Shown: positions 1-64,000 of the stretch, piece by piece | How positions within the stretch are numbered: position 1 is the stretch's first letter | Layout of the letters: every line of letters starts with the position of its first letter | Origin: Leeia speluncae | Lineage (GTDB): Bacteria; Pseudomonadota; Gammaproteobacteria; Burkholderiales; Leeiaceae | Assembly (NCBI RefSeq): GCF_020564625.1 | Contig: NZ_JAJBZT010000001.1 | Span: 1 to 64,000, forward strand | Reading direction: 5' to 3' | DNA length: 64,000 nucleotides | Notes under the pieces: generated by a model | Seen by the model: only the letters and a program-made list of their open reading frames with translations | The model's database searches: none | Told to the model about the DNA's origin: nothing | Position numbers and translations under genes: made by a program

Positions 1-54
1 TCATTTGGCTTGGCGCTTTTTGTATTTTAGCTTGTGATCTATTTTTATTACGCG

Positions 55-1572
55 CTATATCAACTCCTGTGGCAAGGCAGACCGACTTAAACGAATGCCT
101 CCATCTGTATCAATGCTTTCCAGATGTACTGGGAATCCCCATAAATTTGCTAAATGTTGCAACGTTTGCAGGCTGCCATTCCCCAATGGTCTGCGATTAT
201 GTTGCTGATGACGTAGTGTTAGGCTTCTGTCTCCACGAATATCAGCAGACCATACCTGAATATTTGGTTCATTTTCAGATAAGTTGTATTGGCTCGCTAA
301 CTTCTGCCTGACATAGCGATAACCAGACTCATCGTGAATGGCACTGATTTCAATCTTATCTTGTTGATCATCATCTAATACACTAAATAGCCGAAACTCT
401 CTAATGAGGTGAGGGGATAGAAATTGTCCAATAAAGCTTTCATCTTTGAAATTGCGCATGGCAAAATCTAAGGTGGTTAGCCAATCTGTGCCAACGATAT
501 CAGGGAACCAGTATTTATCTTCATCAGTTGGATTTTCACAAATCCTTTTAATATCCTTATACATGGCAAAGCCGAGCGCATATGGGTTAATACCGGAATA
601 CCATTTACTATCTACTGGTGGTTGATACACTACATTGGTATGTGACTGTAAGAATTCAATCATGAATGAATCTTCTAGCAGTCTATTGTCGTACATGGTA
701 TTAAGGATGGTGTAGTGCCAAAAGGTTGCCCATCCTTCGTTCATTACCTGCGTTTGTCTTTGCGGATAAAAGTACTGAGCAAGCTTCCTGACGATGCGAA
801 TGATCTCTCTTTGCCATGGATGAAGTAGAGGAGCATTCTTTTCTAAAAAGTATAATAAGTTTTCTTGCGGCTCTTTCGGGTATCTGCTTTCCTCATGTGA
901 GACATTGCTAACCGTACTTCTCGGTAATGTTCTCCATAGTTCATTGATTTGTGTTTGCAAATAGGCCTCTCGTTCTTCCAACCTTGCTGCTTCTTGCGCT
1001 AACGAGAGTTTTTGTGGGCGTTTGTAGCGGTCTACGCCATAGTTCATTAGTGAGTGGCAGGCATCGAGCAAATATTCCACTTTATCAATGCCATGCCGTT
1101 GTTCGCAGCCGCTAATAAAGTTTTTAGCATAAACAAGATAATCAATAATTGAGGATGCATCTGTCCATGTGCGAAATAAGTAGTTGTTTTTAAAGAAAGA
1201 GTTATGTCCGTAGGCCGCATGGGCAATGACGAGTGCTTGCATCGTCATTGTATTTTCTTCCATGAGGTAGGAGATACATGGGTTTGAGTTAATCACAATT
1301 TCATAAGCGAGCCCCATTTGCCCGCGTTTGTATGATTTCTCGGTGCTTAAGAAGTGCTTTCCAAAAGACCAATGATGATAATTGACGGGCATCCCAACTG
1401 AGGCATAGGCATCCATCATTTGTTCTGATGTAATGATTTCTAGTTGGTTGGGGTATGTGTCTAACTTAAATGATTTTGCCGTTGCCCTGATCGCTTGGTG
1501 ATAGTCTTCAATTAACTCGAATGTCCAGTCAGATGGGTTAGGTAGCTTCTTACTTATAATGGCTTCCATCAT
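55..1572 (-). CDS. spoVR: SpoVR family protein (YcgB-like)
   Basis: A 505-residue protein that matches the SpoVR/YcgB family over its whole length, which is about the usual size. The family was named from Bacillus spore cortex formation, but it is widespread in non-sporulating proteobacteria, where its biochemical role is unknown. Visible family features are a His/Glu-rich core (AHAAYGHNSFFKNN, NEGWATFWHY) that suggests a metal-binding fold, and a conserved C-terminal region (LTLRHQQHNRRPL). It is the last gene of a minus-strand run prkA-yeaH-spoVR, only 11 bases after yeaH, so it is almost certainly cotranscribed. No signal peptide or membrane segment is seen. The family call is firm; the function is not known. 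Confidence 0.93.
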   Translation of the reverse strand: MMEAIISKKLPNPSDWTFELIEDYHQAIRATAKSFKLDTYPNQLEIITSEQMMDAYASVGMPVNYHHWSFGKHFLSTEKSYKRGQMGLAYEIVINSNPCISYLMEENTMTMQALVIAHAAYGHNSFFKNNYLFRTWTDASSIIDYLVYAKNFISGCEQRHGIDKVEYLLDACHSLMNYGVDRYKRPQKLSLAQEAARLEEREAYLQTQINELWRTLPRSTVSNVSHEESRYPKEPQENLLYFLEKNAPLLHPWQREIIRIVRKLAQYFYPQRQTQVMNEGWATFWHYTILNTMYDNRLLEDSFMIEFLQSHTNVVYQPPVDSKWYSGINPYALGFAMYKDIKRICENPTDEDKYWFPDIVGTDWLTTLDFAMRNFKDESFIGQFLSPHLIREFRLFSVLDDDQQDKIEISAIHDESGYRYVRQKLASQYNLSENEPNIQVWSADIRGDRSLTLRHQQHNRRPLGNGSLQTLQHLANLWGFPVHLESIDTDGGIRLSRSALPQELI

Positions 1573-1583
1573 GCACCTCCGCG

Positions 1584-2858
1584 CTACGCCTGTTTTTTCT
1601 CGAACAGTTTTCGAAATACGGGATAGATATCGCCGGGTTCTCTGATTTTTTGCATGGCAAAGTAAGGCTGTTTTTCTGCCAGTTTTACATATTCATGCCA
1701 AAGGTTTTGTTCCGGTCCATCTGTGATTTCTATATATGCAAAGTATTGTGTAGATGGCAGTATTTTCTCGTCTAATAGTTGTCTGCAGACAGGCGAGTCA
1801 TTATCCCAGTTGTCTCCATCGGATGCCTGTGCGCCATAGATGTTCCAATCCCCTGAAGAAAATCTTTCTGTGATAATTTTTTGCATCATCTTTAGTGCAC
1901 TGGAAACGACAGTTCCGCCAGTCTCTCGTGAATGAAAGAAGTTTTCTTCATCTACTTCACTTGCTTGTGTATGGTGCCGAATGAAAACTAATTCAATTTT
2001 GTCGTATGTCTTCTTTAAGAATAAGTAGAGCAAAATAAAGAAACGTTTTGCCATTTCTTTTCTGGATTCATCCATTGAACCAGACACATCCATAATGCAA
2101 AACATCACCGCTTTGCTACTTGGTTTTGGTTGCATCGTTTTGTTGCTATAACGTAGATCTAATGGATCTAAGTAGGGTAGTAAGTCGAGTTTTTTCTCAA
2201 GTAAATGAATTTTTTGCCTGATACCATCCTCTTCTGCTTCGCAGATGGCGGTTTCTGGATCTTCTTGTACTTCAGCTAGTTGGTCTTCTAACGCATGTAA
2301 TTGCGCACGAATTGGTGCGCCAAGCGTTAACCTTCTTCCCATTGCTTGTTTTAACGAGCGAATGACATGAATATTGGTTGGCGTGCCGTCGGTTGAGAAT
2401 CCTGCTCTCACTGGTTTTGATTCTTCTATACTTTGTAGCTGTTTTTTGGCTAAGTTAGGGAGGGCTAAATCATCAAATAAGAAGTTAAGAAATTCTTCTT
2501 TACTGATTTGAAACTGAAAACCATCTTCTCCTTCCCCTTCATTGCTGGCTTCTCCGCTTCCACTTCCACCACCGCTGCCGCCTTGTGGACGATTGAATTT
2601 ATCACCTTTAAGGTATTCTTCATTTCCTGGGTGTACACGTTCCCATATACCACCATGAGAGTGGGTAAATGTTGGTTCGTTGAGATCTCTTACTGGAATA
2701 GAGACATTTTCACCATGATCAATATCGGTGATGCTTCTATTTTTGATGGCATCGTTTACCGCATCTTTAATTTGTTGGCGGTAACGGCGCAAAAAACGAT
2801 CCCGGTTGACGGCGCTACGATGCCGTCCATTCAATCTCCGATCGATGACGTAAGACAT
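1584..2858 (-). CDS. yeaH: YeaH/YhbH family protein (DUF444, VWA-like)
   Basis: A 424-residue DUF444 protein. The N-terminal third is basic and ends in a Gly/Ser-rich linker around residues 92-105 (GGSGGGSGSGEASNEG). The C-terminal half has a von Willebrand A-like fold with a MIDAS-type motif DVSGSMDES near residue 257, and TGGTVVSSAL further on. In enterobacteria the yeaG-yeaH pair is induced in starvation and stationary phase, and YeaH is thought to act with the PrkA kinase, although its mechanism is unclear. The start has a good Shine-Dalgarno (GTAAGGAGTAAC) just upstream. It lies between prkA and spoVR on the same strand, the common three-gene order for this system. Confidence 0.93.
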   Translation of the reverse strand: MSYVIDRRLNGRHRSAVNRDRFLRRYRQQIKDAVNDAIKNRSITDIDHGENVSIPVRDLNEPTFTHSHGGIWERVHPGNEEYLKGDKFNRPQGGSGGGSGSGEASNEGEGEDGFQFQISKEEFLNFLFDDLALPNLAKKQLQSIEESKPVRAGFSTDGTPTNIHVIRSLKQAMGRRLTLGAPIRAQLHALEDQLAEVQEDPETAICEAEEDGIRQKIHLLEKKLDLLPYLDPLDLRYSNKTMQPKPSSKAVMFCIMDVSGSMDESRKEMAKRFFILLYLFLKKTYDKIELVFIRHHTQASEVDEENFFHSRETGGTVVSSALKMMQKIITERFSSGDWNIYGAQASDGDNWDNDSPVCRQLLDEKILPSTQYFAYIEITDGPEQNLWHEYVKLAEKQPYFAMQKIREPGDIYPVFRKLFEKKQA

Positions 2859-2883
2859 CCTGTTACTCCTTACCGAGGTTGGT

Positions 2884-2907
2884 GCAAGGCATCTTTCGAT
2901 GCCTTGC
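2884..2907 (-). other. Hairpin in the prkA-yeaH gap
   Basis: A perfect 10-bp inverted repeat (GCAAGGCATC / GATGCCTTGC) with a four-base loop that reads GAAA, a GNRA tetraloop, on the transcribed strand. It has no U-tract, so it is more likely an intercistronic RNA processing or stability element that sets prkA versus yeaH levels than a full terminator. The structure is seen directly; the role is inferred. Confidence 0.5.
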
Positions 2908-2942
2908 TGGCGCGGGTGACTAGTACAGGTTTGCCATAGGCG

Positions 2943-4865
2943 TTATGAAGATTTTCTAACGCGTAGATACCATTCACATAGCAGTCTGACTTGTTTCGCG
3001 GTGTAGCCTTTATCTACCATTCGGTTCACAAAGTTTTCGTGTTTACTTTGATCTTCTGCACTGGCTTTTGCGTTAAAGCTAATGACAGGTAGGAGATCTT
3101 CTGTGTTAGAGAACATTTTTTTCTCGATCACAACACGTAGTTTTTCGTAGCTCGTCCAGACTGGGTTTTTGCCGCCATTATTTGCTCTTGCCCGTAATAC
3201 AAAATTAACGATCTCATTGCGGAAATCTTTTGGATTACTAATGCCTGCTGGTTTTTCGATTTTCTCTAGTTCGTTATTTAGAGAGGCTCGATCAAAGCTT
3301 TCACCTGTATCTGGGTCACGATATTCTTGATCTTGAATCCAGAAGTCGGCAAAGGTGACGTAGCGATCAAAAATATTTTGACCATACTCAGAGTAACTTT
3401 CCAAGTAAGCCGTTTGGATTTCTTTTCCAATAAACTCTACGTAACGCGCTGCTAAATATTCCTTAATGAAGGAGATATAGCGTTGTTCAATTTCAGCCGG
3501 GAATTGTTCTTTCTCTACACTTCTTTCTAGGACGTAAAGCAGGTGGACTGGGTTTGCAGCGACTTCACTATGATCGTAATTAAATACTTTGGACAGAATC
3601 TTAAATGCCCAGCGAGTCGAAATCCCTGTCATGCCTTCATCAACGCCAGCATAATCACGATACTCTTGCATGGATTTAGCACGAGGATCAGTGTCTTTTA
3701 GGTTGTCACCATCGTATACCTGCATTTTGCTATAAAGGCTTGAGTTCTCTGGCTCTTTTAGCCGTGTTAATACGGAGAACTGCGCCATCATATTCAATGT
3801 GCCAGGGGCGCAAGGTGCTTTCGATAGTGACGAGTTACGAATGAGCTTATCGTAAATTTTGGCTTCTTCTGTCACACGCAGGCAATATGGCACTTTGACA
3901 ATGTAGATACGATCGAGGAAAGCTTCGTTATTTTTATTGTTCTTAAATAATTTCCACTCGGATTCGTTTGAGTGAGCAAGTACAACGCCATCAAACGGAA
4001 TCGCACCAAAGCCTTCTGTCCCTTTGAAGTTACCTTCTTGTGTTGCAGTTAGTAATGGATGCAGCACTTTTATTGGTGCTTTAAACATCTCTACAAATTC
4101 CATCAAACCTTGGTTTGATAGGCACAAGCCTCCTGAGTAGCTGTAAGCATCGGGATCATCTTGAGAGTAGTGCTCTAGTTTACGGATATCCACTTTACCA
4201 ACCAAAGAGGAAATGTCTTGGTTGTTTTCGTCTCCCGGCTCAGTTTTTGAAATACCGACCTGTCTGAGAATAGATGGATAACGTTTGACTACTCGGAATT
4301 GGCGAATATCTCCGCCATATTCTTGCAGGCGTTTAACCGCCCATGGCGACATGATTTTGTTCAGATAACGTTTTGGAATGCCGTAATCTTCTTCAAGGAT
4401 GGCGGCGTCTTCTTCTGCTTGGAATAAACCAAGAGGTGATTCATTGACTGGGCTGCCTTTTAATGAATAAAAGGGAACGAGCTCCATTAACTGTTTGAGT
4501 TTTTCGGCAATAGAACTTTTGCCGCCACCAACAGGGCCGAGTAAATATAGAATTTGTTTACGTTCTTCGAGGCCTTGAGCCGCATGGCGGAAGTACGCAA
4601 CAACTTGTTCGATAACATCCTCTGCGCCATAAAAATCGGCAAAGGCTGGGTAAATTTTGACTAAGCGGTTGGCGAATAATCTAGAAAGGCGAGGGTCTTG
4701 ACGCGTATCGACTAGCTCTGGCTCTCCAATTGCTTTCAGCATACGCTCGGCTGCAGACGCGTATACCATGGGGTCTTGCCGGCAGAGATTGAGATACTCT
4801 TCAAGACTGTATTCTTCTTCGCGAGTCCGATCAAATCGGCTGGAAATGCTGCTGAAGATGTCCAT
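2943..4865 (-). CDS. prkA: PrkA family serine protein kinase (YeaG)
   Basis: A 640-residue protein of the usual PrkA length. The N-terminal AAA-like domain carries a Walker A motif GPVGGGKSSIAEKL near residues 109-122; the C-terminal part is the PrkA kinase-like domain. PrkA/YeaG autophosphorylates and phosphorylates protein substrates, and in E. coli is linked to nitrogen- and carbon-starvation adaptation. It is the first gene of the prkA-yeaH-spoVR operon and is divergent from the copper operon across a 262-bp gap. The start is supported by CGAGGAGAAAGCC before the ATG. Family assignment is secure; the cellular targets cannot be read from the sequence. Confidence 0.95.
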   Translation of the reverse strand: MDIFSSISSRFDRTREEEYSLEEYLNLCRQDPMVYASAAERMLKAIGEPELVDTRQDPRLSRLFANRLVKIYPAFADFYGAEDVIEQVVAYFRHAAQGLEERKQILYLLGPVGGGKSSIAEKLKQLMELVPFYSLKGSPVNESPLGLFQAEEDAAILEEDYGIPKRYLNKIMSPWAVKRLQEYGGDIRQFRVVKRYPSILRQVGISKTEPGDENNQDISSLVGKVDIRKLEHYSQDDPDAYSYSGGLCLSNQGLMEFVEMFKAPIKVLHPLLTATQEGNFKGTEGFGAIPFDGVVLAHSNESEWKLFKNNKNNEAFLDRIYIVKVPYCLRVTEEAKIYDKLIRNSSLSKAPCAPGTLNMMAQFSVLTRLKEPENSSLYSKMQVYDGDNLKDTDPRAKSMQEYRDYAGVDEGMTGISTRWAFKILSKVFNYDHSEVAANPVHLLYVLERSVEKEQFPAEIEQRYISFIKEYLAARYVEFIGKEIQTAYLESYSEYGQNIFDRYVTFADFWIQDQEYRDPDTGESFDRASLNNELEKIEKPAGISNPKDFRNEIVNFVLRARANNGGKNPVWTSYEKLRVVIEKKMFSNTEDLLPVISFNAKASAEDQSKHENFVNRMVDKGYTAKQVRLLCEWYLRVRKSS

Positions 4866-4955
4866 GGCTTTCTCCTCGTATGAAAACGTGGGTTACCTGC
4901 TAGTTAGTCCTTCTTACTTCAAATTAATTCCCTTAAAACTTTGCTTGCTTGATTG

Positions 4956-4967
4956 ATGTATAGCACA
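4956..4967 (-). promoter_or_regulatory. Possible sigma-S-like extended -10 for prkA
   Basis: On the minus strand the sequence reads TGTGCTATACAT, close to the extended -10 preferred by the stationary-phase sigma factor (TG-N-CTATACT). It lies about 90 bases upstream of prkA. No good -35 is evident, which would fit sigma-S. This is a motif match only; it agrees with the known stationary-phase expression of yeaGH in enterobacteria. Confidence 0.35.
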
Positions 4968-5071
4968 GGTAAATAAAAAAAGGAGGAGTACGACACAGGA
5001 TTTGTAGCAAAACTTCAATTTTTACATTGGTAAATTTTTTTGTTGTGCTGAGGGTGTGCGATAAAGATATT

Positions 5072-5100
5072 TTGCCAAATATACCCTGTGGGGGTATATT
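5072..5100 (+). promoter_or_regulatory. copA promoter with embedded CsoR operator
   Basis: A sigma-70 type promoter TTGCCA (5072-5077), a 17-bp spacer and TATATT (5095-5100). Overlapping it, 5078-5100 is a perfect 9-bp inverted repeat AATATACCC-TGTGG-GGGTATATT. This closely resembles the GC-centred, TA-flanked CsoR operators known before copper operons such as Bacillus copZA (TACCC...GGGTA). The operator covers the spacer and -10, so CsoR binding should block RNA polymerase. The csoR gene lies at the end of this same operon, which supports Cu(I)-relieved autorepression. Confidence 0.75.
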
Positions 5101-5127
5101 GGTGGTGTATAGAAAAGAGGTTTTGAA

Positions 5128-7482
5128 ATGAATCAGCAAGTTTCTCTTCCCATTGAAGGCATGACATGTGCTGCATGTGCTGGACGAATTGAACGCGTCT
5201 TAAAAAGACAAAAAGATTTAACGATTTCAGTTAGTTATGCCAATGAGTCTGCAGAGATTACATGCGACCCAGAGGAATATCCATTGCCCACTTTGATTAG
5301 CCTTATCGAAAAATCTGGATATGGCGTAAAGGTCGCAACTAAACAGTGGTCAATAGATGGTTTGAATGAAGCCTCTGCTGCAACGCGTATTCAAAAGGTA
5401 TTAGCCGATTTTTCCTATCAAAATTTCGACCTTCATGCTGGAGACGGCGTGCTGAGTGTGACGTGGATTGATGGATTTCTTGAGATTCCTAAACTAGAAG
5501 CAGCACTGAAAAAAGCAGGTTTTACGGTGATAGGGCAGGAGTCCGTCGAATTACCATTTTGGCGGCAAAATCGTGACTTATTGTTGTCTGTATTGTTCAC
5601 ATTGCCGTTTATTCCTGGCATGTTGGCGATGCTGTCTGGGCAAATGATGTGGATGTTGCCTGCTTGGGCACAATGGTTGTTTGCCAGCTTGGTTCAGTTT
5701 CCAATCGGTAGTCGATTCTATCGTGGCGCATGGCATGCACTTAAAAATGGTGCGGCAAACATGGATGTGTTGGTTGCACTAGGTACGAGTGTGGCTTATG
5801 GCTATTCTTTGTGGCTATGGTTGGGTGAAGATAACCCTCATGGGTATTTTGAAGCAGGTAGCATGATTATTACCCTAGTATTGCTAGGTAAAGTGTTAGA
5901 GCAAAATGCCAAGCGAAAAACCAGGGAAGCGTTGCAAGCGCTGTTGGGATTACAACCTAGTACTGCAATGTGTTGGGATGATTCCTCTCAATCTTGGCTA
6001 CAACAATCTATTGAAACGGTTCAAGTTGGCCAGCGATTGTTGTTACGTAATGGTGATGCAGTGGCTGTGGATGGCAAGGTGTTGGATGGTACAGGGCTAG
6101 TGAATGAATCAATGTTAACCGGTGAAAGTTTACCAATTGAAAAACAGGTGGGTGAGACGCTTTTTGCTGGTACTGTTTTACAACATGGCGGGTTGACTTA
6201 TGAAGCGACTGCGGTGGGGGGTAAAACACGATTAGCTTCCATTATTCAGTTAGTGAAATCTGCACAGGGGTCGAAAGCGCCGGTTGAGCAATTGACAGAT
6301 AAGATTGCTGCTTGGTTTGTTCCTGTGATTGTCCTCATTGGTTTATTCACGTTTTTGATTTCTGGTTTCTGGCATGGTAATTGGCATGATGCGATTATCC
6401 CTGCGGTATCTGTTTTAGTGATTGCATGTCCGTGTGCTCTTGGGTTAGCTACCCCGACGGTAATGATGGTGGGATTGGGGCAAGGGGCAAAATTTGGTGT
6501 GTTATTTAAAGATGCCGTTGCTTTGGAAATGGCGGGTAAAATTTCTACAATTGCTGTCGATAAAACGGGCACATTAACCAATGGAAAACCAACGGTGGAT
6601 GGTATTTTCTTAGTTCAACCTGGGTTGACTGAGAATGAGATGATTCAGATTGCCGCGAGTTTGGAACAGCATGCCAATCACCCAATTGCTGATGCGATAG
6701 TTGCCGCTGCAACGTCTAGAGGCCTACTTCTGCTTGCCGTTCGGGATGCGGTTCAGATTGCTGGGCAAGGCATCTCTGGGCGTCTGCCATGGTTAGATGA
6801 AGATCGCTGTTTTGAGCTGAAAGCTGCAGTGATTGGCCAGAATGAGATGGCTGATCGGTTTATTCATTCGGCAAGAGAACAGGGGGCGACGGTTGTTGAA
6901 CTGGTGAACAAAGATGCAGATGCCTGCTTGGGGTATATCGCATTAAGGGATCAAGTACGTGAAAGTACGTTGGCGGCGATTCAATCACTAAAGGAAATGC
7001 ACATTCAAGTTGTGATGTTAACTGGCGATGACCCTAAAACAGCGAATGCGATTGCTAAACAATTAGGCATTGATCGGGTAGAGGCTAAATTATTACCGGA
7101 ACAAAAATCTGAGCTGATTCGGCAGTTACAACGTGCAAAACAAAAAGTTGGCATGCTAGGAGATGGGATTAATGATGCCCCTGCGTTAGTGACGGCCGAT
7201 ATTGGTTTTGTGGTGATGAGTGGTTCAGATATTGCAAAAAAAACCAGTGATGTGACTTTATCTACACATGATTTAGGGGCATTAACGTCGTCGATTCAAT
7301 TGTCTAGGGCGGTGATGCGCAAAGTGAAGCAAAATTTATTTTTTGCGTTTATCTACAATATGATCGGTATTCCTTTGGCAATATTTGGCGTGTTGAATCC
7401 GATTTGGGCAGCTGCTGCCATGGCGTTAAGCTCTGTTTCCGTGGTGAGTAATGCGTTGTTATTAAAGAGATGGCGTCCTTGA
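5128..7482 (+). CDS. copA: Cu(I)-exporting P1B-type ATPase CopA
   Basis: A 784-residue copper-translocating P-type ATPase of the inner membrane that pumps Cu(I) out of the cytoplasm. The N-terminal heavy-metal domain has the metal site MTCAAC (C14, C17). A second HMA-like domain at about residues 70-140 lacks both cysteines. The intramembrane CPC motif is at 434-436, the phosphorylation site DKTGT starts at D478, the P1B-specific HP pair is at 518-519, and TGDD and GDGINDAP motifs follow. The ATG follows a moderate RBS (AGAGG). It is first in copA-copZ-csoR, behind a CsoR-type operator. CPC plus DKTGT and the context favour copper over silver or zinc as the substrate. Confidence 0.96.
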   Translation: MNQQVSLPIEGMTCAACAGRIERVLKRQKDLTISVSYANESAEITCDPEEYPLPTLISLIEKSGYGVKVATKQWSIDGLNEASAATRIQKVLADFSYQNFDLHAGDGVLSVTWIDGFLEIPKLEAALKKAGFTVIGQESVELPFWRQNRDLLLSVLFTLPFIPGMLAMLSGQMMWMLPAWAQWLFASLVQFPIGSRFYRGAWHALKNGAANMDVLVALGTSVAYGYSLWLWLGEDNPHGYFEAGSMIITLVLLGKVLEQNAKRKTREALQALLGLQPSTAMCWDDSSQSWLQQSIETVQVGQRLLLRNGDAVAVDGKVLDGTGLVNESMLTGESLPIEKQVGETLFAGTVLQHGGLTYEATAVGGKTRLASIIQLVKSAQGSKAPVEQLTDKIAAWFVPVIVLIGLFTFLISGFWHGNWHDAIIPAVSVLVIACPCALGLATPTVMMVGLGQGAKFGVLFKDAVALEMAGKISTIAVDKTGTLTNGKPTVDGIFLVQPGLTENEMIQIAASLEQHANHPIADAIVAAATSRGLLLLAVRDAVQIAGQGISGRLPWLDEDRCFELKAAVIGQNEMADRFIHSAREQGATVVELVNKDADACLGYIALRDQVRESTLAAIQSLKEMHIQVVMLTGDDPKTANAIAKQLGIDRVEAKLLPEQKSELIRQLQRAKQKVGMLGDGINDAPALVTADIGFVVMSGSDIAKKTSDVTLSTHDLGALTSSIQLSRAVMRKVKQNLFFAFIYNMIGIPLAIFGVLNPIWAAAAMALSSVSVVSNALLLKRWRP

Positions 7483-7522
7483 TAGGTTGCCTGTGTAAAT
7501 TTGAAATGAGAAAGGAAATATC

Positions 7523-7732
7523 ATGCAAGCGCTGAAATTAACTGTAGATGGCATGACCTGTGGTGGTTGTGTGGCAAGTGTAAAACGTGTGTTAGAAGCG
7601 CAGCCCGGTGTGAGTGGTGTGTCTGTGAGTCTAGAGGCGAAAGAAGCGAAATTTTCACTAGATGATTCGAGTACCACTTTAGATTCGGTTGTTTCTGCCA
7701 TTGAGGATGCGGGTTTTGATGTCATCCGATAA
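7523..7732 (+). CDS. copZ: Copper chaperone CopZ (HMA domain protein)
   Basis: A 69-residue single heavy-metal-associated domain with the Cu(I)-binding loop GMTCGGC (C13, C16). CopZ proteins ferry Cu(I) in the cytoplasm to CopA and can pass it to CsoR. It follows copA after 40 bases and has its own strong RBS (AGAAAGGAAATATC). Its 3' end overlaps the likely csoR start by 14 bases, so the two are translationally coupled. The length is typical for CopZ. Confidence 0.93.
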   Translation: MQALKLTVDGMTCGGCVASVKRVLEAQPGVSGVSVSLEAKEAKFSLDDSSTTLDSVVSAIEDAGFDVIR

Positions 7733-8051
7733 GACGGAAAACGAAGTTGGATGCAGTAGTTGTGATAGCACGCCGACTAAACACACGCAGCGCGACAATA
7801 AAGATAAGCTCATCAAGCGGCTAAATCGTATTGAAGGGCAAGTGCGGGGTATTTCTCGCATGATTGAGGATGATCGTTATTGCATTGACGTGCTGACACA
7901 AATCAGTGCAGCGCATTCTGCACTAGATGCGATTGCCAAAGAGTTGTTGGCACATCATGCAAAAGGCTGTGTGAGTAAGGCGATTCAAGAGGGCGAAGGC
8001 GAGGCTGCCGTGCAAGAATTACTTCAGGTGATGGAGCGTTGGATTCGTTAG
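7719..8051 (+). CDS. csoR: CsoR-family copper-sensing repressor
   Basis: A 110-residue DUF156 protein when started at the ATG at 7719; the open frame reaches back to 7689, but the upstream residues are not family-like. The Cu(I)-sensing triad of CsoR is present as C55, H80 and C84 (RYCIDVL and HHAKGC), which separates it from nickel/cobalt RcnR and formaldehyde FrmR proteins. The family forms an all-helical tetramer that leaves DNA when Cu(I) binds. Unusual here is an N-terminal extension with a CSSC pair (C12, C15) that could be an extra metal or redox site. It is third in the copper operon and presumably autoregulates through the operator at 5078-5100. Confidence 0.9.
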   Translation: MSSDKTENEVGCSSCDSTPTKHTQRDNKDKLIKRLNRIEGQVRGISRMIEDDRYCIDVLTQISAAHSALDAIAKELLAHHAKGCVSKAIQEGEGEAAVQELLQVMERWIR

Positions 8052-8164
8052 TTCTGAATATGCTTTTTTCTTATGAAGACATGACCATTATGACTTTGAG
8101 CTAAATTATCCGCATGCTAGAGTGTCTCCATGTCACTGACATTTGATAATAAGGAGACCTGAAG

Positions 8165-9436
8165 GTGAAGTTCGATACATTAGCGATTCATGGTGGTTAT
8201 GATCCTGATCCAACGACCAAAGCAGTAGCGGTACCGATTTATCAGACGACCAGCTATGCCTTTGATAGCACACAGCATGGTGCTGACCTATTTGATTTAA
8301 AAGTGCAGGGTAATATTTATACTCGCATTATGAACCCAACTACGTCAGTGCTAGAGCAACGGGTGGCTGCGTTAGAAGGTGGGATTGGTGCCTTAGCATT
8401 AGCTTCTGGCCAAGCGGCAATTACGTACGCCATTCAGACGATTGCTGAAGCAGGTGACAATATTATTGCGACAAGTACCCTATATGGTGGTACTTACAAT
8501 TTATTTGCCCATACCCTGCCACAGTATGGGATTGAGGTTCGTTTTGTCGATTATAAAGACCCGTCCGCAGTAGCTGCCTTGGTCGATGATCGTACCAAAG
8601 CCGTTTATGTCGAGTCGATTGGTAATCCATTAGGGAATGTGGTGGATTTTGCTGCATTTGCTGATGTTGCCCATGCAAATGGTTTACCACTAATTGTCGA
8701 CAACACCGTTCCAACGCCGTACTTAACACGCCCATTTGAGCATGGTGCAGATATTGTGGTGCACTCACTCACCAAATACCTTGGTGGCCATGGTACGAGT
8801 ATTGGTGGCGCAATTGTGGATAGCGGTAAATTTCCTTGGGCCAAGCACAAAGAGCGTTTCAAACGGCTAAATGAGCCAGATGTTTCTTATCACGGTGTCG
8901 TGTATACAGAAGCATTAGGTGATGCCGCTTATATTGCCCGCGCTCGTGTTGTTCCGCTTCGTAATATGGGTGCGGCAATTTCTCCATTTAATAGCTTCTT
9001 GATTTTACAAGGCATAGAAACGCTCGCTCTTCGCATGGATCGACATGTAGAGAATGCAACGAAAGTTGCGCAGTTTTTACAAAACCATCCAAAAGTGGAA
9101 TGGGTGAACTATGCTGGTTTACCTGACCATGAATCAAAGCCATTGATTGATCGCTACTTTGGTGGAAAAGCCTCTGGTCTGCTTACCTTTGGTGTGAAAG
9201 GTGGGCGTGAGGCAGGTGGTAAATTCCAAGACGCATTGCAGTTAATTACGCGATTAGTCAATATTGGTGATGCAAAATCATTAGCATGCCATCCAGCATC
9301 GACAACCCATCGCCAGTTAAATCCTGATGAACTAAAAAAAGCAGGCGTGTCAGAAGATATGGTGAGATTGTCGATTGGTATTGAACATATCGATGACATT
9401 ATTGCGGATCTTGATCAGGCACTTGCCGCTAGTTAG
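8165..9436 (+). CDS. metY: O-acetylhomoserine sulfhydrylase (MetY)
   Basis: A 423-residue PLP enzyme of the Cys/Met metabolism family. MetY uses sulfide and O-acetylhomoserine to form homocysteine, the direct-sulfhydrylation route to methionine. The opening [14 protein letters not shown] and the PLP-lysine motif [12 protein letters not shown] (K204) are typical of this subgroup, as is the length (cystathionine synthases are about 385). The start is a GTG, chosen because AAGGAGA sits at 8151-8157 with correct spacing and the family N-terminus begins there. It is a single-gene unit ending in a bidirectional terminator. A metR-type regulator lies about 11 kb away. O-succinylhomoserine use cannot be excluded. 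Confidence 0.92.
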
Positions 9437-9460
9437 TGGCATGATCAAAAACTGCTGATG

Positions 9461-9494
9461 AAAAAATAGGCTCTTTTAAAGAGCCTATTTTTTT
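9461..9494. terminator. Bidirectional terminator metY / mnmC
   Basis: A long perfect hairpin: AAAAAATAGGCTCTT pairs with AAGAGCCTATTTTTT around a three-base loop. A and T runs on opposite sides let it end both metY (plus) and the convergent mnmC (minus). Confidence 0.9.
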
Positions 9495-9499
9495 GATGT

Positions 9500-11500
9500 T
9501 TAGTCTGATGATCTCGGAATTGGATTGGGTTTCAGTGGGAACCGAGTGGGTTGCATGGCAACGAGTTGATCGGTTGGCACCGGACAGGGTTCATTCATTA
9601 AAAAGGATGCGATGACCTCTGCGGCAATTGGTGCAGTGATTAAACCGCGGGTACCATGCGCTAAACTCGCAAAAAGCCCTGTATGCCATGGGATGTCTTG
9701 GTGGCTAAAGTGCTTTAAAGGCTGGGTAATTTTTTTACTCGTAATAATGGAATCCATGTTTGCCATTGGCCCAATGATTGGCGTGTAATCTGGTGTTACC
9801 GCCCTGTATGCGGCTCTTCCGCCCATTCCTGCAGGTAATTGATCATTGTTAAGCTGCTCTCTTAATTGTTCGCCTGCTAGTGCATCAAATGCCGTTTTAC
9901 TTAATCCACTTAATGTGTCTAGATTTTCTAGGTGTGCAGAATGTGTAATGGATAAATCGGTGGCATGAGGGTCAAATGTTGCCCCCATTGCATGCTGTGC
10001 ATTTCTCTCTGGCGCTAGATAGCCTTCTGCACAAATTACGGTGTTTAACTTTTCACTTTCCGCTGTGGCTGGCAAATAACTCACCTGACCTTTTAAGGTT
10101 CGAATAGGTAGTTGAGCAGCTTCTTCAATATGAAGTGCATCATTGGCACAGGCAAGGATCACGATTGGGGCTGAAAGCACCGGTATTTCATTCTGAAATA
10201 GTGTCCATGCATTGGCAGAGTGCTGGAGTTTAGAAATCTTTGTGTTTAAGTGAATGCTAATGTTGTCGTGCAAAACGGCTGCGTGACAAAGAGAGGGTGG
10301 GTGTACCCAGCCTGCTTGCGGATAGAAAAGGCCCGATTGTTCAATCGGCAAACCTGCGATTTGAGAGGCTTCTTCTTTTGAGATGGTGCGCATTAAGTTA
10401 TCAGGAAACCCAAGTTCGGATAATCCGGCTATCCGAGTGGTTTCGTCTTCATTAAACGCTAGTTGAATCACACCGCAGGGTGACCATTGCTTTTCGCCCT
10501 CTGCACTTTCTAAGGGGAGCCATTGCTTTACCCAACGTTGGCTATATTGAAGCCCACCTAGAATCAGTTGCGCCAATGTGCCCATCTTTGGGGCTAGTCT
10601 GGCATAGAGTACACCGGCGGCATTGCCTGACGCTGCGCTGGCAAGTGATGACTTTGCTTCTACAATATCTATTTTCCAACCGCGTCTTGCTAATGAATGT
10701 GCCAAGCTACAACCGGCTAAACCACCACCAATAATAATGGCATGGTGTTCAATAGGTTGGGCATGTAAATGTCTATATTGCGCAGTCCAGCTGAGGTTAG
10801 GGGTGACTTTTTCTGTCAGCTGACCGCAGATCATTTCCCGTTTTCTGCCATAGCCCGATACTTTACGGACTTCAAAACCTTGTGCTTGAAGTGCTCGCTT
10901 AACAAATCCTGCGCTGGTAAAGGTGGCAAAGGTCCCACCTATTTTGGTGAGACGTCCAATTTGCTGCATTACTGCTTCAGACCACATTTCTGGGTTTTTT
11001 GCTGGGGCAAAGCCATCTAAAAACCAAGCATCTACTTCTGCATCTAGTTGAGGAAGTGTTTGATTGCTATCGCCGATTAATAGTGTCAGCGTTAGATTGC
11101 TAGCACCTGGGTGTAAGCGATGAAAACCGGTTGCGAAAGATTGCCAAGTTTGTATAAGCGCTGCGTATTCTTGCTTTAATTCAGGCCAAGCCTCTGCTGC
11201 TTGTTCCATTTCTGCTAGGCTTAATGGAAAAGCTTCGGTGCTGACAAAATGTAGATAGGCGTCTTTCGGTGCGTTTTGTTTCCAGAGTTGCCAAGCGGCG
11301 AGAAAATTCAGGCCTGTCCCAAAACCATTTTCTGCAATGGTAAAATGCTCGCCCGATTTGAGTGCTGCAAATCGGCTGCTGAGTTGATTATGGTCGAGAT
11401 AGACGTAGCGTGTTTCCTCTAAACCGGACTCGCGCGAAAAATAGACATCCCCAAACTGGGTGGAAAACGGTTGGCCATCTTGCCACTCGACAATACTCAT
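9500..11500 (-). CDS. mnmC: Bifunctional tRNA mnm5s2U34 synthase MnmC
   Basis: A 666-residue two-domain protein. The N-terminal SAM-dependent methyltransferase (DUF752-type, about residues 1-235) has the motif GFGTGLNFLAAW and the catalytic-site DAWFLDGFAPAKNP. The C-terminal FAD-dependent oxidase (from about residue 255) starts with the dinucleotide-binding motif IIGGGLAGCSLAHSLARRG. MnmC makes the last two steps of mnm5(s2)U at the wobble base of several tRNAs. The start MSIVEWQDGQP matches the family. It acts after MnmE/G (not in the window) and alongside MnmA, encoded at 42.5-43.5 kb. It stands alone, convergent with metY. Confidence 0.96.
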   Translation of the reverse strand: MSIVEWQDGQPFSTQFGDVYFSRESGLEETRYVYLDHNQLSSRFAALKSGEHFTIAENGFGTGLNFLAAWQLWKQNAPKDAYLHFVSTEAFPLSLAEMEQAAEAWPELKQEYAALIQTWQSFATGFHRLHPGASNLTLTLLIGDSNQTLPQLDAEVDAWFLDGFAPAKNPEMWSEAVMQQIGRLTKIGGTFATFTSAGFVKRALQAQGFEVRKVSGYGRKREMICGQLTEKVTPNLSWTAQYRHLHAQPIEHHAIIIGGGLAGCSLAHSLARRGWKIDIVEAKSSLASAASGNAAGVLYARLAPKMGTLAQLILGGLQYSQRWVKQWLPLESAEGEKQWSPCGVIQLAFNEDETTRIAGLSELGFPDNLMRTISKEEASQIAGLPIEQSGLFYPQAGWVHPPSLCHAAVLHDNISIHLNTKISKLQHSANAWTLFQNEIPVLSAPIVILACANDALHIEEAAQLPIRTLKGQVSYLPATAESEKLNTVICAEGYLAPERNAQHAMGATFDPHATDLSITHSAHLENLDTLSGLSKTAFDALAGEQLREQLNNDQLPAGMGGRAAYRAVTPDYTPIIGPMANMDSIITSKKITQPLKHFSHQDIPWHTGLFASLAHGTRGLITAPIAAEVIASFLMNEPCPVPTDQLVAMQPTRFPLKPNPIPRSSD

Positions 11501-11731
11501 CTTGCTTGTCTTTACTTATATGCTGGAATGAGGCGAATTATAACGTGTCCTAAAACCGAATATTCGATATGCATCAAACATCTTTTAAAGATTACTTTTT
11601 AATCTTAAGCATTCCTGTTCTAGCCTTAAGGTTGACTTAAGGTTTAGCTGGCATCATGCACGCTGATAAAATTTCTGCTCACCGCTTTTGGCTTTTACAC
11701 CAAAAGAATTCTCTGAAAAGAGGCTTGTTGA

Positions 11732-13675
11732 ATGAAGAATATAAGCTGGTTTGATCGACCAATCTTCCGACATCGTTTTAGTCCTGTCCTTGTTTTGACA
11801 CTACTAATAATCGGTGTTTCCTTTATCACACGAATTGCGCTGTTAGGCGATGCCCATAAAGACATGGATTGGTCTGTACTGCATTTGCTGCAAGTATTTG
11901 GTATTGGACTTTTTTATGATCTCGTAGCGGTGAGTTACTTTATTGTGCCGCTAGTCATCTATTTATGGTTAATTCCAGAAAAAATTTATCACTCCAAGCT
12001 ACAGAAGGTATGGCTACACGTAAGCTTTATCGTGATGTGCTACATCCTCATTTTTACCGCAGCTTCGGAATGGGTGTTCTGGGGGGAGTTCGGTTCACGA
12101 TTTAACTTCATTGCGGTAGATTATTTACTGTATACCCATGAAGTCATTGAAAACATTAAAGAATCCTATCCGGTCGGTAAAATTCTAAGTGGATTAACGC
12201 TGATTGCGATTGCGCTTTGGTGGTCTGTTAAACGGGCGATTTCATCATCCGTCATTGATAGCCAAAGTAATTACTTACAGCGCACAAAAGTGGCGGTAGT
12301 GTTGCTATTGTTGCCTGTGGCTTCTTTCTACTTGGTCACGAATAAATACAAAGACTTATCAGAGAATGCGGTGACAAATCAGCTTGCAGGGAATGGTATT
12401 TATGAGTTTTTCGCTGCAAACCTAAATAACGAACTCGATTACGCTACTTTCTATAGCAACCGCCCAAACCTTGCTGTTTTCCAGCAATTAAGAACGCTAT
12501 TAAAAACCCCTGAGGCAACTTTCGTTAGTAACGATCCATACAATTTGGCTCGTCAAATCAAGCATGATGGGCCTGAAAAGCGTCTTAATGTGGTGCTGAT
12601 TTCTATTGAAAGTATGTCCGCTGATTTTATGGATACCTTTGGTAACAATCAGCACATCACCCCTGTGATGGATGATTTGGCGAAGAAAAGTTTGCTGTTC
12701 ACTAATTTGTACGCATCAGGAACGCGCACCGTCCGCGGTTTAGAGGCGCTATCTTTAGCCCTACCGCCGACACCTGGCCAAAGTATTGTGAGACGTCCTG
12801 ACAATGAAAACCTATTCTCATTGGGTTATGTCTTTAAACAAAAAGGCTACGATAGTCAGTTCTTATATGGCGGTTATGGCTATTTTGACAACATGAACCA
12901 GTTCTTTAGTTCAAATAGCTATCGTGTTGTCGATCGTACCTCTCTAACGGATAAAGATATTCACTTTGAGAACGTCTGGGGAGTGGCAGATGAAGATTTG
13001 TTTACGTTGTCGCTGCGTGAGATGGATAAAGCCGTGGCCAATGGAAAGCCATTCTTTAGTCATATCATGACAACCAGTAACCATCGCCCATTTACCTACC
13101 CAGATGGTCGTATTGATATTTCGCCTAAGAGCAAATCGCGAGAAGGTGGGGTGAAATATACAGACTGGGCAATTGGTGATTTTATTAAGCGTGCTAGTCA
13201 AAAGCCTTGGTTTGATAATACTGTTTTTGTGATTACTGCAGACCATTGTGCGGCGAGTGCGGGTAAAACTTCTATTCCGTTAAACCGCTACCATATTCCG
13301 ATGTTGATTTATTCACCTAAGCATATTCAACCCGGCAAAATGGAAAGATTAATGGGGCAGGTAGATATTGCACCAACCTTGCTAGGCTTACTCAATTTTA
13401 ATTATACGAGCCATTTCTTTGGCTACGATATGTACCAATTAGAGCCAGGACGCGAGCGTTTGTTATTGGGTACGTACCAAGACGTTGCTTTGATTCGAAA
13501 TGGGCAAATGGCCATCTTGTCTCCTAAACAAGTCGAAAAACAAGTAAAGCCAAATTTTGAGGATGGGAGCGCTATACCTGAAACAGTGGATCCAAAACTA
13601 GCTCAAGAAGCGGTTAGTTGGTACCAAGGCGCAAGCGAGGTATTTAGACGAAAGTTATCAAGGCATACTCCGTGA
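11732..13675 (+). CDS. LTA synthase / phosphoglycerol transferase-like membrane sulfatase-fold protein
   Basis: A 647-residue protein with about five N-terminal transmembrane segments (roughly residues 17-200) and a periplasmic alkaline-phosphatase/sulfatase-fold domain from about residue 285. Metal-site and nucleophile motifs are visible: IESMSAD (E293), ASGTRTVRG (candidate Thr 331 or 333), SNHRPFTYP and TADH (D504, H505). In Gram-positives this family makes lipoteichoic acid; in Gram-negatives relatives such as OpgB/MdoB move phosphoglycerol onto periplasmic glucans. The substrate here is unknown. A PAP2 phosphatase gene follows 60 bases later, suggesting linked lipid-headgroup metabolism. 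It could instead be a phosphoethanolamine transferase-like enzyme, but the TM layout fits LtaS/OpgB better. Confidence 0.85.
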   Translation: MKNISWFDRPIFRHRFSPVLVLTLLIIGVSFITRIALLGDAHKDMDWSVLHLLQVFGIGLFYDLVAVSYFIVPLVIYLWLIPEKIYHSKLQKVWLHVSFIVMCYILIFTAASEWVFWGEFGSRFNFIAVDYLLYTHEVIENIKESYPVGKILSGLTLIAIALWWSVKRAISSSVIDSQSNYLQRTKVAVVLLLLPVASFYLVTNKYKDLSENAVTNQLAGNGIYEFFAANLNNELDYATFYSNRPNLAVFQQLRTLLKTPEATFVSNDPYNLARQIKHDGPEKRLNVVLISIESMSADFMDTFGNNQHITPVMDDLAKKSLLFTNLYASGTRTVRGLEALSLALPPTPGQSIVRRPDNENLFSLGYVFKQKGYDSQFLYGGYGYFDNMNQFFSSNSYRVVDRTSLTDKDIHFENVWGVADEDLFTLSLREMDKAVANGKPFFSHIMTTSNHRPFTYPDGRIDISPKSKSREGGVKYTDWAIGDFIKRASQKPWFDNTVFVITADHCAASAGKTSIPLNRYHIPMLIYSPKHIQPGKMERLMGQVDIAPTLLGLLNFNYTSHFFGYDMYQLEPGRERLLLGTYQDVALIRNGQMAILSPKQVEKQVKPNFEDGSAIPETVDPKLAQEAVSWYQGASEVFRRKLSRHTP

Positions 13676-13683
13676 TAAACTAA

Positions 13684-13709
13684 CAAAGGGTAGCGAAAGC
13701 TGCCCTTTG
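13684..13709 (+). terminator. Hairpin between LtaS-like and PAP2 genes
   Basis: CAAAGGGTAGC-GAAA-GCTGCCCTTTG forms an 11-bp stem (one G-U pair) with a GAAA tetraloop, followed by a weak T-rich stretch (TCTTTAT). It is probably an attenuator or partial terminator that lowers read-through into the PAP2 gene. Confidence 0.5.
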
Positions 13710-13735
13710 TCTTTATATAAATTAACGCGAACAAC

Positions 13736-14458
13736 ATGCAAAAATCCCCATACCACTTTTACATCAAGCAAATCATTGTATTGATTGTCTCTGCGCTAGT
13801 GCTGATTAGTCTTTTTGACTTAACACCATTAGATACAATGATTAGTGATTGGTTTTTTGATCCCATCACCAAGCATTTTCCCCTACGAGATCAATGGTTT
13901 TTAGAGACTGTTATGCACAAGTGGGTGAAATACGCATTACTCATGTGGGGGGCATGGCTAGTTATTCGATTAATACGTCCTGGTGTTGCAAAGCATTTGG
14001 CGAATGAAAAAAGAAGGACAGTGGGGTTTTTACTTGCTAGTTTGCTTTTGGTGCCAACGGTTGTTGGAGTGATGAAGCATTATAGTGAAAGACCTTGCCC
14101 TTGGGACTCAACACGCTACGGTGGTGCAATTCCGCATATCACCTTGTTTGAATCACTACCAGCGGGGACAAAATTAGGGCGATGCTTCCCTGGCGGACAT
14201 GCTTCTGGTGGGTTTGGTTTAATGGCTCTCGTGTTATTAGCGAGAAAGAAATCAAAAATTGCTGCCGTTAGTACATTTGTCGCGACATTTGGTCTAGGCA
14301 TGCTAATGGGGGCGGGGCAAGTATTAAGAGGCGCCCATTTTGTGTCCCATAACTTTTGGTCTGCTTGGGTCGCTTGGGTGGTGATACTGATATTGTATTG
14401 GTTATTTATCGGGCGATATGAGATTAAGCAATCGCGAAGCAATATTTCAGCGATTTAG
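13736..14458 (+). CDS. PAP2-family membrane phosphatase
   Basis: A 240-residue integral membrane protein with about six hydrophobic segments and PAP2 motifs: a basic motif 1 in the variant KHYSERPCPWD, motif 2 CFPGGHASGGFG, and motif 3 RGAHFVSHNFWSAW. These enzymes remove phosphate from lipids such as undecaprenyl-PP, phosphatidylglycerol-phosphate or lipid A. The CPWD and RGAHFxSH variants belong to a PAP2 subgroup common in proteobacteria, so the motif changes do not by themselves mean loss of activity. It follows the LtaS/OpgB-like gene and may dephosphorylate a lipid made or released there; this is inference. Its stop overlaps the convergent gene on the minus strand by 4 bases. Confidence 0.88.
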   Translation: MQKSPYHFYIKQIIVLIVSALVLISLFDLTPLDTMISDWFFDPITKHFPLRDQWFLETVMHKWVKYALLMWGAWLVIRLIRPGVAKHLANEKRRTVGFLLASLLLVPTVVGVMKHYSERPCPWDSTRYGGAIPHITLFESLPAGTKLGRCFPGGHASGGFGLMALVLLARKKSKIAAVSTFVATFGLGMLMGAGQVLRGAHFVSHNFWSAWVAWVVILILYWLFIGRYEIKQSRSNISAI

Positions 14459-14943
14459 GCAAATGAGGTTAGCCAAACAAAAATGCCAAAGATCACAATG
14501 ACAATTTCAATTTGATTAAATTTGTCATTCTTTGGCATTTCAGGAAAGTTGGTATGGTTTACTTGATTGGCTGCTGCTTGCGCTACTAGTAGCGGCAAGA
14601 TTGAGCAGAAGGTAAGGAAGCGAAGCGGGCCAGCTAGAACCATGGTCGCATTTAGCAAGATCAAAATGACGCACCAGAACATGCTTGCAAGCGGCACAGA
14701 CTGCTCATTGGCTTCTTGCGCCAATTGAATTCTTCTAAACAAAGGGTAGGAAAATAGTATTCCAAAAATACTTCTTAAAATAGGAATGACACTGCTTTTT
14801 TCCTGCTGCTTAATCATTTCCCATTGTTTATAAAACCAATAAACCTCATAAAACCCTAATGTACATATATACATCACTAGCAATTTAAACGTAGAAATTG
14901 CATAGAATCGGCTGCAAGTAGGGGTAGATGAGGTTGTGTTCAT
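14455..14943 (-). CDS. Small membrane protein, family not certain (DUF4234-like)
   Basis: A 162-residue protein with four or so hydrophobic segments: FKLLVMYICTLGFYEVYWF near residues 19-37, then around 60-75, 85-115 and a C-terminal helix IEIVIVIFGIFVWLTSF. The first segment with YEVYWFYKQW is typical of small DUF4234-type inner-membrane proteins of unknown function. The short N-terminus is Ser/Thr-rich with no signal peptide. It is transcribed toward and overlaps the 3' end of the PAP2 gene by 4 bases. It lies 28 bases downstream of the folA start but reads away from folA's stop, so operon membership is unclear. No function is claimed. Confidence 0.75.
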   Translation of the reverse strand: MNTTSSTPTCSRFYAISTFKLLVMYICTLGFYEVYWFYKQWEMIKQQEKSSVIPILRSIFGILFSYPLFRRIQLAQEANEQSVPLASMFWCVILILLNATMVLAGPLRFLTFCSILPLLVAQAAANQVNHTNFPEMPKNDKFNQIEIVIVIFGIFVWLTSFA

Positions 14944-14971
14944 TCGCTACAAACTTCTGTCAGAAAAACGA

Positions 14972-15466
14972 TTACCGATGGTAGCAGACAAAGTCAAAGT
15001 GAATGCCATCATCACTGACATGAGACTCTCTCTGTACTTCATTAAAGCCAGATTGGCTAAAGTCAGGGAAAAATGCATCTCCCTCTGGAGATAACTGTAC
15101 TTCGGTAATCAGTAGTTCGTCAGCAATCGGCAACGCTTGCTGATAAAGTTCAGCACCACCAATTACAAATACCTGATCTAAGCCTCGGCATGCAGAAAGA
15201 GCCTTTTCTAATCCGTGACAAACGGTGACGCCTTCATGTTGCCATGCCATATTACGCGTAATCACTAGATTGGTTCGTCCTGGCAGTGGCTTACCTAGCG
15301 AATCGAATGTTTTTCTACCCATAATAACTGTATGGCCGGACGTCATTTTTTTGAAGTACTTTAAGTCTTCAGACAATTTCCATGGCAAGCGGTTTTGAAT
15401 GCCAATGACACGGTTACTAGCCATGGCGGCAATTAAGGTCAGTCGTGGTTTTTTAGCTGTATTCAT
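14972..15466 (-). CDS. folA: Dihydrofolate reductase FolA
   Basis: A 164-residue enzyme reducing dihydrofolate to tetrahydrofolate with NADPH. The family landmarks are LTLIAAMASNRVIGIQNRLPW, the active-site acidic residue D34 in KLSEDLKYFK, GRKTFDSLGKPLPGR and VFVIGGAELYQQALP. The open frame extends upstream to 15556, but I place the start at the ATG at 15466 because the extra 30 residues are not family-like and the length then matches FolA. No strong RBS is visible before this ATG. It is probably monocistronic. Confidence 0.93.
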   Translation of the reverse strand: MNTAKKPRLTLIAAMASNRVIGIQNRLPWKLSEDLKYFKKMTSGHTVIMGRKTFDSLGKPLPGRTNLVITRNMAWQHEGVTVCHGLEKALSACRGLDQVFVIGGAELYQQALPIADELLITEVQLSPEGDAFFPDFSQSGFNEVQRESHVSDDGIHFDFVCYHR

Positions 15467-15624
15467 AGCCAAATAGCTTACCGGAAACTGGGTGGGAACA
15501 CTATATACTACGATGCGTTTTACTATGTTGTTCTCGCATTTTTGAGGATACATCACGTTTTTCGTGCGTCGTTACCGCTGAATCTACTTCAACAGCAACA
15601 ACGCACTGCCAATTTCAGGACTTG

Positions 15625-17241
15625 TTAGAGTTGATATCCAGCAAGAATTTCAATTTGACGTTTCGCGAGGTCATCTAGTTGATTCGCATTTTCAGTAGTC
15701 ATGTCTGCCGAATTACTGGTCTTTTCTGTGATCTCTTTGATTTTAGCCAGCTGAATTGCAATCTCTGTGCTGGCATTGCTTTGCTCCGAAATGGCTTCCG
15801 AAATATCTTCCACCATTGCACTTGTTTTATCTGCAGCCTGACCAATTTGGATGATGACCGATTCTGTCTGATCTGCTCGTTCGACACTGACATTCACCGA
15901 GTGCACGGTTTTATCCATTTGTTGAACTGCAGAACTGGAATGTGCATGCATCGTGCTAATCGTTAGAGCGATTTCTTGTGTAGACGTGGCGGTCCTTTCG
16001 GCTAGTTTACGGACTTCGTCAGCGACCACTGCAAATCCTCTGCCTTGTTCACCAGCCCTGGCGGCTTCAATGGCCGCATTGAGCGCTAGTAGGTTGGTTT
16101 GCTCTGCTACTTCTCTGATGACCGCAACAACAGTGCCAATTTGATTACTTTGTAGCTCTAATGCTTTGAGCGACGAAGAGGTTTCATTGATGGTGGTGGA
16201 AATGTGACGTATGTCTTGAATGGTGTGATTAATCGTATTCACACCTTCATCAGCCATTTCTTTTGATTGCTTGGCAAGTAAAAGGGATTCGTGGCTTCGG
16301 TTAGTAATATGGCCAGAACTGTTGGTCAGTTCTTCCACCGTATCTCCTACTTGATTGGAGGCCTCATTTTGTTGATGTGCATTAGCAGAAAGAACTTTTG
16401 CGGTGTCTAGTAATTGATTAGCATTGCTTGCAACTTGTTGCGCACCTTCTTTTAGACTCTTTAAGTTAGCATGAAGAGAATCAATTAATTGATTAAACCA
16501 ATGAATGGTCTCGCCAATTTCATCGTTACTTACAATTTTTGCGCGCTGGGTAAAGTCTTTATGCTGACTTACTCTTGCAATAGTTTCTTTTATGCTGGCC
16601 AGCCCATGATTGACTGCTCTAGATAATGCCCATCCGATCAGTAGTACGCCAAGAATAGATATCCCTGCGACAGAGATCATCAGTGTTAGCGACTGAGAGA
16701 AGGTATTACTCGCTTTTTCTTGAATCGCTGTCGCTATTTGCTTGCTGTGCTTAATATGTGTTTCCAGCGCGCGTTGTACGCGTTCTGCCGCTTGGCTTCC
16801 CTCTGCGACGGCCATTTGTTGGGCGACATCAAACTGTCCCTCTCTAGACTTTTCTAACACGTCACCAATGGTTTTTTGATATTGATTGATTAGCGCAATA
16901 TCTTGTTTGGTTAACTGTTTGTCTTCGGCATCACTACTAAAGTCTTTATCGTAAATACTTAGCTGTTCTTGTAATTGTTTAAACGTGATGTCTAGTTCTT
17001 TCTCGATCTTATCTTGCAAGGTAGAGTTCATCGAAAGCACATGTTGCAAGGCTAGCCCTTGGCTTCGATTGAATTTGGTTGCCACACTACTTAGGGTGTC
17101 ATAGCCAGGTAATGTTTTATTCGAAATGATCTGGATATTATTGTTAGATTGGTTGATTCCCCATAGCCCCATTCCACAGACGGAAACCAAGCCAACACTT
17201 GCAATGGCAAAACTGAAATAGATTTTCTTTTTAATATTCAT
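15625..17241 (-). CDS. Methyl-accepting chemotaxis protein 1 of a tandem pair
   Basis: A 538-residue chemoreceptor. The order is TM1 (about 8-30), a periplasmic four-helix-bundle sensor (about 31-188), TM2 (about 188-210), HAMP, and a long coiled-coil signalling domain. The hairpin tip [20 protein letters not shown] and the following [20 protein letters not shown] are near invariant in MCPs and bind CheA/CheW. The ligand is not predictable. No C-terminal CheR-docking pentapeptide is present (it ends AGYQL). It lies downstream of a same-length paralogue in the same direction, separated by a strong terminator, so the two are separate transcription units that arose by duplication. Confidence 0.93.
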
Positions 17242-17402
17242 TCTTTGACTCTCCCCAGATAGAACGAATGACTAATCAGTCAATACTGATTACGGTTGGG
17301 GAAATAAAAGCAAGTAATGTGCCTAATGAATATACGTTGCCAACATCCGCGCCAGCCTTATAAGCGCGTTAAACGCGAAGCCTAATCGTTAGCATGTTTA
17401 TT

Positions 17403-17448
17403 CGGAAAAACGAATGTTTACGGTTTTGTGCGGTCGGAAAGACGAATG
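17403..17448. repeat. Short direct repeat upstream of MCP 1
   Basis: CGGAAAAACGAATG (17403-17416) recurs as CGGAAAGACGAATG (17435-17448), 13 of 14 bases identical and 32 bp apart (three helical turns). It lies between the MCP 2 terminator and the MCP 1 start, so it could be a regulator site. No known motif is recognised. Confidence 0.3.
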
Positions 17449-17457
17449 CAAAGATTG

Positions 17458-17505
17458 AAAAAAGCCCAGTTTTCCGACGGGGATGTCGGTACAACTGGGC
17501 TTTTT
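17458..17505 (-). terminator. Terminator of MCP 2
   Basis: AAAAAGCCCAGTT pairs with AACTGGGCTTTTT (13 bp) and the interior adds CCGAC/GTCGG. The A run on the plus strand gives the U-tract for the minus-strand chemoreceptor gene ending at 17525. Confidence 0.88.
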
Positions 17506-17524
17506 AGAGGCTATTTAAACAGGA

Positions 17525-19141
17525 TTAGAGTTTGTACTGTGCAAGAATTTCCATCTGCTTGTTGGCAAGCAAGTCGAGTTCATTTGCATTGCTTGCTGTT
17601 TGTGTTGCAGAGGTGGTTGCTTCTTCCGTCATTTGAGCAATTCGTTCAATTTGAACGGCAATGTTGGTGCTTGCAGCACTTTGCTCACGGATGGCATCGG
17701 CAATATCTCCAACCATCGTGCTGGTTTCTACAGATGCATGTCCAATATCTTCGATGGCACGATCTGCACTATCTGCACGATTCACGCTATTACCTACTAA
17801 CTTCACAGCCGCTTCCATTTGTTGGGTAGCTTGCTGTGTTTTTATGCGCATAGATTCAATCGTACTTGCGATTTCTTGCGTGGATGTGGCCGTTCTTTCG
17901 GCCAACTTACGTACTTCATCCGCTACCACCGCAAATCCACGGCCTTGTTCGCCTGCTCGTGCTGCTTCAATGGCTGCGTTTAACGCTAGCAGGTTAGTTT
18001 GTTCGGCAACCTCTTTAATGACTGCAACAACCGATCCAATTTGCGCGCCTTGTGTTTCCAATTCTTTAATCGTGCCAGAGGTTTGGCTAACGGTTGAAGA
18101 AATTGTTCGGATATCAGTAATCGTATCAGAAATTGTTTTTGAGCCTTCTTTAGCTAGTTTGCCGGAGTTTTGCGCAAGAGAAAGTGCTTCTTCTGATCTT
18201 TCTGCGACATGATTAATGCTGACGGTTACTTCTTCAATGGTGGCAGCAACATTCGCTGCCGCATCGCTTTGTGTCATCGCTGTTTGTGATAACAAACTAG
18301 CTGTAGAAGTCATTTGTTTTGCATTCTCTGCGACTTGGCTGGCACCTGTTTGAATTGCTTTTAGGTTAGATTGCAAACGCTCGAGTAATGCATTAAATGC
18401 CTTGATTGTTTCGCTGACTTCATCTTTGCCAGAGGCTGGCGCCCGCTTGGTAAAGTCTAGGTTCTGGCTAACGGTATTTACGGTTTCACGGATATGGTTT
18501 AACCCTTTAGAAATTGTTCTAAACAATTGGAAACCAAAACCAAGGGTAATAATGGCGGCACCAATCACTACTGCCAAAGTTATGAACAGCCCCGTGTGGT
18601 AAGTAGTACCTGCTTTTTCTTTTTGATCTGCAGCTAGCTTTTTATTGTAATCAACGTGTTTACGAAGCGCTTCTGATAAATTATTGCCACTTTGTAATCC
18701 TTCTTTGGCAATAATTTGTTTTGCATCATCAAACATCCCTTCTTGGGATTTTTTGATAATTTTGGCGATGGTTACTTTGTAGGCTGATACCGCATTGCGA
18801 TCGGCGATTAATAGTTTTTTGTCTTCATCATTTGAGACAAGGTTTTTTTCGTAACCGGCTAGAATTTCATCTAACTGTTTAAAGTTATCTTCCAGTTCTT
18901 TTTCGAGTTTGGTTTGAACTGCGGTGTCCATCTCCATGACGTGACGCAGCACAATCGTTCTGGCATTGAAGAAGTTAGCATTCGCTTTGTCTAATGCCTC
19001 ATAACTTGGCAAGGTGTTGTCTAAGATGTAAGCAACATTGGCATTCGTCGTTTGAAGGCCAATCACTCCTGAACCACCGACAAAAATAAGCGAAATTAAT
19101 GCGATCGCTAGAGTAATGATGATGCGCTTGGCAATGCTCAT
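17525..19141 (-). CDS. Methyl-accepting chemotaxis protein 2 of a tandem pair
   Basis: A 538-residue chemoreceptor with the same layout as its downstream neighbour: TM1 (about 8-30), a four-helix-bundle sensor including [13 protein letters not shown] and [14 protein letters not shown]2 near residues 188-210, HAMP, and the signalling domain. The tip [20 protein letters not shown] is intact. The equal length and shared phrases around the tip and in the sensor show that the two are paralogues; the sensor halves have diverged, which suggests different ligands. It ends in AQYKL with no CheR-docking motif. A FliA-like promoter precedes it. No other chemotaxis or flagellar gene is in the window. Confidence 0.93.
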
Positions 19142-19489
19142 ACAACGGATCCCCTTAGTGGTTATGTGCCGACTTATACAGGCTACACCTGCTAAATCTT
19201 TATTTTCAATGGTCCGACTGGTGAAACTGGAAAAAAATATTGATACTTTTTTTCTTCAAGGGACTAGCTTTTAGGGCTGGGTGTTCGCTAGTTAGTAACT
19301 CGAAAATAGGAGCAGGACCCCACACAACTTAATTTATATAAGCACACATGTGTGGGTATTCGCAAGGCAATAACGATAGGGGGTTTACAAGGAGGCTATT
19401 GTAAATTTTCGTCAGGAATCTTTAAAAAATGGACAGAAATGACGAAAGAATGCAAGTTTTGTCAGAAAAATTCTATTCTTTTCATTTGC
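19142..19489. other. Intergenic region metR / MCP 2
   Basis: A 348-base gap. The MCP-proximal part holds a possible sigma-28 promoter (19176-19202). A 12-bp palindrome CACACATGTGTG lies at 19343-19354 and could be an operator. I see no ORF or RNA gene in the rest. No clear terminator for metR was found. Confidence 0.4.
19176..19202 (-). promoter_or_regulatory. Possible sigma-28 (FliA) promoter of MCP 2
   Basis: On the minus strand TAAAGATT, an 11-base spacer and GCCTGTAT. The -35 matches TAAAGTTT at 7 of 8 positions with the exact FliA spacing; the -10 matches GCCGATAA at 5 of 8. It lies 35 bases before the start of a chemoreceptor gene, a typical FliA target. Confidence 0.45.
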
Positions 19490-20410
19490 TTAAGTGGATT
19501 CGATGGCGCGAATACCTTTTAACGATTGAAAGCCTACTTCACGAATAATATTCATAAAATCTTGTACATACGCTTGTTCGCCAAAGCTTTGCCAAGTTGC
19601 AGCGTAGAGGTTTCGCCACAACCCTTGTTCACCAATACGTTTGGCTAATACGTAGCCTCTGTCAACATAAGGTTGCACACTCCAGTTTGGTAGCGCAGCT
19701 AAACCACGCCGACTAGCGACTAGCTGTAAGATCGCAACGGTAGATTCGGTCGTTCTTCGGTTGGCAGATAACCCGGCTGGTTTTAACACCTGTTGGATGA
19801 GGTCAATTAACGCTTCTGGAACGGCGTAGGTAATCAATGTATCGTTCGCAAAATCATCTGCATTTAGTTGCGTGGTGCCAGCTAGCGCATGACGTCTACC
19901 GACTAAGCCCACAATTTCAAAACTAAACAGCGGGTAATAGACGATGCCTGTTTTGGCTGGGGTTTCTGTGACGATGGCGACATCTGCTTTTTCATCACTA
20001 AGTAAGTTAACGGGGTCTGTATGAAAACCAGACAAAATATCTAGCTCTACTTCTGGCCAATGATCACGTAGTTTATCCATCGCAGGCATTAGCCAATCGA
20101 AACAGGTATGGCATTCCACCGCAATACGTAAGTCACCAGCATTACCACTTTTTAGCCTGGCTAGGTCACGTTCGGCAATGGCGGTTTCTGATAGCAGCAC
20201 ATTCGCCAACTGTAATAGCCGTTTACCAGCAACCGTCAGCTTGAGTGGTTGGCTTTTTCTCTCGAATAACCGTAAGCCATAATATTCTTCTAACGCCAGA
20301 ATTTGGTGCGAAAGGGCTGATTGCGTTAAAAATAGACGCTTAGCCGCAGCAGATAGCGTGCCGGTTTCCGAGAGCGTTTGAATAAGGCGAAGATGTTTTA
20401 TCTCGAGCAT
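19490..20410 (-). CDS. metR: LysR-family regulator MetR
   Basis: A 306-residue LysR protein that closely follows MetR: an N-terminal winged helix (EIKHLRLIQTLSETGTLSAA, then TQSALSHQI and FERKSQPLKLT) and an effector domain with IAVECHTCFDWLMPAM. MetR activates methionine-synthesis genes and uses homocysteine as coeffector. The MetR-like phrase RKSQPL and the ECHTC segment separate it from generic LysR proteins. It has no met gene as neighbour here; metY is about 10 kb away. It is preceded on the same strand by an alpha/beta hydrolase gene 62 bases upstream. No TGAA-N5-TTCA site was seen just before the gene. Confidence 0.85.
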   Translation of the reverse strand: MLEIKHLRLIQTLSETGTLSAAAKRLFLTQSALSHQILALEEYYGLRLFERKSQPLKLTVAGKRLLQLANVLLSETAIAERDLARLKSGNAGDLRIAVECHTCFDWLMPAMDKLRDHWPEVELDILSGFHTDPVNLLSDEKADVAIVTETPAKTGIVYYPLFSFEIVGLVGRRHALAGTTQLNADDFANDTLITYAVPEALIDLIQQVLKPAGLSANRRTTESTVAILQLVASRRGLAALPNWSVQPYVDRGYVLAKRIGEQGLWRNLYAATWQSFGEQAYVQDFMNIIREVGFQSLKGIRAIEST

Positions 20411-20472
20411 GTCTACAATGAGTGATTAGAATTTGTACTGATTATATCAATATATATGCATAGTTCTAATCA

Positions 20473-21279
20473 TCAGACAGCGTATGTGGTTTTTACCCAG
20501 TTAGCGATGGTTGTGGCAACGAGTTCCCAATTATGTTCGAGCATCATGGCATGCCCCATTTCATTAAAGATAATCGGACTTACGCCAAACCGTTCTGCCG
20601 TTTCTTTTACTTCATTCTGCGTAAACAAGGCATCTTCACTGGTGCCCATTACTAAGGCGGGGATGTGCGCTAGGCTTGGTTTATTAATCCATCCTGATAA
20701 AGATAAATCCCATAATGCACGAGTAGATTCTGGTTGGAACATAGGGATATAGCTATGTAAGACCTCATCAGGCAGATGGTTAGTAAACAATCCTTTTCTT
20801 AAAACGGCTAGATTTTCTGCATCTAGTACGCCCCATTGAAGCTGCAATAGTTGCCACCACACATCTGGTTGTTGACCAATGACACGGACACTCGATGCGG
20901 CTAGCCCACTAGGTGGCACTGACGCCATTAAAATCGCACCCGGTAGAGTCAATTGTGACAGTACATCTTGCACGACTGCGCCGCCAAGCGAATGACCGGC
21001 AAGAATTGGCGCCGAGGGTAAGTGCTTAACTACTGTGAGTACTGCATCGCGGTAATCTTCAATCGATAAAAAGGGGAGTGGTAATGGTGATTTGCTTTGT
21101 CCATGCGCAGGCAAACTCACCGCGTAACTCTCGATACCCTGTTTAGCTAGCCATGGCATCAAATAAGTCTGCCAGCAACTAGCAGAACAATACGCACCAT
21201 GCACAAATAAAATGGGAGGGAGATGACTATCTGCAGATTGGGCAGGTTGATGAAGCACTTCCAGATCAGCAATATTCAC
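20473..21279 (-). CDS. Alpha/beta hydrolase
   Basis: A 268-residue alpha/beta-hydrolase-fold enzyme. The oxyanion region is LFVHGAY, the nucleophile elbow GHSLGG has S97, the likely acid is the Asp in MGTSEDALFT, and the His is in NEMGHAMML, so the triad is complete. There is no signal peptide, which suggests a cytoplasmic esterase or lipase-like hydrolase with unknown substrate. It sits between two LysR genes on the same strand; the upstream LysR may control it, though the 100-base gap leaves room for its own promoter. Confidence 0.85.
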   Translation of the reverse strand: MNIADLEVLHQPAQSADSHLPPILFVHGAYCSASCWQTYLMPWLAKQGIESYAVSLPAHGQSKSPLPLPFLSIEDYRDAVLTVVKHLPSAPILAGHSLGGAVVQDVLSQLTLPGAILMASVPPSGLAASSVRVIGQQPDVWWQLLQLQWGVLDAENLAVLRKGLFTNHLPDEVLHSYIPMFQPESTRALWDLSLSGWINKPSLAHIPALVMGTSEDALFTQNEVKETAERFGVSPIIFNEMGHAMMLEHNWELVATTIANWVKTTYAV

Positions 21280-21379
21280 GGTTTCCCTTTCTAAGGTAAT
21301 TTTCTTTATCTGAAGTAGACTGATAGCAATCTCGACATTACAGACGAAAGACGCTTACCTTAGCAAGGGTGAGAGTCAA

Positions 21380-22264
21380 TTATGGGTGAATACCCCATTC
21401 ATTTTTTACGATTTCTAACATTGAACGCATGATGAGTTCATCACGATGATCAACGTGGGTCACAAAAGATAAATGCGCTGTAATGGCGTGAGGGTGCCAA
21501 ATTTTTAGTAAGCCATCGGCTTCTGCTTTCACTGCAACTTCATGGCGAAGCAACGAAATACCTGCGCCAGCAGTGACTGTCGCGATAATACTAGACTCAT
21601 GATCGACCTCAATGTTCTTGTGTGGCGATAAATTGTGCTGGCGGAAAAATTCCTGTTGAATTTTTTCATAGCCAGTAAAAGGGCCACCAGCTACCCAAGG
21701 CACCTTATCAGATGAATCTAGATCTAAGCCGTCTAATTCCGCTTCCCAATTAGGTGGGGCAATCACAGAGAAATCTAGTTCACTTAATCTCAACGCAAAA
21801 ACGTTGCTATAGGGGTTGTTGCCCAGATAAAAGCCGCAATCTAATTCCTTTTTACGTACATTATTGAGTACATGTCCGGAAGCTTGATGACAGGTTTGTA
21901 GTTCAAGTAACGGGAAACGTTCTTTTACACCTTTGAACAATCCACCAATCCGCATAAGAACCGGATCTAAAATTGTACCGATGGTTAGCTTGCCCAAGAC
22001 TTCCATCTTTAATTGCAAAGCTTTGCCTCGCATATCTCTTGCCATGCCGAGGACACGCTCAGCATCTTTGACTAACTCTTGACCAGCAGGGGTGAGTACA
22101 ACACCGTTAGGCGTACGTGAAAATAGCGGGACAGCTAGCTCTTCTTCAAGCGCCTTAATTTGAGCAGTTACTGCCGGTTGGGATAAATGTAGTGCCTCAG
22201 AAGCTTTTGTTAGGTGGCCATGGTGAGCAACCGCAACAAAAGTACGTAACTGATAGAGTTCCAC
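21380..22264 (-). CDS. LysR-family transcriptional regulator
   Basis: A 294-residue LysR regulator: an N-terminal helix-turn-helix (MELYQLRTFVAVAHHGHLTK, AVTAQIKALEEELAVPLFSR) and a C-terminal periplasmic-binding-like effector domain from about residue 90. The effector is not recognisable. It is divergent from the CBS-DUF294/exonuclease genes across 447 bases and upstream of the alpha/beta hydrolase on the same strand, so either could be a target. Confidence 0.9.
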   Translation of the reverse strand: MELYQLRTFVAVAHHGHLTKASEALHLSQPAVTAQIKALEEELAVPLFSRTPNGVVLTPAGQELVKDAERVLGMARDMRGKALQLKMEVLGKLTIGTILDPVLMRIGGLFKGVKERFPLLELQTCHQASGHVLNNVRKKELDCGFYLGNNPYSNVFALRLSELDFSVIAPPNWEAELDGLDLDSSDKVPWVAGGPFTGYEKIQQEFFRQHNLSPHKNIEVDHESSIIATVTAGAGISLLRHEVAVKAEADGLLKIWHPHAITAHLSFVTHVDHRDELIMRSMLEIVKNEWGIHP

Positions 22265-22711
22265 TTCTACAACTCCTTAATCCAGAGAAGATCCTAGCGA
22301 ATGTCTGGTAGAAAGTAATCATCATTGGGTAAATGATTAATGGGGTAAGCCGGTTGATGGATATACCAACCTAAACCAGATCAAGCCCGTTTTATACATC
22401 ACAACTTTTCTAATGATTATTGTCATGAATAAACGAGAGATTGCCAGAGTACGTTTGCTGTTTAAGCAATCGACGAATGATGAGCGGCAACCACATTCTG
22501 TAGGTAATTTATAGTTATAGCTTATTAGAATAGCAAGTTTGTAGTCTGAAAGACATCAATTCGCTTGATTATTTAAATCATTTAACGTTATTTGCCCAAA
22601 AGATAGTCGGGTATTATTGATTTTAAATAATAATAGCAATATATATTAAAGAATATAAACAGCACCTATAGCTGTGTTTGCCACCAGTATGCAAACAATT
22701 GGAGACACGTA
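22265..22711. other. Divergent intergenic region LysR / DUF294
   Basis: A 447-base AT-rich gap that must hold the promoters of the LysR gene (minus) and the CBS-DUF294 gene (plus). The part at 22600-22660 is very AT-rich (TTTAAATAATAATAG). I see no ORF, tRNA or strong promoter match; a LysR box could lie here but none is clear. Confidence 0.4.
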
Positions 22712-24454
22712 ATGACAGCCCCCAGCTTGCTAGCAGAGCTTGCGAGAGACCTGCAGCAACACGCCCCATTTGATGCCATGCCTGATGAAGATATTCATTG
22801 GCTGATTCAGCGCCTAGGTGTCCGCTATTTTCCTGTTGGCAGCATTATTTTATCTGCAGGCTCTGTTCCTGATGGTCTTTTTATTGTCAGAAGAGGAACG
22901 GTAAAGTCTGAAGATACAGCGCGTAATGCCGCATTGCATGCATTAGTACATGGTGAATTATTTCCGCTCGGGGCATTGTTAGGACAAAGGCCAACGTTAA
23001 GCACATTCCGAGCCGAAACCGATTGCTTTTGTTATTACCTTGCCGCGCCTGATTTTCATGAGCTACGTGCCAAGTCTCAGCGTTTTCAGGATTTTTGTAC
23101 CAGAAGAATTGCCCATTTGCTCGATTTATCTCGGCAACGACTTCAAACGACCTACGCTAGTCACGTTGTCAGACAAACGCTAGATATCCCACTAAAAGAA
23201 GTGGCTCACCCGCCAATTACCTGCCTCCCACATGCTTCATTAAGAGAAGTCTTAATTACCTTAAGGCAAAAGCGGATTGGCTCAATGGTTGTGGTGGATG
23301 CGGCTGGTGCTGCAAAGGGAATCTTTACCTTAAATGATTTATTGCGCATCACGATTGATGGTGTAGATCTGGATACAGCCATTTCCAATCACATGTCGAC
23401 TAAACTAGTGCATCTACCTTCTTGGCACCGAGCATTTGATGCTGCAGTGACAATGGCAAAACATGGGATTCACCATTTATTAGTGATTGATGATGCTCAG
23501 TTGACTGGCGTTGTATCTGAAAAAGATCTTTTTGGTTTACAACGTGTCAGTCTAAATCAGCTAGCTGAAACGATTGCACATGCAGATGCAGTGGATGATT
23601 TCGAGCAAATTCAGCAAGATTTAAATACCTTACAACAAAATATGTTGGCGCAAGGGGTAACTGCAGGGCAGTTAGCTAGGGGGATGGTGGCACTAACGGA
23701 TCCATTGGTTCGCAGAATACTACACATCACCAAGCCAGAAGACATCCATGACGATATTGGGTTTGTATGGTTGTTAGGTGATGAGCATGGACGTCAAGAA
23801 GTATCCGTTGGGACGGCACCCGCGTTATTTCTAGTATTGAACGATACTCGCCAAGAAAAATTGTTGATGGCCTGGGTTGACCATCTATCAGAATATTTAG
23901 CGGCTGTCGGCTGGTCAAATTCGCAGATACAGCTAATGAAATTAGACGCAGTACTACAAACGATACCGACAGATGCCCGCTGGATTATGGGTAATGTTGA
24001 TATAGCAAGACAGATTCAAGCACAGTCCTCGGTATTGCTACTTGAGCAAGCACCACAGATTCTCTCTACGCTATCAACGCAAAGTAATGAACTGAATATT
24101 GCAGAATCAGCGATTCATCCAAAGTTAATCCAACAAGGATTGGAAGTCTTCATTTATATCAGCCGGATACTTGCTGCACTAGAAAACGTCAGTGCGACAA
24201 ATACCGTAGAGCGCTTGAGTGCGGTGGGTGAGCTGCTACGTTGGCCAACAGAAACTGTATCTGCTTGGTGCGAGGCTTTCCAATTTCTTTGGCTGCTACC
24301 TTTGTCTAATCCTCGTTCAGAAGAGGGGCGTGACGAGGTGATTGGTTTAAATGATTTAGATGTACGGATTCTAAAAGAAGCACTTAGACAGGCCAGAAAA
24401 CTATTAGAGTTTGCGACGAAGCGAATGCAACTTGAAAGTGGCCTATGTCTTTAA
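22712..24454 (+). CDS. Cyclic-nucleotide-binding / CBS / DUF294 protein with altered active site
   Basis: A 580-residue multidomain protein. The order is a cNMP-binding-like domain (about 20-125), a CBS pair (about 160-280), a DUF294 nucleotidyltransferase-like domain (about 300-430) and a DUF294 C-terminal domain. Family members usually show GSEGRxEQTLxTDQDNAL in the third domain, the GlnD-type catalytic loop. Here the matching stretch is GDEHGRQEVSVGTAPAL (356-372), so the two expected aspartates are Ala 369 and Ala 371. The protein may therefore be a regulator rather than a transferase. It overlaps the downstream exonuclease gene by 10 bases and precedes DUF485-actP-acs, a neighbourhood seen in other proteobacteria, suggesting a role in acetate control. 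Confidence 0.88.
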   Translation: MTAPSLLAELARDLQQHAPFDAMPDEDIHWLIQRLGVRYFPVGSIILSAGSVPDGLFIVRRGTVKSEDTARNAALHALVHGELFPLGALLGQRPTLSTFRAETDCFCYYLAAPDFHELRAKSQRFQDFCTRRIAHLLDLSRQRLQTTYASHVVRQTLDIPLKEVAHPPITCLPHASLREVLITLRQKRIGSMVVVDAAGAAKGIFTLNDLLRITIDGVDLDTAISNHMSTKLVHLPSWHRAFDAAVTMAKHGIHHLLVIDDAQLTGVVSEKDLFGLQRVSLNQLAETIAHADAVDDFEQIQQDLNTLQQNMLAQGVTAGQLARGMVALTDPLVRRILHITKPEDIHDDIGFVWLLGDEHGRQEVSVGTAPALFLVLNDTRQEKLLMAWVDHLSEYLAAVGWSNSQIQLMKLDAVLQTIPTDARWIMGNVDIARQIQAQSSVLLLEQAPQILSTLSTQSNELNIAESAIHPKLIQQGLEVFIYISRILAALENVSATNTVERLSAVGELLRWPTETVSAWCEAFQFLWLLPLSNPRSEEGRDEVIGLNDLDVRILKEALRQARKLLEFATKRMQLESGLCL

Positions 24455-25164
24455 TCTCTCTCTTTAAAAGAAAAGACAAGCAGGCGTCATCATTAACTGA
24501 AGAGCAGGCTTCTCGTCTTTCTTCATTAATAGCGATGCATGCGATCAAAGACTTCCCGACAGATTGGCGCCAGCAGGCATGGGTATCTACAGATTTAGAA
24601 ACCTCTGGCTTAGATGTAAAGCATGATCGGGTGCTTTCGATTGGTTCGGTTGCCGGTGTGGGTGGGCGTGTCTCTCCAGATGCTAGTTTCGAGGCGATTC
24701 TGAGGCAAGAAGAAGCTAGTAGTCATAGCAATATTCTGATTCACGGCATCAGTGGAACGCAGCAAGAAAATGGCGAAGACCCAATTGAGGCACTGCTTAA
24801 TTTTTTAGCTTTCAGCCAATCAAAATTTCATCTAGGTTTTCATGCGGAATTTGATCGCTTGATGTTACAAAACGCCTGCAAGCGAATATTGGGTATCCAG
24901 TTAGATCAGGTCTGGCTAGATTTGGCATGGCTTGCCCCTGCCGTTTACCCTGAGCATGCTAAACACTGTAAATCGCTTGATGATTGGTTGACCGTATTTG
25001 GCATCGATGTGTTTGTTCGGCATCATGCTATCGCAGATGCATGGGCAACGAGTTTGCTTTGGCTGGCCTTGCAACCTAGATTGCCGGCAGATTGTTTGAC
25101 GGGAAATGATGTGCTGCAGTTAGCCAATAAACAAAGAGCACTCGCTCGTTACTATATGTCTTAA
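24445..25164 (+). CDS. DnaQ-like 3'-5' exonuclease
   Basis: A 239-residue DEDDh exonuclease of the PolIII-epsilon family. Motif I is STDLETSGLD, motif II is HLGFHAEFDRLML and motif III is HHAIADAWAT, so all metal ligands and the catalytic His are present. The N-terminus up to about residue 45 is a short basic lead (FKRKDKQ). It overlaps the 3' end of the CBS-DUF294 gene by 10 bases, so the two are translationally coupled. The pairing recurs near actP/acs in other proteobacteria, but its reason is not known. It is not the replicative epsilon subunit. Confidence 0.88.
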   Translation: MSLISLFKRKDKQASSLTEEQASRLSSLIAMHAIKDFPTDWRQQAWVSTDLETSGLDVKHDRVLSIGSVAGVGGRVSPDASFEAILRQEEASSHSNILIHGISGTQQENGEDPIEALLNFLAFSQSKFHLGFHAEFDRLMLQNACKRILGIQLDQVWLDLAWLAPAVYPEHAKHCKSLDDWLTVFGIDVFVRHHAIADAWATSLLWLALQPRLPADCLTGNDVLQLANKQRALARYYMS

Positions 25165-25652
25165 CTCGTTCTAATTGTACTTAGTTTGTTTGTAAGCGAA
25201 GTATAAATTTCGCTTGCTAAGCACCTCTTGCTTTGGTTGTTTTCTGTACGGGTAAAAAACTTTTTTCGATGGTGTTAGCTTGCTAATTATTTTTTAAAAT
25301 TAGAAAAATGGTTTGTAAGTCATTGAAAAACAATAAATAAATGCTGTTGCATTGCAATATCAGCCAAACAGATAATCAACATCATTTTTTGCAATTAGCA
25401 TTTTCTTTCCCTTTCCCCACACAATGAAAACACAAAAGCACCAATGTGTTTTTTTCTGAAAAGATTTTATTTAAACCAACATTAATTTGTTATCAAAGGA
25501 GGGCTGCAGCAAGTAGCAATAATAACTTTAATTACTTTTCATTCTGTGCTGGATTAGATAGTTAAACAAACTAAATACTCGCCAAAAATGGCATCTATCT
25601 AAAACAAATCGGACGATCAGACAGCTGCATTGATTAGGAGGAGACACCTAAC
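25165..25652. other. Intergenic region upstream of DUF485-actP
   Basis: A 488-base AT-rich gap. A weak hairpin AAGCGAA/TTCGCTT (25194-25215) follows the exonuclease gene but lacks a T-run. The rest probably holds the actP promoter and regulator sites. I looked for CRP (TGTGA-N6-TCACA) and sigma-54 (TGGCAC-N5-TTGC) sites and saw none. No ORF was recognised. Confidence 0.4.
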
Positions 25653-25973
25653 ATGACTACTGCATACAATTGGGCTGCGATCCAAGCAGATCCACGCTTT
25701 CAAGCTTTACACGCCAAAAAAAGTCGCTTCCTGTGGACTTTATTGATTATTTCTATTGTTTATTACGTTTTACTGCCAATTGGCGCTGCCTATTTCCAAG
25801 ATATTTTCAAAATCCAGGTATGGGGTCCATTAAATGTTGGGCTGACATTTGCCTTGAGTGAATTTATTGTGGCTTGGGGAATTGCAATTATCTATTCGCG
25901 TCGTGCGAATAACGAGTTTGATGTGTTAGCTCGTGAAATTGTAGAACAAGCTCACACCATGGGGAGTCGCTAA
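25653..25973 (+). CDS. yjcH: DUF485 membrane protein (YjcH)
   Basis: A 106-residue inner-membrane protein with two hydrophobic segments (about 27-47 and 62-84), matching DUF485. It is regularly encoded just before actP and is thought to be an accessory subunit or assembly factor of the acetate symporter. The RBS TAGGAGGAGA is strong. Its stop overlaps the actP start by one base (TAATG), which shows tight coupling. Confidence 0.92.
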   Translation: MTTAYNWAAIQADPRFQALHAKKSRFLWTLLIISIVYYVLLPIGAAYFQDIFKIQVWGPLNVGLTFALSEFIVAWGIAIIYSRRANNEFDVLAREIVEQAHTMGSR

Positions 25974-27973
25974 TGAATAAGCTAGCAAAATCATTACTAT
26001 TAGCCGGAGCCTCTTTACCTGTTTTCGCACATGCTGAAGGTGCGGTTCCTGAAAAATTCCGTTGGTTAACGTTTCTTGTGTTTGGCGCAATTATTGCGCT
26101 GACCATGTTTGTTACTTACCTTGCTTCAAAGAAAGTAAAGTCTGCATCTGACTTCTACACTGCTGGTGGTGGCATTTCTGGTCTGCAAAACGGTTGGGCG
26201 ATTGCGGGCGATTATTTGTCTGCCGCTTCCTTCCTGGGGATTGCTGGCTTAATCTCTTTATACGGCTACGATGGCTTCATGTATTCCGTTGGTTTCTTGG
26301 TGGCCTATATTGTGGTGCTCTTAGTGATTGCAGAGCCTTGCCGTAATATTGGTAAATACACCTTGGCTGACATCTTGGCCTACCGTAACGATCCAAAGAA
26401 AACCCGTATCTTCGGCGCGTTGTCTGTGATTACCGTGTCTACTTTCTACCTAACAGCACAAATGGTGGGTGGTGGTGTATTGGTAAAAACACTGGTCGGT
26501 ATTGACTACGAAGTATCTGTGATCGTAGTGGGTATGTTGATGCTGGGTTATGTGTTGTTCGGTGGTATGGTGGCAACCACTTACGTTCAGATCATCAAAG
26601 CTATCTTGCTGGTTACCGCTTCTATCATCCTTGTGATGTTAGTGTGGGCGCCATACGGCTTCTCTGTACCTGGATTCTTAAGCGCTGTGATTGGTGACGT
26701 CAAAGTACAAGCCCAAGTGGCTAAAGTGCTAGGTGATAGCGCAGACAACATGACTGCTGCACAGCTTGGTCAACGCTTCCTAGAACCTGGTTTGTACTTG
26801 AAAGATCCTCTCGACCAAATCTCATTAGGGATGGCGCTAGTATTCGGTACTGCTGGATTGCCACACATCTTAATGCGCTTCTTCACTGTACCAACTGCAC
26901 AAGCAGCGCGTACATCTGTGATCTGGGCGATGGGCATCATCGGTGGTTTCTATGTACTAACCATCTTCTTGGGTATGGGCGCAGCTACACAAGTTGGCGC
27001 AGGCGAGATCGCCTTTGTTGACAAGGGCGGTAACATGGCTGCTCCACTACTAGCTCAGTATCTAGGTGGTGGCGCGGACTCTATGCTAGGTAACTTCATG
27101 CTAGCCGTCGTGGCTGCGGTGGCATTCGCAACGATCGTTGCTGTGGTTGCCGGTCTAGTGTTGGCTTCTGCGTCTGCAATGGCTCACGATCTGTATGTTG
27201 GTGTGATTCGCCGTAACTCTACTGTTACACCAGAAGAACAAATCAAAGCAGCTCGTATCGCCACACTGTTTGTTGGTGCAATCTCGATCATTATCGGTAT
27301 CGCTGCCAAAGGACAAAACGTTGCTCACTTAGTTGGTTTGGCATTCTGCGTGGCCGCTTCGGCTAACCTACCTTGCATCTTACTCACTCTATATTGGAAA
27401 AAAGCCAATACAGGTGGTGTGATGGCCGGTATGGTGATTGGTACATTATCAGCGATTGCCTTGGTACTGATTTCTCCAAACATGACTTATCCAAAACTGA
27501 AATTGGCAGATGCACATAAAGTATTGGAAGGTGATCAAAAACGAGTGAAAGAACTGCAAGAGAAGTTGGCAGCAGCTACTTCTCCTGAAGATCAAGCAAA
27601 ACTTCAGAAGAAGATTGCAGATGCTTCTATCGGTGCCCCTGCGAAACTAGAAGCAGCTAAAACTGCGCTAGCCACCATGACAGATCCTGTAGAGAAAGCA
27701 AAACAGGCGAAGAAAATTGCTGGCCTAGAGAAGAGTATCAAAGCAGCGAATGATGACCTGAAAAAGTTTGAAGGTCAGACAACTAGCATGGTTGGTCTAG
27801 AAGAGCCGCTAATCAAGATGAAAAACCCTGGTCTAATTTCTATTCCGCTAGGTTTCTTGGCTGTTATTTTGGGTTCTCTCTTCTACCGTGATGAGAAAGC
27901 TGAAGCAATGTGGGATGAAGTGTACGTACGCCAGAATACCGGTATCGGCGCATCAAAAGCTCACCAGCACTAA
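25973..27973 (+). CDS. actP: Cation/acetate symporter ActP with coiled-coil insertion
   Basis: A 666-residue sodium:solute symporter family protein that takes up acetate with a cation. It starts with a signal-like segment (LLLAGASLPVFAHAE) as in E. coli ActP, then about 13 transmembrane helices. It is about 115 residues longer than the E. coli protein (549). The extra part, about residues 504-619, is hydrophilic and rich in Lys, Ala, Glu and Asp, with heptad-like runs (KRVKELQEKLAAA, EKAKQAKKIAGLEK). It lies before the final helix GLISIPLGFLAVILG. It is coupled to yjcH and followed by acs after a hairpin, forming an acetate uptake and activation unit. Confidence 0.94.
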   Translation: MNKLAKSLLLAGASLPVFAHAEGAVPEKFRWLTFLVFGAIIALTMFVTYLASKKVKSASDFYTAGGGISGLQNGWAIAGDYLSAASFLGIAGLISLYGYDGFMYSVGFLVAYIVVLLVIAEPCRNIGKYTLADILAYRNDPKKTRIFGALSVITVSTFYLTAQMVGGGVLVKTLVGIDYEVSVIVVGMLMLGYVLFGGMVATTYVQIIKAILLVTASIILVMLVWAPYGFSVPGFLSAVIGDVKVQAQVAKVLGDSADNMTAAQLGQRFLEPGLYLKDPLDQISLGMALVFGTAGLPHILMRFFTVPTAQAARTSVIWAMGIIGGFYVLTIFLGMGAATQVGAGEIAFVDKGGNMAAPLLAQYLGGGADSMLGNFMLAVVAAVAFATIVAVVAGLVLASASAMAHDLYVGVIRRNSTVTPEEQIKAARIATLFVGAISIIIGIAAKGQNVAHLVGLAFCVAASANLPCILLTLYWKKANTGGVMAGMVIGTLSAIALVLISPNMTYPKLKLADAHKVLEGDQKRVKELQEKLAAATSPEDQAKLQKKIADASIGAPAKLEAAKTALATMTDPVEKAKQAKKIAGLEKSIKAANDDLKKFEGQTTSMVGLEEPLIKMKNPGLISIPLGFLAVILGSLFYRDEKAEAMWDEVYVRQNTGIGASKAHQH

Positions 27974-27992
27974 TCAGAAGTAAACAGTAAGA

Positions 27993-28017
27993 AGGATTGC
28001 CCCAAAAGGGCAATCCT
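27993..28017 (+). other. Hairpin in the actP-acs gap
   Basis: AGGATTGCCC / GGGCAATCCT forms a 10-bp stem with a CAAAA loop. No T-run follows (CCTCGAAAG), so it is more likely an mRNA stabiliser for yjcH-actP or an attenuator than a true terminator. Confidence 0.5.
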
Positions 28018-28195
28018 CCTCGAAAGAGGTGCTACAGACGAACATGGAGTAGGTTAGTTTGTAGAGGAAATAAGCACTATTCCAGTGTTAGTAATAAATA
28101 GTATGAATACAACAAAGTGACGAGAAATGGTTTCTCAGTCACAAAATATCCACCGGATAGTGAACAACATTATAAGTCGTAAGGAGACACTGAAC

Positions 28196-30163
28196 ATGAG
28201 CGGTATTGATTCCATCCTGACTGAAACACGCGTATTCCCTCCATCTGATGAATTCCGCATCAATGCCAATATTTCTGGCATGGATGCTTACAACACCCTA
28301 TGTGAACAAGCGGCTTCAGACTATGAAGGTTTCTGGGGTAAACAAGCAAAAGAAAACATTACTTGGTTCAAACCATTTACCAAGGTATTAAACGAAAGCA
28401 ATGCACCATTTTATAAGTGGTTTGAAGATGGCGAACTAAACGTTTCATACAACTGTATTGATCGCCACTTGCCATTACTGGCTAACAAATTAGCGATCAT
28501 CTTTGAATCAGATAACGGTACTGTTACCCGTATTACTTACATGGAACTGTATCGCCGAGTGTGTCAGTTCGCTAACGGTCTTAAATCCATGGGGATCACC
28601 CGTGGTGACCGAGTTGTGATTTACATGCCAATGAGTATTGAAGCGGTTGTAGCAATGCAAGCATGTGCTCGTATTGGCGCAATCCACTCTGTTGTGTTTG
28701 GTGGTTTCTCAGGTAAGAGCTTGCAAGAGCGTATTATCGATGCAAAAGCACGTGTCGTTGTTACTGCAAACGAAGGTGTTCGTGGTGGTAAATTAGTTCC
28801 TCTAAAATCTGTCGTAGATGAGGCGCTAGATGGTGGCGGTTGCGAGTGTGTAGAGCGCGTGATTGTATTTAAACGCGCAGTTCACGAAGATGCACCTTGG
28901 ACCATTGGTCGCGACGTATGGTGGCACGATTTCATCAAAGGTAAGCCAGAGCATTGCGAGCCAACACCTGTTAATGCAGAAGACCCTCTATTTATTCTTT
29001 ACACCTCTGGTTCCACTGGTAAACCAAAAGGTGTACAGCACAGCAGTGCGGGTTATTTACTCGGTGCAATCAATACAATGCGCTGGACTTTCGACTACAA
29101 ACCATCGGATATCTTCTGGTGTACCGCAGATGTGGGTTGGATTACCGGCCACACCTATGTTGGTTATGGTCCATTAGCCGTAGGCGCCACACAGGTGATT
29201 TTTGAAGGGGTTCCAACTTACCCAGATGCGGGTCGCTTCTGGAAGATGATTGAACAGCACCGCGTGTCAGTGTTCTACACTGCACCAACGGCGATTCGCT
29301 CATTGATTAAACTAGGTGCGGATATCCCTGAACAGTACGATCTATCTAGCTTACGTCTACTAGGGACGGTGGGTGAGCCAATTAACCCAGAAGCATGGAT
29401 GTGGTACTACGAAAAAGTTGGTGGTGGTCGTTGTCCAATTGCGGATACTTGGTGGCAAACAGAAACTGGTAGCCATATGCTGGCACCAATGCCTGGTGCA
29501 GTGCCAACTAAACCTGGTTCTTGCACATTACCACTGCCAGGTATTATGGCGGATATTGTGGATGAAGCTGGCTTCCCTGTGGAAGCAGGTAAGGGTGGCT
29601 TCCTTGTCATTAAACGCCCATTCCCATCTCAAGTTCGTACATTGTGGAATGATCCAGAGCGCTTTAAAAAGTCTTACTTCCCAGAAGAGTACAACAACAA
29701 GTACTACTTAGCAGGGGACTCTGCTCACCGTGATGAGCAAGGTTACTTCTGGATCATGGGCCGGATTGATGATGTACTAAACGTATCTGGTCACCGCTTA
29801 GGCACTATGGAAATTGAATCTGCACTGGTTGCAAACCCATTAGTGGCGGAAGCAGCCGTTGTTGGTAAGCCGCACGAAATTAAGGGTGAATCTGTTGTTG
29901 CCTTTGTGGTGCTCAAAGGACCACGTCCAAGCGGAGAAGAGGCGAAGAAAATTACTGCCAACTTACGTGAATGGGTAGGTAGTGAAATCGGCGCTTTGGC
30001 GAAGCCTGATGAAATTCGTTATGGCGATAACTTGCCAAAAACACGCTCAGGTAAAATTATGCGTCGTTTACTTCGTGCAGTCGCTAAAGGTGAAGAAATC
30101 ACTCAAGATATTTCTACACTAGAAAACCCAACTATCTTGAAGCAATTGCAAGAAACGCTATAA
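28196..30163 (+). CDS. acs: Acetyl-CoA synthetase
   Basis: A 655-residue AMP-forming acetyl-CoA synthetase converting acetate, ATP and CoA to acetyl-CoA. The signature [12 protein letters not shown] binds ATP, and the C-terminal [14 protein letters not shown] carries the lysine that is acetylated in many Acs enzymes to switch activity off. The frame opens at 28127, but I chose the ATG at 28196 because AAGGAG sits at 28181-28186 and MSGIDSIL begins the family-like sequence. It lies behind actP, and a strong terminator follows. Confidence 0.97.
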
Positions 30164-30224
30164 CGCTAGGTAATTACTAGATATATGGGGCAAGGGGTAA
30201 CTAACCACTACCGCTTGTATATAG

Positions 30225-30267
30225 ACACAAAAGCCGGAACCGTTTATCCGGCTTTTGTGTTTTTTTA
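30225..30267 (+). terminator. Terminator of acs
   Basis: ACACAAAAGCCGGA pairs with TCCGGCTTTTGTGT (14 bp) around an eight-base loop, followed by seven T. A strong intrinsic terminator. Confidence 0.93.
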
Positions 30268-30451
30268 TTTCTATTTCATAAAAACTGTCTAAACTGAACG
30301 GTAGCTGAATCTGTTTTTCCTTCTATCTATCACTTGGAACTTTGCTCAAAAATAGTGCATCAAAGCGTAGCAGTACTTTTTTTGTTGTAAATGAAGATGA
30401 AAATAGGCTTTGGGGAACCCCAAACGACTAACTCGTGAAAAAGGTAAGTCT

Positions 30452-31231
30452 ATGGAACAGAATGAACTACTAGACATTGTCACTACCCGTTTACCTGCGC
30501 ATTGTCATCAGGAGCTAGATTTCGATCTAGATAAATACGGGCGTTTAGGTTGTTGGTTTTATAAATGTTTTATCACGACGAGCTTTGAACCAATTGCCAA
30601 AGCGGATGGTTCTGGACTAGTAGGCGTGTCTGCGCGGTTAGATATCCGATTGTTGAACGGAATCGGTATTCCCTATAAAAGTTTTGTATCCATGCTCCGC
30701 TCCGAAGTCGCGCAAATTAAGCTAGATTATATTGGTCGATTACTTCATACCATTAATCATGTGATGAGTGAATATGCTCATCTTCCGCTGCATCTTCCGG
30801 TCATACCCTCTCAGGAAACTTTGTTAAAAAGACGTCATGAAGCCGATTTCTTGGGGCTGATAAAGTCTTTAAACATGCCGCTTGATCAATATGTGATAGA
30901 AATTCCTATTCTAAGTAACACACAGCAGCGCCTTGCCTCTATCGCCACTCGACGCTATAAAAAGCAAGGCTTACAAGTTGCCGTCATGATTAAGCATCGA
31001 TTCCGTGCCGATGATGCCGGCTGGGGAAACGTTAAGCCTGATATCGTGAAATATCGTTTATCCTTTATGGAAAGAAAACCAGAATGGGTAAACGTCCTAA
31101 ACGAATGGGCAAATCGATACTTAATTCCGGTCTATCTCAGAGTTAATAATTTGCCGGTAGGATTTCCATTTGTAGATACCCGGATAGATGCCATCCAAAC
31201 GCCTGATCACTTAGCAGGACAAATGCTTTAA
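30452..31231 (+). CDS. Degenerate EAL-domain-like protein
   Basis: A 259-residue protein from the ATG at 30452 (AAAAAGG just upstream); a TTG at 30410 is possible but less likely. I find no close family by eye. The order of elements resembles an EAL domain: SFEPIAKADGSGLVGVSARL (44-63) for the first strand and EAL site, YVIEIP (147-152) for the EITE strand, PDIVKYRLSF (196-205) for KLDRSF, and a final strand plus IDAIQTPDHLAGQ (245-257) for the last helix. Key catalytic residues are missing: there is no EAL glutamate, no DDFG, and KLD is KYR. If the fold is right, it is a non-catalytic c-di-GMP or protein-binding module. It follows acs but has its own upstream region. Confidence 0.6.
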   Translation: MEQNELLDIVTTRLPAHCHQELDFDLDKYGRLGCWFYKCFITTSFEPIAKADGSGLVGVSARLDIRLLNGIGIPYKSFVSMLRSEVAQIKLDYIGRLLHTINHVMSEYAHLPLHLPVIPSQETLLKRRHEADFLGLIKSLNMPLDQYVIEIPILSNTQQRLASIATRRYKKQGLQVAVMIKHRFRADDAGWGNVKPDIVKYRLSFMERKPEWVNVLNEWANRYLIPVYLRVNNLPVGFPFVDTRIDAIQTPDHLAGQML

Positions 31232-31232
31232 C

Positions 31233-31994
31233 TTAACTGTGCGCTAGATGACATTGCCACTCAAATTGTTGAGTTAATTGCAAAAACTCCCCATTGATGG
31301 GGGCTTGGATCATGACCTTTTGCTGAGTAATTGGATGCGTTAAGCTGAGTTCAGTGCAAGCCAATAGCAATCTACCGCATTGAAAGTGCTGCTTAAAGTA
31401 GCGGTTATGAACGCCTTTTCCATGATTAGCATCACCAATAATTGGATGGGCGATGTGTTTTAAGTGGCGCCGAATTTGATGGCGCCGACCTGTTTCTGGT
31501 TTTAGGCGAACTAGGGCATATCGACTTGTCGGATACTTATCAATCATTACTGGTAACGTAATTGTTGCCAATGTCTTAAAGTGAGTTATAGCAGGTTGAG
31601 GCAACAACTCTGCTCGTTCATCATGAAACTCATTGTCGTCGACTTGTCTTGATAGGGCATAGTCGATCGTTCCTTCTACAGGTGGGTGTCCCCTAACAAC
31701 GGCAAGATACGTTTTATCCACTAACTGTAACTCGAACTGCTTATATAGATCTTTTGCTGTTTCAGGCTGTAAAGCAAATAGCAATACTCCCGACGTTGCT
31801 CTATCTAGCCGGTGGGCAGGGTAGACATGACAACCTATCTGATCTCTAAGCATTTGTACGGCAAATTGCGTTTCATGCCGATCAATCATACTTCGATGAA
31901 CGAGTAGTCCTGACGGTTTGTTAATTGCCACTAGATACTCATCCTGATACAGGATATCTAATGGTCCTTCAAAGGGCGGATTGTCTGAACGCAT
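31233..31994 (-). CDS. truC: tRNA pseudouridine(65) synthase TruC
   Basis: A 253-residue RluA-family synthase making pseudouridine at tRNA position 65. The catalytic motif HRLDRATSG has D64. The phrases ILYQDEYLVAINKPSGLLVHRS and GRRHQIRRHLKHIAHPIIGD are close to E. coli TruC rather than the other RluA-type enzymes. The frame runs up to 32045; I start at the ATG at 31994 because the family N-terminus begins a few residues later. Its end is 2 bases from the end of the convergent EAL-like gene. Confidence 0.88.
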   Translation of the reverse strand: MRSDNPPFEGPLDILYQDEYLVAINKPSGLLVHRSMIDRHETQFAVQMLRDQIGCHVYPAHRLDRATSGVLLFALQPETAKDLYKQFELQLVDKTYLAVVRGHPPVEGTIDYALSRQVDDNEFHDERAELLPQPAITHFKTLATITLPVMIDKYPTSRYALVRLKPETGRRHQIRRHLKHIAHPIIGDANHGKGVHNRYFKQHFQCGRLLLACTELSLTHPITQQKVMIQAPINGEFLQLTQQFEWQCHLAHS

Positions 31995-32043
31995 ATTGTG
32001 ATTGTGTTTACACGAATAATTAAGTTTTAGCACAAGCAAAAAC

Positions 32044-32073
32044 AAAAGGCCATGCAGCTTCGCATGGCCTTTT
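32044..32073 (-). terminator. Terminator of dnaJ
   Basis: AAAAGGCCATGC and GCATGGCCTTTT form a 12-bp stem with a six-base loop. On the minus strand it is followed by a broken U-tract (TTTTGTTTTTG). Confidence 0.85.
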
Positions 32074-32091
32074 AGAGTTATCTAGGCTGGA

Positions 32092-33207
32092 TTATTCAAA
32101 GAACTCTTTGACTTTATCCATCCAGGATTTTGCACGTGGATTATGTTTGGCAGTATCGCCTTCGCCAATTTGCTCAAACTCACGTAACAGTTCTTTTTGA
32201 CGGTCGGTTAAGTTAACCGGTGTCTCAACGACAACATGGCATAGTAAATCACCATGGCTACTGCTACGTACGCCTTTAATGCCTTTGCCACGTAAGCGAT
32301 AAATCTTGCCAGATTGTGTTTCAGCCGTGATTTTGATTTTCGCTTTTCCGTCTAGTGTAGGAATATCAATTTCACCGCCAAGCGCCGCCGTAGCAAAGCT
32401 AATTGGCATTTCACAGTGCAAATCATTACCTTCACGCTGGAATACCGTATGTTGTTTTAGATGGATAACAACATATAAGTCCCCTGGTGGACCACCATTT
32501 TGGCCATGTTCACCTTCGCCAGATAGACGAATACGATCGCCTTCATCTACACCAGCTGGAATTTTAACGCTGAGTGTCTTGTGCTTTTTCACTCGACCGA
32601 CACCGCTACAATCTCGGCATGGGTCAGAAACTACTTTGCCAGAACCATGACACGCTGGGCAAGTTTGCTGGATGGAGAAGAATCCTTGCTGCATTCTTAC
32701 CTGTCCATGGCCACCACATGTTGTACATGTTTTTGGCTGCGTGCCAGGCTTTGCTCCTGTACCATGGCACGTATCACATTCGTCCATGCTTGGAATGCGA
32801 ATCTGTTTTTCGCAACCACGAGCAGCTTCTTCTAGAGAGATCTCCATGTTGTAGCGAAGATCACTACCACGATATGGGCCGTTCCTACTGCGCCCACCGC
32901 CAAAGATGTCACCAAAAATATCGCCAAAGGCATCGGCAAAACCACCAAAACCAGCACCGCCACCGCCCATGCCTGCCTGAGGATCTACTCCGGCATGACC
33001 ATACTGATCATAGGCCTGACGTTTTTGCGCATCAGACAAAATTTCATAAGCTTCTTTTGCTTCTTTAAACTTGTCTTCAGCTTCTTTGCTATCCGGATTT
33101 CGGTCCGGATGGTACTTCATCGCTAATTTGCGATAAGCTTTTTTAATTTCGTCGTCCCCTGCGTCACGATTAACGCCGAGAATTTCATAAAAATCACGTT
33201 TGGACAT
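32092..33207 (-). CDS. dnaJ: Chaperone DnaJ (Hsp40)
   Basis: A 371-residue class A J-protein, cochaperone of DnaK. It has a J domain with the HPD motif ([10 protein letters not shown]), a Gly/Phe-rich linker (about 75-110), and four CxxCxGxG zinc repeats ([32 protein letters not shown]) at about 140-205, then the substrate-binding C-terminal domains. It lies 40 bases behind a fatty-acid desaturase gene rather than directly after dnaK. No clear RBS or own sigma-32 promoter is visible, so it may be read from the upstream gene. Confidence 0.98.
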
Positions 33208-33247
33208 AACTTAAACCACCCAAAACAAAAAATAACTATCGATAGAC

Positions 33248-34339
33248 TTACTGCGAAAGCGCAGGTTTGCCCATGGATTTCAAAAAGCGGAAATGTGCAG
33301 CAATCGCTGAACGTACAGAAGGGAAGCATAGATAAGGAACGGAAAACTCCTCACATGTTTCTTTCACAATTCTTCTGATTTCAGGGTAATGCACATGACT
33401 AATCTTATGGAATAGATGGTGCTCAACTTGGAAATTCAAGCCTCCCATATAAAAAGAGGCTAGCTTATTGGTTGGCGCAAAATCAGCAGTTGTCTTTACC
33501 TGATGCACTGCCCATTCATTTTCCATTTTGCCGCTGTCAGCTGCTGGGGTTGGGAACGATGCACCCTCTACGGTATGGGCTAGCTGAAACACCAATGATA
33601 ATGTCAGCCCAAATAGCAAATGGATGCCAACAAAGAATAGCAACACTTTCCAGACAGGATGAAACAGCATCGGCAATACTAACGCGTAACCAACATAGGC
33701 GCATTTTGCAAATAAGAAATATGGAATCTCCCAACCTTTTCTAGGTTGTAATGGGGTATCACCAATCTTGTTAGTAATGATCTTTTGCCAATCACTATAG
33801 AAAGCCAAATATAGCGTCAGTAAGCTGTATAACACTGGTGCATACCAATGTTGGAAACGATGCCAAGGCTTTAGCGGCTGCTCTGGTGAAAGACGCATGA
33901 GCGATCCAATCGCGATATCGTCGTCTTTACCTTCGATATTTGTATAGGTATGGTGAAGCATGTTGTGTTTTTGTTTCCACAACATTTGGCTACTGCCAAT
34001 AAAGTCCATGCTGGCGCCTGCCAGCCAGTTTGGCCATGATTTACGCGAGTAACTACCATGCGCACCGTCGTGCATCACGTTGAACGCGACCATCACAAAA
34101 CCTTGGACAACACCAAACGCTGCTAACATGCCAGCCCACCAAGACTCCACACCAAAAACAAGGGTGAGATAGCTGCCAATTAGCAACGCATAAGAAAATA
34201 GCGTTTTGAAATAAAGAAAGGCATTGCCAGTCTGTTTGATCTCTCGCTCATGGAAATACGCATCTACCCGTGCTTTTAGCGTATTAAAAAATACACCTCT
34301 AGGCGGGAAAATAATGCGGGTTGAACGATGTTCACTCAC
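33248..34339 (-). CDS. Membrane fatty-acid desaturase
   Basis: A 363-residue integral-membrane desaturase with the three His boxes of the family: HDGAH (90-94), HNMLHH (125-130) and QVEHHLFH (304-311). The QxxHH third box is like front-end acyl/linoleoyl-type desaturases. It would introduce a double bond into membrane acyl chains, helping membrane fluidity. About four transmembrane segments are visible. It is placed between dnaK and dnaJ in the same direction, an unusual position. The regiospecificity cannot be read from sequence. Confidence 0.9.
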   Translation of the reverse strand: MSEHRSTRIIFPPRGVFFNTLKARVDAYFHEREIKQTGNAFLYFKTLFSYALLIGSYLTLVFGVESWWAGMLAAFGVVQGFVMVAFNVMHDGAHGSYSRKSWPNWLAGASMDFIGSSQMLWKQKHNMLHHTYTNIEGKDDDIAIGSLMRLSPEQPLKPWHRFQHWYAPVLYSLLTLYLAFYSDWQKIITNKIGDTPLQPRKGWEIPYFLFAKCAYVGYALVLPMLFHPVWKVLLFFVGIHLLFGLTLSLVFQLAHTVEGASFPTPAADSGKMENEWAVHQVKTTADFAPTNKLASFYMGGLNFQVEHHLFHKISHVHYPEIRRIVKETCEEFSVPYLCFPSVRSAIAAHFRFLKSMGKPALSQ

Positions 34340-34401
34340 AGGAATCCTTTCTGGCTGATTAAACGGCCTACGAGTGTGGTTTATCTATTGCACCCTACAA
34401 A

Positions 34402-34433
34402 CACAAACAACAAGGGAGCCCTTGTTGTTTGTG
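34402..34433. repeat. Perfect 15-bp inverted repeat between dnaK and the desaturase
   Basis: CACAAACAACAAGGG and CCCTTGTTGTTTGTG are separated by only AG. It may be a terminator for dnaK (the minus-strand continuation is TTTGTAGGG, with no U-run) or a dyad operator for the desaturase gene. The symmetry is seen directly; the role is uncertain. Confidence 0.55.
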
Positions 34434-34506
34434 CGAGGTCTATTAATTAGCCTTCCATTTCTTCTGTAACCACATTGCTGCATCGAAAAAACGGAAGGTG
34501 CATTAA

Positions 34507-36423
34507 TTACTTCTTGTCTTTTACTTCTTCGAATTCAGCGTCAACTACATCGCCTTCAACGGTTTTTTCGCCACCAGCAGCAGGCTGCTCTGCACCGCCT
34601 TCAGCTTGCGCTTGGGCGTACATCATTTCACCTAGTTTTTGGCTTGCTTGTGCCAATGCTTCAGCTTTTGCGTCGATATCGGCTTTGTCATCACCTTTTA
34701 GTGATTCTTCGGTTGCTTTGATTGCTTCTTCAACCTTTGCCTTTTCATCTGCCGCTAGTTTATCACCATAATCAGCAAGTGATTTTTTCACAGAGTGCAA
34801 TAGGCCTTCTGCTTGGTTACGCGCTTGTACTAGTTCTTGCAGTTTTTTATCTTCTTCTGCATTTGCTTCTGCATCACGGATCATTGCTTCAATTTCAGCA
34901 TCAGACAAACCTGAGTTTGCTTTGATGGTGATCTTGTTTTCTTTACCGGTTGCTTTGTCTTTAGCAGACACGTGCAAGATACCGTTTGCGTCGATATCAA
35001 AAATCACTTCAATTTGTGGTGTGCCACGTTGTGCAGGTGGGATACCTTCCAAGTTGAACTGACCTAAGCTCTTGTTTGCACTTGCTTTTTCACGTTCACC
35101 TTGTAGAACATGAATGGTCACCGCGTTTTGGTTGTCTTCTGCTGTAGAGAATACTTGGCTAGCCTTAGTAGGGATAGTCGTATTTTTCTGAATCAACTTG
35201 GTCATGATGCCACCAAGTGTTTCGATACCTAGTGATAGTGGGGTAACGTCTAGCAATAGCACGTCTTTCACATCACCCTTCATCACGCCACCTTGAATCG
35301 CTGCACCTACTGCAACCGCTTCATCAGGGTTCACGTCACGACGTGGTTCTTTACCAAAGAATTCTTTTACTTTCTCTTGCACTTTTGGCATACGAGTCTG
35401 GCCACCAACCAAGATCACATCTTCAATGTCGGTAACTTTTAGACCTGCATCTTTAATTGCGATAGAGCAAGGAGAAATCGTGCGTTCGATCAAGTCTTCA
35501 ACTAGTGCTTCAAACTTTGCACGAGTCACTTTCATTGCCAAGTGTTTTGGTCCAGTTGCATCCATTGTGATGTATGGCAAGTTGATTTCAGTCTGCTGGC
35601 TAGAAGATAGTTCAATCTTCGCTTTTTCAGCAGCTTCTTTCAAACGTTGAAGTGCCATTACGTCATTTTTGAGGTCGATACCTTGTTCTTTTTTGAACTC
35701 GGTTACCAAGTAGTCGATTAGACGTTGGTCGAAATCTTCACCACCTAGGAACGTGTCACCGTTTGTGGACAACACTTCGAACTGGTGTTCGCCATCTAGC
35801 TCTGCAATTTCAATAATAGAAATATCGAAAGTACCACCGCCCAAGTCAAAGACAGCAACCTTACGATCGCCTTCTTTCTTGTCCATGCCAAATGCTAGTG
35901 CAGCAGCGGTTGGTTCGTTGATGATACGTTTAACTTCAAGACCTGCGATACGACCAGCGTCTTTAGTCGCTTGACGTTGGCTGTCATTAAAGTATGCAGG
36001 AACAGTAATCACGGCTTCTGTTACTTCTTCGCCAAGGTAGTCTTCGGCGGTTTTTTTCATTTTGCGTAGCACTTCCGCAGAGATTTGCGGAGGAGCCATT
36101 TTTTTGTCTTTTACTTCAACCCATGCATCACCGTTTTCAGCTTTTACAATGCTGTAAGGCATCAAGTCGATGTCTTTTTGCACTTCTTTTTCTTCAAAAC
36201 GACGACCAATTAGGCGCTTGACCGCAAATAGTGTATTACGTGGGTTGGTAACTGCTTGACGTTTAGCTGGTGCGCCAACCAAGATTTCATCATCAGAATA
36301 ACCGATGATAGATGGTGTTGTGCGTGCGCCTTCTGCGTTTTCAATCACTTTTGGCTGGCCGTTTTCCATCACTGCTACGCAGGAGTTGGTGGTACCCAAG
36401 TCAATACCGATGATTTTTCCCAT
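34507..36423 (-). CDS. dnaK: Chaperone DnaK (Hsp70)
   Basis: A 638-residue Hsp70. The N-terminal ATPase domain starts with [16 protein letters not shown] and contains [15 protein letters not shown]; the substrate-binding domain is from about 390; the C-terminal tail ends in the conserved EEVKDKK. It acts with DnaJ and GrpE in protein folding and in sigma-32 control. A sigma-32-type promoter lies 80-107 bases upstream, so it can be read separately from grpE. Confidence 0.99.
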
Positions 36424-36502
36424 TTTGGAATCCTTCTTGAATCTGTTCGCTAATTTGTTGTTTTGTTTGTGATTTCTCTCACAAACTTTGTCCTTGTAAT
36501 CA

Positions 36503-36530
36503 AGATTGGGTGCTTTTGTTTCATTTCAAG
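36503..36530 (-). promoter_or_regulatory. Sigma-32 (heat-shock) promoter of dnaK
   Basis: On the minus strand CTTGAAA (36524-36530), a 13-base spacer and CCCAATCT (36503-36510). This matches the sigma-32 consensus CTTGAAA / CCCCATNT except for one base. Confidence 0.8.
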
Positions 36531-36561
36531 CCCCTTTTTACTACAAGGTTATTAAATTTAT

Positions 36562-37089
36562 TTATGGTGCTTTTGAAACGACAACCAATGCAGGGCGAAT
36601 AACGCGATCTGCTAGGGTATAGCCTTTTTGCATCACATCAATCACGGTGTTTGGTTCTTTGTCCGCAACAGGAACAACTGTCATTGCTTGATGCTTATGC
36701 GGATCCAGCTTCTCTCCGACCGGATTAATTTCACGAACGGCAAATTTTTCAAATGCGCCTGAAAGTTGTTTCAAGGTAAGGTCTACACCCGCCTTGATAT
36801 TTTCAATGCTGCTATTGTCTTTTAGCGCCATTTCTAATGAGTCTTTTACAGCGAGTAGTTCGCTCGCAAATTTCTCAACCGCAAATTTACGTGCTTTATC
36901 CACTTCATCTTGCGCACGACGGCGAGCATTATCACTCTCTGCTTTAGCATATAAAACGTCTTGGCGTGCTTTTTCTAGCTCTTCCAATGCGCTTGCCAAT
37001 TGGCTTTCAATGCTTGGTGTTTCTGTTGCAGTTGCTTCTGCCGTTGGTGTTTCCACCGTTTGATTCTCTTGTTGTGCGTCGTTTGACAT
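36562..37089 (-). CDS. grpE: Nucleotide exchange factor GrpE
   Basis: A 175-residue GrpE that releases ADP from DnaK. It has an acidic, low-complexity N-terminus, a long coiled coil (about 30-95), then the beta domain ending with the family segment [16 protein letters not shown]. It starts with an ideal RBS (AAGGAGG, 37094-37100) and a sigma-32 promoter. It is upstream of dnaK with a separate promoter between. Confidence 0.97.
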
Positions 37090-37116
37090 ACAGCCTCCTT
37101 AAAAACCTTACCCTCC

Positions 37117-37144
37117 ATATGGAGATCGGATTGCTGATTTCAAG
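37117..37144 (-). promoter_or_regulatory. Sigma-32 (heat-shock) promoter of grpE
   Basis: On the minus strand CTTGAAA (37138-37144), 13 bases, then CTCCATAT (37117-37124): a full -35 match and one mismatch in the -10 against CCCCATNT. It sits just upstream of the grpE RBS. Confidence 0.82.
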
Positions 37145-37230
37145 TGGTTAGCGTGAAAATTTCGACTTGATCGATGTGAAAAAGAAAAGCCACTCTTTTT
37201 GAAGAAAAAGAATGGCGCTTTTCATTTGGC

Positions 37231-37902
37231 TTACTTGGTGGTTTTTGGGCAACTACCTTTTAATTTCCAATTGCTACCTACTTGTTGTAGTACTAAACGT
37301 ACTTTCGTTTTGTCGTAGTCGCAACTCCAGAGTATCTCGGCTTCGGAATTCGATTTCCATGAAAAAGGCCAATTTCTGGATGTGTCATTCTCTCCATAAA
37401 CAGGTTGCCCAGGAATTTCATCTGGTAAGCTCCAAAGCATTTTTCCTGTTTTAAGATCCACAATCCCTGCTGTACCATATCCTTCAATCAGATTTACCCA
37501 AAGTGCTTTATCTAAGCCTGGTGATAATTTGAATGGGCCACCTAAGGTGATCTCTTTCCCTGATTCAAAAAGTATTTTGGACTGACTTTCTTCATATAAC
37601 CAGACAGTTAGTGCATGTGCTTTAATTTCTGGCAAATAGTCTTCGTAGGCGTAAGAGATTGCATCATCTCCTTCTGATAGGTTGTTTTTATAGACCTTTT
37701 TTCCCTTACTAAGGGGAATTTCAAGCTTAGTACCATTTCGCTTAAAAGTAGACAGCCCAGCTTTTGTAAGACAAGGTTCATGTGCGTCATATTTTGCTTT
37801 GTCACATTGCTGATGAATTTTCCCCATTTGCGCAGCGTCAGGGAGGGGCGCAGCAAACACCGTGCTTGATGAGCAAACAAGTAAAGCCAATAGTTTCTTC
37901 AT
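37231..37902 (-). CDS. Secreted protein of a tandem paralogue pair (A)
   Basis: A 223-residue protein from the ATG at 37902, giving a clean signal peptide (MKKLLALLVCSSSTVFAAP); the frame runs up to 37941. I do not recognise the family. It is similar to its upstream neighbour over its whole length: a Cys pair near the N-terminus (QQCDKAKYDAHEPCLTKAG), a central region, a conserved W (KMLWSLPDE), and a late Cys pair (LWSCDYDKTKV, KGSCP). The four cysteines probably form two disulfides in the periplasm. The pair A-B is spaced by 10 bases and is likely one transcript. Confidence 0.75.
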   Translation of the reverse strand: MKKLLALLVCSSSTVFAAPLPDAAQMGKIHQQCDKAKYDAHEPCLTKAGLSTFKRNGTKLEIPLSKGKKVYKNNLSEGDDAISYAYEDYLPEIKAHALTVWLYEESQSKILFESGKEITLGGPFKLSPGLDKALWVNLIEGYGTAGIVDLKTGKMLWSLPDEIPGQPVYGENDTSRNWPFSWKSNSEAEILWSCDYDKTKVRLVLQQVGSNWKLKGSCPKTTK

Positions 37903-37912
37903 TTTTCGTTCT

Positions 37913-38572
37913 CTATCCATTACTGGCGCAAATTTTACCATCCATCATCCACTTGCCATTTTGTTTTAGGAATCGCGTATTGACGGTTTTCTCTCCCGTA
38001 CACATCCAAGTGAATTGTAAGCTACCATCTTTTAGCCATTGACCACGGTCAGTATAGGTTGGCATTTTGTTATGTAACGGAGACTGCCAAATTAATTGTA
38101 GCGTGTTTAAGTCATAGATTTTGACACTAGGATTGGCTTCAATATTGATTGAGTATCCTAATTCTTTTGTCGGGCTTAGATGAAATGAGCTGGTTTCAAT
38201 TTTCTTGCCATTGTCAGACAAGAGTACGTTATAGCTTTCTCCTGGGGTCTGTACATTGATGATGTGAAAATGATGGGAAGGGACATATTCTCTGTAACTG
38301 TAGAATGTACCATCGTCATTACTTTCGCCTTCATCTTTGAAGGTGAATGCTTTTCCGTTTGTCGTATAGACAACGAGATCATGTCCCTTATTTTTTCTCT
38401 CAAAGACATTTACGCCTTGCTTTTTCAGACACATTTCTGAATCGTTCGCTTTTTCACATGCCTTAACAATTTTATCTGCTGTTGTTTGATCCGCAGGGAA
38501 AGGGGATGTTGGCGCGGCAGAAAATGCGGTAGTGCTGAAGAGAAGAGCCGAAATAGTGAGTGTTTTTTTCAT
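37913..38572 (-). CDS. Secreted protein of a tandem paralogue pair (B)
   Basis: A 219-residue protein with a signal peptide (MKKTLTISALLFSTTAFSAA). It is a diverged duplicate of gene A: KACEKANDSEMCLKKQGVNVF aligns with the A segment around its first Cys pair, LQLIWQSPLHNKMP with KMLWSLPDEIPGQP, and FTWMCTGEKTVNTRFLKQNGKWMMDGKIC with the A C-terminus. The four cysteines are conserved. No catalytic motif is apparent; it may be a small beta-rich periplasmic protein. It is first of the pair. Confidence 0.75.
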   Translation of the reverse strand: MKKTLTISALLFSTTAFSAAPTSPFPADQTTADKIVKACEKANDSEMCLKKQGVNVFERKNKGHDLVVYTTNGKAFTFKDEGESNDDGTFYSYREYVPSHHFHIINVQTPGESYNVLLSDNGKKIETSSFHLSPTKELGYSINIEANPSVKIYDLNTLQLIWQSPLHNKMPTYTDRGQWLKDGSLQFTWMCTGEKTVNTRFLKQNGKWMMDGKICASNG

Positions 38573-38739
38573 GTTGAAATCTGTCGTACTTAATTAGAGG
38601 TTGATCAATGAAAGCTTTGCCTAGAGATGGACAAATAGAAAGCACGCTTTTTCCATCGCTAGTTGGGTAAATAATAAAATGAATAATGCATATTATATTG
38701 CATTTGTCATTTTATGACATGATCAATTTTTAGATGGTT

Positions 38740-39453
38740 TTATACGAGAGAGATATCAGTGATGATAAGTTGATCTTGTTGGTAGATCCAGCGGATATTT
38801 AAATCCATCAGATGGATGCCATACGTTTTGTTTAATTCTTGTGATTTGGCTTGATAGGCTGGGCGAGGATCGTAACCCAAGGCCGCGGTTATCACCGCGC
38901 TGAGTTGTGGCCTCGTTTCTTGATACTGGGAAAGCTGAATTGCCGCCTCTGGAGTGTATTGAATATGCGCTTGAACAGGTGGGGCATCTACATAGCCACT
39001 TTGCGCATGTGGTAGCGAGTCTGCAAACGTGATGTATGGTTTGATATCGTAGACTGGTGTGCCATCCATCAAGTCGGCTCCACTGATTGTTAGTACGACA
39101 CCATTCTGAAGGTCGATCGATTCAAGTTTGACGACGGATAATCCGATTGGATTCGGTCGATGGGTGCTTCTACTTGCGAAGACACCAACTCGCTTGTTTC
39201 CGCCCAAACGGGGAGGGCGAACCGTTGGATGCCAGCCTCGATCAGACGTTGCATGGAAACCAAAAATTAACCACAAGTGAGAAAATCCACTGAGGGACTG
39301 TACAGTTTCGGGCTGGTTAAAAGGTGGATGTAGCGTTAAGGTACTGAAGATATCTTTGGCGAGCCCTGACTGCCTTGGGATGCCAAATTTTTCTTTAAAA
39401 GGGGAGTGTACAACCCCCACTGGCGTGAGCGTCAATGAGGGTTGTTGATACAT
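38740..39453 (-). CDS. trmO: tRNA (t6A37) N6-methyltransferase TrmO
   Basis: A 237-residue TrmO/YaeB protein that uses SAM to methylate t6A37 in threonine tRNA. It has the barrel-type N-terminal domain (VGVVHSPFKEKFGIPRQSGL; ASRSTHRPNPIGLSVVKLES) and a C-terminal extension ending in NKTYGIHLMDLNIRW. Its ATG overlaps the stop of yggL by one base (TAATG), so the two are coupled. Confidence 0.93.
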   Translation of the reverse strand: MYQQPSLTLTPVGVVHSPFKEKFGIPRQSGLAKDIFSTLTLHPPFNQPETVQSLSGFSHLWLIFGFHATSDRGWHPTVRPPRLGGNKRVGVFASRSTHRPNPIGLSVVKLESIDLQNGVVLTISGADLMDGTPVYDIKPYITFADSLPHAQSGYVDAPPVQAHIQYTPEAAIQLSQYQETRPQLSAVITAALGYDPRPAYQAKSQELNKTYGIHLMDLNIRWIYQQDQLIITDISLV

Positions 39454-39806
39454 TAGGCGTACCAGGCGTCCGATAGTGCCTCAACAGATACTTCTGTTAA
39501 TTCTGAGCGTGCTTTTAACCATGCTTCTACCGCAGCACGTTGTTCTTCGCTGACAGAACCCTGTCTTGCATCTAGCATGATGTAGCCTTCTAAACGCAAA
39601 TCACCCGCTTCTGCTTCAAACCCACCGCCAAATACCAGTTGGTTGCTTTCAATGGCATTTGTTAGAAAGTCATCCAGTAAAACGGCTAGTTGCTGTTCTG
39701 TTAAGTCTTTTTGGCAGACCGTAGTGACACCAAAGCCAAACTCTTGGAATTCACCAAGGTGCAGTTTTTTACGTTGGCGGGCATTGTATTTACTTAAACG
39801 TGGCAT
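39453..39806 (-). CDS. yggL: YggL family protein (DUF469)
   Basis: A 117-residue protein of the YggL (DUF469) family with the motif RLSKYNARQRKKLHLGEFQEFGF at the start and GFEAEAGDLRLEGYIM in the middle. E. coli YggL has been reported to associate with the 50S ribosomal subunit. It is coupled to trmO, another translation-related gene. Confidence 0.88.
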   Translation of the reverse strand: MPRLSKYNARQRKKLHLGEFQEFGFGVTTVCQKDLTEQQLAVLLDDFLTNAIESNQLVFGGGFEAEAGDLRLEGYIMLDARQGSVSEEQRAAVEAWLKARSELTEVSVEALSDAWYA

Positions 39807-39866
39807 GTTTTTCTTTCAAATTCTAATGGGGAGGAAGAGGGCGGAACCCTCTTTGTATGTCGGTGC

Positions 39867-40604
39867 TTAGTTTGCTCCGCAGCACTTTTTGTATTTTTTA
39901 CCACTACCGCAAGAGCATGGATCATTTCTACCCGGTTCTACTGCTGCACGAATCGGTGTGGATGAAAGCTGGGTTGCAAGGGTGTTGGCAAGTTGGAGTT
40001 GGCCGTTTGCATCACTTCTCCAGTAACGATATAGAGAAAGTAATAATGCAGGCAATTGCGCAATACGGCGTTTGCGAGCTTTTGGAGTGAGCTCGTCTAA
40101 CTCGTCATTCCCGGCAAGCTCAACAATTGGAATCAATAGTGGTTCCAACATTTCTTCGTGCTGTTCATTGCTGAACCACGATTTTTCGCAAAGTTCTAAA
40201 CCAAGTAAAAAGCCAGATGCCCACCATTCGCCATCTTGTGGCGCATCTTCATCATCAGCCGCGCTCTCGTTCCACTCGTCAACTAACGGTAAGTATGCAT
40301 CCGCTTCATCTGCTACTGCCGAATGAATTTGTCGCGCAATATCCGCGTAATGGCGGCGAAGTAGACCAGTAATTTCAGCTTCTTCATTTGCATCTTTAAA
40401 TTGTGGCTCATCTCCTTCACCCCAAATAACTGGGATGTAAGTTTCGTGAGAAACCACTTCTGGTCCAACATTTAATGCGCAATAAAATCCATCCACTGCT
40501 TCAATCGGTAGGCAGTTTTCTGGCGTGGCATCAGATTGTAAAAAGACTTCTAGTCTTGCTAATTCTTCTTCGCTCAATAGGGAAGTATTGGTTGTATCGG
40601 TCAT
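39867..40604 (-). CDS. YecA/YgfB (UPF0149) protein with SEC-C motif
   Basis: A 245-residue protein: an all-helical UPF0149 domain (about 1-190) and a C-terminal SEC-C zinc motif ([17 protein letters not shown]). SEC-C motifs, first seen in SecA, bind zinc and often ribosomes or SecB. UPF0149 proteins with SEC-C have unknown function. Its ATG overlaps the aceK stop by 4 bases, so it is read with aceK. Confidence 0.88.
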
Positions 40605-42367
40605 GCAGATTCCTGGTCATGCTTAAATTGTTCGCAAAAGCGTAGTTCCGTTGGGTACGGATAAAAATCGTCTAGTAAGCCATCAATGATACGTTGTTTT
40701 TTGCCCTGCCAAAATTTTGCACTTAATAAATCTCGGTGGTGCTTTAGAAAAACTTGTCGTACTTCGGCATTACCCAGCAAAAAGCGGCCAAACTCTTCTG
40801 GGAAAACATCATTTCTGGCAACTGAGAACCATGGTTCGCTGGCCATTTCCATTTCTGGATGTGGTGCTTCTGGGATTTCCCGGAAGTTACAATCCGTCAT
40901 GTATTCAATTTCATCATAGTCATAAAAAATCACTCGACCATAACGTGTGACACCAAAGTTTTTATACAGCATATCACCCGGGAAAATGTTGGCTGTTGCT
41001 AGATCTTTGATGGCGTTTCCATAGTCAATCACCGCTTCTTCACGTTGTTCGGGGGTTGAAGCCATTAAATACAGGTTGAGCGGGATCATGCGGCGCTCAA
41101 TATACACGTGTTTGATAATTAATGTATCGCCTTCTTCTTCAATGACAGAAGCTGCATGTTCTCTTAGCTCTGCTAGCAACTCAGGGTCGATCCTATCTGC
41201 TGGAAAGGCGACATCCGAAAACTCTAAGGTATCAGCCATTCGGCCAACACGATCATGCTGGCGAACTAGTTGATATTTGTACTTTACCGTTGCGCGGTCA
41301 ATTTCTTTGGGGGGCGCAAAACGATCTTTAATAATCTTAAATACAAATGGATAAGAGGGGAGGGTGAATACCAACATCACCATCCCTTTAATACCCGGCG
41401 CGATAATAAAGTTGTCGTCCGAATGACGAAGGTGCGTCATCAGATCTCGGTAAAAGCTGGTCTTCCCCTGTTTGACCAAGCCTAGCATCGTATACAGCTC
41501 GGATCTTGGTTTATTTGGCATCATGTTACGCAGGAATTGTACATAACCAGATGGCACTTCCATGTCCACCATAAAGTAGGCGCGAGAGAGCGAGAACAAA
41601 ACCGAAATCCGCCAACTGTCTAAGATGATGCAGTCTAGATAAAGTTTTCCATTCGCATCGTGTAAAACCGGGATGGCAAAAGGATATTCTTGGTTGCCAT
41701 TGATTGCTCGACCAATGATATAAGCTGCTTTGTTTCGATAAAATGCCGAATAGAGCACCTGAATTTGAAGGTTTACTTCGGCCTCTGGCCAACCATTTAG
41801 CTGTTTTTCAACGGCTTGCATGACATAGTCGACATCTCGGTCTAAATCCGCAAATGGTCTATTCCAACCAAAATCCTCAACGATTTTTTTGATGGTACTG
41901 CGCATGCCCCGTTCTTTTGGGTAATAGCTAGTATAGGTGGGAGGGACGGACTGTATGTATTCCGTGCTAATGGTTGGGCGTACAAAAATAAAATCGTTAT
42001 GGAAGTAGTTGCGGTGCAGAATTTTGCAAAAAACAGAGTTAAAAAAAGTTTCTGCTAACTCTGGTTGCTTGTGGTCAACTAGCATCCCAATAAAGAATAG
42101 TTTTGCTTGCGCCCATGTTTCATCATCTACGGCTTGGGCATTGAACTCTGCGTGTAAGCGTTCTACCGTTTCATGTACACGTTCGGTGTAAGAGGTAATC
42201 CGATCGCGGTTTACTTTTTGAGAGCCATGCCAGTCACCTGCTTCAAAACAGGTTTTTGCTCCTCGGCAGACCTCTCTGAAAATAGTGTAATGGCGATTAA
42301 AACCATCAATCAACGCGTTAGCGATGGAATGGGCAACAGAACTACGTTTGGGATCGAGTGGATTCAT
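40601..42367 (-). CDS. aceK: Isocitrate dehydrogenase kinase/phosphatase AceK
   Basis: A 588-residue AceK of usual length. The N-terminal regulatory domain is followed by an unusual protein-kinase fold; [16 protein letters not shown] is the ATP-site lysine region and [20 protein letters not shown] is the catalytic loop/metal region. AceK phosphorylates Icd on a single serine during growth on acetate and also removes it, diverting isocitrate to the glyoxylate bypass. Its substrate gene icd is 3.2 kb away. It overlaps the UPF0149 gene by 4 bases and is not linked here to aceA or aceB, as it is in E. coli. Confidence 0.97.
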
Positions 42368-42433
42368 GATGAGTGCTCACCTGAATGGCAAAAGTGTCCG
42401 GTTTGATCGAAATAGTTATTTTTTTATTGTTCA

Positions 42434-42462
42434 ATTGGCACACCACTAAATAGTGTGCCAAT
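42434..42462. repeat. Inverted repeat in the mnmA-aceK gap
   Basis: ATTGGCACAC and GTGTGCCAAT form a perfect 10-bp stem with a nine-base loop. On the minus strand no U-tract follows, so it may be a weak terminator of mnmA, an attenuator or an operator before aceK. Confidence 0.45.
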
Positions 42463-42468
42463 GAATCT

Positions 42469-43539
42469 TTACATGATAATACCACCACCCAAGCATTCTT
42501 CGCCTCGATAAAGCACGATGGATTGACCGGGTGTAACCGCCCATTGCGCATCTTCAAAATGCACAGTCATCGTTTCCCCATCAATACGAACAATTTCACA
42601 AGCGGCATCTTGTTGGCGATACCTAGTTTTGGCGGCTAGTTTTTCACCTGCTTTGGGTGGTTCGACAGTCCAAGTGAGATCCGTAGCGCTTAAGTCGTTG
42701 CTTAGCAGTAGTGGGTGATCATGTCCTTGTACAACGATTAAGGTGTTGTTTGGAATGTCTTTCTGAGCAACAAACCAAGGTGTGCCATCTCCCGTTTTAT
42801 CTCCGCCAATACCTAGTCCCTTACGTTGACCTAATGTGTAATACATTAGGCCCATATGTTCACCCACTTTGCGACCTTCCGGCGTTTTCATCGGTCCAGG
42901 GGTCTTGGGGAGGTATCGATTTAAGAACTCTCTAAATGGTCTTTCGCCGATAAAGCAGATGCCTGTACTGTCCTTTTTTGTCGCGTTCGGCAGTCCAATT
43001 TTGGCTGCAATTTCACGTACTTCTGTTTTATGCATGCCACCTAGCGGCATGAGTGCACGTCTAAGTTGATGTTGTTGAAGGCGATACAAGAAGTAGCTTT
43101 GGTCTTTGCCCGGGTCAACCCCTTTCAAAAGGCGCGAAACATTCTCTTCATGTACTACTTGTGCGTAATGACCGGTCGCAATGTAGCTCGCGCCTTGCTC
43201 AATCGCGTGATCTAAAAATGCCTTGAATTTAATTTCGGCATTACATAGCACATCAGGATTTGGTGTTCTACCTGCTTCATATTCGCGAAGAAAGTAAGAG
43301 AAAACGCGGTCTTTGTATTCTTTTGCAAAGTTAACTAGATCAATATCAATACCAACAACGTCAGATACTGCGATGGCATCTCTCGAGTCTTCTTTGATAG
43401 AGCAATACTCATCGTCATTGTCATCTTCCCAGTTTTGCATAAAGATGCCATGCACCTCATGCCCCTGAGATTTTAAAAGCCAAGCGGTAACAGAGGAATC
43501 AACCCCTCCTGACATTCCAACAACGATTTTATCTGTCAT
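42469..43539 (-). CDS. mnmA: tRNA-specific 2-thiouridylase MnmA
   Basis: A 356-residue enzyme that thiolates U34 of Lys, Glu and Gln tRNAs. The PP-loop SGGVDSS is at 10-16, and the two catalytic cysteines are C99 ([11 protein letters not shown]) and C195 ([11 protein letters not shown]). The length is typical. It works in the same modification pathway as MnmC, encoded elsewhere in this window. Confidence 0.97.
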
Positions 43540-43628
43540 GATATTTCTAAAAAAATAAATAATTACTATATTGCGGGGCTATCACCAATTGGGTGCTCGC
43601 TACACGCTTTTTTACAATGGAGCCTACA

Positions 43629-44267
43629 TTAATTGTTAGGAGCCTGTGCTAACGCTGCATTTTCATTTGCTTGGCTTTTAACATAAATGCCATCGCTACC
43701 CAACTCTTCAGGTAAAACGCCTGCTTGCCATGCTGCCAATGGGAAAATAGCTGCTGGTTCGCCATTATCAAAGAACCAATCATCGACAACGTAAGTTTCA
43801 CGCGTAATCGTGTCTTCAATACTCGCAGAGCGATGGTAGTTAAATAAAAGAGGGGCTCTTTCTACAAAATGCAAGATGTTGTGAAATTTTAACCAATGCA
43901 TTTTTTCCATTAACTGGAGGTAGCTGGTGTTACTTGCTGCGTGGTCATAACAATCCATTTTACCATCTAGCGTAGATTCATCCCCACCATTTCCACCTTT
44001 GTCGTTGCGGATGGGGGTTTGTTTTCCTGCAATTCCGGCTAGTTCGCCAATCGTGAGCGCAATGGCCAAGCGCTCAGTTTTAGGATTGCTGACATACTGA
44101 AATCGTCGTCCCATGCGCTCTAAATCTGCATTGCTAATGTTCACAAGCGCATGTGTTTTACAGCCATAGTTGTAGCAGATATCGACTGTTTCATCTGCTT
44201 TAGCGAGCGCTCCCCAGCCTAATAGTAGCAGGGGAAGTAAGCGCTTTATAGCTAACGCACGCGTCAT
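43629..44267 (-). CDS. Secreted protein with possible Cys-His-Asp triad
   Basis: A 212-residue protein with an N-terminal signal peptide (LLPLLLLGWGALAKA). I do not know its family. A segment MDCYDHAASNTSYL (C106), then a beta-like segment LLFNYHRSASI (H145) and YVVDDWFFDNGEPA (D162/D163) have the order and spacing of a papain/transglutaminase-like fold with a Cys-His-Asp triad. A second Cys pair at C31/C36 near the mature N-terminus may be a disulfide. Any peptidase or amidase activity is inference. It ends 2 bases after nudJ on the same strand and could be cotranscribed with it. Confidence 0.7.
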   Translation of the reverse strand: MTRALAIKRLLPLLLLGWGALAKADETVDICYNYGCKTHALVNISNADLERMGRRFQYVSNPKTERLAIALTIGELAGIAGKQTPIRNDKGGNGGDESTLDGKMDCYDHAASNTSYLQLMEKMHWLKFHNILHFVERAPLLFNYHRSASIEDTITRETYVVDDWFFDNGEPAAIFPLAAWQAGVLPEELGSDGIYVKSQANENAALAQAPNN

Positions 44268-44269
44268 GG

Positions 44270-44713
44270 TTAATCTCTAAGAATGGATAGTGGATAACGA
44301 TGCCCAGCTAAGTAATCCTCAATGCAGGTTAGCACTAAGTGACTTCTTAATTTGGATTGGTTGAGCATCACTTCTTCCTTTGTCAGCCACAACGCACGAA
44401 TAATTCCCTTGTCTAGTTGGTAGCCAGTTAGTGGTTGTTCTTCCACTGTCCCAATAAAAGCAAAGCGTAGATAGGTTAAGTCTTTTTCAGGTACAGGTAG
44501 ACGATAAATGCCACTCATCGCTTCTGGTGTAAACACATAAGCGGTTTCTTCTAATGTTTCTCTAATTGCTGCATCAATCAGCTTTTCGCCGTCTTCCAAG
44601 TGGCCTGCTGGCTGGTTGAGACGAATGCCCGCTGCTGTCTCTTCTTCCACTAGTAGAAACTTGCCCTGTCTTTCGATGACTGCTGCCACCGTGACGTTTG
44701 GTTTCCAAATCAT
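44270..44713 (-). CDS. nudJ: NUDIX hydrolase NudJ
   Basis: A 147-residue NUDIX enzyme. The NUDIX box GHLEDGEKLIDAAIRETLEETAY is intact (seen at about 37-59), and the opening KPNVTVAAVIERQGKFLLVEE with NQPAGHLE matches NudJ (RNA/nucleotide and thiamine pyrophosphate phosphatase). Its start at 44713 is at the family N-terminus. The 3' end of the rluE frame overlaps it by 140 bases in another phase. Confidence 0.9.
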   Translation of the reverse strand: MIWKPNVTVAAVIERQGKFLLVEEETAAGIRLNQPAGHLEDGEKLIDAAIRETLEETAYVFTPEAMSGIYRLPVPEKDLTYLRFAFIGTVEEQPLTGYQLDKGIIRALWLTKEEVMLNQSKLRSHLVLTCIEDYLAGHRYPLSILRD

Positions 44714-45317
44714 TCTTCTTACCTTTGTTTATCTGCGTAGGTGTTTTTTTACGTGCTGTCGCACTTTGCGGTGGCATATCTACAATTAATGCGCGTTGGT
44801 CACCCGGTAATAATCCATCTAAACGCCAGTCACCAATTTGAATACGAATTAAGCGCAGGGTAGGTAAGCCAACTTTTGCTGTCATGCGTCTAACCTGTCG
44901 ATTTTTACCTTCGTGAATGGTTAACGCTATCCAGCTATCTGGCACACTCTTACGTTCTCGAATCGGTGGATTTCTATCCCAAATTGCTGGTGGTTCTATT
45001 CTGATTGCAGTTGCCGGTTTGGTAACAAAATCGCCTAGGTCTAATCCATTTTCCAACTGTTGTAATTGTGCATCGGTTGGAATGCCTTCCACTTGTACCC
45101 AGTACGTTTTTGGCAGTTTATTCTCGGGGTCTGTAATTCGGTGATTCAGTGGACCGTTGTCTGTTAGTAGCAACAGACCTTCACTATCTGTGTCTAGCCT
45201 TCCTGCCGCATAAACGTCTGGAACTTTAATATAGTCTGCCAATGTTTGATGTTTAGGGTGAGGGCTAAATTGGCAGATCACCCCATAGGGTTTATTCAGC
45301 AGAATGAGAGCGGGCAT
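44574..45317 (-). CDS. rluE: rRNA pseudouridine synthase RluE-like, with read-through tail
   Basis: A 247-residue frame of the RsuA/RluE family (23S rRNA U2457 pseudouridine synthase). The catalytic motif GRLDTDSEG has D42, and RRMTAKVGLPTLRLIRIQIG is the family core. The family-like part stops near residue 190 (LPGDQRALIVD). The rest is a Lys/Arg/Ser-rich tail that overlaps nudJ out of phase by 140 bases. An A7 run on the coding strand (plus-strand T run 44744-44750) sits at the ARKK codons. Losing or gaining one A there would end the protein near 44729 or soon after, just before nudJ. The true end may therefore be 44729. Confidence 0.85.
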   Translation of the reverse strand: MPALILLNKPYGVICQFSPHPKHQTLADYIKVPDVYAAGRLDTDSEGLLLLTDNGPLNHRITDPENKLPKTYWVQVEGIPTDAQLQQLENGLDLGDFVTKPATAIRIEPPAIWDRNPPIRERKSVPDSWIALTIHEGKNRQVRRMTAKVGLPTLRLIRIQIGDWRLDGLLPGDQRALIVDMPPQSATARKKTPTQINKGKKNDLETKRHGGSSHRKTGQVSTSGRRDSSGHSSQPASRPLGRRRKAD

Positions 45318-45598
45318 ATCGATAGGTATCTAATAAAAAATAGTAGTTAGCATGCTATAAAAACTAGCAGCCAATCGCATTTTACCGGATAATAGATATG
45401 TTCTGCTGCTCACAACAAATGTTTCCGCTTTTGTTGTATTTAACACGAGCAGTGATAAGAACCTCCCGCACTCACGGTAAGAACATCAAAATTAAGTCAC
45501 CAGGTGTAGAGGGTAAGCCCCTTTTTGGTGGCAATACTGCCATCTACCTGGCCGAGAACGTGCAGGGAGTCCTTGACTAACCACACGATGGAGTAGGC

Positions 45599-46846
45599 AT
45601 GAGTTCTCAATCCCACATTACGGTTCCTGCTGGCGGCCAGAAAATTGTTCCTGGTCAACCAATTCCGAACAACCCAATTATCCCTTTCATCGAAGGTGAT
45701 GGTATCGGTGTAGATATCACCCCTGTGATGAAAAAAGTAGTGGATGCTGCGGTTGAAAAGGCTTACGGCGGCGAGAAGAAGATTCACTGGATGGAAGTAT
45801 TTGCCGGTGAAAAATCAACTCAGTTGTATGGCCCAGACGTTTGGCTACCTGCAGAAACCTTCCAAGCACTGAAAGATTATTCAGTGTCTATCAAAGGCCC
45901 AATGACTACCCCTGTGGGCGGTGGTATTCGTTCATTGAACGTTGCATTGCGCCAAGAGTTGGATCTTTACCAGTGCGTGCGTCCAGTTCGCTACTTCAAA
46001 GGTGTTCCATCACCATTGAAACAGCCAGAATTGACCGACATGGTTATCTTCCGTGAAAACACAGAAGACATCTACGCAGGTATCGAATGGCAAGCTGAAT
46101 CTGAGTCTGCAAAGAAAGTGATCGCTTTCTTGCAAAATGAAATGGGCGTGAAAAAAATCCGCTTCCCAGAAACTTCTGGTATCGGTATCAAGCCTGTTTC
46201 TCGCGAAGGTACAGAGCGTCTTGTTCGTGCAGCGATCCAATACGCGATTGAAAATGACCGTAAGAGCGTGACGATTGTTCACAAAGGCAACATCATGAAG
46301 TTCACCGAAGGTGGATTCCGTGACTGGGCTTACAACCTTGCAAAAACTGAGTTTGGCGCAGAGTTGATCGATGGCGGCCCATGGTGCAAATTCAAAAACC
46401 CAACAACTGGCCGCGAGATCATTGTGAAGGATGCAATTGCAGATGCATTCTTACAACAAATCTTGCTACGTCCAGCAGAGTACGATGTAGTGGCAACATT
46501 GAACCTAAACGGTGACTATGTTTCTGACGCGTTGGCTGCTCAAGTGGGTGGTATTGGTATTGCTCCAGGCGCAAACATTTCTGACTCTTACGCTGTATTT
46601 GAAGCTACTCACGGTACCGCACCGAAGTATGCTGGTCAGGACAAAGTTAACCCTGGTTCGTTGATTCTTTCTGCTGAAATGATGCTTCGCCATCTAGGCT
46701 GGAAAGAAGCTGCTGATCTAGTGATTAACAGTATGGAAGCGGCAATTGCTGATAAGCAAGTAACTTATGACTTTGCACGTCTAATGGACGGCGCAAACGA
46801 AGTAAGTTGCTCTGCGTTTGGCGATGCAATGATTGCACGTATGTAA
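45599..46846 (+). CDS. icd: NADP-dependent isocitrate dehydrogenase
   Basis: A 415-residue TCA-cycle enzyme making 2-oxoglutarate, CO2 and NADPH. The substrate motif [16 protein letters not shown] holds S112, equal to the serine that AceK phosphorylates in E. coli Icd. DGIGVDIT, the NENT-like ENTEDIYAG and the coenzyme-binding region near HGTAPKYAG are present. The RBS (GATGGAG) is modest. It is divergent from rluE across 281 bases and ends with a strong terminator; aceK is 3.2 kb away. Confidence 0.98.
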
Positions 46847-46861
46847 TCTATTGCCTTGTGC

Positions 46862-46893
46862 AAAAAAAGAGCCACCTTCGGGTGGCTTTTTTT
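46862..46893 (+). terminator. Terminator of icd
   Basis: GCCACC-TTCG-GGTGGC, a very stable UUCG tetraloop hairpin extended by A/T pairs and followed by a T run. Confidence 0.95.
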
Positions 46894-47024
46894 ATTGTTT
46901 AATTCGGCACGCACTGCTTCACTGGCTACACTGCTAGATTGTGAAGCGGGATAGGGTGGGAATGCATTAGCGTTCTGTTTTCGGCGCTAGGCAAGCATTG
47001 CTAATGCTTGTGATGCGTAGCAAT

Positions 47025-47051
47025 AAAAAAACCCGCTTTTCAGCGGGTTTT
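47025..47051 (-). terminator. Terminator of the cold-shock gene
   Basis: AAAACCCGCT pairs with AGCGGGTTTT; the loop is GAAA on the minus strand. The A run on the plus strand gives the U-tract for the minus-strand csp gene. Confidence 0.9.
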
Positions 47052-47073
47052 AGTCATCAAACTTTGTAATAAA

Positions 47074-47277
47074 TTACGCAGCTTGGATGTTTGCAGCTTG
47101 CTTGCCTTTAGGGCCAGTAGTTACGTCGAAACTAACTTTCTGACCTTCTTTCAAGGTTTTGAAGCCTTGCATATTGATCGCAGAGAAGTGCGCGAATAGA
47201 TCTTCGCCACCATCATCTGGAGTAATAAAGCCAAAACCTTTGGAATCGTTGAACCATTTAACGGTACCAGTTGCCAT
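47074..47277 (-). CDS. Cold-shock domain protein (CspA family)
   Basis: A 67-residue single cold-shock domain that binds single-stranded RNA/DNA. RNP1 is KGFGFI and RNP2 is DLFAHFSAI, with the opening [17 protein letters not shown] typical of CspA/CspE. It is a single-gene unit between a leader of about 125 bases and a terminator, so it may be cold-induced or constitutive. Confidence 0.95.
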
Positions 47278-47741
47278 CTTAATGATGCTCCATCTTACAA
47301 ACTAATGTTACGGTGTTACAGACTATTATTGCCTGCGCTTACGGTTTGTGTTTCAAGGGCGCGACTGGCAAACCGGTACAACATCTCTTGAAAGCGCAAA
47401 CTAGTTCCTCATTAAGCGGTATTTCTTTTCTGAAGTCAAGTGCATAAATCGTACTATTTCAGGAAAAATGCATAAACTTGCAAAAAAACCTGTTTGAACT
47501 CACTTTTATTGATCAAAAACGACGAAAAAAAGTAGATTGTTAGTACGTTAATTTTTTATCTGTCATTTTTTGTGCAACACATCAAAATAGGGTAGGCAAC
47601 AACGAAGAAACGCGCTAAATTTAGATGGCGTGCAAAAAATATCTGCATGTAAATTGCGTAAGCAAATTGGATGATAGTTAGGCATATTAGGAAAATGCCT
47701 CCTATACTTAAATCAGCAAAGACTAATAAGAAAATTTAACC
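47278..47741. other. Divergent region csp / clpS with long csp leader
   Basis: A 464-base gap. The csp promoter candidate at 47411-47439 implies a 5' leader of about 125 nt, as is usual for cspA-type RNA thermosensors. Before clpS, TATACT at 47703-47708 is a plausible -10, and AGGCAT/ATGCCT (47680-47700) is a small inverted repeat there. No ORF or RNA gene was recognised. Confidence 0.45.
47411..47439 (-). promoter_or_regulatory. Predicted promoter of the cold-shock gene
   Basis: On the minus strand TTGACT (47434-47439), a 17-base spacer and CTTAAT (47411-47416). Transcription would begin near 47404, giving a leader of about 127 nt. Confidence 0.5.
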
Positions 47742-48050
47742 ATGAGCAGTAAATCCAAGGAACTACTTGAAACCAAAGATGACGTAACTAGAGCAGTGCC
47801 TCCGCCTTTTTGGAAAGTGGTATTGTTAAATGATGATTACACACCGATGGAATTTGTAGTTCAGGTGCTGCAGCATTTTTTTCATATGGACAGCGAACGC
47901 GCAACCCAAGTCATGTTGATGGTGCATCATCAAGGTAAGGGAATCTGTGGTACTTTTACCAAAGATATTGCGGAAACCAAAGTCCAGCAAGTTAGACAGT
48001 TTGCTAAAGAGCATCAGCATCCCCTGCAATGCGTGATGGAGGAAAATTAA
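47742..48050 (+). CDS. clpS: ClpS adaptor of ClpAP
   Basis: A 102-residue adaptor that binds N-degron substrates and hands them to ClpA. The core [20 protein letters not shown] and the [15 protein letters not shown] segment match the family; the disordered N-terminus is about 20 residues. It ends one base before the clpA start region, the standard clpS-clpA order. Confidence 0.97.
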
Positions 48051-48051
48051 G

Positions 48052-50313
48052 ATGATCGCGCAAGATTTGGAAGTTACATTGCACATGGCCTTTGTAGAGG
48101 CTCGTCAGAAGCGTCATGAATATATTGGCGTGGAACATCTGTTACTGGCTCTACTAGATAATCCTGCGTCTCAGGAGGTGTTAAAAGCTTGCGCTGTGAA
48201 CATGGATGCTTTGCGTAAGCAGTTGACTGACTTTATTCAGGAAAACTCTCCAGTCGTTCCAGGAACAGATGAAATTGATACTCAGCCGACCCTAGGGTTC
48301 CAGCGAGTGATTCAGCGTGCCATTTTGCACGTGCAATCGTCTGGTAAAAAAGAGGTGACTGGTGCAAACGTGCTAGTTGCTATCTTTGGCGAAAAAGATT
48401 CTCACGCGGTCTATTACCTTCACCAGCAAGGGGTGACACGCCTTGATGTGGTGAACTTTATCTCTCATGGTATTAAAAAGACCGCAGATCAGTCTGCTCC
48501 AAAAGAGCAGCAAGAAAGTGAAGTGGAACAAGAGTCAGGTAGTGGCTCTGCGCTTGAAAACTATACGCTTAATCTAAACGAACGTGCGTTGACGGGCAAA
48601 ATTGATCCGCTCATTGGCCGCGATCATGAGCTTGAGCGTGTGGTTCAGATTCTATGTCGCCGCCGTAAGAATAACCCGCTGCTAGTAGGCGAGGCAGGTG
48701 TGGGTAAAACGGCTATCGCTGAAGGTCTGGCGCGTCGGATCGTGGAAGGTAACGTACCTGAAATTTTGGCAAACGCGACTATTTATTCGTTGGATATGGG
48801 CGCGCTGTTGGCCGGTACAAAATATCGTGGCGACTTCGAGCAGCGTTTGAAAGCTGTGCTGAAACAATTAATGGATAAACCGGACAATATCCTGTTTATT
48901 GATGAGATTCATACGCTAATTGGAGCGGGAGCTGCTTCTGGCGGTACGCTAGATGCAAGTAACTTGCTAAAACCAGCTTTGGGTAATGGTTCTCTAAAAT
49001 GTATTGGCGCAACTACCTTTACCGAATATCGTGGAGTATTCGAAAAAGACAATGCATTGTCTCGTCGCTTCCAAAAAGTGGATGTGAATGAGCCAACCAT
49101 TGAGCAGACAGTACAAATTCTTCGTGGTCTGAAGAGTCGGTTTGAAGAGCACCATGGTATCAAGTACTCACCATCAGCCCTTACCTCTGCCGCTGAACTA
49201 TCGGCGAAGTACATTAATGACCGTCATTTGCCAGATAAAGCGATTGATGTGATTGATGAGGCTGGTGCTGCTCAAAAAATTCTGCCGAAGTCTCGTCAGA
49301 AGAAAACGATCACAAAGCATGAAATCGAAGAGATCATTGCAAAGATTGCGCGTATTCCACCAAAAACCGTTTCTGCAGATGATCGTAATGCATTGAAAAC
49401 GCTAGATCGTGATCTGAAGAATGTGGTGTTTGGCCAAGATAAGGCCATTGAGGCGTTGGCTGGTGCGATTAAAATGGCGCGTTCTGGCTTGGGCAATCCG
49501 CAAAAGCCAATTGGTTCTTTCCTCTTCTCCGGCCCTACAGGGGTGGGTAAAACAGAGGTGGCGCGTCAATTGGCGTATACCCTTGGCATTGAGTTGATTC
49601 GCTTTGATATGTCTGAGTACATGGAGCGTCATGCGGTTAGCCGTTTAATCGGAGCACCTCCAGGTTATGTAGGATTTGAACAAGGTGGTTTATTAACCGA
49701 AGCCATTACAAAGCATCCATTTAGTGTGTTGCTATTAGATGAAATTGAAAAAGCACATCCAGATATTTATAACGTGCTATTGCAGGTGATGGATCATGGC
49801 ACGCTAACGGATAACAATGGTCGTAAAGCAGATTTCCGCAATGTCATTATTATCCTGACCACCAATACCGGTGCAGAAATATTGAATAAAGCGACCATTG
49901 GCTTTACTTCTACACGTGAAGTAGGGGATGAAATGGCAGAGATTAAACGCCAATTCACACCTGAGTTCCGTAACCGTCTGGATGCAATTATTTCGTTTAC
50001 AGCACTCAATGAAGAAATCATTCTGCGTGTGGTTGATAAGTTCTTGATGCAACTAGAAGCACAATTGCACGAGAAAAAAGTCGAGGCGCATTACACAGAT
50101 GCATTGCGTAAGTATCTAGCGAAGAAAGGCTTTGACCCATTAATGGGGGCAAGACCGATGTCTCGTTTGATTCAAGATACGATCCGCAAAGCATTGGCCG
50201 ATGAATTACTGTTTGGTCGATTGTCTGAAGGTGGGCATGTCACGATTGATGTAGTGGATGATCAAGTAACACTCAGTTTTGACGAAGTAGAAACGGCTGA
50301 TATTAGTCACTAA
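48052..50313 (+). CDS. clpA: ATP-dependent Clp protease ATPase subunit ClpA
   Basis: A 753-residue AAA+ unfoldase. The N-domain (about 1-145) is followed by D1 with [18 protein letters not shown] and D2 with [18 protein letters not shown]; an IGL/F-type loop for ClpP binding (ATIGFTS) is near residue 607. It works with ClpP (not in the window) and ClpS. The length matches E. coli ClpA (758), and it lacks the ClpB middle coiled coil. Confidence 0.98.
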
Positions 50314-50327
50314 TTCAACTGTAAAGC

Positions 50328-50361
50328 AAAAAGCCCGGAAGCGTAACTTCCGGGCTTTTTT
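50328..50361. terminator. Bidirectional terminator clpA / clpB
   Basis: AAAAAGCCCGGAAG pairs with CTTCCGGGCTTTTT (14 bp, five-base loop) between the two convergent genes, with A and T runs on both sides. Confidence 0.95.
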
Positions 50362-50405
50362 GTTTTTATTTGCCAGCCACACGTGGGATGGCAGGCAAAT
50401 AATGG

Positions 50406-52991
50406 TTACGATGGTTTACGGAAAACAAGGTGATCATCAACACCAACATCGACAATGATCGTGTCTTTTGCCGCGAATTGACCTGCCAAAATTTGCTTTG
50501 CCAGTGGGTTTTCAATTTGCTGCTGAATGGCACGTTTAAGCGGTCTTGCACCATACACAGGGTCAAACCCGGCTTCACTAATTAAGGCAAGTGCTTCTGG
50601 AGTGAAGGCTAGCCCCATTTCCATGGCTGCTAAGCGTTTTTCCAATGATTGCATCTGAATCTTGGCAATATTTTGGATATGTTCTTTACCTAGTGAGTGG
50701 AAGACGACCACTTCATCGATCCGGTTAATGAATTCTGGGCGGAAGTGTAATTTCACTTCTCCCATCACCGCTTCTTTGACGCTTTGATAGTCTTCACCTG
50801 CCATTAGCTGAATGTGCTGAGAGCCAAGGTTCGAGGTCATCACTACCACGGTGTTTTTGAAGTCGACCGTTCTACCTTGCCCATCCGTTAAACGGCCATC
50901 ATCTAATACTTGCAACAGAATGTTGAACACATCTGGATGCGCTTTTTCCACCTCATCTAATAAGATCACGCTATAAGGCTTGCGACGAACCGCTTCCGTG
51001 AGTGTGCCGCCTTCTTCGTAGCCGACATATCCAGGAGGTGCGCCAACTAAACGAGAGACGCTGTGTTTCTCCATGAATTCACTCATGTCGATACGGATGA
51101 GGTGTTCTTGGCTGTCGAATAAAAACTCCGCCAGTGTTTTACATAACTCGGTTTTACCCACGCCAGTTGGTCCAAGGAACAAGAATGAGCCATATGGGCG
51201 GTTCGGGTCAGACAAACCAGAGCGTGAGCGACGAATCGCATCGGCCACAAGGGTGACTGCCTCATCTTGCCCCACCACACGCTGGTGTAGTTTATCTTCC
51301 ATGGCTAATAGTTTGTCTCGTTCACCTTGCATCATTTTAGCAACAGGGATGCCCGTTGCACGGCTAACCACTTCGGCAATTTCTTCCGCGCCGACTTGGG
51401 TGCGAACGAGTTGATTCTTTTTCTGTGTACCTTCAGCTGCTTCGGCCTGTTTAAGCTGCGCTTCTAGTTGTGGCAATTTTCCATATTGAATCTCACTCAT
51501 TTTCTGCCAGTCGCCTTTACGGCGTGCGGCATCCATTTCTGCCTTTGCTTTTTCGACTTCTTCTTTTACTGCTTGCGAACCAACTACTTGCGCTTTTTCT
51601 GCTTTCCAGATTTCTTCTAAGTCATTGTATTCACGTTGTAAGCGGGTGATTTCCTCTTCTATTAAGCCAAGACGCTTTTGAGAGGCTTCATCTTTCTCTT
51701 TTTTCACCGCTTCGCGTTCAATTTTTAGTTGAATCAAGCGACGATCTAATTTGTCCATTGATTCTGGTTTGGAATCAATTTCCATCTTGATACGGGCAGC
51801 AGCTTCATCAATCAGATCAATCGCTTTGTCTGGTAAGAAGCGATCAGTAATGTATCGATGAGATAACTCAGCGGCAGCGACAATGGCGGGATCGGTAATA
51901 TCGACACCATGGTGGATTTCATATTTTTCTTGCAGGCCGCGTAGAATTGCAATGGTATCTTCAACGCTTGGCTCAGAAACCAATACCTTCTGGAACCGTC
52001 TTTCTAGCGCGGCATCCTTTTCAATGTACTGGCGATACTCATCTAATGTGGTCGCGCCAATGCAATGTAGTTCTCCACGTGCTAGCGCTGGTTTTAGCAT
52101 GTTACCCGCATCCATTGCGCCTTCCGCTTTGCCTGCGCCTACCATTGTGTGAATTTCATCAATAAACAAGATGGTATTGCCTTCATCCTTGGCTAGATCA
52201 TTTAGCACAGATTTTAGGCGTTCTTCAAAGTCGCCACGGTATTTTGCTCCGGCCAATAATGCGGCAAGGTCTAAAACCAATAGTCGTTTAGATTTGAGTG
52301 ATTCTGGCACTTCCTCATTCACGATCCGCTGTGCCAAGCCTTCTACAATCGCGGTTTTACCGACGCCTGGTTCACCAATTAATACAGGATTATTCTTGGT
52401 GCGGCGTTGTAGTACCTGGATAGCTCTACGGATTTCATCATCTCGTCCAATCACAGGGTCTAGCTTGCCTTGGCGTGCACGTTCTGTCAGATCTAAAGTG
52501 TACTTTGCCAAAGCTTCGCGGTTTGATTCCGCATCTTGGCTATTGACTTGATCTGAACCGCGAATGGCTTCAATCGCCGCTTCAATAGCAGACTTTACGC
52601 CTCCATTGGATTTAAGCAGCTTTCCGGTTTCACCTTTGTCATCTAGCAAAGCAAGGATGAACATCTCGCTAGCGATAAATTGATCGCCACGCTTCATTGC
52701 CGCTTTATCCGTTAGGTTAAGCAAGTTGCCAAGGTCGCGAGACACGGTGATTTCGCCACCATTGCCTTCTACTGTTGGTAGACGCTCGATTGAGGAGGCC
52801 AATTCTCTTTGTAGCGCAGCGGTATTGACGCCAGCTTTTGCTAATAAGCCTTGAATGCCCGCTTCACGGTCTTGAAGCATGGCAAGTAATAAGTGTTGTG
52901 GTTCGATAAAACCGGCATCATTTGCCAAAGCCAAACTCTGTGCGTCTGCAAATGCTTGTTGAAATTTAGTTGTTAGTTTGTCAAAGCGCAT
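50406..52991 (-). CDS. clpB: Disaggregase ClpB (Hsp100)
   Basis: An 861-residue AAA+ disaggregase acting with DnaK/DnaJ/GrpE. The N-domain is followed by D1 ([18 protein letters not shown]), the ClpB-specific middle coiled coil (about 405-520, with [20 protein letters not shown]) and D2 ([19 protein letters not shown]). There is no ClpP-binding loop. The RBS AAGGAG precedes the ATG. A sigma-32-like promoter lies about 60-90 bases upstream. Confidence 0.98.
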
Positions 52992-53051
52992 GGTTCATAC
53001 TCCTTGTTAATCTCTTTGAATTACATATCGGGATGTACCAAAGAATTTTCA

Positions 53052-53077
53052 ACAGGGGGAAGTTGACTATTCTCAAA
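53052..53077 (-). promoter_or_regulatory. Possible sigma-32 promoter of clpB
   Basis: On the minus strand TTTGAGA (53071-53077), an 11-base spacer and CCCCCTGT (53052-53059). The -10 is one change from CCCCATNT; the -35 is weaker (5 of 7). clpB is a classic heat-shock gene, which supports it. Confidence 0.5.
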
Positions 53078-53154
53078 AGTTCTTCAAAGAAGCTTCCTAA
53101 ACGGGATGAACATCGGTTGTGATAAAATAGCTGCAACTATATGGATGTACTCGA

Positions 53155-53976
53155 ATGACCCAAATACCCGAAATTAAGCCGCAGCAATCGATTGAGCTAC
53201 TAAAAGCGCTACATATCTTAACGCGTGACGGAAAGCTTAATCAGGACACCCGTCGAAAGTTAAAGCAGGTTTATCACCTGTATCAATTCATTGAGCCGCT
53301 CATGGCGGATGTGCTCAACGAACGGCAAACGGTTGTGTTGGCAGATCATGGGGCAGGGAAGTCTTACCTTGGGTTTATTCTTTATGATTTATTTCTAAAA
53401 GATAAACCGCTTGGCCATGTGTACGGCATTGAGACTCGCCCAGAGCTGGTTGAGCGTTCTGTGGAGTTGGCAAACCGACTTGGGTTTGATCGCATGGGGT
53501 TCTTGAACTTATCGGTTGAAGAGTCGATTACTTCTACAGATTTACCTGCTCAAGTCGACATTATCACCGCCTTACATGCATGTAATACGGCGACGGATGA
53601 TGCCATTCGCTTTGCATTGGCGAAAGAGGCGAAATACATTGTGTTAGTACCTTGTTGCCAGGCAGAGATGGCAGGAGTATTAAGACAGAAGAAAAATGAG
53701 ACCTTTGGTAAAACACCGCTTTCTGAAATTTGGCGCCACCCGATTCACACCAGAGAATTTGGTAGCCATTTGACCAATGTTTTACGTTGTTTGTTACTAG
53801 AGTCAAAAGGCTATCAGGTAACGGTAACCGAGCTGGTTGGCTGGGAGCATTCAATGAAAAATGAATTAATCATCGCTAAAAAAACCAACAGCGGTAAAGC
53901 CAGTGCCAGACAAAGGCAAGAAGCGATCATTGAAGAAATGAACCTAGGTGAACTTCGAGATAGGTTTATTTACTAA
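53155..53976 (+). CDS. Class I SAM-dependent methyltransferase
   Basis: A 273-residue protein with a Rossmann methyltransferase core: motif I VVLADHGAGKSYLG (about 62-75), the ribose-binding YGIETRPELVERS, and VDIITALHACNTATDDAI, a motif typical of Methyltransf_32-type proteins. VPCCQAE follows. The substrate is unknown. It lies divergent from clpB, upstream of the [2Fe-2S] protein gene and nadC, with short gaps that suggest an operon. Confidence 0.85.
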   Translation: MTQIPEIKPQQSIELLKALHILTRDGKLNQDTRRKLKQVYHLYQFIEPLMADVLNERQTVVLADHGAGKSYLGFILYDLFLKDKPLGHVYGIETRPELVERSVELANRLGFDRMGFLNLSVEESITSTDLPAQVDIITALHACNTATDDAIRFALAKEAKYIVLVPCCQAEMAGVLRQKKNETFGKTPLSEIWRHPIHTREFGSHLTNVLRCLLLESKGYQVTVTELVGWEHSMKNELIIAKKTNSGKASARQRQEAIIEEMNLGELRDRFIY

Positions 53977-53989
53977 GCCGAGTAGCAAA

Positions 53990-54277
53990 ATGAATAAAAC
54001 GGTGACCTTGCTCGTCTGTGTGAATCAGCGCCTAACAGACCAAAAACCTAGCTGTGGAGCGAGCGGAAGTAAAGCGCTTTTGGCTGCACTCAAACCTTTG
54101 GTGAAAGAACATGGTTTGAATGTTGGACCGATCTCTTGCTTAGGCTTATGTGAGAAAGGACCCAATGTCAGGTTGGTGCCTGCTGGCCCCGTTTTTCATC
54201 ATGTTACTCCAGAAAAATTAAATGCCTTAGTTGTAAAGGCTGTTGAATTTAAAGAAAACTTAGAAAAGCCAGACTAA
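53990..54277 (+). CDS. [2Fe-2S] thioredoxin-like ferredoxin domain protein
   Basis: A 95-residue protein from the ATG at 53990; the frame runs from 53948, but the family begins at MNKTVTLLVC. The four cysteines C10, C22, C50 and C54 (C-x11-C-x27-C-x3-C) match the thioredoxin-like [2Fe-2S] ferredoxin fold. It might act in electron transfer or metal sensing. It sits between a methyltransferase gene and nadC; NadC is not an Fe-S enzyme, so the reason for the linkage is unknown. Confidence 0.85.
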   Translation: MNKTVTLLVCVNQRLTDQKPSCGASGSKALLAALKPLVKEHGLNVGPISCLGLCEKGPNVRLVPAGPVFHHVTPEKLNALVVKAVEFKENLEKPD

Positions 54278-54309
54278 GTTGTATTGCGTAGCTAAAGGAC
54301 ACTGAATTC

Positions 54310-55155
54310 ATGAGTTATCACCTCCCCCCATTGCATCTGATTGCCGTCCAGGTTGGTCTAGCGCTAGCTGAGGATATTGGTCAAGCGGATTGGACTGCGA
54401 TGCTTATTCCAGAAGGGCGTCAAGGGGTTGCCTCCGTGATTGTTCGTGAAGAGGCGGTGATTTGTGGTCAAGTATGGTTTGATGCCTGCTGCCAACAGGT
54501 TGATCCTGAAATTTCGGTTAAGTGGTGTGTGGCAGAGGGTGAAAAGGTTGCCCCTGAAACCTTAATTTGTGAATTAACGGGGCCTGCAAGATCATTACTA
54601 ACTGCAGAGAGAAGTGCGCTTAACTTCCTGCAAACTTTATCGGGCGTAGCGACAGAGGTCCGTCGATATGCAGATTTGGTTGCCCATTTGCCTGTGAAGG
54701 TGATGGATACGCGTAAAACACTCCCTGGTTTGCGTTTGGCGCAGAAATATGCCGTAAGAGTTGGTGGCGGAGTCAATCAACGTGTCGGTTTGTACGATGG
54801 TATTTTGATTAAAGAAAATCACATTATGGCCGCTGGCTCAATTGCTGCTGCAGTGAAGGCCGCCCAAGAGTTAAATGCAGGTGTATCGATTCAAGTGGAA
54901 GTCGAAACCCTTGATGAATTAAACGAAGCCTTAGCGGCTGGCGTGAAGTTAATCTTGTTGGATAACATGACGCTAGAGCAGATGAAAGAGGCTGTTCGTG
55001 TAACAAACGGACGTGCCCAATTAGAAGCATCTGGTAATGCAACGATCGATAAACTAGTGAGGTTAGCCGAAACCGGTGTGGATCGTATCTCTATTGGTGC
55101 ATTAACCAAACACGTACGCGCAACCGATTTCTCGATGAGATTTCAGTCCAAGTAA
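54310..55155 (+). CDS. nadC: Quinolinate phosphoribosyltransferase NadC
   Basis: A 281-residue enzyme converting quinolinate and PRPP to nicotinate mononucleotide in NAD synthesis. The motifs EDIGQADWTAM, ERSALNFLQTLSGVAT, DTRKTLPGLRLAQKYAV and ILLDNMTLEQMKEAV are characteristic. It is the last gene of the 53.2-55.2 kb run. nadA and nadB are not in the window. Confidence 0.97.
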   Translation: MSYHLPPLHLIAVQVGLALAEDIGQADWTAMLIPEGRQGVASVIVREEAVICGQVWFDACCQQVDPEISVKWCVAEGEKVAPETLICELTGPARSLLTAERSALNFLQTLSGVATEVRRYADLVAHLPVKVMDTRKTLPGLRLAQKYAVRVGGGVNQRVGLYDGILIKENHIMAAGSIAAAVKAAQELNAGVSIQVEVETLDELNEALAAGVKLILLDNMTLEQMKEAVRVTNGRAQLEASGNATIDKLVRLAETGVDRISIGALTKHVRATDFSMRFQSK

Positions 55156-55182
55156 TCTATTGCACGTTAAATCGTGAATACA

Positions 55183-55209
55183 AAAAAGCCAGCTAGAAGC
55201 TGGCTTTTT
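55183..55209. terminator. Bidirectional terminator nadC / slyD
   Basis: AAAAAGCCAGCT pairs with AGCTGGCTTTTT around a three-base loop, with A and T runs suiting both convergent genes. Confidence 0.93.
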
Positions 55210-55237
55210 CTTAGACCAAAGAGGCTAGTTAGGCATC

Positions 55238-55720
55238 TTAGTGATGATGGTCGTGGTTAGGGTCGTGTGCGTGACCGTGCTCTAACTCATCTTTCGTTGC
55301 ATCACGAACTTCAACCACTTTTGCTTTGAAGCGTAGTGTTTTGCCTGCTAGTGGATGGTTGCCATCAAGCACAACTTGTTTGTTTTCGATAGAAACAACA
55401 GTGAAAACCATTAGTTCGCCGGTTTCATCATCGTCAGCTTCAAACATCATGCCAACTTCGATATCTTCTGGGAACAAGTCAGCTGGTTCGCGACGGATCA
55501 AGGTCTCGTCGTATTCACCAAATGCGAATTCTGGCACCATGGTCACGTCAATATCGTCACCAACGGTTTTGCCGTGAAGGGCTTCTTCTACTTGAGGGAA
55601 AATGCCATCATAACCACCGTGTAGATAAACCATCGGTGTTTCGCTAGCATCTAGTAACTCATCTTGTGCGTCAAACATTTCATAGCTCAGAGAAACGACG
55701 CTGTCTTTTTTGATCTGCAT
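55238..55720 (-). CDS. slyD: FKBP-type peptidyl-prolyl isomerase SlyD
   Basis: A 160-residue FKBP protein with an inserted-in-flap (IF) chaperone domain. The opening KKDSVVSLSYEMFDAQDELL, MVYLHGGYDGIFPQVEEAL and PLAGKTLRFKAKVVEVRDAT match SlyD. The His-rich tail (HGHAHDPNHDHHH) is the nickel-binding tail known in SlyD, here short. It aids protein folding and Ni delivery. No hyp or urease gene is near. Confidence 0.95.
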   Translation of the reverse strand: MQIKKDSVVSLSYEMFDAQDELLDASETPMVYLHGGYDGIFPQVEEALHGKTVGDDIDVTMVPEFAFGEYDETLIRREPADLFPEDIEVGMMFEADDDETGELMVFTVVSIENKQVVLDGNHPLAGKTLRFKAKVVEVRDATKDELEHGHAHDPNHDHHH

Positions 55721-55965
55721 TCCAAATCCTTAATAACGGTTTTGATGGAGAAAGTCTCCTCAACAACTTGAATCGCAAACCGTGTTCGTCCGGAAGTGCA
55801 GCGTAGTAAAGACCTAAACATCTGGCTTTGCCGTCGAACGGAGTCAATTCAAATAAGATGGTACACATTACACTTTAACATGTGATGACAAAATGTAGGC
55901 AAACCAACTGCCGCTATTTTAGCCTAAATCAAGCGGTTTTCTCCTCAAAAATATATAATTGATGC

Positions 55966-57126
55966 ATGAATACACAAAATTTATCTCCTATTCCCGCGCT
56001 TGATCAGCCACTAGATTTGCTTGGTGGATTAACGGTTAGGCAATTTTTAGACGAATACTGGCAAAAGAAACCGCTATACATTCCTAATGCGATTGCCGGC
56101 TTTGAGGATCTTGTCACCTTTGAGCAATTGGTTCAGTTTGCCGCGCAAGACGATGTTATCTCTCGCTTGGTGACCCACAAGGGCGATGACTGGCAATTAG
56201 CTCATGGGCCGCTTGCCAAAAAGCAATTTGCTAAATTGCCAAAATCAGACTGGGCAATGTTAGTGCAAAACCTCAATCACTTATTGCCAGAAGCGAATGC
56301 TTTATTGCAAAGGTTTAACTTTATTCCCTATGCACGACTTGATGACTTAATGATTAGTTGGGCGCCAACAGGTGGTGGAGTAGGGCCTCATTTCGATAGC
56401 TATGATGTGTTTTTACTACAAGGTAGCGGCGAAAAGCGCTGGCAAATCAGTAGTAACTGTGACAAGGCGTTAATTCCGGATATTCCGCTCAGAATCTTGT
56501 CTAACTTTACACATGAACATGAGTGGACATTAAAAGCTGGCGATATGCTTTATCTACCACCGCATTGTGCTCACTATGGCACTCAGTTATCCCCTGGAAC
56601 GACTTATTCGATTGGATTTAGAACCCCAAGCCATCAAGAATTAGCCACAGAATTTTTAATGTATGCGGCAGATAACTTAAAGATGGAGGGCATGTATGCT
56701 GATCCTGACCTAAAGCCACAAACTAACCCAGGTCAAATTGGGGATGAAATGATTGCTAAGTGCCGACATATCCTTTCTCAAATTCAGTGGGATGACGTAG
56801 TGATTGGTCAGTTTTTAAGCGGCTATTTGTCCGAACCTAAGCAGCACGTGTGGTTTGAAGAGCCAGAATATGCATTAGAAGAAGATGAATTTGCCGAAGC
56901 GCTACAAGCCAATGGCTTGGTTCTCAATGAAAAAAGCACTTGCTTGTATTTTGGTGATGTCGCTAGCTTTAATGGCGAGCCTGTACCGGATGATTTTTCG
57001 GCATTAGATGCATTGCATCAAATGGCGGATCGCCGAGGCTTGCCACCGGCAGAATATGATGAACTATTCATTAGCTGGTTGCATGAACTCTATTTGAATG
57101 GATGGGTACACATCAATGACGAATGA
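55966..57126 (+). CDS. roxA: Ribosomal oxygenase RoxA (JmjC/cupin)
   Basis: A 386-residue 2-oxoglutarate/Fe(II) oxygenase that hydroxylates an arginine of ribosomal protein uL16 (RoxA, YcfD). The iron ligands are H142 and D144 (GPHFDSYD) and probably H203 (PPHCAHYGTQ). The C-terminal dimer/winged-helix part from about residue 230 is family-like. Its stop overlaps the start of the next gene by about 11 bases. Confidence 0.93.
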   Translation: MNTQNLSPIPALDQPLDLLGGLTVRQFLDEYWQKKPLYIPNAIAGFEDLVTFEQLVQFAAQDDVISRLVTHKGDDWQLAHGPLAKKQFAKLPKSDWAMLVQNLNHLLPEANALLQRFNFIPYARLDDLMISWAPTGGGVGPHFDSYDVFLLQGSGEKRWQISSNCDKALIPDIPLRILSNFTHEHEWTLKAGDMLYLPPHCAHYGTQLSPGTTYSIGFRTPSHQELATEFLMYAADNLKMEGMYADPDLKPQTNPGQIGDEMIAKCRHILSQIQWDDVVIGQFLSGYLSEPKQHVWFEEPEYALEEDEFAEALQANGLVLNEKSTCLYFGDVASFNGEPVPDDFSALDALHQMADRRGLPPAEYDELFISWLHELYLNGWVHINDE

Positions 57127-57622
57127 TGCCGCATCTGGGGGTATGGCAACACGTGTTTTAACCACTAGCTATGGTGAGTTAGATGATGCGATGTTGTCGA
57201 TACTTACCCATGCTAGGCAGCATATCAAAATCTTAAGTATGGCTTGGGATTATCCCCTTTTAGAGCGGAAATCCTTTGCTGATGCGCTAGAAAACTATCT
57301 GCGGGCTTCAAGGCTCCACCTTTGCCAGATTGTATTGATGGATGCGACTTCTGCTGAAAGAAATGCGGAAAGATTAAAGCGATTGGTCCGCTTATTTTCT
57401 GATCAATTGCAAGTGCATACACCAGGAAGGCAATTAGCAAATATTCAAGACAATTTTATCTTGGTTGATGGCGCTCATTTAGTAAGACAACTGCATTACG
57501 CCCAACCGCGTACAGTTGCTATTGGGAATGATAAAAAAGCGGTTAAACCGTATGAATTAGCATTCGAGACGCTTTGGGAGTCATCACATGTAGCTATTCA
57601 TGCAACAGTGTTGGGTCTATGA
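57116..57622 (+). CDS. Phospholipase-D-like unnamed protein
   Basis: A 168-residue protein from the ATG at 57116; 57098 and 57143 are other possible starts. It has no signal peptide. It looks like a single PLD-type fold half: TSYGELDDAMLSILTHARQHIKI is the first strand-helix, and a late segment DNFILVDGAHLVRQLHY is like the D-rich strand of such proteins, but no HxK motif is seen. Small proteins of this type follow roxA in related genomes only to my memory; this is unchecked. The function is unknown. Confidence 0.6.
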   Translation: MTNDAASGGMATRVLTTSYGELDDAMLSILTHARQHIKILSMAWDYPLLERKSFADALENYLRASRLHLCQIVLMDATSAERNAERLKRLVRLFSDQLQVHTPGRQLANIQDNFILVDGAHLVRQLHYAQPRTVAIGNDKKAVKPYELAFETLWESSHVAIHATVLGL

Positions 57623-57762
57623 CAAAGTTTTTAAAAAAAGCTATTTTCTTTTTCAGTAACCATGGTAGAATTCGCCAGTCGATCGGCACTGTTGCTGGTG
57701 AAATATCTATTGCTAAACTGGGTACGGTCGCTTTTGTCCAATCCGATTTTGTTCGTAACTAG
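57619..57762 (+). CDS. Possible small ORF, 47 residues
   Basis: It starts at an ATG that overlaps the previous stop by ATGA, a pattern of translational coupling. The protein begins with a basic-hydrophobic segment (MTKFLKKAIFFF) and continues with GRIRQSIGTVAGEISIA. No family is recognised and the reading frame may be by chance. It ends 15 bases before the lipoprotein gene. Confidence 0.3.
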   Translation: MTKFLKKAIFFFSNHGRIRQSIGTVAGEISIAKLGTVAFVQSDFVRN

Positions 57763-57777
57763 ACTAAGGGTATTCAA

Positions 57778-57981
57778 ATGAAACTATCCGTTATCGTAGC
57801 CGCTTTGTTGGCCGCACTTGCTTTGGCAGCTTGCAAAAAAGAAGAGCCAGCTTCTGAAGCTCCAGCTTCTGAAGTAGTAGCTTCTGAAGCTCCAGCATCT
57901 GAAGCACCAGCTTCTGAAGCACCAGCATCTGAAGCTCCAGCTTCTGAAGCAGCTGCATCTGAAGCACCAGCATCTAACTAA
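57778..57981 (+). CDS. Small lipoprotein with ASEAP repeats
   Basis: A 67-residue protein: a lipoprotein signal peptide with the lipobox LAAC (C19) and then KKEEP, followed by tandem pentapeptide repeats ASEAP (with variants ASEVV and ASEAA) to the end (ASN). The tail is acidic, Pro/Ala-rich and probably disordered, so it may be a short surface or periplasmic tether. The RBS AAGGG is just before the ATG. It is likely monocistronic, with a terminator after it. The function is unknown. Confidence 0.8.
   Translation: MKLSVIVAALLAALALAACKKEEPASEAPASEVVASEAPASEAPASEAPASEAPASEAAASEAPASN
57847..57978 (+). repeat. Tandem 15-bp coding repeats of the lipoprotein
   Basis: Repeats of the form GCTTCTGAAGCTCCA (GCATCTGAAGCACCA etc.) occur in phase with the protein repeats. 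The near-identical copies can expand or contract by slippage, so the length may differ between strains. Confidence 0.75.
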
Positions 57982-58000
57982 TTTTAGTTAGTTGTCTGTA

Positions 58001-58035
58001 AAAAAGCCGGCCGTATGGTCGGCTTTTTGTTTTTG
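58001..58035 (+). terminator. Terminator of the lipoprotein gene
   Basis: AAAAAGCCGGCC pairs with GGTCGGCTTTTT (one G-U pair), with more T after it (GTTTTTG). Confidence 0.88.
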
Positions 58036-58141
58036 ATGTTTAATTATTTGTATTTTATTTGTAATTCTTGCTAGATTATTTTGGTCGGCGCTTTAATTTA
58101 AATATCATTAAATTTCTAATTAAATCATTCATATAGATGCA

Positions 58142-58169
58142 AAAAAGCCGATTAAATAACCGGCTTTTT
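58142..58169 (-). terminator. Terminator of ubiD
   Basis: AAAAAGCCG pairs with CGGCTTTTT over a ten-base loop; the A run on the plus strand is the U-tract for the minus-strand ubiD gene ending at 58190. Confidence 0.85.
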
Positions 58170-58189
58170 GTTAGTGAATACCTGATGCG

Positions 58190-59692
58190 TTAAATGCCTA
58201 GTTGATCCCATATTTCATCTATGTGTTTTTTTATTTCCGGCTTCATTATGATGGGGGTTCCCCACTCTCTAAATGTTTCTCCTGGCCATTTGTTTGTGGC
58301 ATCTAACCCCATCTTACTGCCAAGTCCTGAGACTGGGCTCGCAAAGTCAAGATAGTCAATTGGTGTGTGGTCAACTAGGGTGGTATCTCTAGATGGGTCC
58401 ATGCGTGTGGTAATTGCCCACATCACTTCTTTCCAGTCTCGTGTGTTTACATCGTCATCAACTACCACGATAAATTTTGTATACATAAACTGGCGTAAAT
58501 AACTCCAGATACCAAACATCACTCTTTTTGCATGTCCAGGGTATTGTTTCTTAATTGAAACAACCGCCATTCGGTAAGAGCAGCCTTCTGGCGGCAGATA
58601 AAAATCTACAATTTCTGGAAATTGCTTTTGTAAAATGGGTACAAAGACTTCGTTTAGCGCAACACCAAGCACGGCGGGTTCATCGGGCGGTTTACCCGTG
58701 TAAGTACTGTGATAAATTGGGTTTTCACGCATGGTGATGCGATCTATTGTAAATACCGGGAAACGATCTTGCTCATTGTAGTAACCCGTGTGATCACCAT
58801 ATGGCCCTTCTAGTGCAGATTCAAAGCCACTTGCATCATTGGCATCAGGATAAATATGGCCTTCTAATACAATTTCTGCATTAGCCGGAACTTGTAGTTC
58901 GCTGCCAATGCATTTAACGAGTTCTGTCTTGCTTCCACGTAATAGTCCAGCAAATTGGTATTCGGATAAAGTATCCGGCACCGGGGTCACTGCGCCTAAA
59001 ATGGTAGCGGGGTCACAACCTAGCACAACAGCAACAGGGTAGGGTGTGTTTGGAAATTGTTTGGCGTGCTCTCTAAAATCTAATGCACCACCTCTGTGAG
59101 CAAGCCAACGCATGATAACTTTATTTTTATCAATGACTTGTTGACGATAAATACCTAGGTTTTGGCGTTTTTTATTTGGACCTTTGGTAACGACCAATCC
59201 CCATGTGATCAACGGGGCGATATCGCCTGGCCAACAGTGCTGAATGGGAATGTCATTTAAATCAACATCATTACCTTCCAGCACAATCTCTTGGCAGGCG
59301 CCTTTTCGAAGCACTTTCGGTGCCATATTCCATACTTGCTTCAAAATAGGGAGTTTTTCCCATGCGTCTTTCAGGCCTTTTGGAGGTTCTGGTTCTTTTA
59401 GGTAGGCAAGTAGTTTGCCAATTTCTCTTAGAGAGCTAACTGACTCCGCGCCCATTCCCATGGCCACCCGCTTTGGCGTGCCAAATAAGTTGGTTAGAAC
59501 GGGCATGGATGGTTTGCCGTTCTTGGTAATATGTGTGGGATTTGTAAAGAGTAAGGCAGGTCCTTCATGTCTCAGAACTCGGTCCGAAATTTCGGTCATT
59601 TCTAGGTTAGGAGACACCGGATGGCTGATTCGTTTTAATTCACCCTGTGCTTCAAGCTGCTTCATGAAGTCTCTTAGATCATGGTATTGCAT
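58190..59692 (-). CDS. ubiD: 3-octaprenyl-4-hydroxybenzoate decarboxylase UbiD
   Basis: A 500-residue prenylated-FMN decarboxylase for ubiquinone synthesis, the size of E. coli UbiD (497). The conserved parts are [21 protein letters not shown] at the start, [17 protein letters not shown] and the catalytic-region [23 protein letters not shown]. It needs UbiX for the prFMN cofactor, which is not in this window. It is followed on the minus strand by the 58142 terminator. Confidence 0.97.
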
Positions 59693-59722
59693 GTAGCAAT
59701 CTTTCTAATATTCAACTTGGTG

Positions 59723-60493
59723 CTATTGTAACGAAACCCAATCAAAACCGCTGCTTTGTGTGGCGATAATGGTTTCACAGTCGATGATATCCGTCGTTTC
59801 AATCAATGCTTTGACGAGCATTGGCTGGTTATTTTCTTTGCTTAGATGTGCCGCCACCAGAATTTGAAGTTCCGAGGTATCTAATTTTCTTAATAAGTGG
59901 ATTGCTTGTTGGTTAGATAAATGACCAAACTTTCCACCAATTCTGTGCTTGAGCGAAGGAGGGTACTTGCTGTGAATCAACATGTCCTCATCGTGGTTAA
60001 ATTCGAGCACTAAACCATCTAATTGGTTGAGTCTCTCAATGATGTTAGGCGTGCTGCAGCCAACATCGGTGAGAATCCCTAGTCGTAAGTGTCCGCTCTG
60101 AACCACATACTGTGTAGGTTCTTTTGCGTCGTGTGGGACGGTAAATGGTTCGACACTAAAAGGACCAATTTGAATAGGGCTTGCTTCATGACTATCAAAT
60201 GGCTGCATTCGCAGCAGCTTTTCCGATATACGAGGTGCGCCATTAAAGGTGCCAAAACTTGCAAAAACAGGTATGTGATAGCGATTAGCTAATTTATCTA
60301 CACCGCTAATATGATCTGCGTGCTCGTGGGTAATGAAAATACCAAGAATCGACGCGGGCGGAATTTGTTTGCTTTCAAGCCGAGCTTGCATTTCTTTCCA
60401 GCCAAAACCGCAATCGATCATGATGTATTGATCATGAGATTGTATGACTAGTGAGTTGCCTTCGCTGCCGCTACCTAAAGAGCAAAATTTCAT
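59723..60493 (-). CDS. Metallo-beta-lactamase-fold hydrolase (YycJ-like)
   Basis: A 256-residue MBL-fold protein. The opening SLGSGSEGNSLVIQ and the metal motif THEHADHISG (HxHxDH) are intact; the His in VPHDAKEP and the late AAHLSKENN provide further ligands. This resembles the YycJ/WalJ family of probable DNA or RNA hydrolases. It lies between ubiD and bamC on the same strand. Confidence 0.9.
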   Translation of the reverse strand: MKFCSLGSGSEGNSLVIQSHDQYIMIDCGFGWKEMQARLESKQIPPASILGIFITHEHADHISGVDKLANRYHIPVFASFGTFNGAPRISEKLLRMQPFDSHEASPIQIGPFSVEPFTVPHDAKEPTQYVVQSGHLRLGILTDVGCSTPNIIERLNQLDGLVLEFNHDEDMLIHSKYPPSLKHRIGGKFGHLSNQQAIHLLRKLDTSELQILVAAHLSKENNQPMLVKALIETTDIIDCETIIATQSSGFDWVSLQ

Positions 60494-60516
60494 TTCGTGT
60501 AAATATCAGGTGGATA

Positions 60517-60544
60517 AAAAAACGCGGCTTGCGCCGCGTTTTTT
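60517..60544 (-). terminator. Terminator of bamC
   Basis: AAAAAACGCGGC pairs with GCCGCGTTTTTT with a TTGC loop: a 12-bp stem between bamC and the MBL gene on the minus strand. Confidence 0.9.
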
Positions 60545-60560
60545 GGGGTTGGCTTTAAGC

Positions 60561-61700
60561 TTAACGAAGCTGTTCAAATAGAATGCCTGTCAATTTCTTG
60601 CCAATTTCAGAAGTTTCTGCCGCGCCATTCTTGTCTTGGACAAGTACTTTGCTTGCATTATCTCCATCGCCACGCACCGCGATGCGATATTGAATTACTT
60701 CTGGTTTTTTCTTGTCGTCATTGCTTCCCCATAACCAAGAGAACCAGCCGTCACCGGAGCTCTCTGGTTTTTGTTCATCTTTGTAGCTAACAAAGTAAAC
60801 ACCATCGGTACGGTTTCTATCTACAACGGTAAAGCCACTACGATCAAGTACTAGACCTACACGGCGCCATGCACGATCAAAGCCTTCGTCAAGTTGTACA
60901 TAAGCACTGTTATCTGCTTTTACAATCTTAGCGCGCTGTATTGATGCATTTTGTTTTGCCTCTAGTGCTTGTTTAGCTGCATTTTCTTCCATGCCTAGAC
61001 GAATCATTAGGCGGTTCATCATTTCCGCTTCTAGCTCTGGTTCTGCTGGACGAGGTTGCCAAACGGTAGAAGATGTGCCGTTGCCACTTTTTTCTACATA
61101 AGCTTCATACATGCCGCGATGAGAAATGTAGATTTCCGTTTTGCCATCCGCGCGTCTTTCCATGCGAGTGCGGAACTTGTCACGCTCATCAGTCGAGTAG
61201 GCACTATCAAACCATTTGCCAAATGTATTGCGAATGATGTCATCTGGAATGTTCGCTCTGTTTTCTGCCCAGTCTGTTTCCATGATGCCAGTAGTTGGCT
61301 CATCCACTTTGATGATAAACCCTAACTCTTGCCAGAAATCTTTGATTGGTAACCAAAGTTGATCTGGCGTTGCATCGACAACAAGCCAGCGTGTATTGCC
61401 GGTTTTTTCAACTGCGACTTTATTCACCTTCGGTAAGATGGTGGTATCTGTCGAGGTTGCTGCAACTTGGGTACCATCTGCATAGGTGTTGAATGATGCA
61501 GTACCCCCACGATTTACTTCTGGCATGGCAAAGCGATTGTCATAGCTTGGCTTGCTCAAGTCGGGAGGAACATCCAGTCCTGGTGCTTCGCCAGCGCTTC
61601 GGTAATCAATTTTTTTACCTTGAAATAGCGAACTGCTACAACCAGATAGTAATAAAGCGAGTAACAGGCAACTTGGAATCAGTTTCTTGCTTGAGCGCAT
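60561..61700 (-). CDS. bamC: Outer-membrane assembly lipoprotein BamC
   Basis: A 379-residue lipoprotein from the ATG at 61700, where MRSSKKLIPS gives a clean signal with the lipobox LLSGC. It carries the unstructured BamD-binding segment DYRSAGEAPGLDVPPDLSKP, followed by two helix-grip domains. BamC is part of the beta-barrel assembly machine. It is longer than the E. coli protein (344). It follows dapA by 55 bases, the conserved dapA-bamC order. Confidence 0.93.
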   Translation of the reverse strand: MRSSKKLIPSCLLLALLLSGCSSSLFQGKKIDYRSAGEAPGLDVPPDLSKPSYDNRFAMPEVNRGGTASFNTYADGTQVAATSTDTTILPKVNKVAVEKTGNTRWLVVDATPDQLWLPIKDFWQELGFIIKVDEPTTGIMETDWAENRANIPDDIIRNTFGKWFDSAYSTDERDKFRTRMERRADGKTEIYISHRGMYEAYVEKSGNGTSSTVWQPRPAEPELEAEMMNRLMIRLGMEENAAKQALEAKQNASIQRAKIVKADNSAYVQLDEGFDRAWRRVGLVLDRSGFTVVDRNRTDGVYFVSYKDEQKPESSGDGWFSWLWGSNDDKKKPEVIQYRIAVRGDGDNASKVLVQDKNGAAETSEIGKKLTGILFEQLR

Positions 61701-61755
61701 GCACATCTTTCTTTGTTAAGTAATCGAGAGGGCGTTGAGTGCCAACAATGATTAA

Positions 61756-62643
61756 TTACGGTTTTACAATTAATTCGCCAGCTTTTGCGATGGCAGATTG
61801 AACTGCCGCTTGGCCTGCTTCGGTCAATGGGGTTAGTGGCAAACGAATGCCGTGTTTCATTAAACCAAGTTCTGCGGCGGCCCATTTCACTGGAATTGGA
61901 TTTGCTTCAACAAACAATTTGGTATGTAAGCCAAATAGTCCATCATTGATACGGCGTGCTTCAGCAATATTGCCACTACGAGCGGCAACACATAAGTCGT
62001 GCATTGCTTTTGGGGCAACGTTGGCTGTCACAGAAATCACACCATGACCACCTAGCAACATAAACGGCAGCGCAGTTGCATCATCACCAGTGTACATCGC
62101 AAATGTTTCAGGCACACGTGCAATAAGGTCTGTTGCACGCGCTAGATCTGCGGTTGCATCTTTGATACCGATGATGTTTGGAAGTTGAGCTAGACGAACA
62201 ACGGTGTCGTTATGAAGATCCGCAACCGTACGACCTGGTACGTTGTATAAAATCACTGGAATGTCTACTGCTTCAACAATCGCCTTGAAGTGCTGATATA
62301 GACCTTCTTGGGTAGGTTTGTTGTAGTAAGGTACAACAGATAAGCAGGCACTTGCACCCGCTGATTTCGCTGCTTTTGTCAGTGCAATCGCTTCGTGGGT
62401 AGAGTTAGCTCCGGTGCCTGCAATAATTGGAAGGCGACCTTTTGCATGTTCTACTGCAAAACGAATTAGTTCGATATGTTCTTCAACGGTGACAGTTGGT
62501 GATTCACCTGTCGTGCCCACAACGACCAAGCCGTCAGACTTCTGTTCGATGTGAAATTCAATCAGTTGGCGGAACGCCTCGAAATCGAGCGAACCGTCTT
62601 CGTGCATGGGGGTCACAATTGCAACAAGACTGCCGGTCAGCAT
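61756..62643 (-). CDS. dapA: 4-hydroxy-tetrahydrodipicolinate synthase DapA
   Basis: A 295-residue TIM-barrel enzyme joining pyruvate and aspartate semialdehyde, the first step of lysine and diaminopimelate synthesis. The Schiff-base lysine is K161 (GIKDATAD); Y133 and R138 (LYNVPGRT) and the TTGE motif (44-47) are the active-site residues. It precedes bamC and is divergent from the ybiT-like gene. Confidence 0.98.
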
Positions 62644-62822
62644 GGTAGAAATCTTCCAGATAAAATTAATAATATTATGGCACTTACCCAGTGTGCATCA
62701 AAGTGCGCGAGCGTGTCTCTGTCTCTAAACTGGGTAAACACTAAAAGACCATAGTGTAACCGAATCATATTACAAGAGAAAATACCGTTGTTCACCAAGA
62801 GTCTGAATTGCTTGGGTAAATA

Positions 62823-62831
62823 TGCTAGAAT
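62823..62831 (+). promoter_or_regulatory. Possible extended -10 promoter of the ybiT-like gene
   Basis: TGCTAGAAT is an extended -10 (TG-N-TAGAAT) about 80 bases before the ybiT start; no clear -35 was found 17 bases upstream. Confidence 0.4.
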
Positions 62832-62910
62832 TTACACATTTGATTAACAGATTCAGGGATTTAAGCAAAAGCTTACACCTGAATGGCAGATTTAATAGAG
62901 GAAATTCAAG

Positions 62911-64000
62911 TTGCTAAGTTCCAATAGCGTAACGATGCAGTTCGGCGCCAAACCACTATTCGAGAAGGTGTCGGTAAAGTTTGGTGACGGTAACCGTTAT
63001 GGTCTGATCGGTGCGAATGGTGCCGGTAAGTCAACTTTTATGAAAATTTTAGGCGGTGATTTGGAGCCTTCTCACGGTAATGTGAGTTTAGATCCGGGTG
63101 AGCGCTTAGGTAAATTGAAGCAGGATCAATTTGCTTACGAAGATTCGCGAGTGCTAGATGTGGTGATGATGGGCCACCTAGAAATGTGGGCAGCTAGAGA
63201 AGAGCGTGATGCGATTTACGCCAATTTAGAAGCCACTGAAGATGACTACATGCGTGCAGCTGAGTTGGAAACGCGCTTCGGTGAAATGGGCGGCTATGAT
63301 GCAGAAGCACGTGCTGGTGCATTGCTAATTGGTGCTGGCATCCCTGAGTCTTTGCATACAGGCCCAATGAGTGAAGTGGCGCCCGGTTTTAAACTACGTG
63401 TCCTGCTAGCTCAAGCGTTGTTCTCTAACCCTGATGTGTTGTTGCTTGACGAACCAACCAACAACTTGGACATCAATACGATTCGTTGGCTAGAAGAAGT
63501 GCTAAATAGCCGTGAGTCGACCATGATTATTATTTCTCACGATCGTCACTTCTTGAACTCTGTGTGTACTCACATTGCTGACTTGGATTATGGTGAAGTT
63601 CGTGTCTATCCTGGTAATTACGACGATTATATGTTGGCGTCTAGTGAAGCACGTGCTCGACTAATTACGGATAACGCAAAAGCAAAAGAGAAAGTGGCTG
63701 AACTGCAGGCATTTGCGGCACGTTTTGCAGCAAACAAATCAAAATCCCGCCAAGCGACTTCTCGTTTGCGTTTAGCGGACAAAATTAAGTCTGAGATGGT
63801 GACAGTGAAGCCTTCTTCACGTCAGAACCCATACATTCGTTTTGAACCAGATGACAAGAATAAACTTCACCGTCAAGCAGTTGAAATGACGAGTGTGTCT
63901 AAGTCTTTTGACAAAGCGTTGTTTAAAGATTTGAATCTGATCGTTGAAGCAGGCCAAAAGATTGCAGTGATTGGCCCTAACGGTGCGGGTAAAACCACAT
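62911..64000 (+). CDS. ybiT: ABC-F ATPase YbiT, 5' part (runs off the window)
   Basis: An open frame from 62911 to the window end, about 363 residues of an expected ~530. It is a soluble ABC-F protein, two ABC domains without a membrane part, acting on ribosomes. The first Walker A is [18 protein letters not shown], the signature [15 protein letters not shown] and Walker [13 protein letters not shown] follow, and the second Walker A (GPNGAGKTT) is at the cut. The text matches E. coli YbiT very closely (VTMQFG start, [13 protein letters not shown]). The start is a TTG at 62911: the family N-terminus [12 protein letters not shown] fits, and AGAGGAAA lies at 62897-62904. An ATG at 62935 is inside the family sequence. 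Confidence 0.93.

Follow-up and report, generated by a model that had tools for sequence, protein, structure and literature searches.

The open reading frame at positions 30452-31231 (+ strand) of the window, by which we mean the whole stretch of 64,000 nucleotides analysed here, was found to encode a degenerate stand-alone EAL-fold protein of 259 amino acids. Our preferred reading, held with moderate confidence, is that the gene specifies a docking regulator without catalytic activity whose origin lies in a sulfur-starvation family. The product would be a stand-alone EAL barrel, very probably non-hydrolysing, that most likely docks onto another protein, and the gene would be an extra, fast-diverging member of a family usually located beside sulfur-uptake genes; of three Leeia genomes, one carries this copy. 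The window gene alone is a modest find and the wider EAL family is the interesting part.

The reading frame, which the initial annotation had already delimited, runs on the + strand from the ATG at 30452 to a stop codon ending at 31231 and is real and coding-like. Its in-frame codon score is 0.07 bits per codon, whereas the five remaining frames of the same interval score between -0.07 and -0.39, and one given stretch of 259 codons would stay open by chance with a probability of about 3e-7. The gene is flanked upstream by acs, encoding acetate-CoA ligase (28196..30163, + strand; TIGR02188, 1.6e-300, with a query that began one codon earlier), and downstream by a convergent gene (31233..32045, - strand) that we take to be pseudouridine-synthase-like (rluA-like) from its HRLDR motif. 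Two elements were observed between acs and the gene, namely a terminator-like hairpin at 30223..30262 (+ strand) and a perfect inverted repeat of 16 bp, TTTGGGG-AA-CCCCAAA, at 30409..30424, 27 bases 5' of the start codon. The repeat was weighed as a candidate operator; the genome contains this one perfect copy plus one with a mismatch elsewhere. Folding of the leader was nothing unusual (z -0.97), and no sigma-70-like site was found in 30100-31400, where 3.6 are expected by chance.

Strands and helices in the order of an EAL barrel had been read from the translation, and both profile and structure comparisons agree with this. The Pfam EAL profile (PF00563) matches the window protein with an E-value of 1.1e-4 and 22.1 bits, under its gathering cut-off of 31.3, which the relative in Leeia oryzae clears with 35.3 bits. 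An AlphaFold2 model computed from 11 sequences (the window protein and ten relatives) has a pLDDT of 76.0 and a pTM of 0.75, with an unreliable stretch (under 50) in the last 27 residues, 233-259; its secondary structure includes helix alpha2 at 85-104 and a strand at 175-180. A single-sequence prediction was uninformative (pLDDT 35.7) and was set aside. Every one of the 50 entries listed by VIA-align for the model contains an EAL domain, as judged by title or, for a few such as RocR, by what is generally known of the protein. The highest of these 50 is 6ij2, an EAL protein of Vibrio that is likewise stand-alone (Z 17.6 over 198 residues at an rmsd of 2.9), and Foldseek likewise returns EAL proteins for the same model. 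The structure prediction that had been proposed as a check thus gives a TIM barrel of EAL type with most of its catalytic residues missing, and on the strength of the model we assign the window protein to this fold. Searches with phmmer against PDB sequences, with NCBIfam profiles and with tblastn against plasmids gave no match for the window protein.

The active site is largely ablated. In the automatic alignment of 104 rows the window protein matches four of the ten positions of the catalytic set E-R-N-E-D-D-K-D-E-Q, and the number falls to two (E150 and K200) once a gap artefact is discounted. The automatic alignment places D187-D188 in the two DDFG aspartate columns by means of a gap, a placement that is probably artefactual given the strand at 175-180 of the model; an ungapped count from G173 instead puts M-I-K-H, codons 179-182 (30986..30997, + strand), at the position of the DDFG loop, at the end of that strand. 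At the EAL signature position the alignment shows S-A-R (codons 60-62; 30629..30637, + strand), with S60 in place of the glutamate. The reported absence of the EAL glutamate and of the DDFG loop is therefore upheld, the latter by the ungapped count, whereas the reported loss of both charged residues of the KLD motif applies to the aspartate only: in PDIVKYR (codons 196-202; 31037..31057, + strand) K200 sits in the conserved lysine column of the KxD motif and R202 replaces the aspartate. The residues replaced in the window protein comprise the EAL glutamate, the ExLxR arginine, the asparagine, the KxD aspartate and the later glutamate and glutamine. The catalytic roles of these positions are general knowledge for EAL enzymes, and the retained E150 occupies a position that we take to be a metal ligand in EALs. 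An active phosphodiesterase was ruled out because the catalytic residues are lost, and from its sequence the window protein very probably cannot hydrolyse c-di-GMP. Since the EAL fold is kept while the active site is ablated, a non-catalytic EAL relative, as had been proposed, is the best reading.

The EAL domains of LapD and FimX are likewise non-catalytic signalling modules, which form parts of larger proteins. A c-di-GMP receptor of their type, which no longer hydrolyses the ligand and still binds it, would fit the fold that the window protein shares with the FimX EAL domain (3hv8, Z 16.4) and the LapD EAL domain (3pju, Z 15.3), as well as the retention of E150 and K200. However, LapD and FimX bind c-di-GMP in their structures, whereas the window protein is without most of the ligand residues, the six listed above being replaced together with both DDFG aspartates in the ungapped register, and we consider such a receptor very improbable.

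The position of the gene directly after acs, on the same strand, speaks for the earlier suggestion of a regulator possibly linked to acetate metabolism or motility. The terminator-like hairpin parts the two genes, however, and the pairing is absent from both other Leeia genomes, as the survey of acs neighbourhoods that had been suggested reveals. In L. oryzae (DSM 17879; L077) acs is directly followed by the convergent rluA-like gene with no such frame between them, and the single match to the window protein in that genome lies away from acs. The third Leeia genome (L078) has other neighbours at acs and no relative of the gene there, nor does it contain a match to the window protein anywhere; its locus is the weaker evidence, being otherwise rearranged. 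Clustering of 31 related loci gave an acs relative in one only, a 569-aa frame of L105, and 42 of 61 relatives lie near genes for the uptake of sulfate, taurine or alkanesulfonate. The window gene thus looks like a species-level insertion at acs. With the acs locus not conserved, an acs-linked role in controlling acetate metabolism or motility was set aside and is given little credence here.

When named genomes were first scanned with the window protein as query, no relative could be confirmed. As a query against its own order, the window protein matches 66 of 399 genomes, its own included. In class-wide searches the L. oryzae protein matches 21 of 369 genomes, one of them the window's own, and a group B protein matches 277 of 369, mostly through long frames, so that this last search is not discriminating. 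With named loci added and with loci that duplicate named records (L062, L094, L099) and identical proteins (L118, L127, L154) dropped, 78 rows were assembled. One EAL gene was counted per locus, namely the best match (the central one in L141), and the second EAL genes of L087, L097, L116, L130 and L141 were left out of the counts. Lengths were measured from the first ATG in frame and may be too long; the frames of L144 and L150 carry a stop inside the match and were used as they stand.

On the resulting tree two branches were designated clades A and C, and B is what remains. Clade A consists of 42 degenerate rows, the window protein included, none of which has the full catalytic set. The full set of ten is found in eight of the 19 rows of B and in 16 of the 17 rows of clade C, where 16 proteins measure 420-468 aa. 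An EAL gene of the window's own genome that falls in clade C (can_L026) was not counted because only 1.5 kb of its flank was available.

The genome that carries the window gene has 30 matches to PF00563, and three of its genes encode degenerate stand-alone EAL proteins: the window copy, a copy on contig C13 (C13:34793-35428; L063:8734-9492) and a copy on contig C11 (C11:85367-86143; L064:7368-8147). The C11 copy sits on a long branch with an unsure place on the tree and was excluded from the clade counts. The window, L. oryzae and C13 copies form one group (SH-aLRT 98; bootstrap 99 and SH-aLRT 98 in a second tree). The window protein is thereby grouped with sulfur-linked members (L079 and L063; 99/98), its exact place being unsure given its long branch. 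The end branch of the window protein measures 1.9-2.2 changes per column, whereas those of the two sister copies measure 0.3-0.5. We conclude that the window gene is a fast-evolving paralogue within the stand-alone EAL family.

Such a branch would also be expected of a decaying duplicate, a functionless copy drifting to a pseudogene, and the same reading could accommodate the codon score, which is below that of each of the 16 reference genes of the window (0.146-0.657), and the fact that neither of the other Leeia genomes has a counterpart next to acs. It accords poorly with the 259 open codons, as a neutral frame should hold stops after change on this scale, and with the distribution of the changes. 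At columns conserved in at least 80% of the rows the window protein keeps 16 of 26 residues, while in the 146 other columns it has the majority residue at 37; the ten conserved columns lost include R93, R120, L121 and G130, whereas D92, R96, H99 and N102 are intact. Decay is accordingly regarded as an unlikely account of the window copy, and a maintained docking regulator remains the reading that we prefer.

The linkage of the family to sulfur genes was scored by the presence within 6 kb of an uptake gene (sbp, cysT, cysW, tauA, ssuA, ssuD or tauD). A neighbour was called a sulfur gene when it matched a reference gene, itself named by NCBIfam, at thresholds of 45% identity and 80 bits; other neighbours were named by Pfam or NCBIfam. 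Matches over the NCBIfam cut-off were obtained for the sulfate-binding protein, CysT, CysW, the sulfate ABC ATP-binding protein, TauA, TauD, SsuA, SsuD and the CysB family, and the TauC reference lies just below its cut-off. An uptake gene was found within 6 kb in 28 of the 42 rows of clade A, in 14 of the 19 rows of B and in none of the 17 rows of clade C. Combining A and B gives 42 of 61 against 0 of 17 (Fisher 1.4e-7, with rows that are not phylogenetically independent). At 1.5 kb the corresponding counts are 25, 12 and 0, and in 40 of the 42 linked rows the closest uptake gene shares the strand of the EAL gene. A recurring order is sbp - EAL-like gene - cysT - cysW - cysA, to which some loci add a downstream gene for a CysB-family regulator. 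The sulfur-linked state requires at least 12 changes on the tree, so the linkage did not arise by one chance event that was then inherited, nor is it fixed.

EAL proteins linked to sulfate or sulfonate uptake span 14 family codes within the order of the window genome. No uptake gene was found within 6 kb in 19 of the 61 rows, including all four rows of f29, four of six in f27 and five of eight in f20; these unlinked rows include short contigs (L115, L140) on which a neighbour could be missed. Outside the order, sbp or cysTW was present in the fetched stretch of four of eight loci, in one case on the opposite strand; these eight loci were chosen from the L. oryzae-protein search as open frames under 400 aa, with G552 (372 aa) left out.

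Further genes were observed within some of these loci. In L095 (8893-11434), L096 and L097 a family 2A encapsulin and its cargo cysteine desulfurase lie between the EAL-like gene and cysT, and in L095 a DUF2325 protein is encoded between sbp and the EAL-like gene. In Chitinimonas loci, L080-L083 among them, the EAL-like gene is separated from sbp by a peroxiredoxin.

Both other degenerate copies of the window's own genome lie in sulfur loci. The C13 copy is situated 69 bp before tauA, which is followed by tauC and tauD, and the C11 copy occurs in an organosulfur cluster whose other members are ssuE, a sigma-54 activator, a Cys/Met PLP enzyme and an SfnB-like oxidoreductase (below the model cut-off); contig C11 also carries the genome's single sbp match, about 12 kb from the EAL copy. 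These two copies, together with the sulfur linkage of the whole family, would suit a third copy that still serves the sulfur-starvation response in trans. The window gene itself has no sulfur-uptake gene within 6 kb, however, and its branch is far longer than those of its two sisters, which makes continued service in trans possible and, in our estimate, rather unlikely. Because the window copy is not part of a sulfur locus and no other branch in its group is as long, a role changed after duplication is at least as likely for it as the family role. Of the sulfur genes searched for, the 64-kb window contains metY alone (O-acetylhomoserine sulfhydrylase-like; 8165-9436, + strand), 21 kb from the EAL gene.

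An invariant feature of clade A was found in helix alpha2, at codons 91-102 of the window protein (LDYIGRLLHTIN; 30722..30757, + strand), within the model helix at 85-104. The residues D92, R96, H99 and N102 (D..R..H..N) are present in all 42 rows, window protein included, although R93 next to D92 is replaced by tyrosine in the latter. R96, H99 and N102 also occur in 19 of 19 rows of B and in 16-17 of 17 rows of clade C, so that the motif extends to catalytic, non-sulfur proteins and is not sulfur-specific. In the same genome, 25 canonical EALs were compared at these columns: five have the aspartate and two the arginine, and histidine and asparagine are absent from the commonest letters shown, except for a histidine in two at the asparagine position. 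From their spacing, the four residues probably lie on one face of the helix.

Fifteen members of clade A measure only 174-231 aa and are without the C-terminal strands (for example L080, L081, L082, L083, L101, L103, L107, L140 and L143). Nine of the 15 are sulfur-linked, the two tested gave no match to the Pfam EAL profile, and in 13 of the 15 no C-terminal remnant was detected downstream (best E 0.03 or worse). These relatives are possibly natural half-barrels, and their lack of the C-terminal strands suggests that selection keeps the N-terminal part with alpha2. In L116 and L130 a half-length EAL-like gene is followed in tandem by a second EAL gene, with none of the searched sulfur-uptake genes within 6 kb. 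With these proteins an isolated oddity becomes a testable family, a graded series from full catalytic sets through dead barrels to half-length proteins that offers a natural test of EAL-domain functions besides hydrolysis.

For LapD and GcbC it has been proposed that the EAL alpha2 helix contacts alpha5 of the GGDEF domain (PMC5635695), and this proposal together with the retention of the N-terminal part suggests the docking model. The family, whose usual homes are the sbp-EAL-cysTWA, tau and ssu loci, would act under sulfur shortage, and its alpha2 face would bind a partner, the likeliest candidates being GGDEF or EAL enzymes and sulfur regulators such as CysB. Such docking could couple the nutrient state to c-di-GMP signalling or to the expression of uptake genes. 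More tentatively, we propose a widespread enzyme-dead EAL family, some members of which retain about five of the eight strands, that would serve as a sulfur-starvation adaptor through the invariant alpha2 and relay sulfur supply to c-di-GMP, with the window gene as a freed copy in a new role.

Several known systems resemble the family in part. YdiV (RflP) of E. coli and Salmonella, a degenerate EAL protein induced by nutrient starvation, works by interacting with FlhDC and, together with SlyD, with Fur (PMC7515728). Like the window protein it is stand-alone and degenerate. A YdiV-like mode of action is possible for the window protein. On the other hand, the window protein has no phmmer match to solved structures, YdiV is absent from the 50 VIA-align entries listed, and the family context of the window protein is sulfur uptake instead. 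PA0285 of Pseudomonas shares with the family the location of an EAL protein gene beside sulfate-uptake genes, being encoded downstream of cysAWT-sbp; according to PMC10874727 it is an active dual GGDEF/EAL phosphodiesterase, whereas the proteins described here are EAL only with a mostly incomplete catalytic set. The catalytic stand-alone EALs of group B (such as L109, L123 and L132) share the alpha2 signature, a similar size and the sbp/cysTW context with the family; the catalytic set is complete in eight of the 19 rows of this group, unlike in the window protein.

A link between sulfate assimilation and c-di-GMP is reported, in Vibrio vulnificus between PAPS and c-di-GMP (PMC6113621), and the family is a possible route for it. 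No earlier report of the family was found in the accessible parts of PMC2907700 and PMC8341724. Stand-alone EAL proteins in sulfate operons were not recognised among the matches listed by a full-text literature search, which covers subscription journals thinly, so that absence there is no proof.

Finally, three further features were observed in the window. A match to the cspA thermoregulator RNA (98.5 bits) occurs at 47023-47458 (- strand). Two adjacent small proteins with signal-peptide-like starts, mutually similar and falling in one cluster, are encoded at 37231-38572 (- strand). Two adjacent frames of 538 aa at 15625-19141 (- strand) are probably the chemoreceptors named in the initial annotation.
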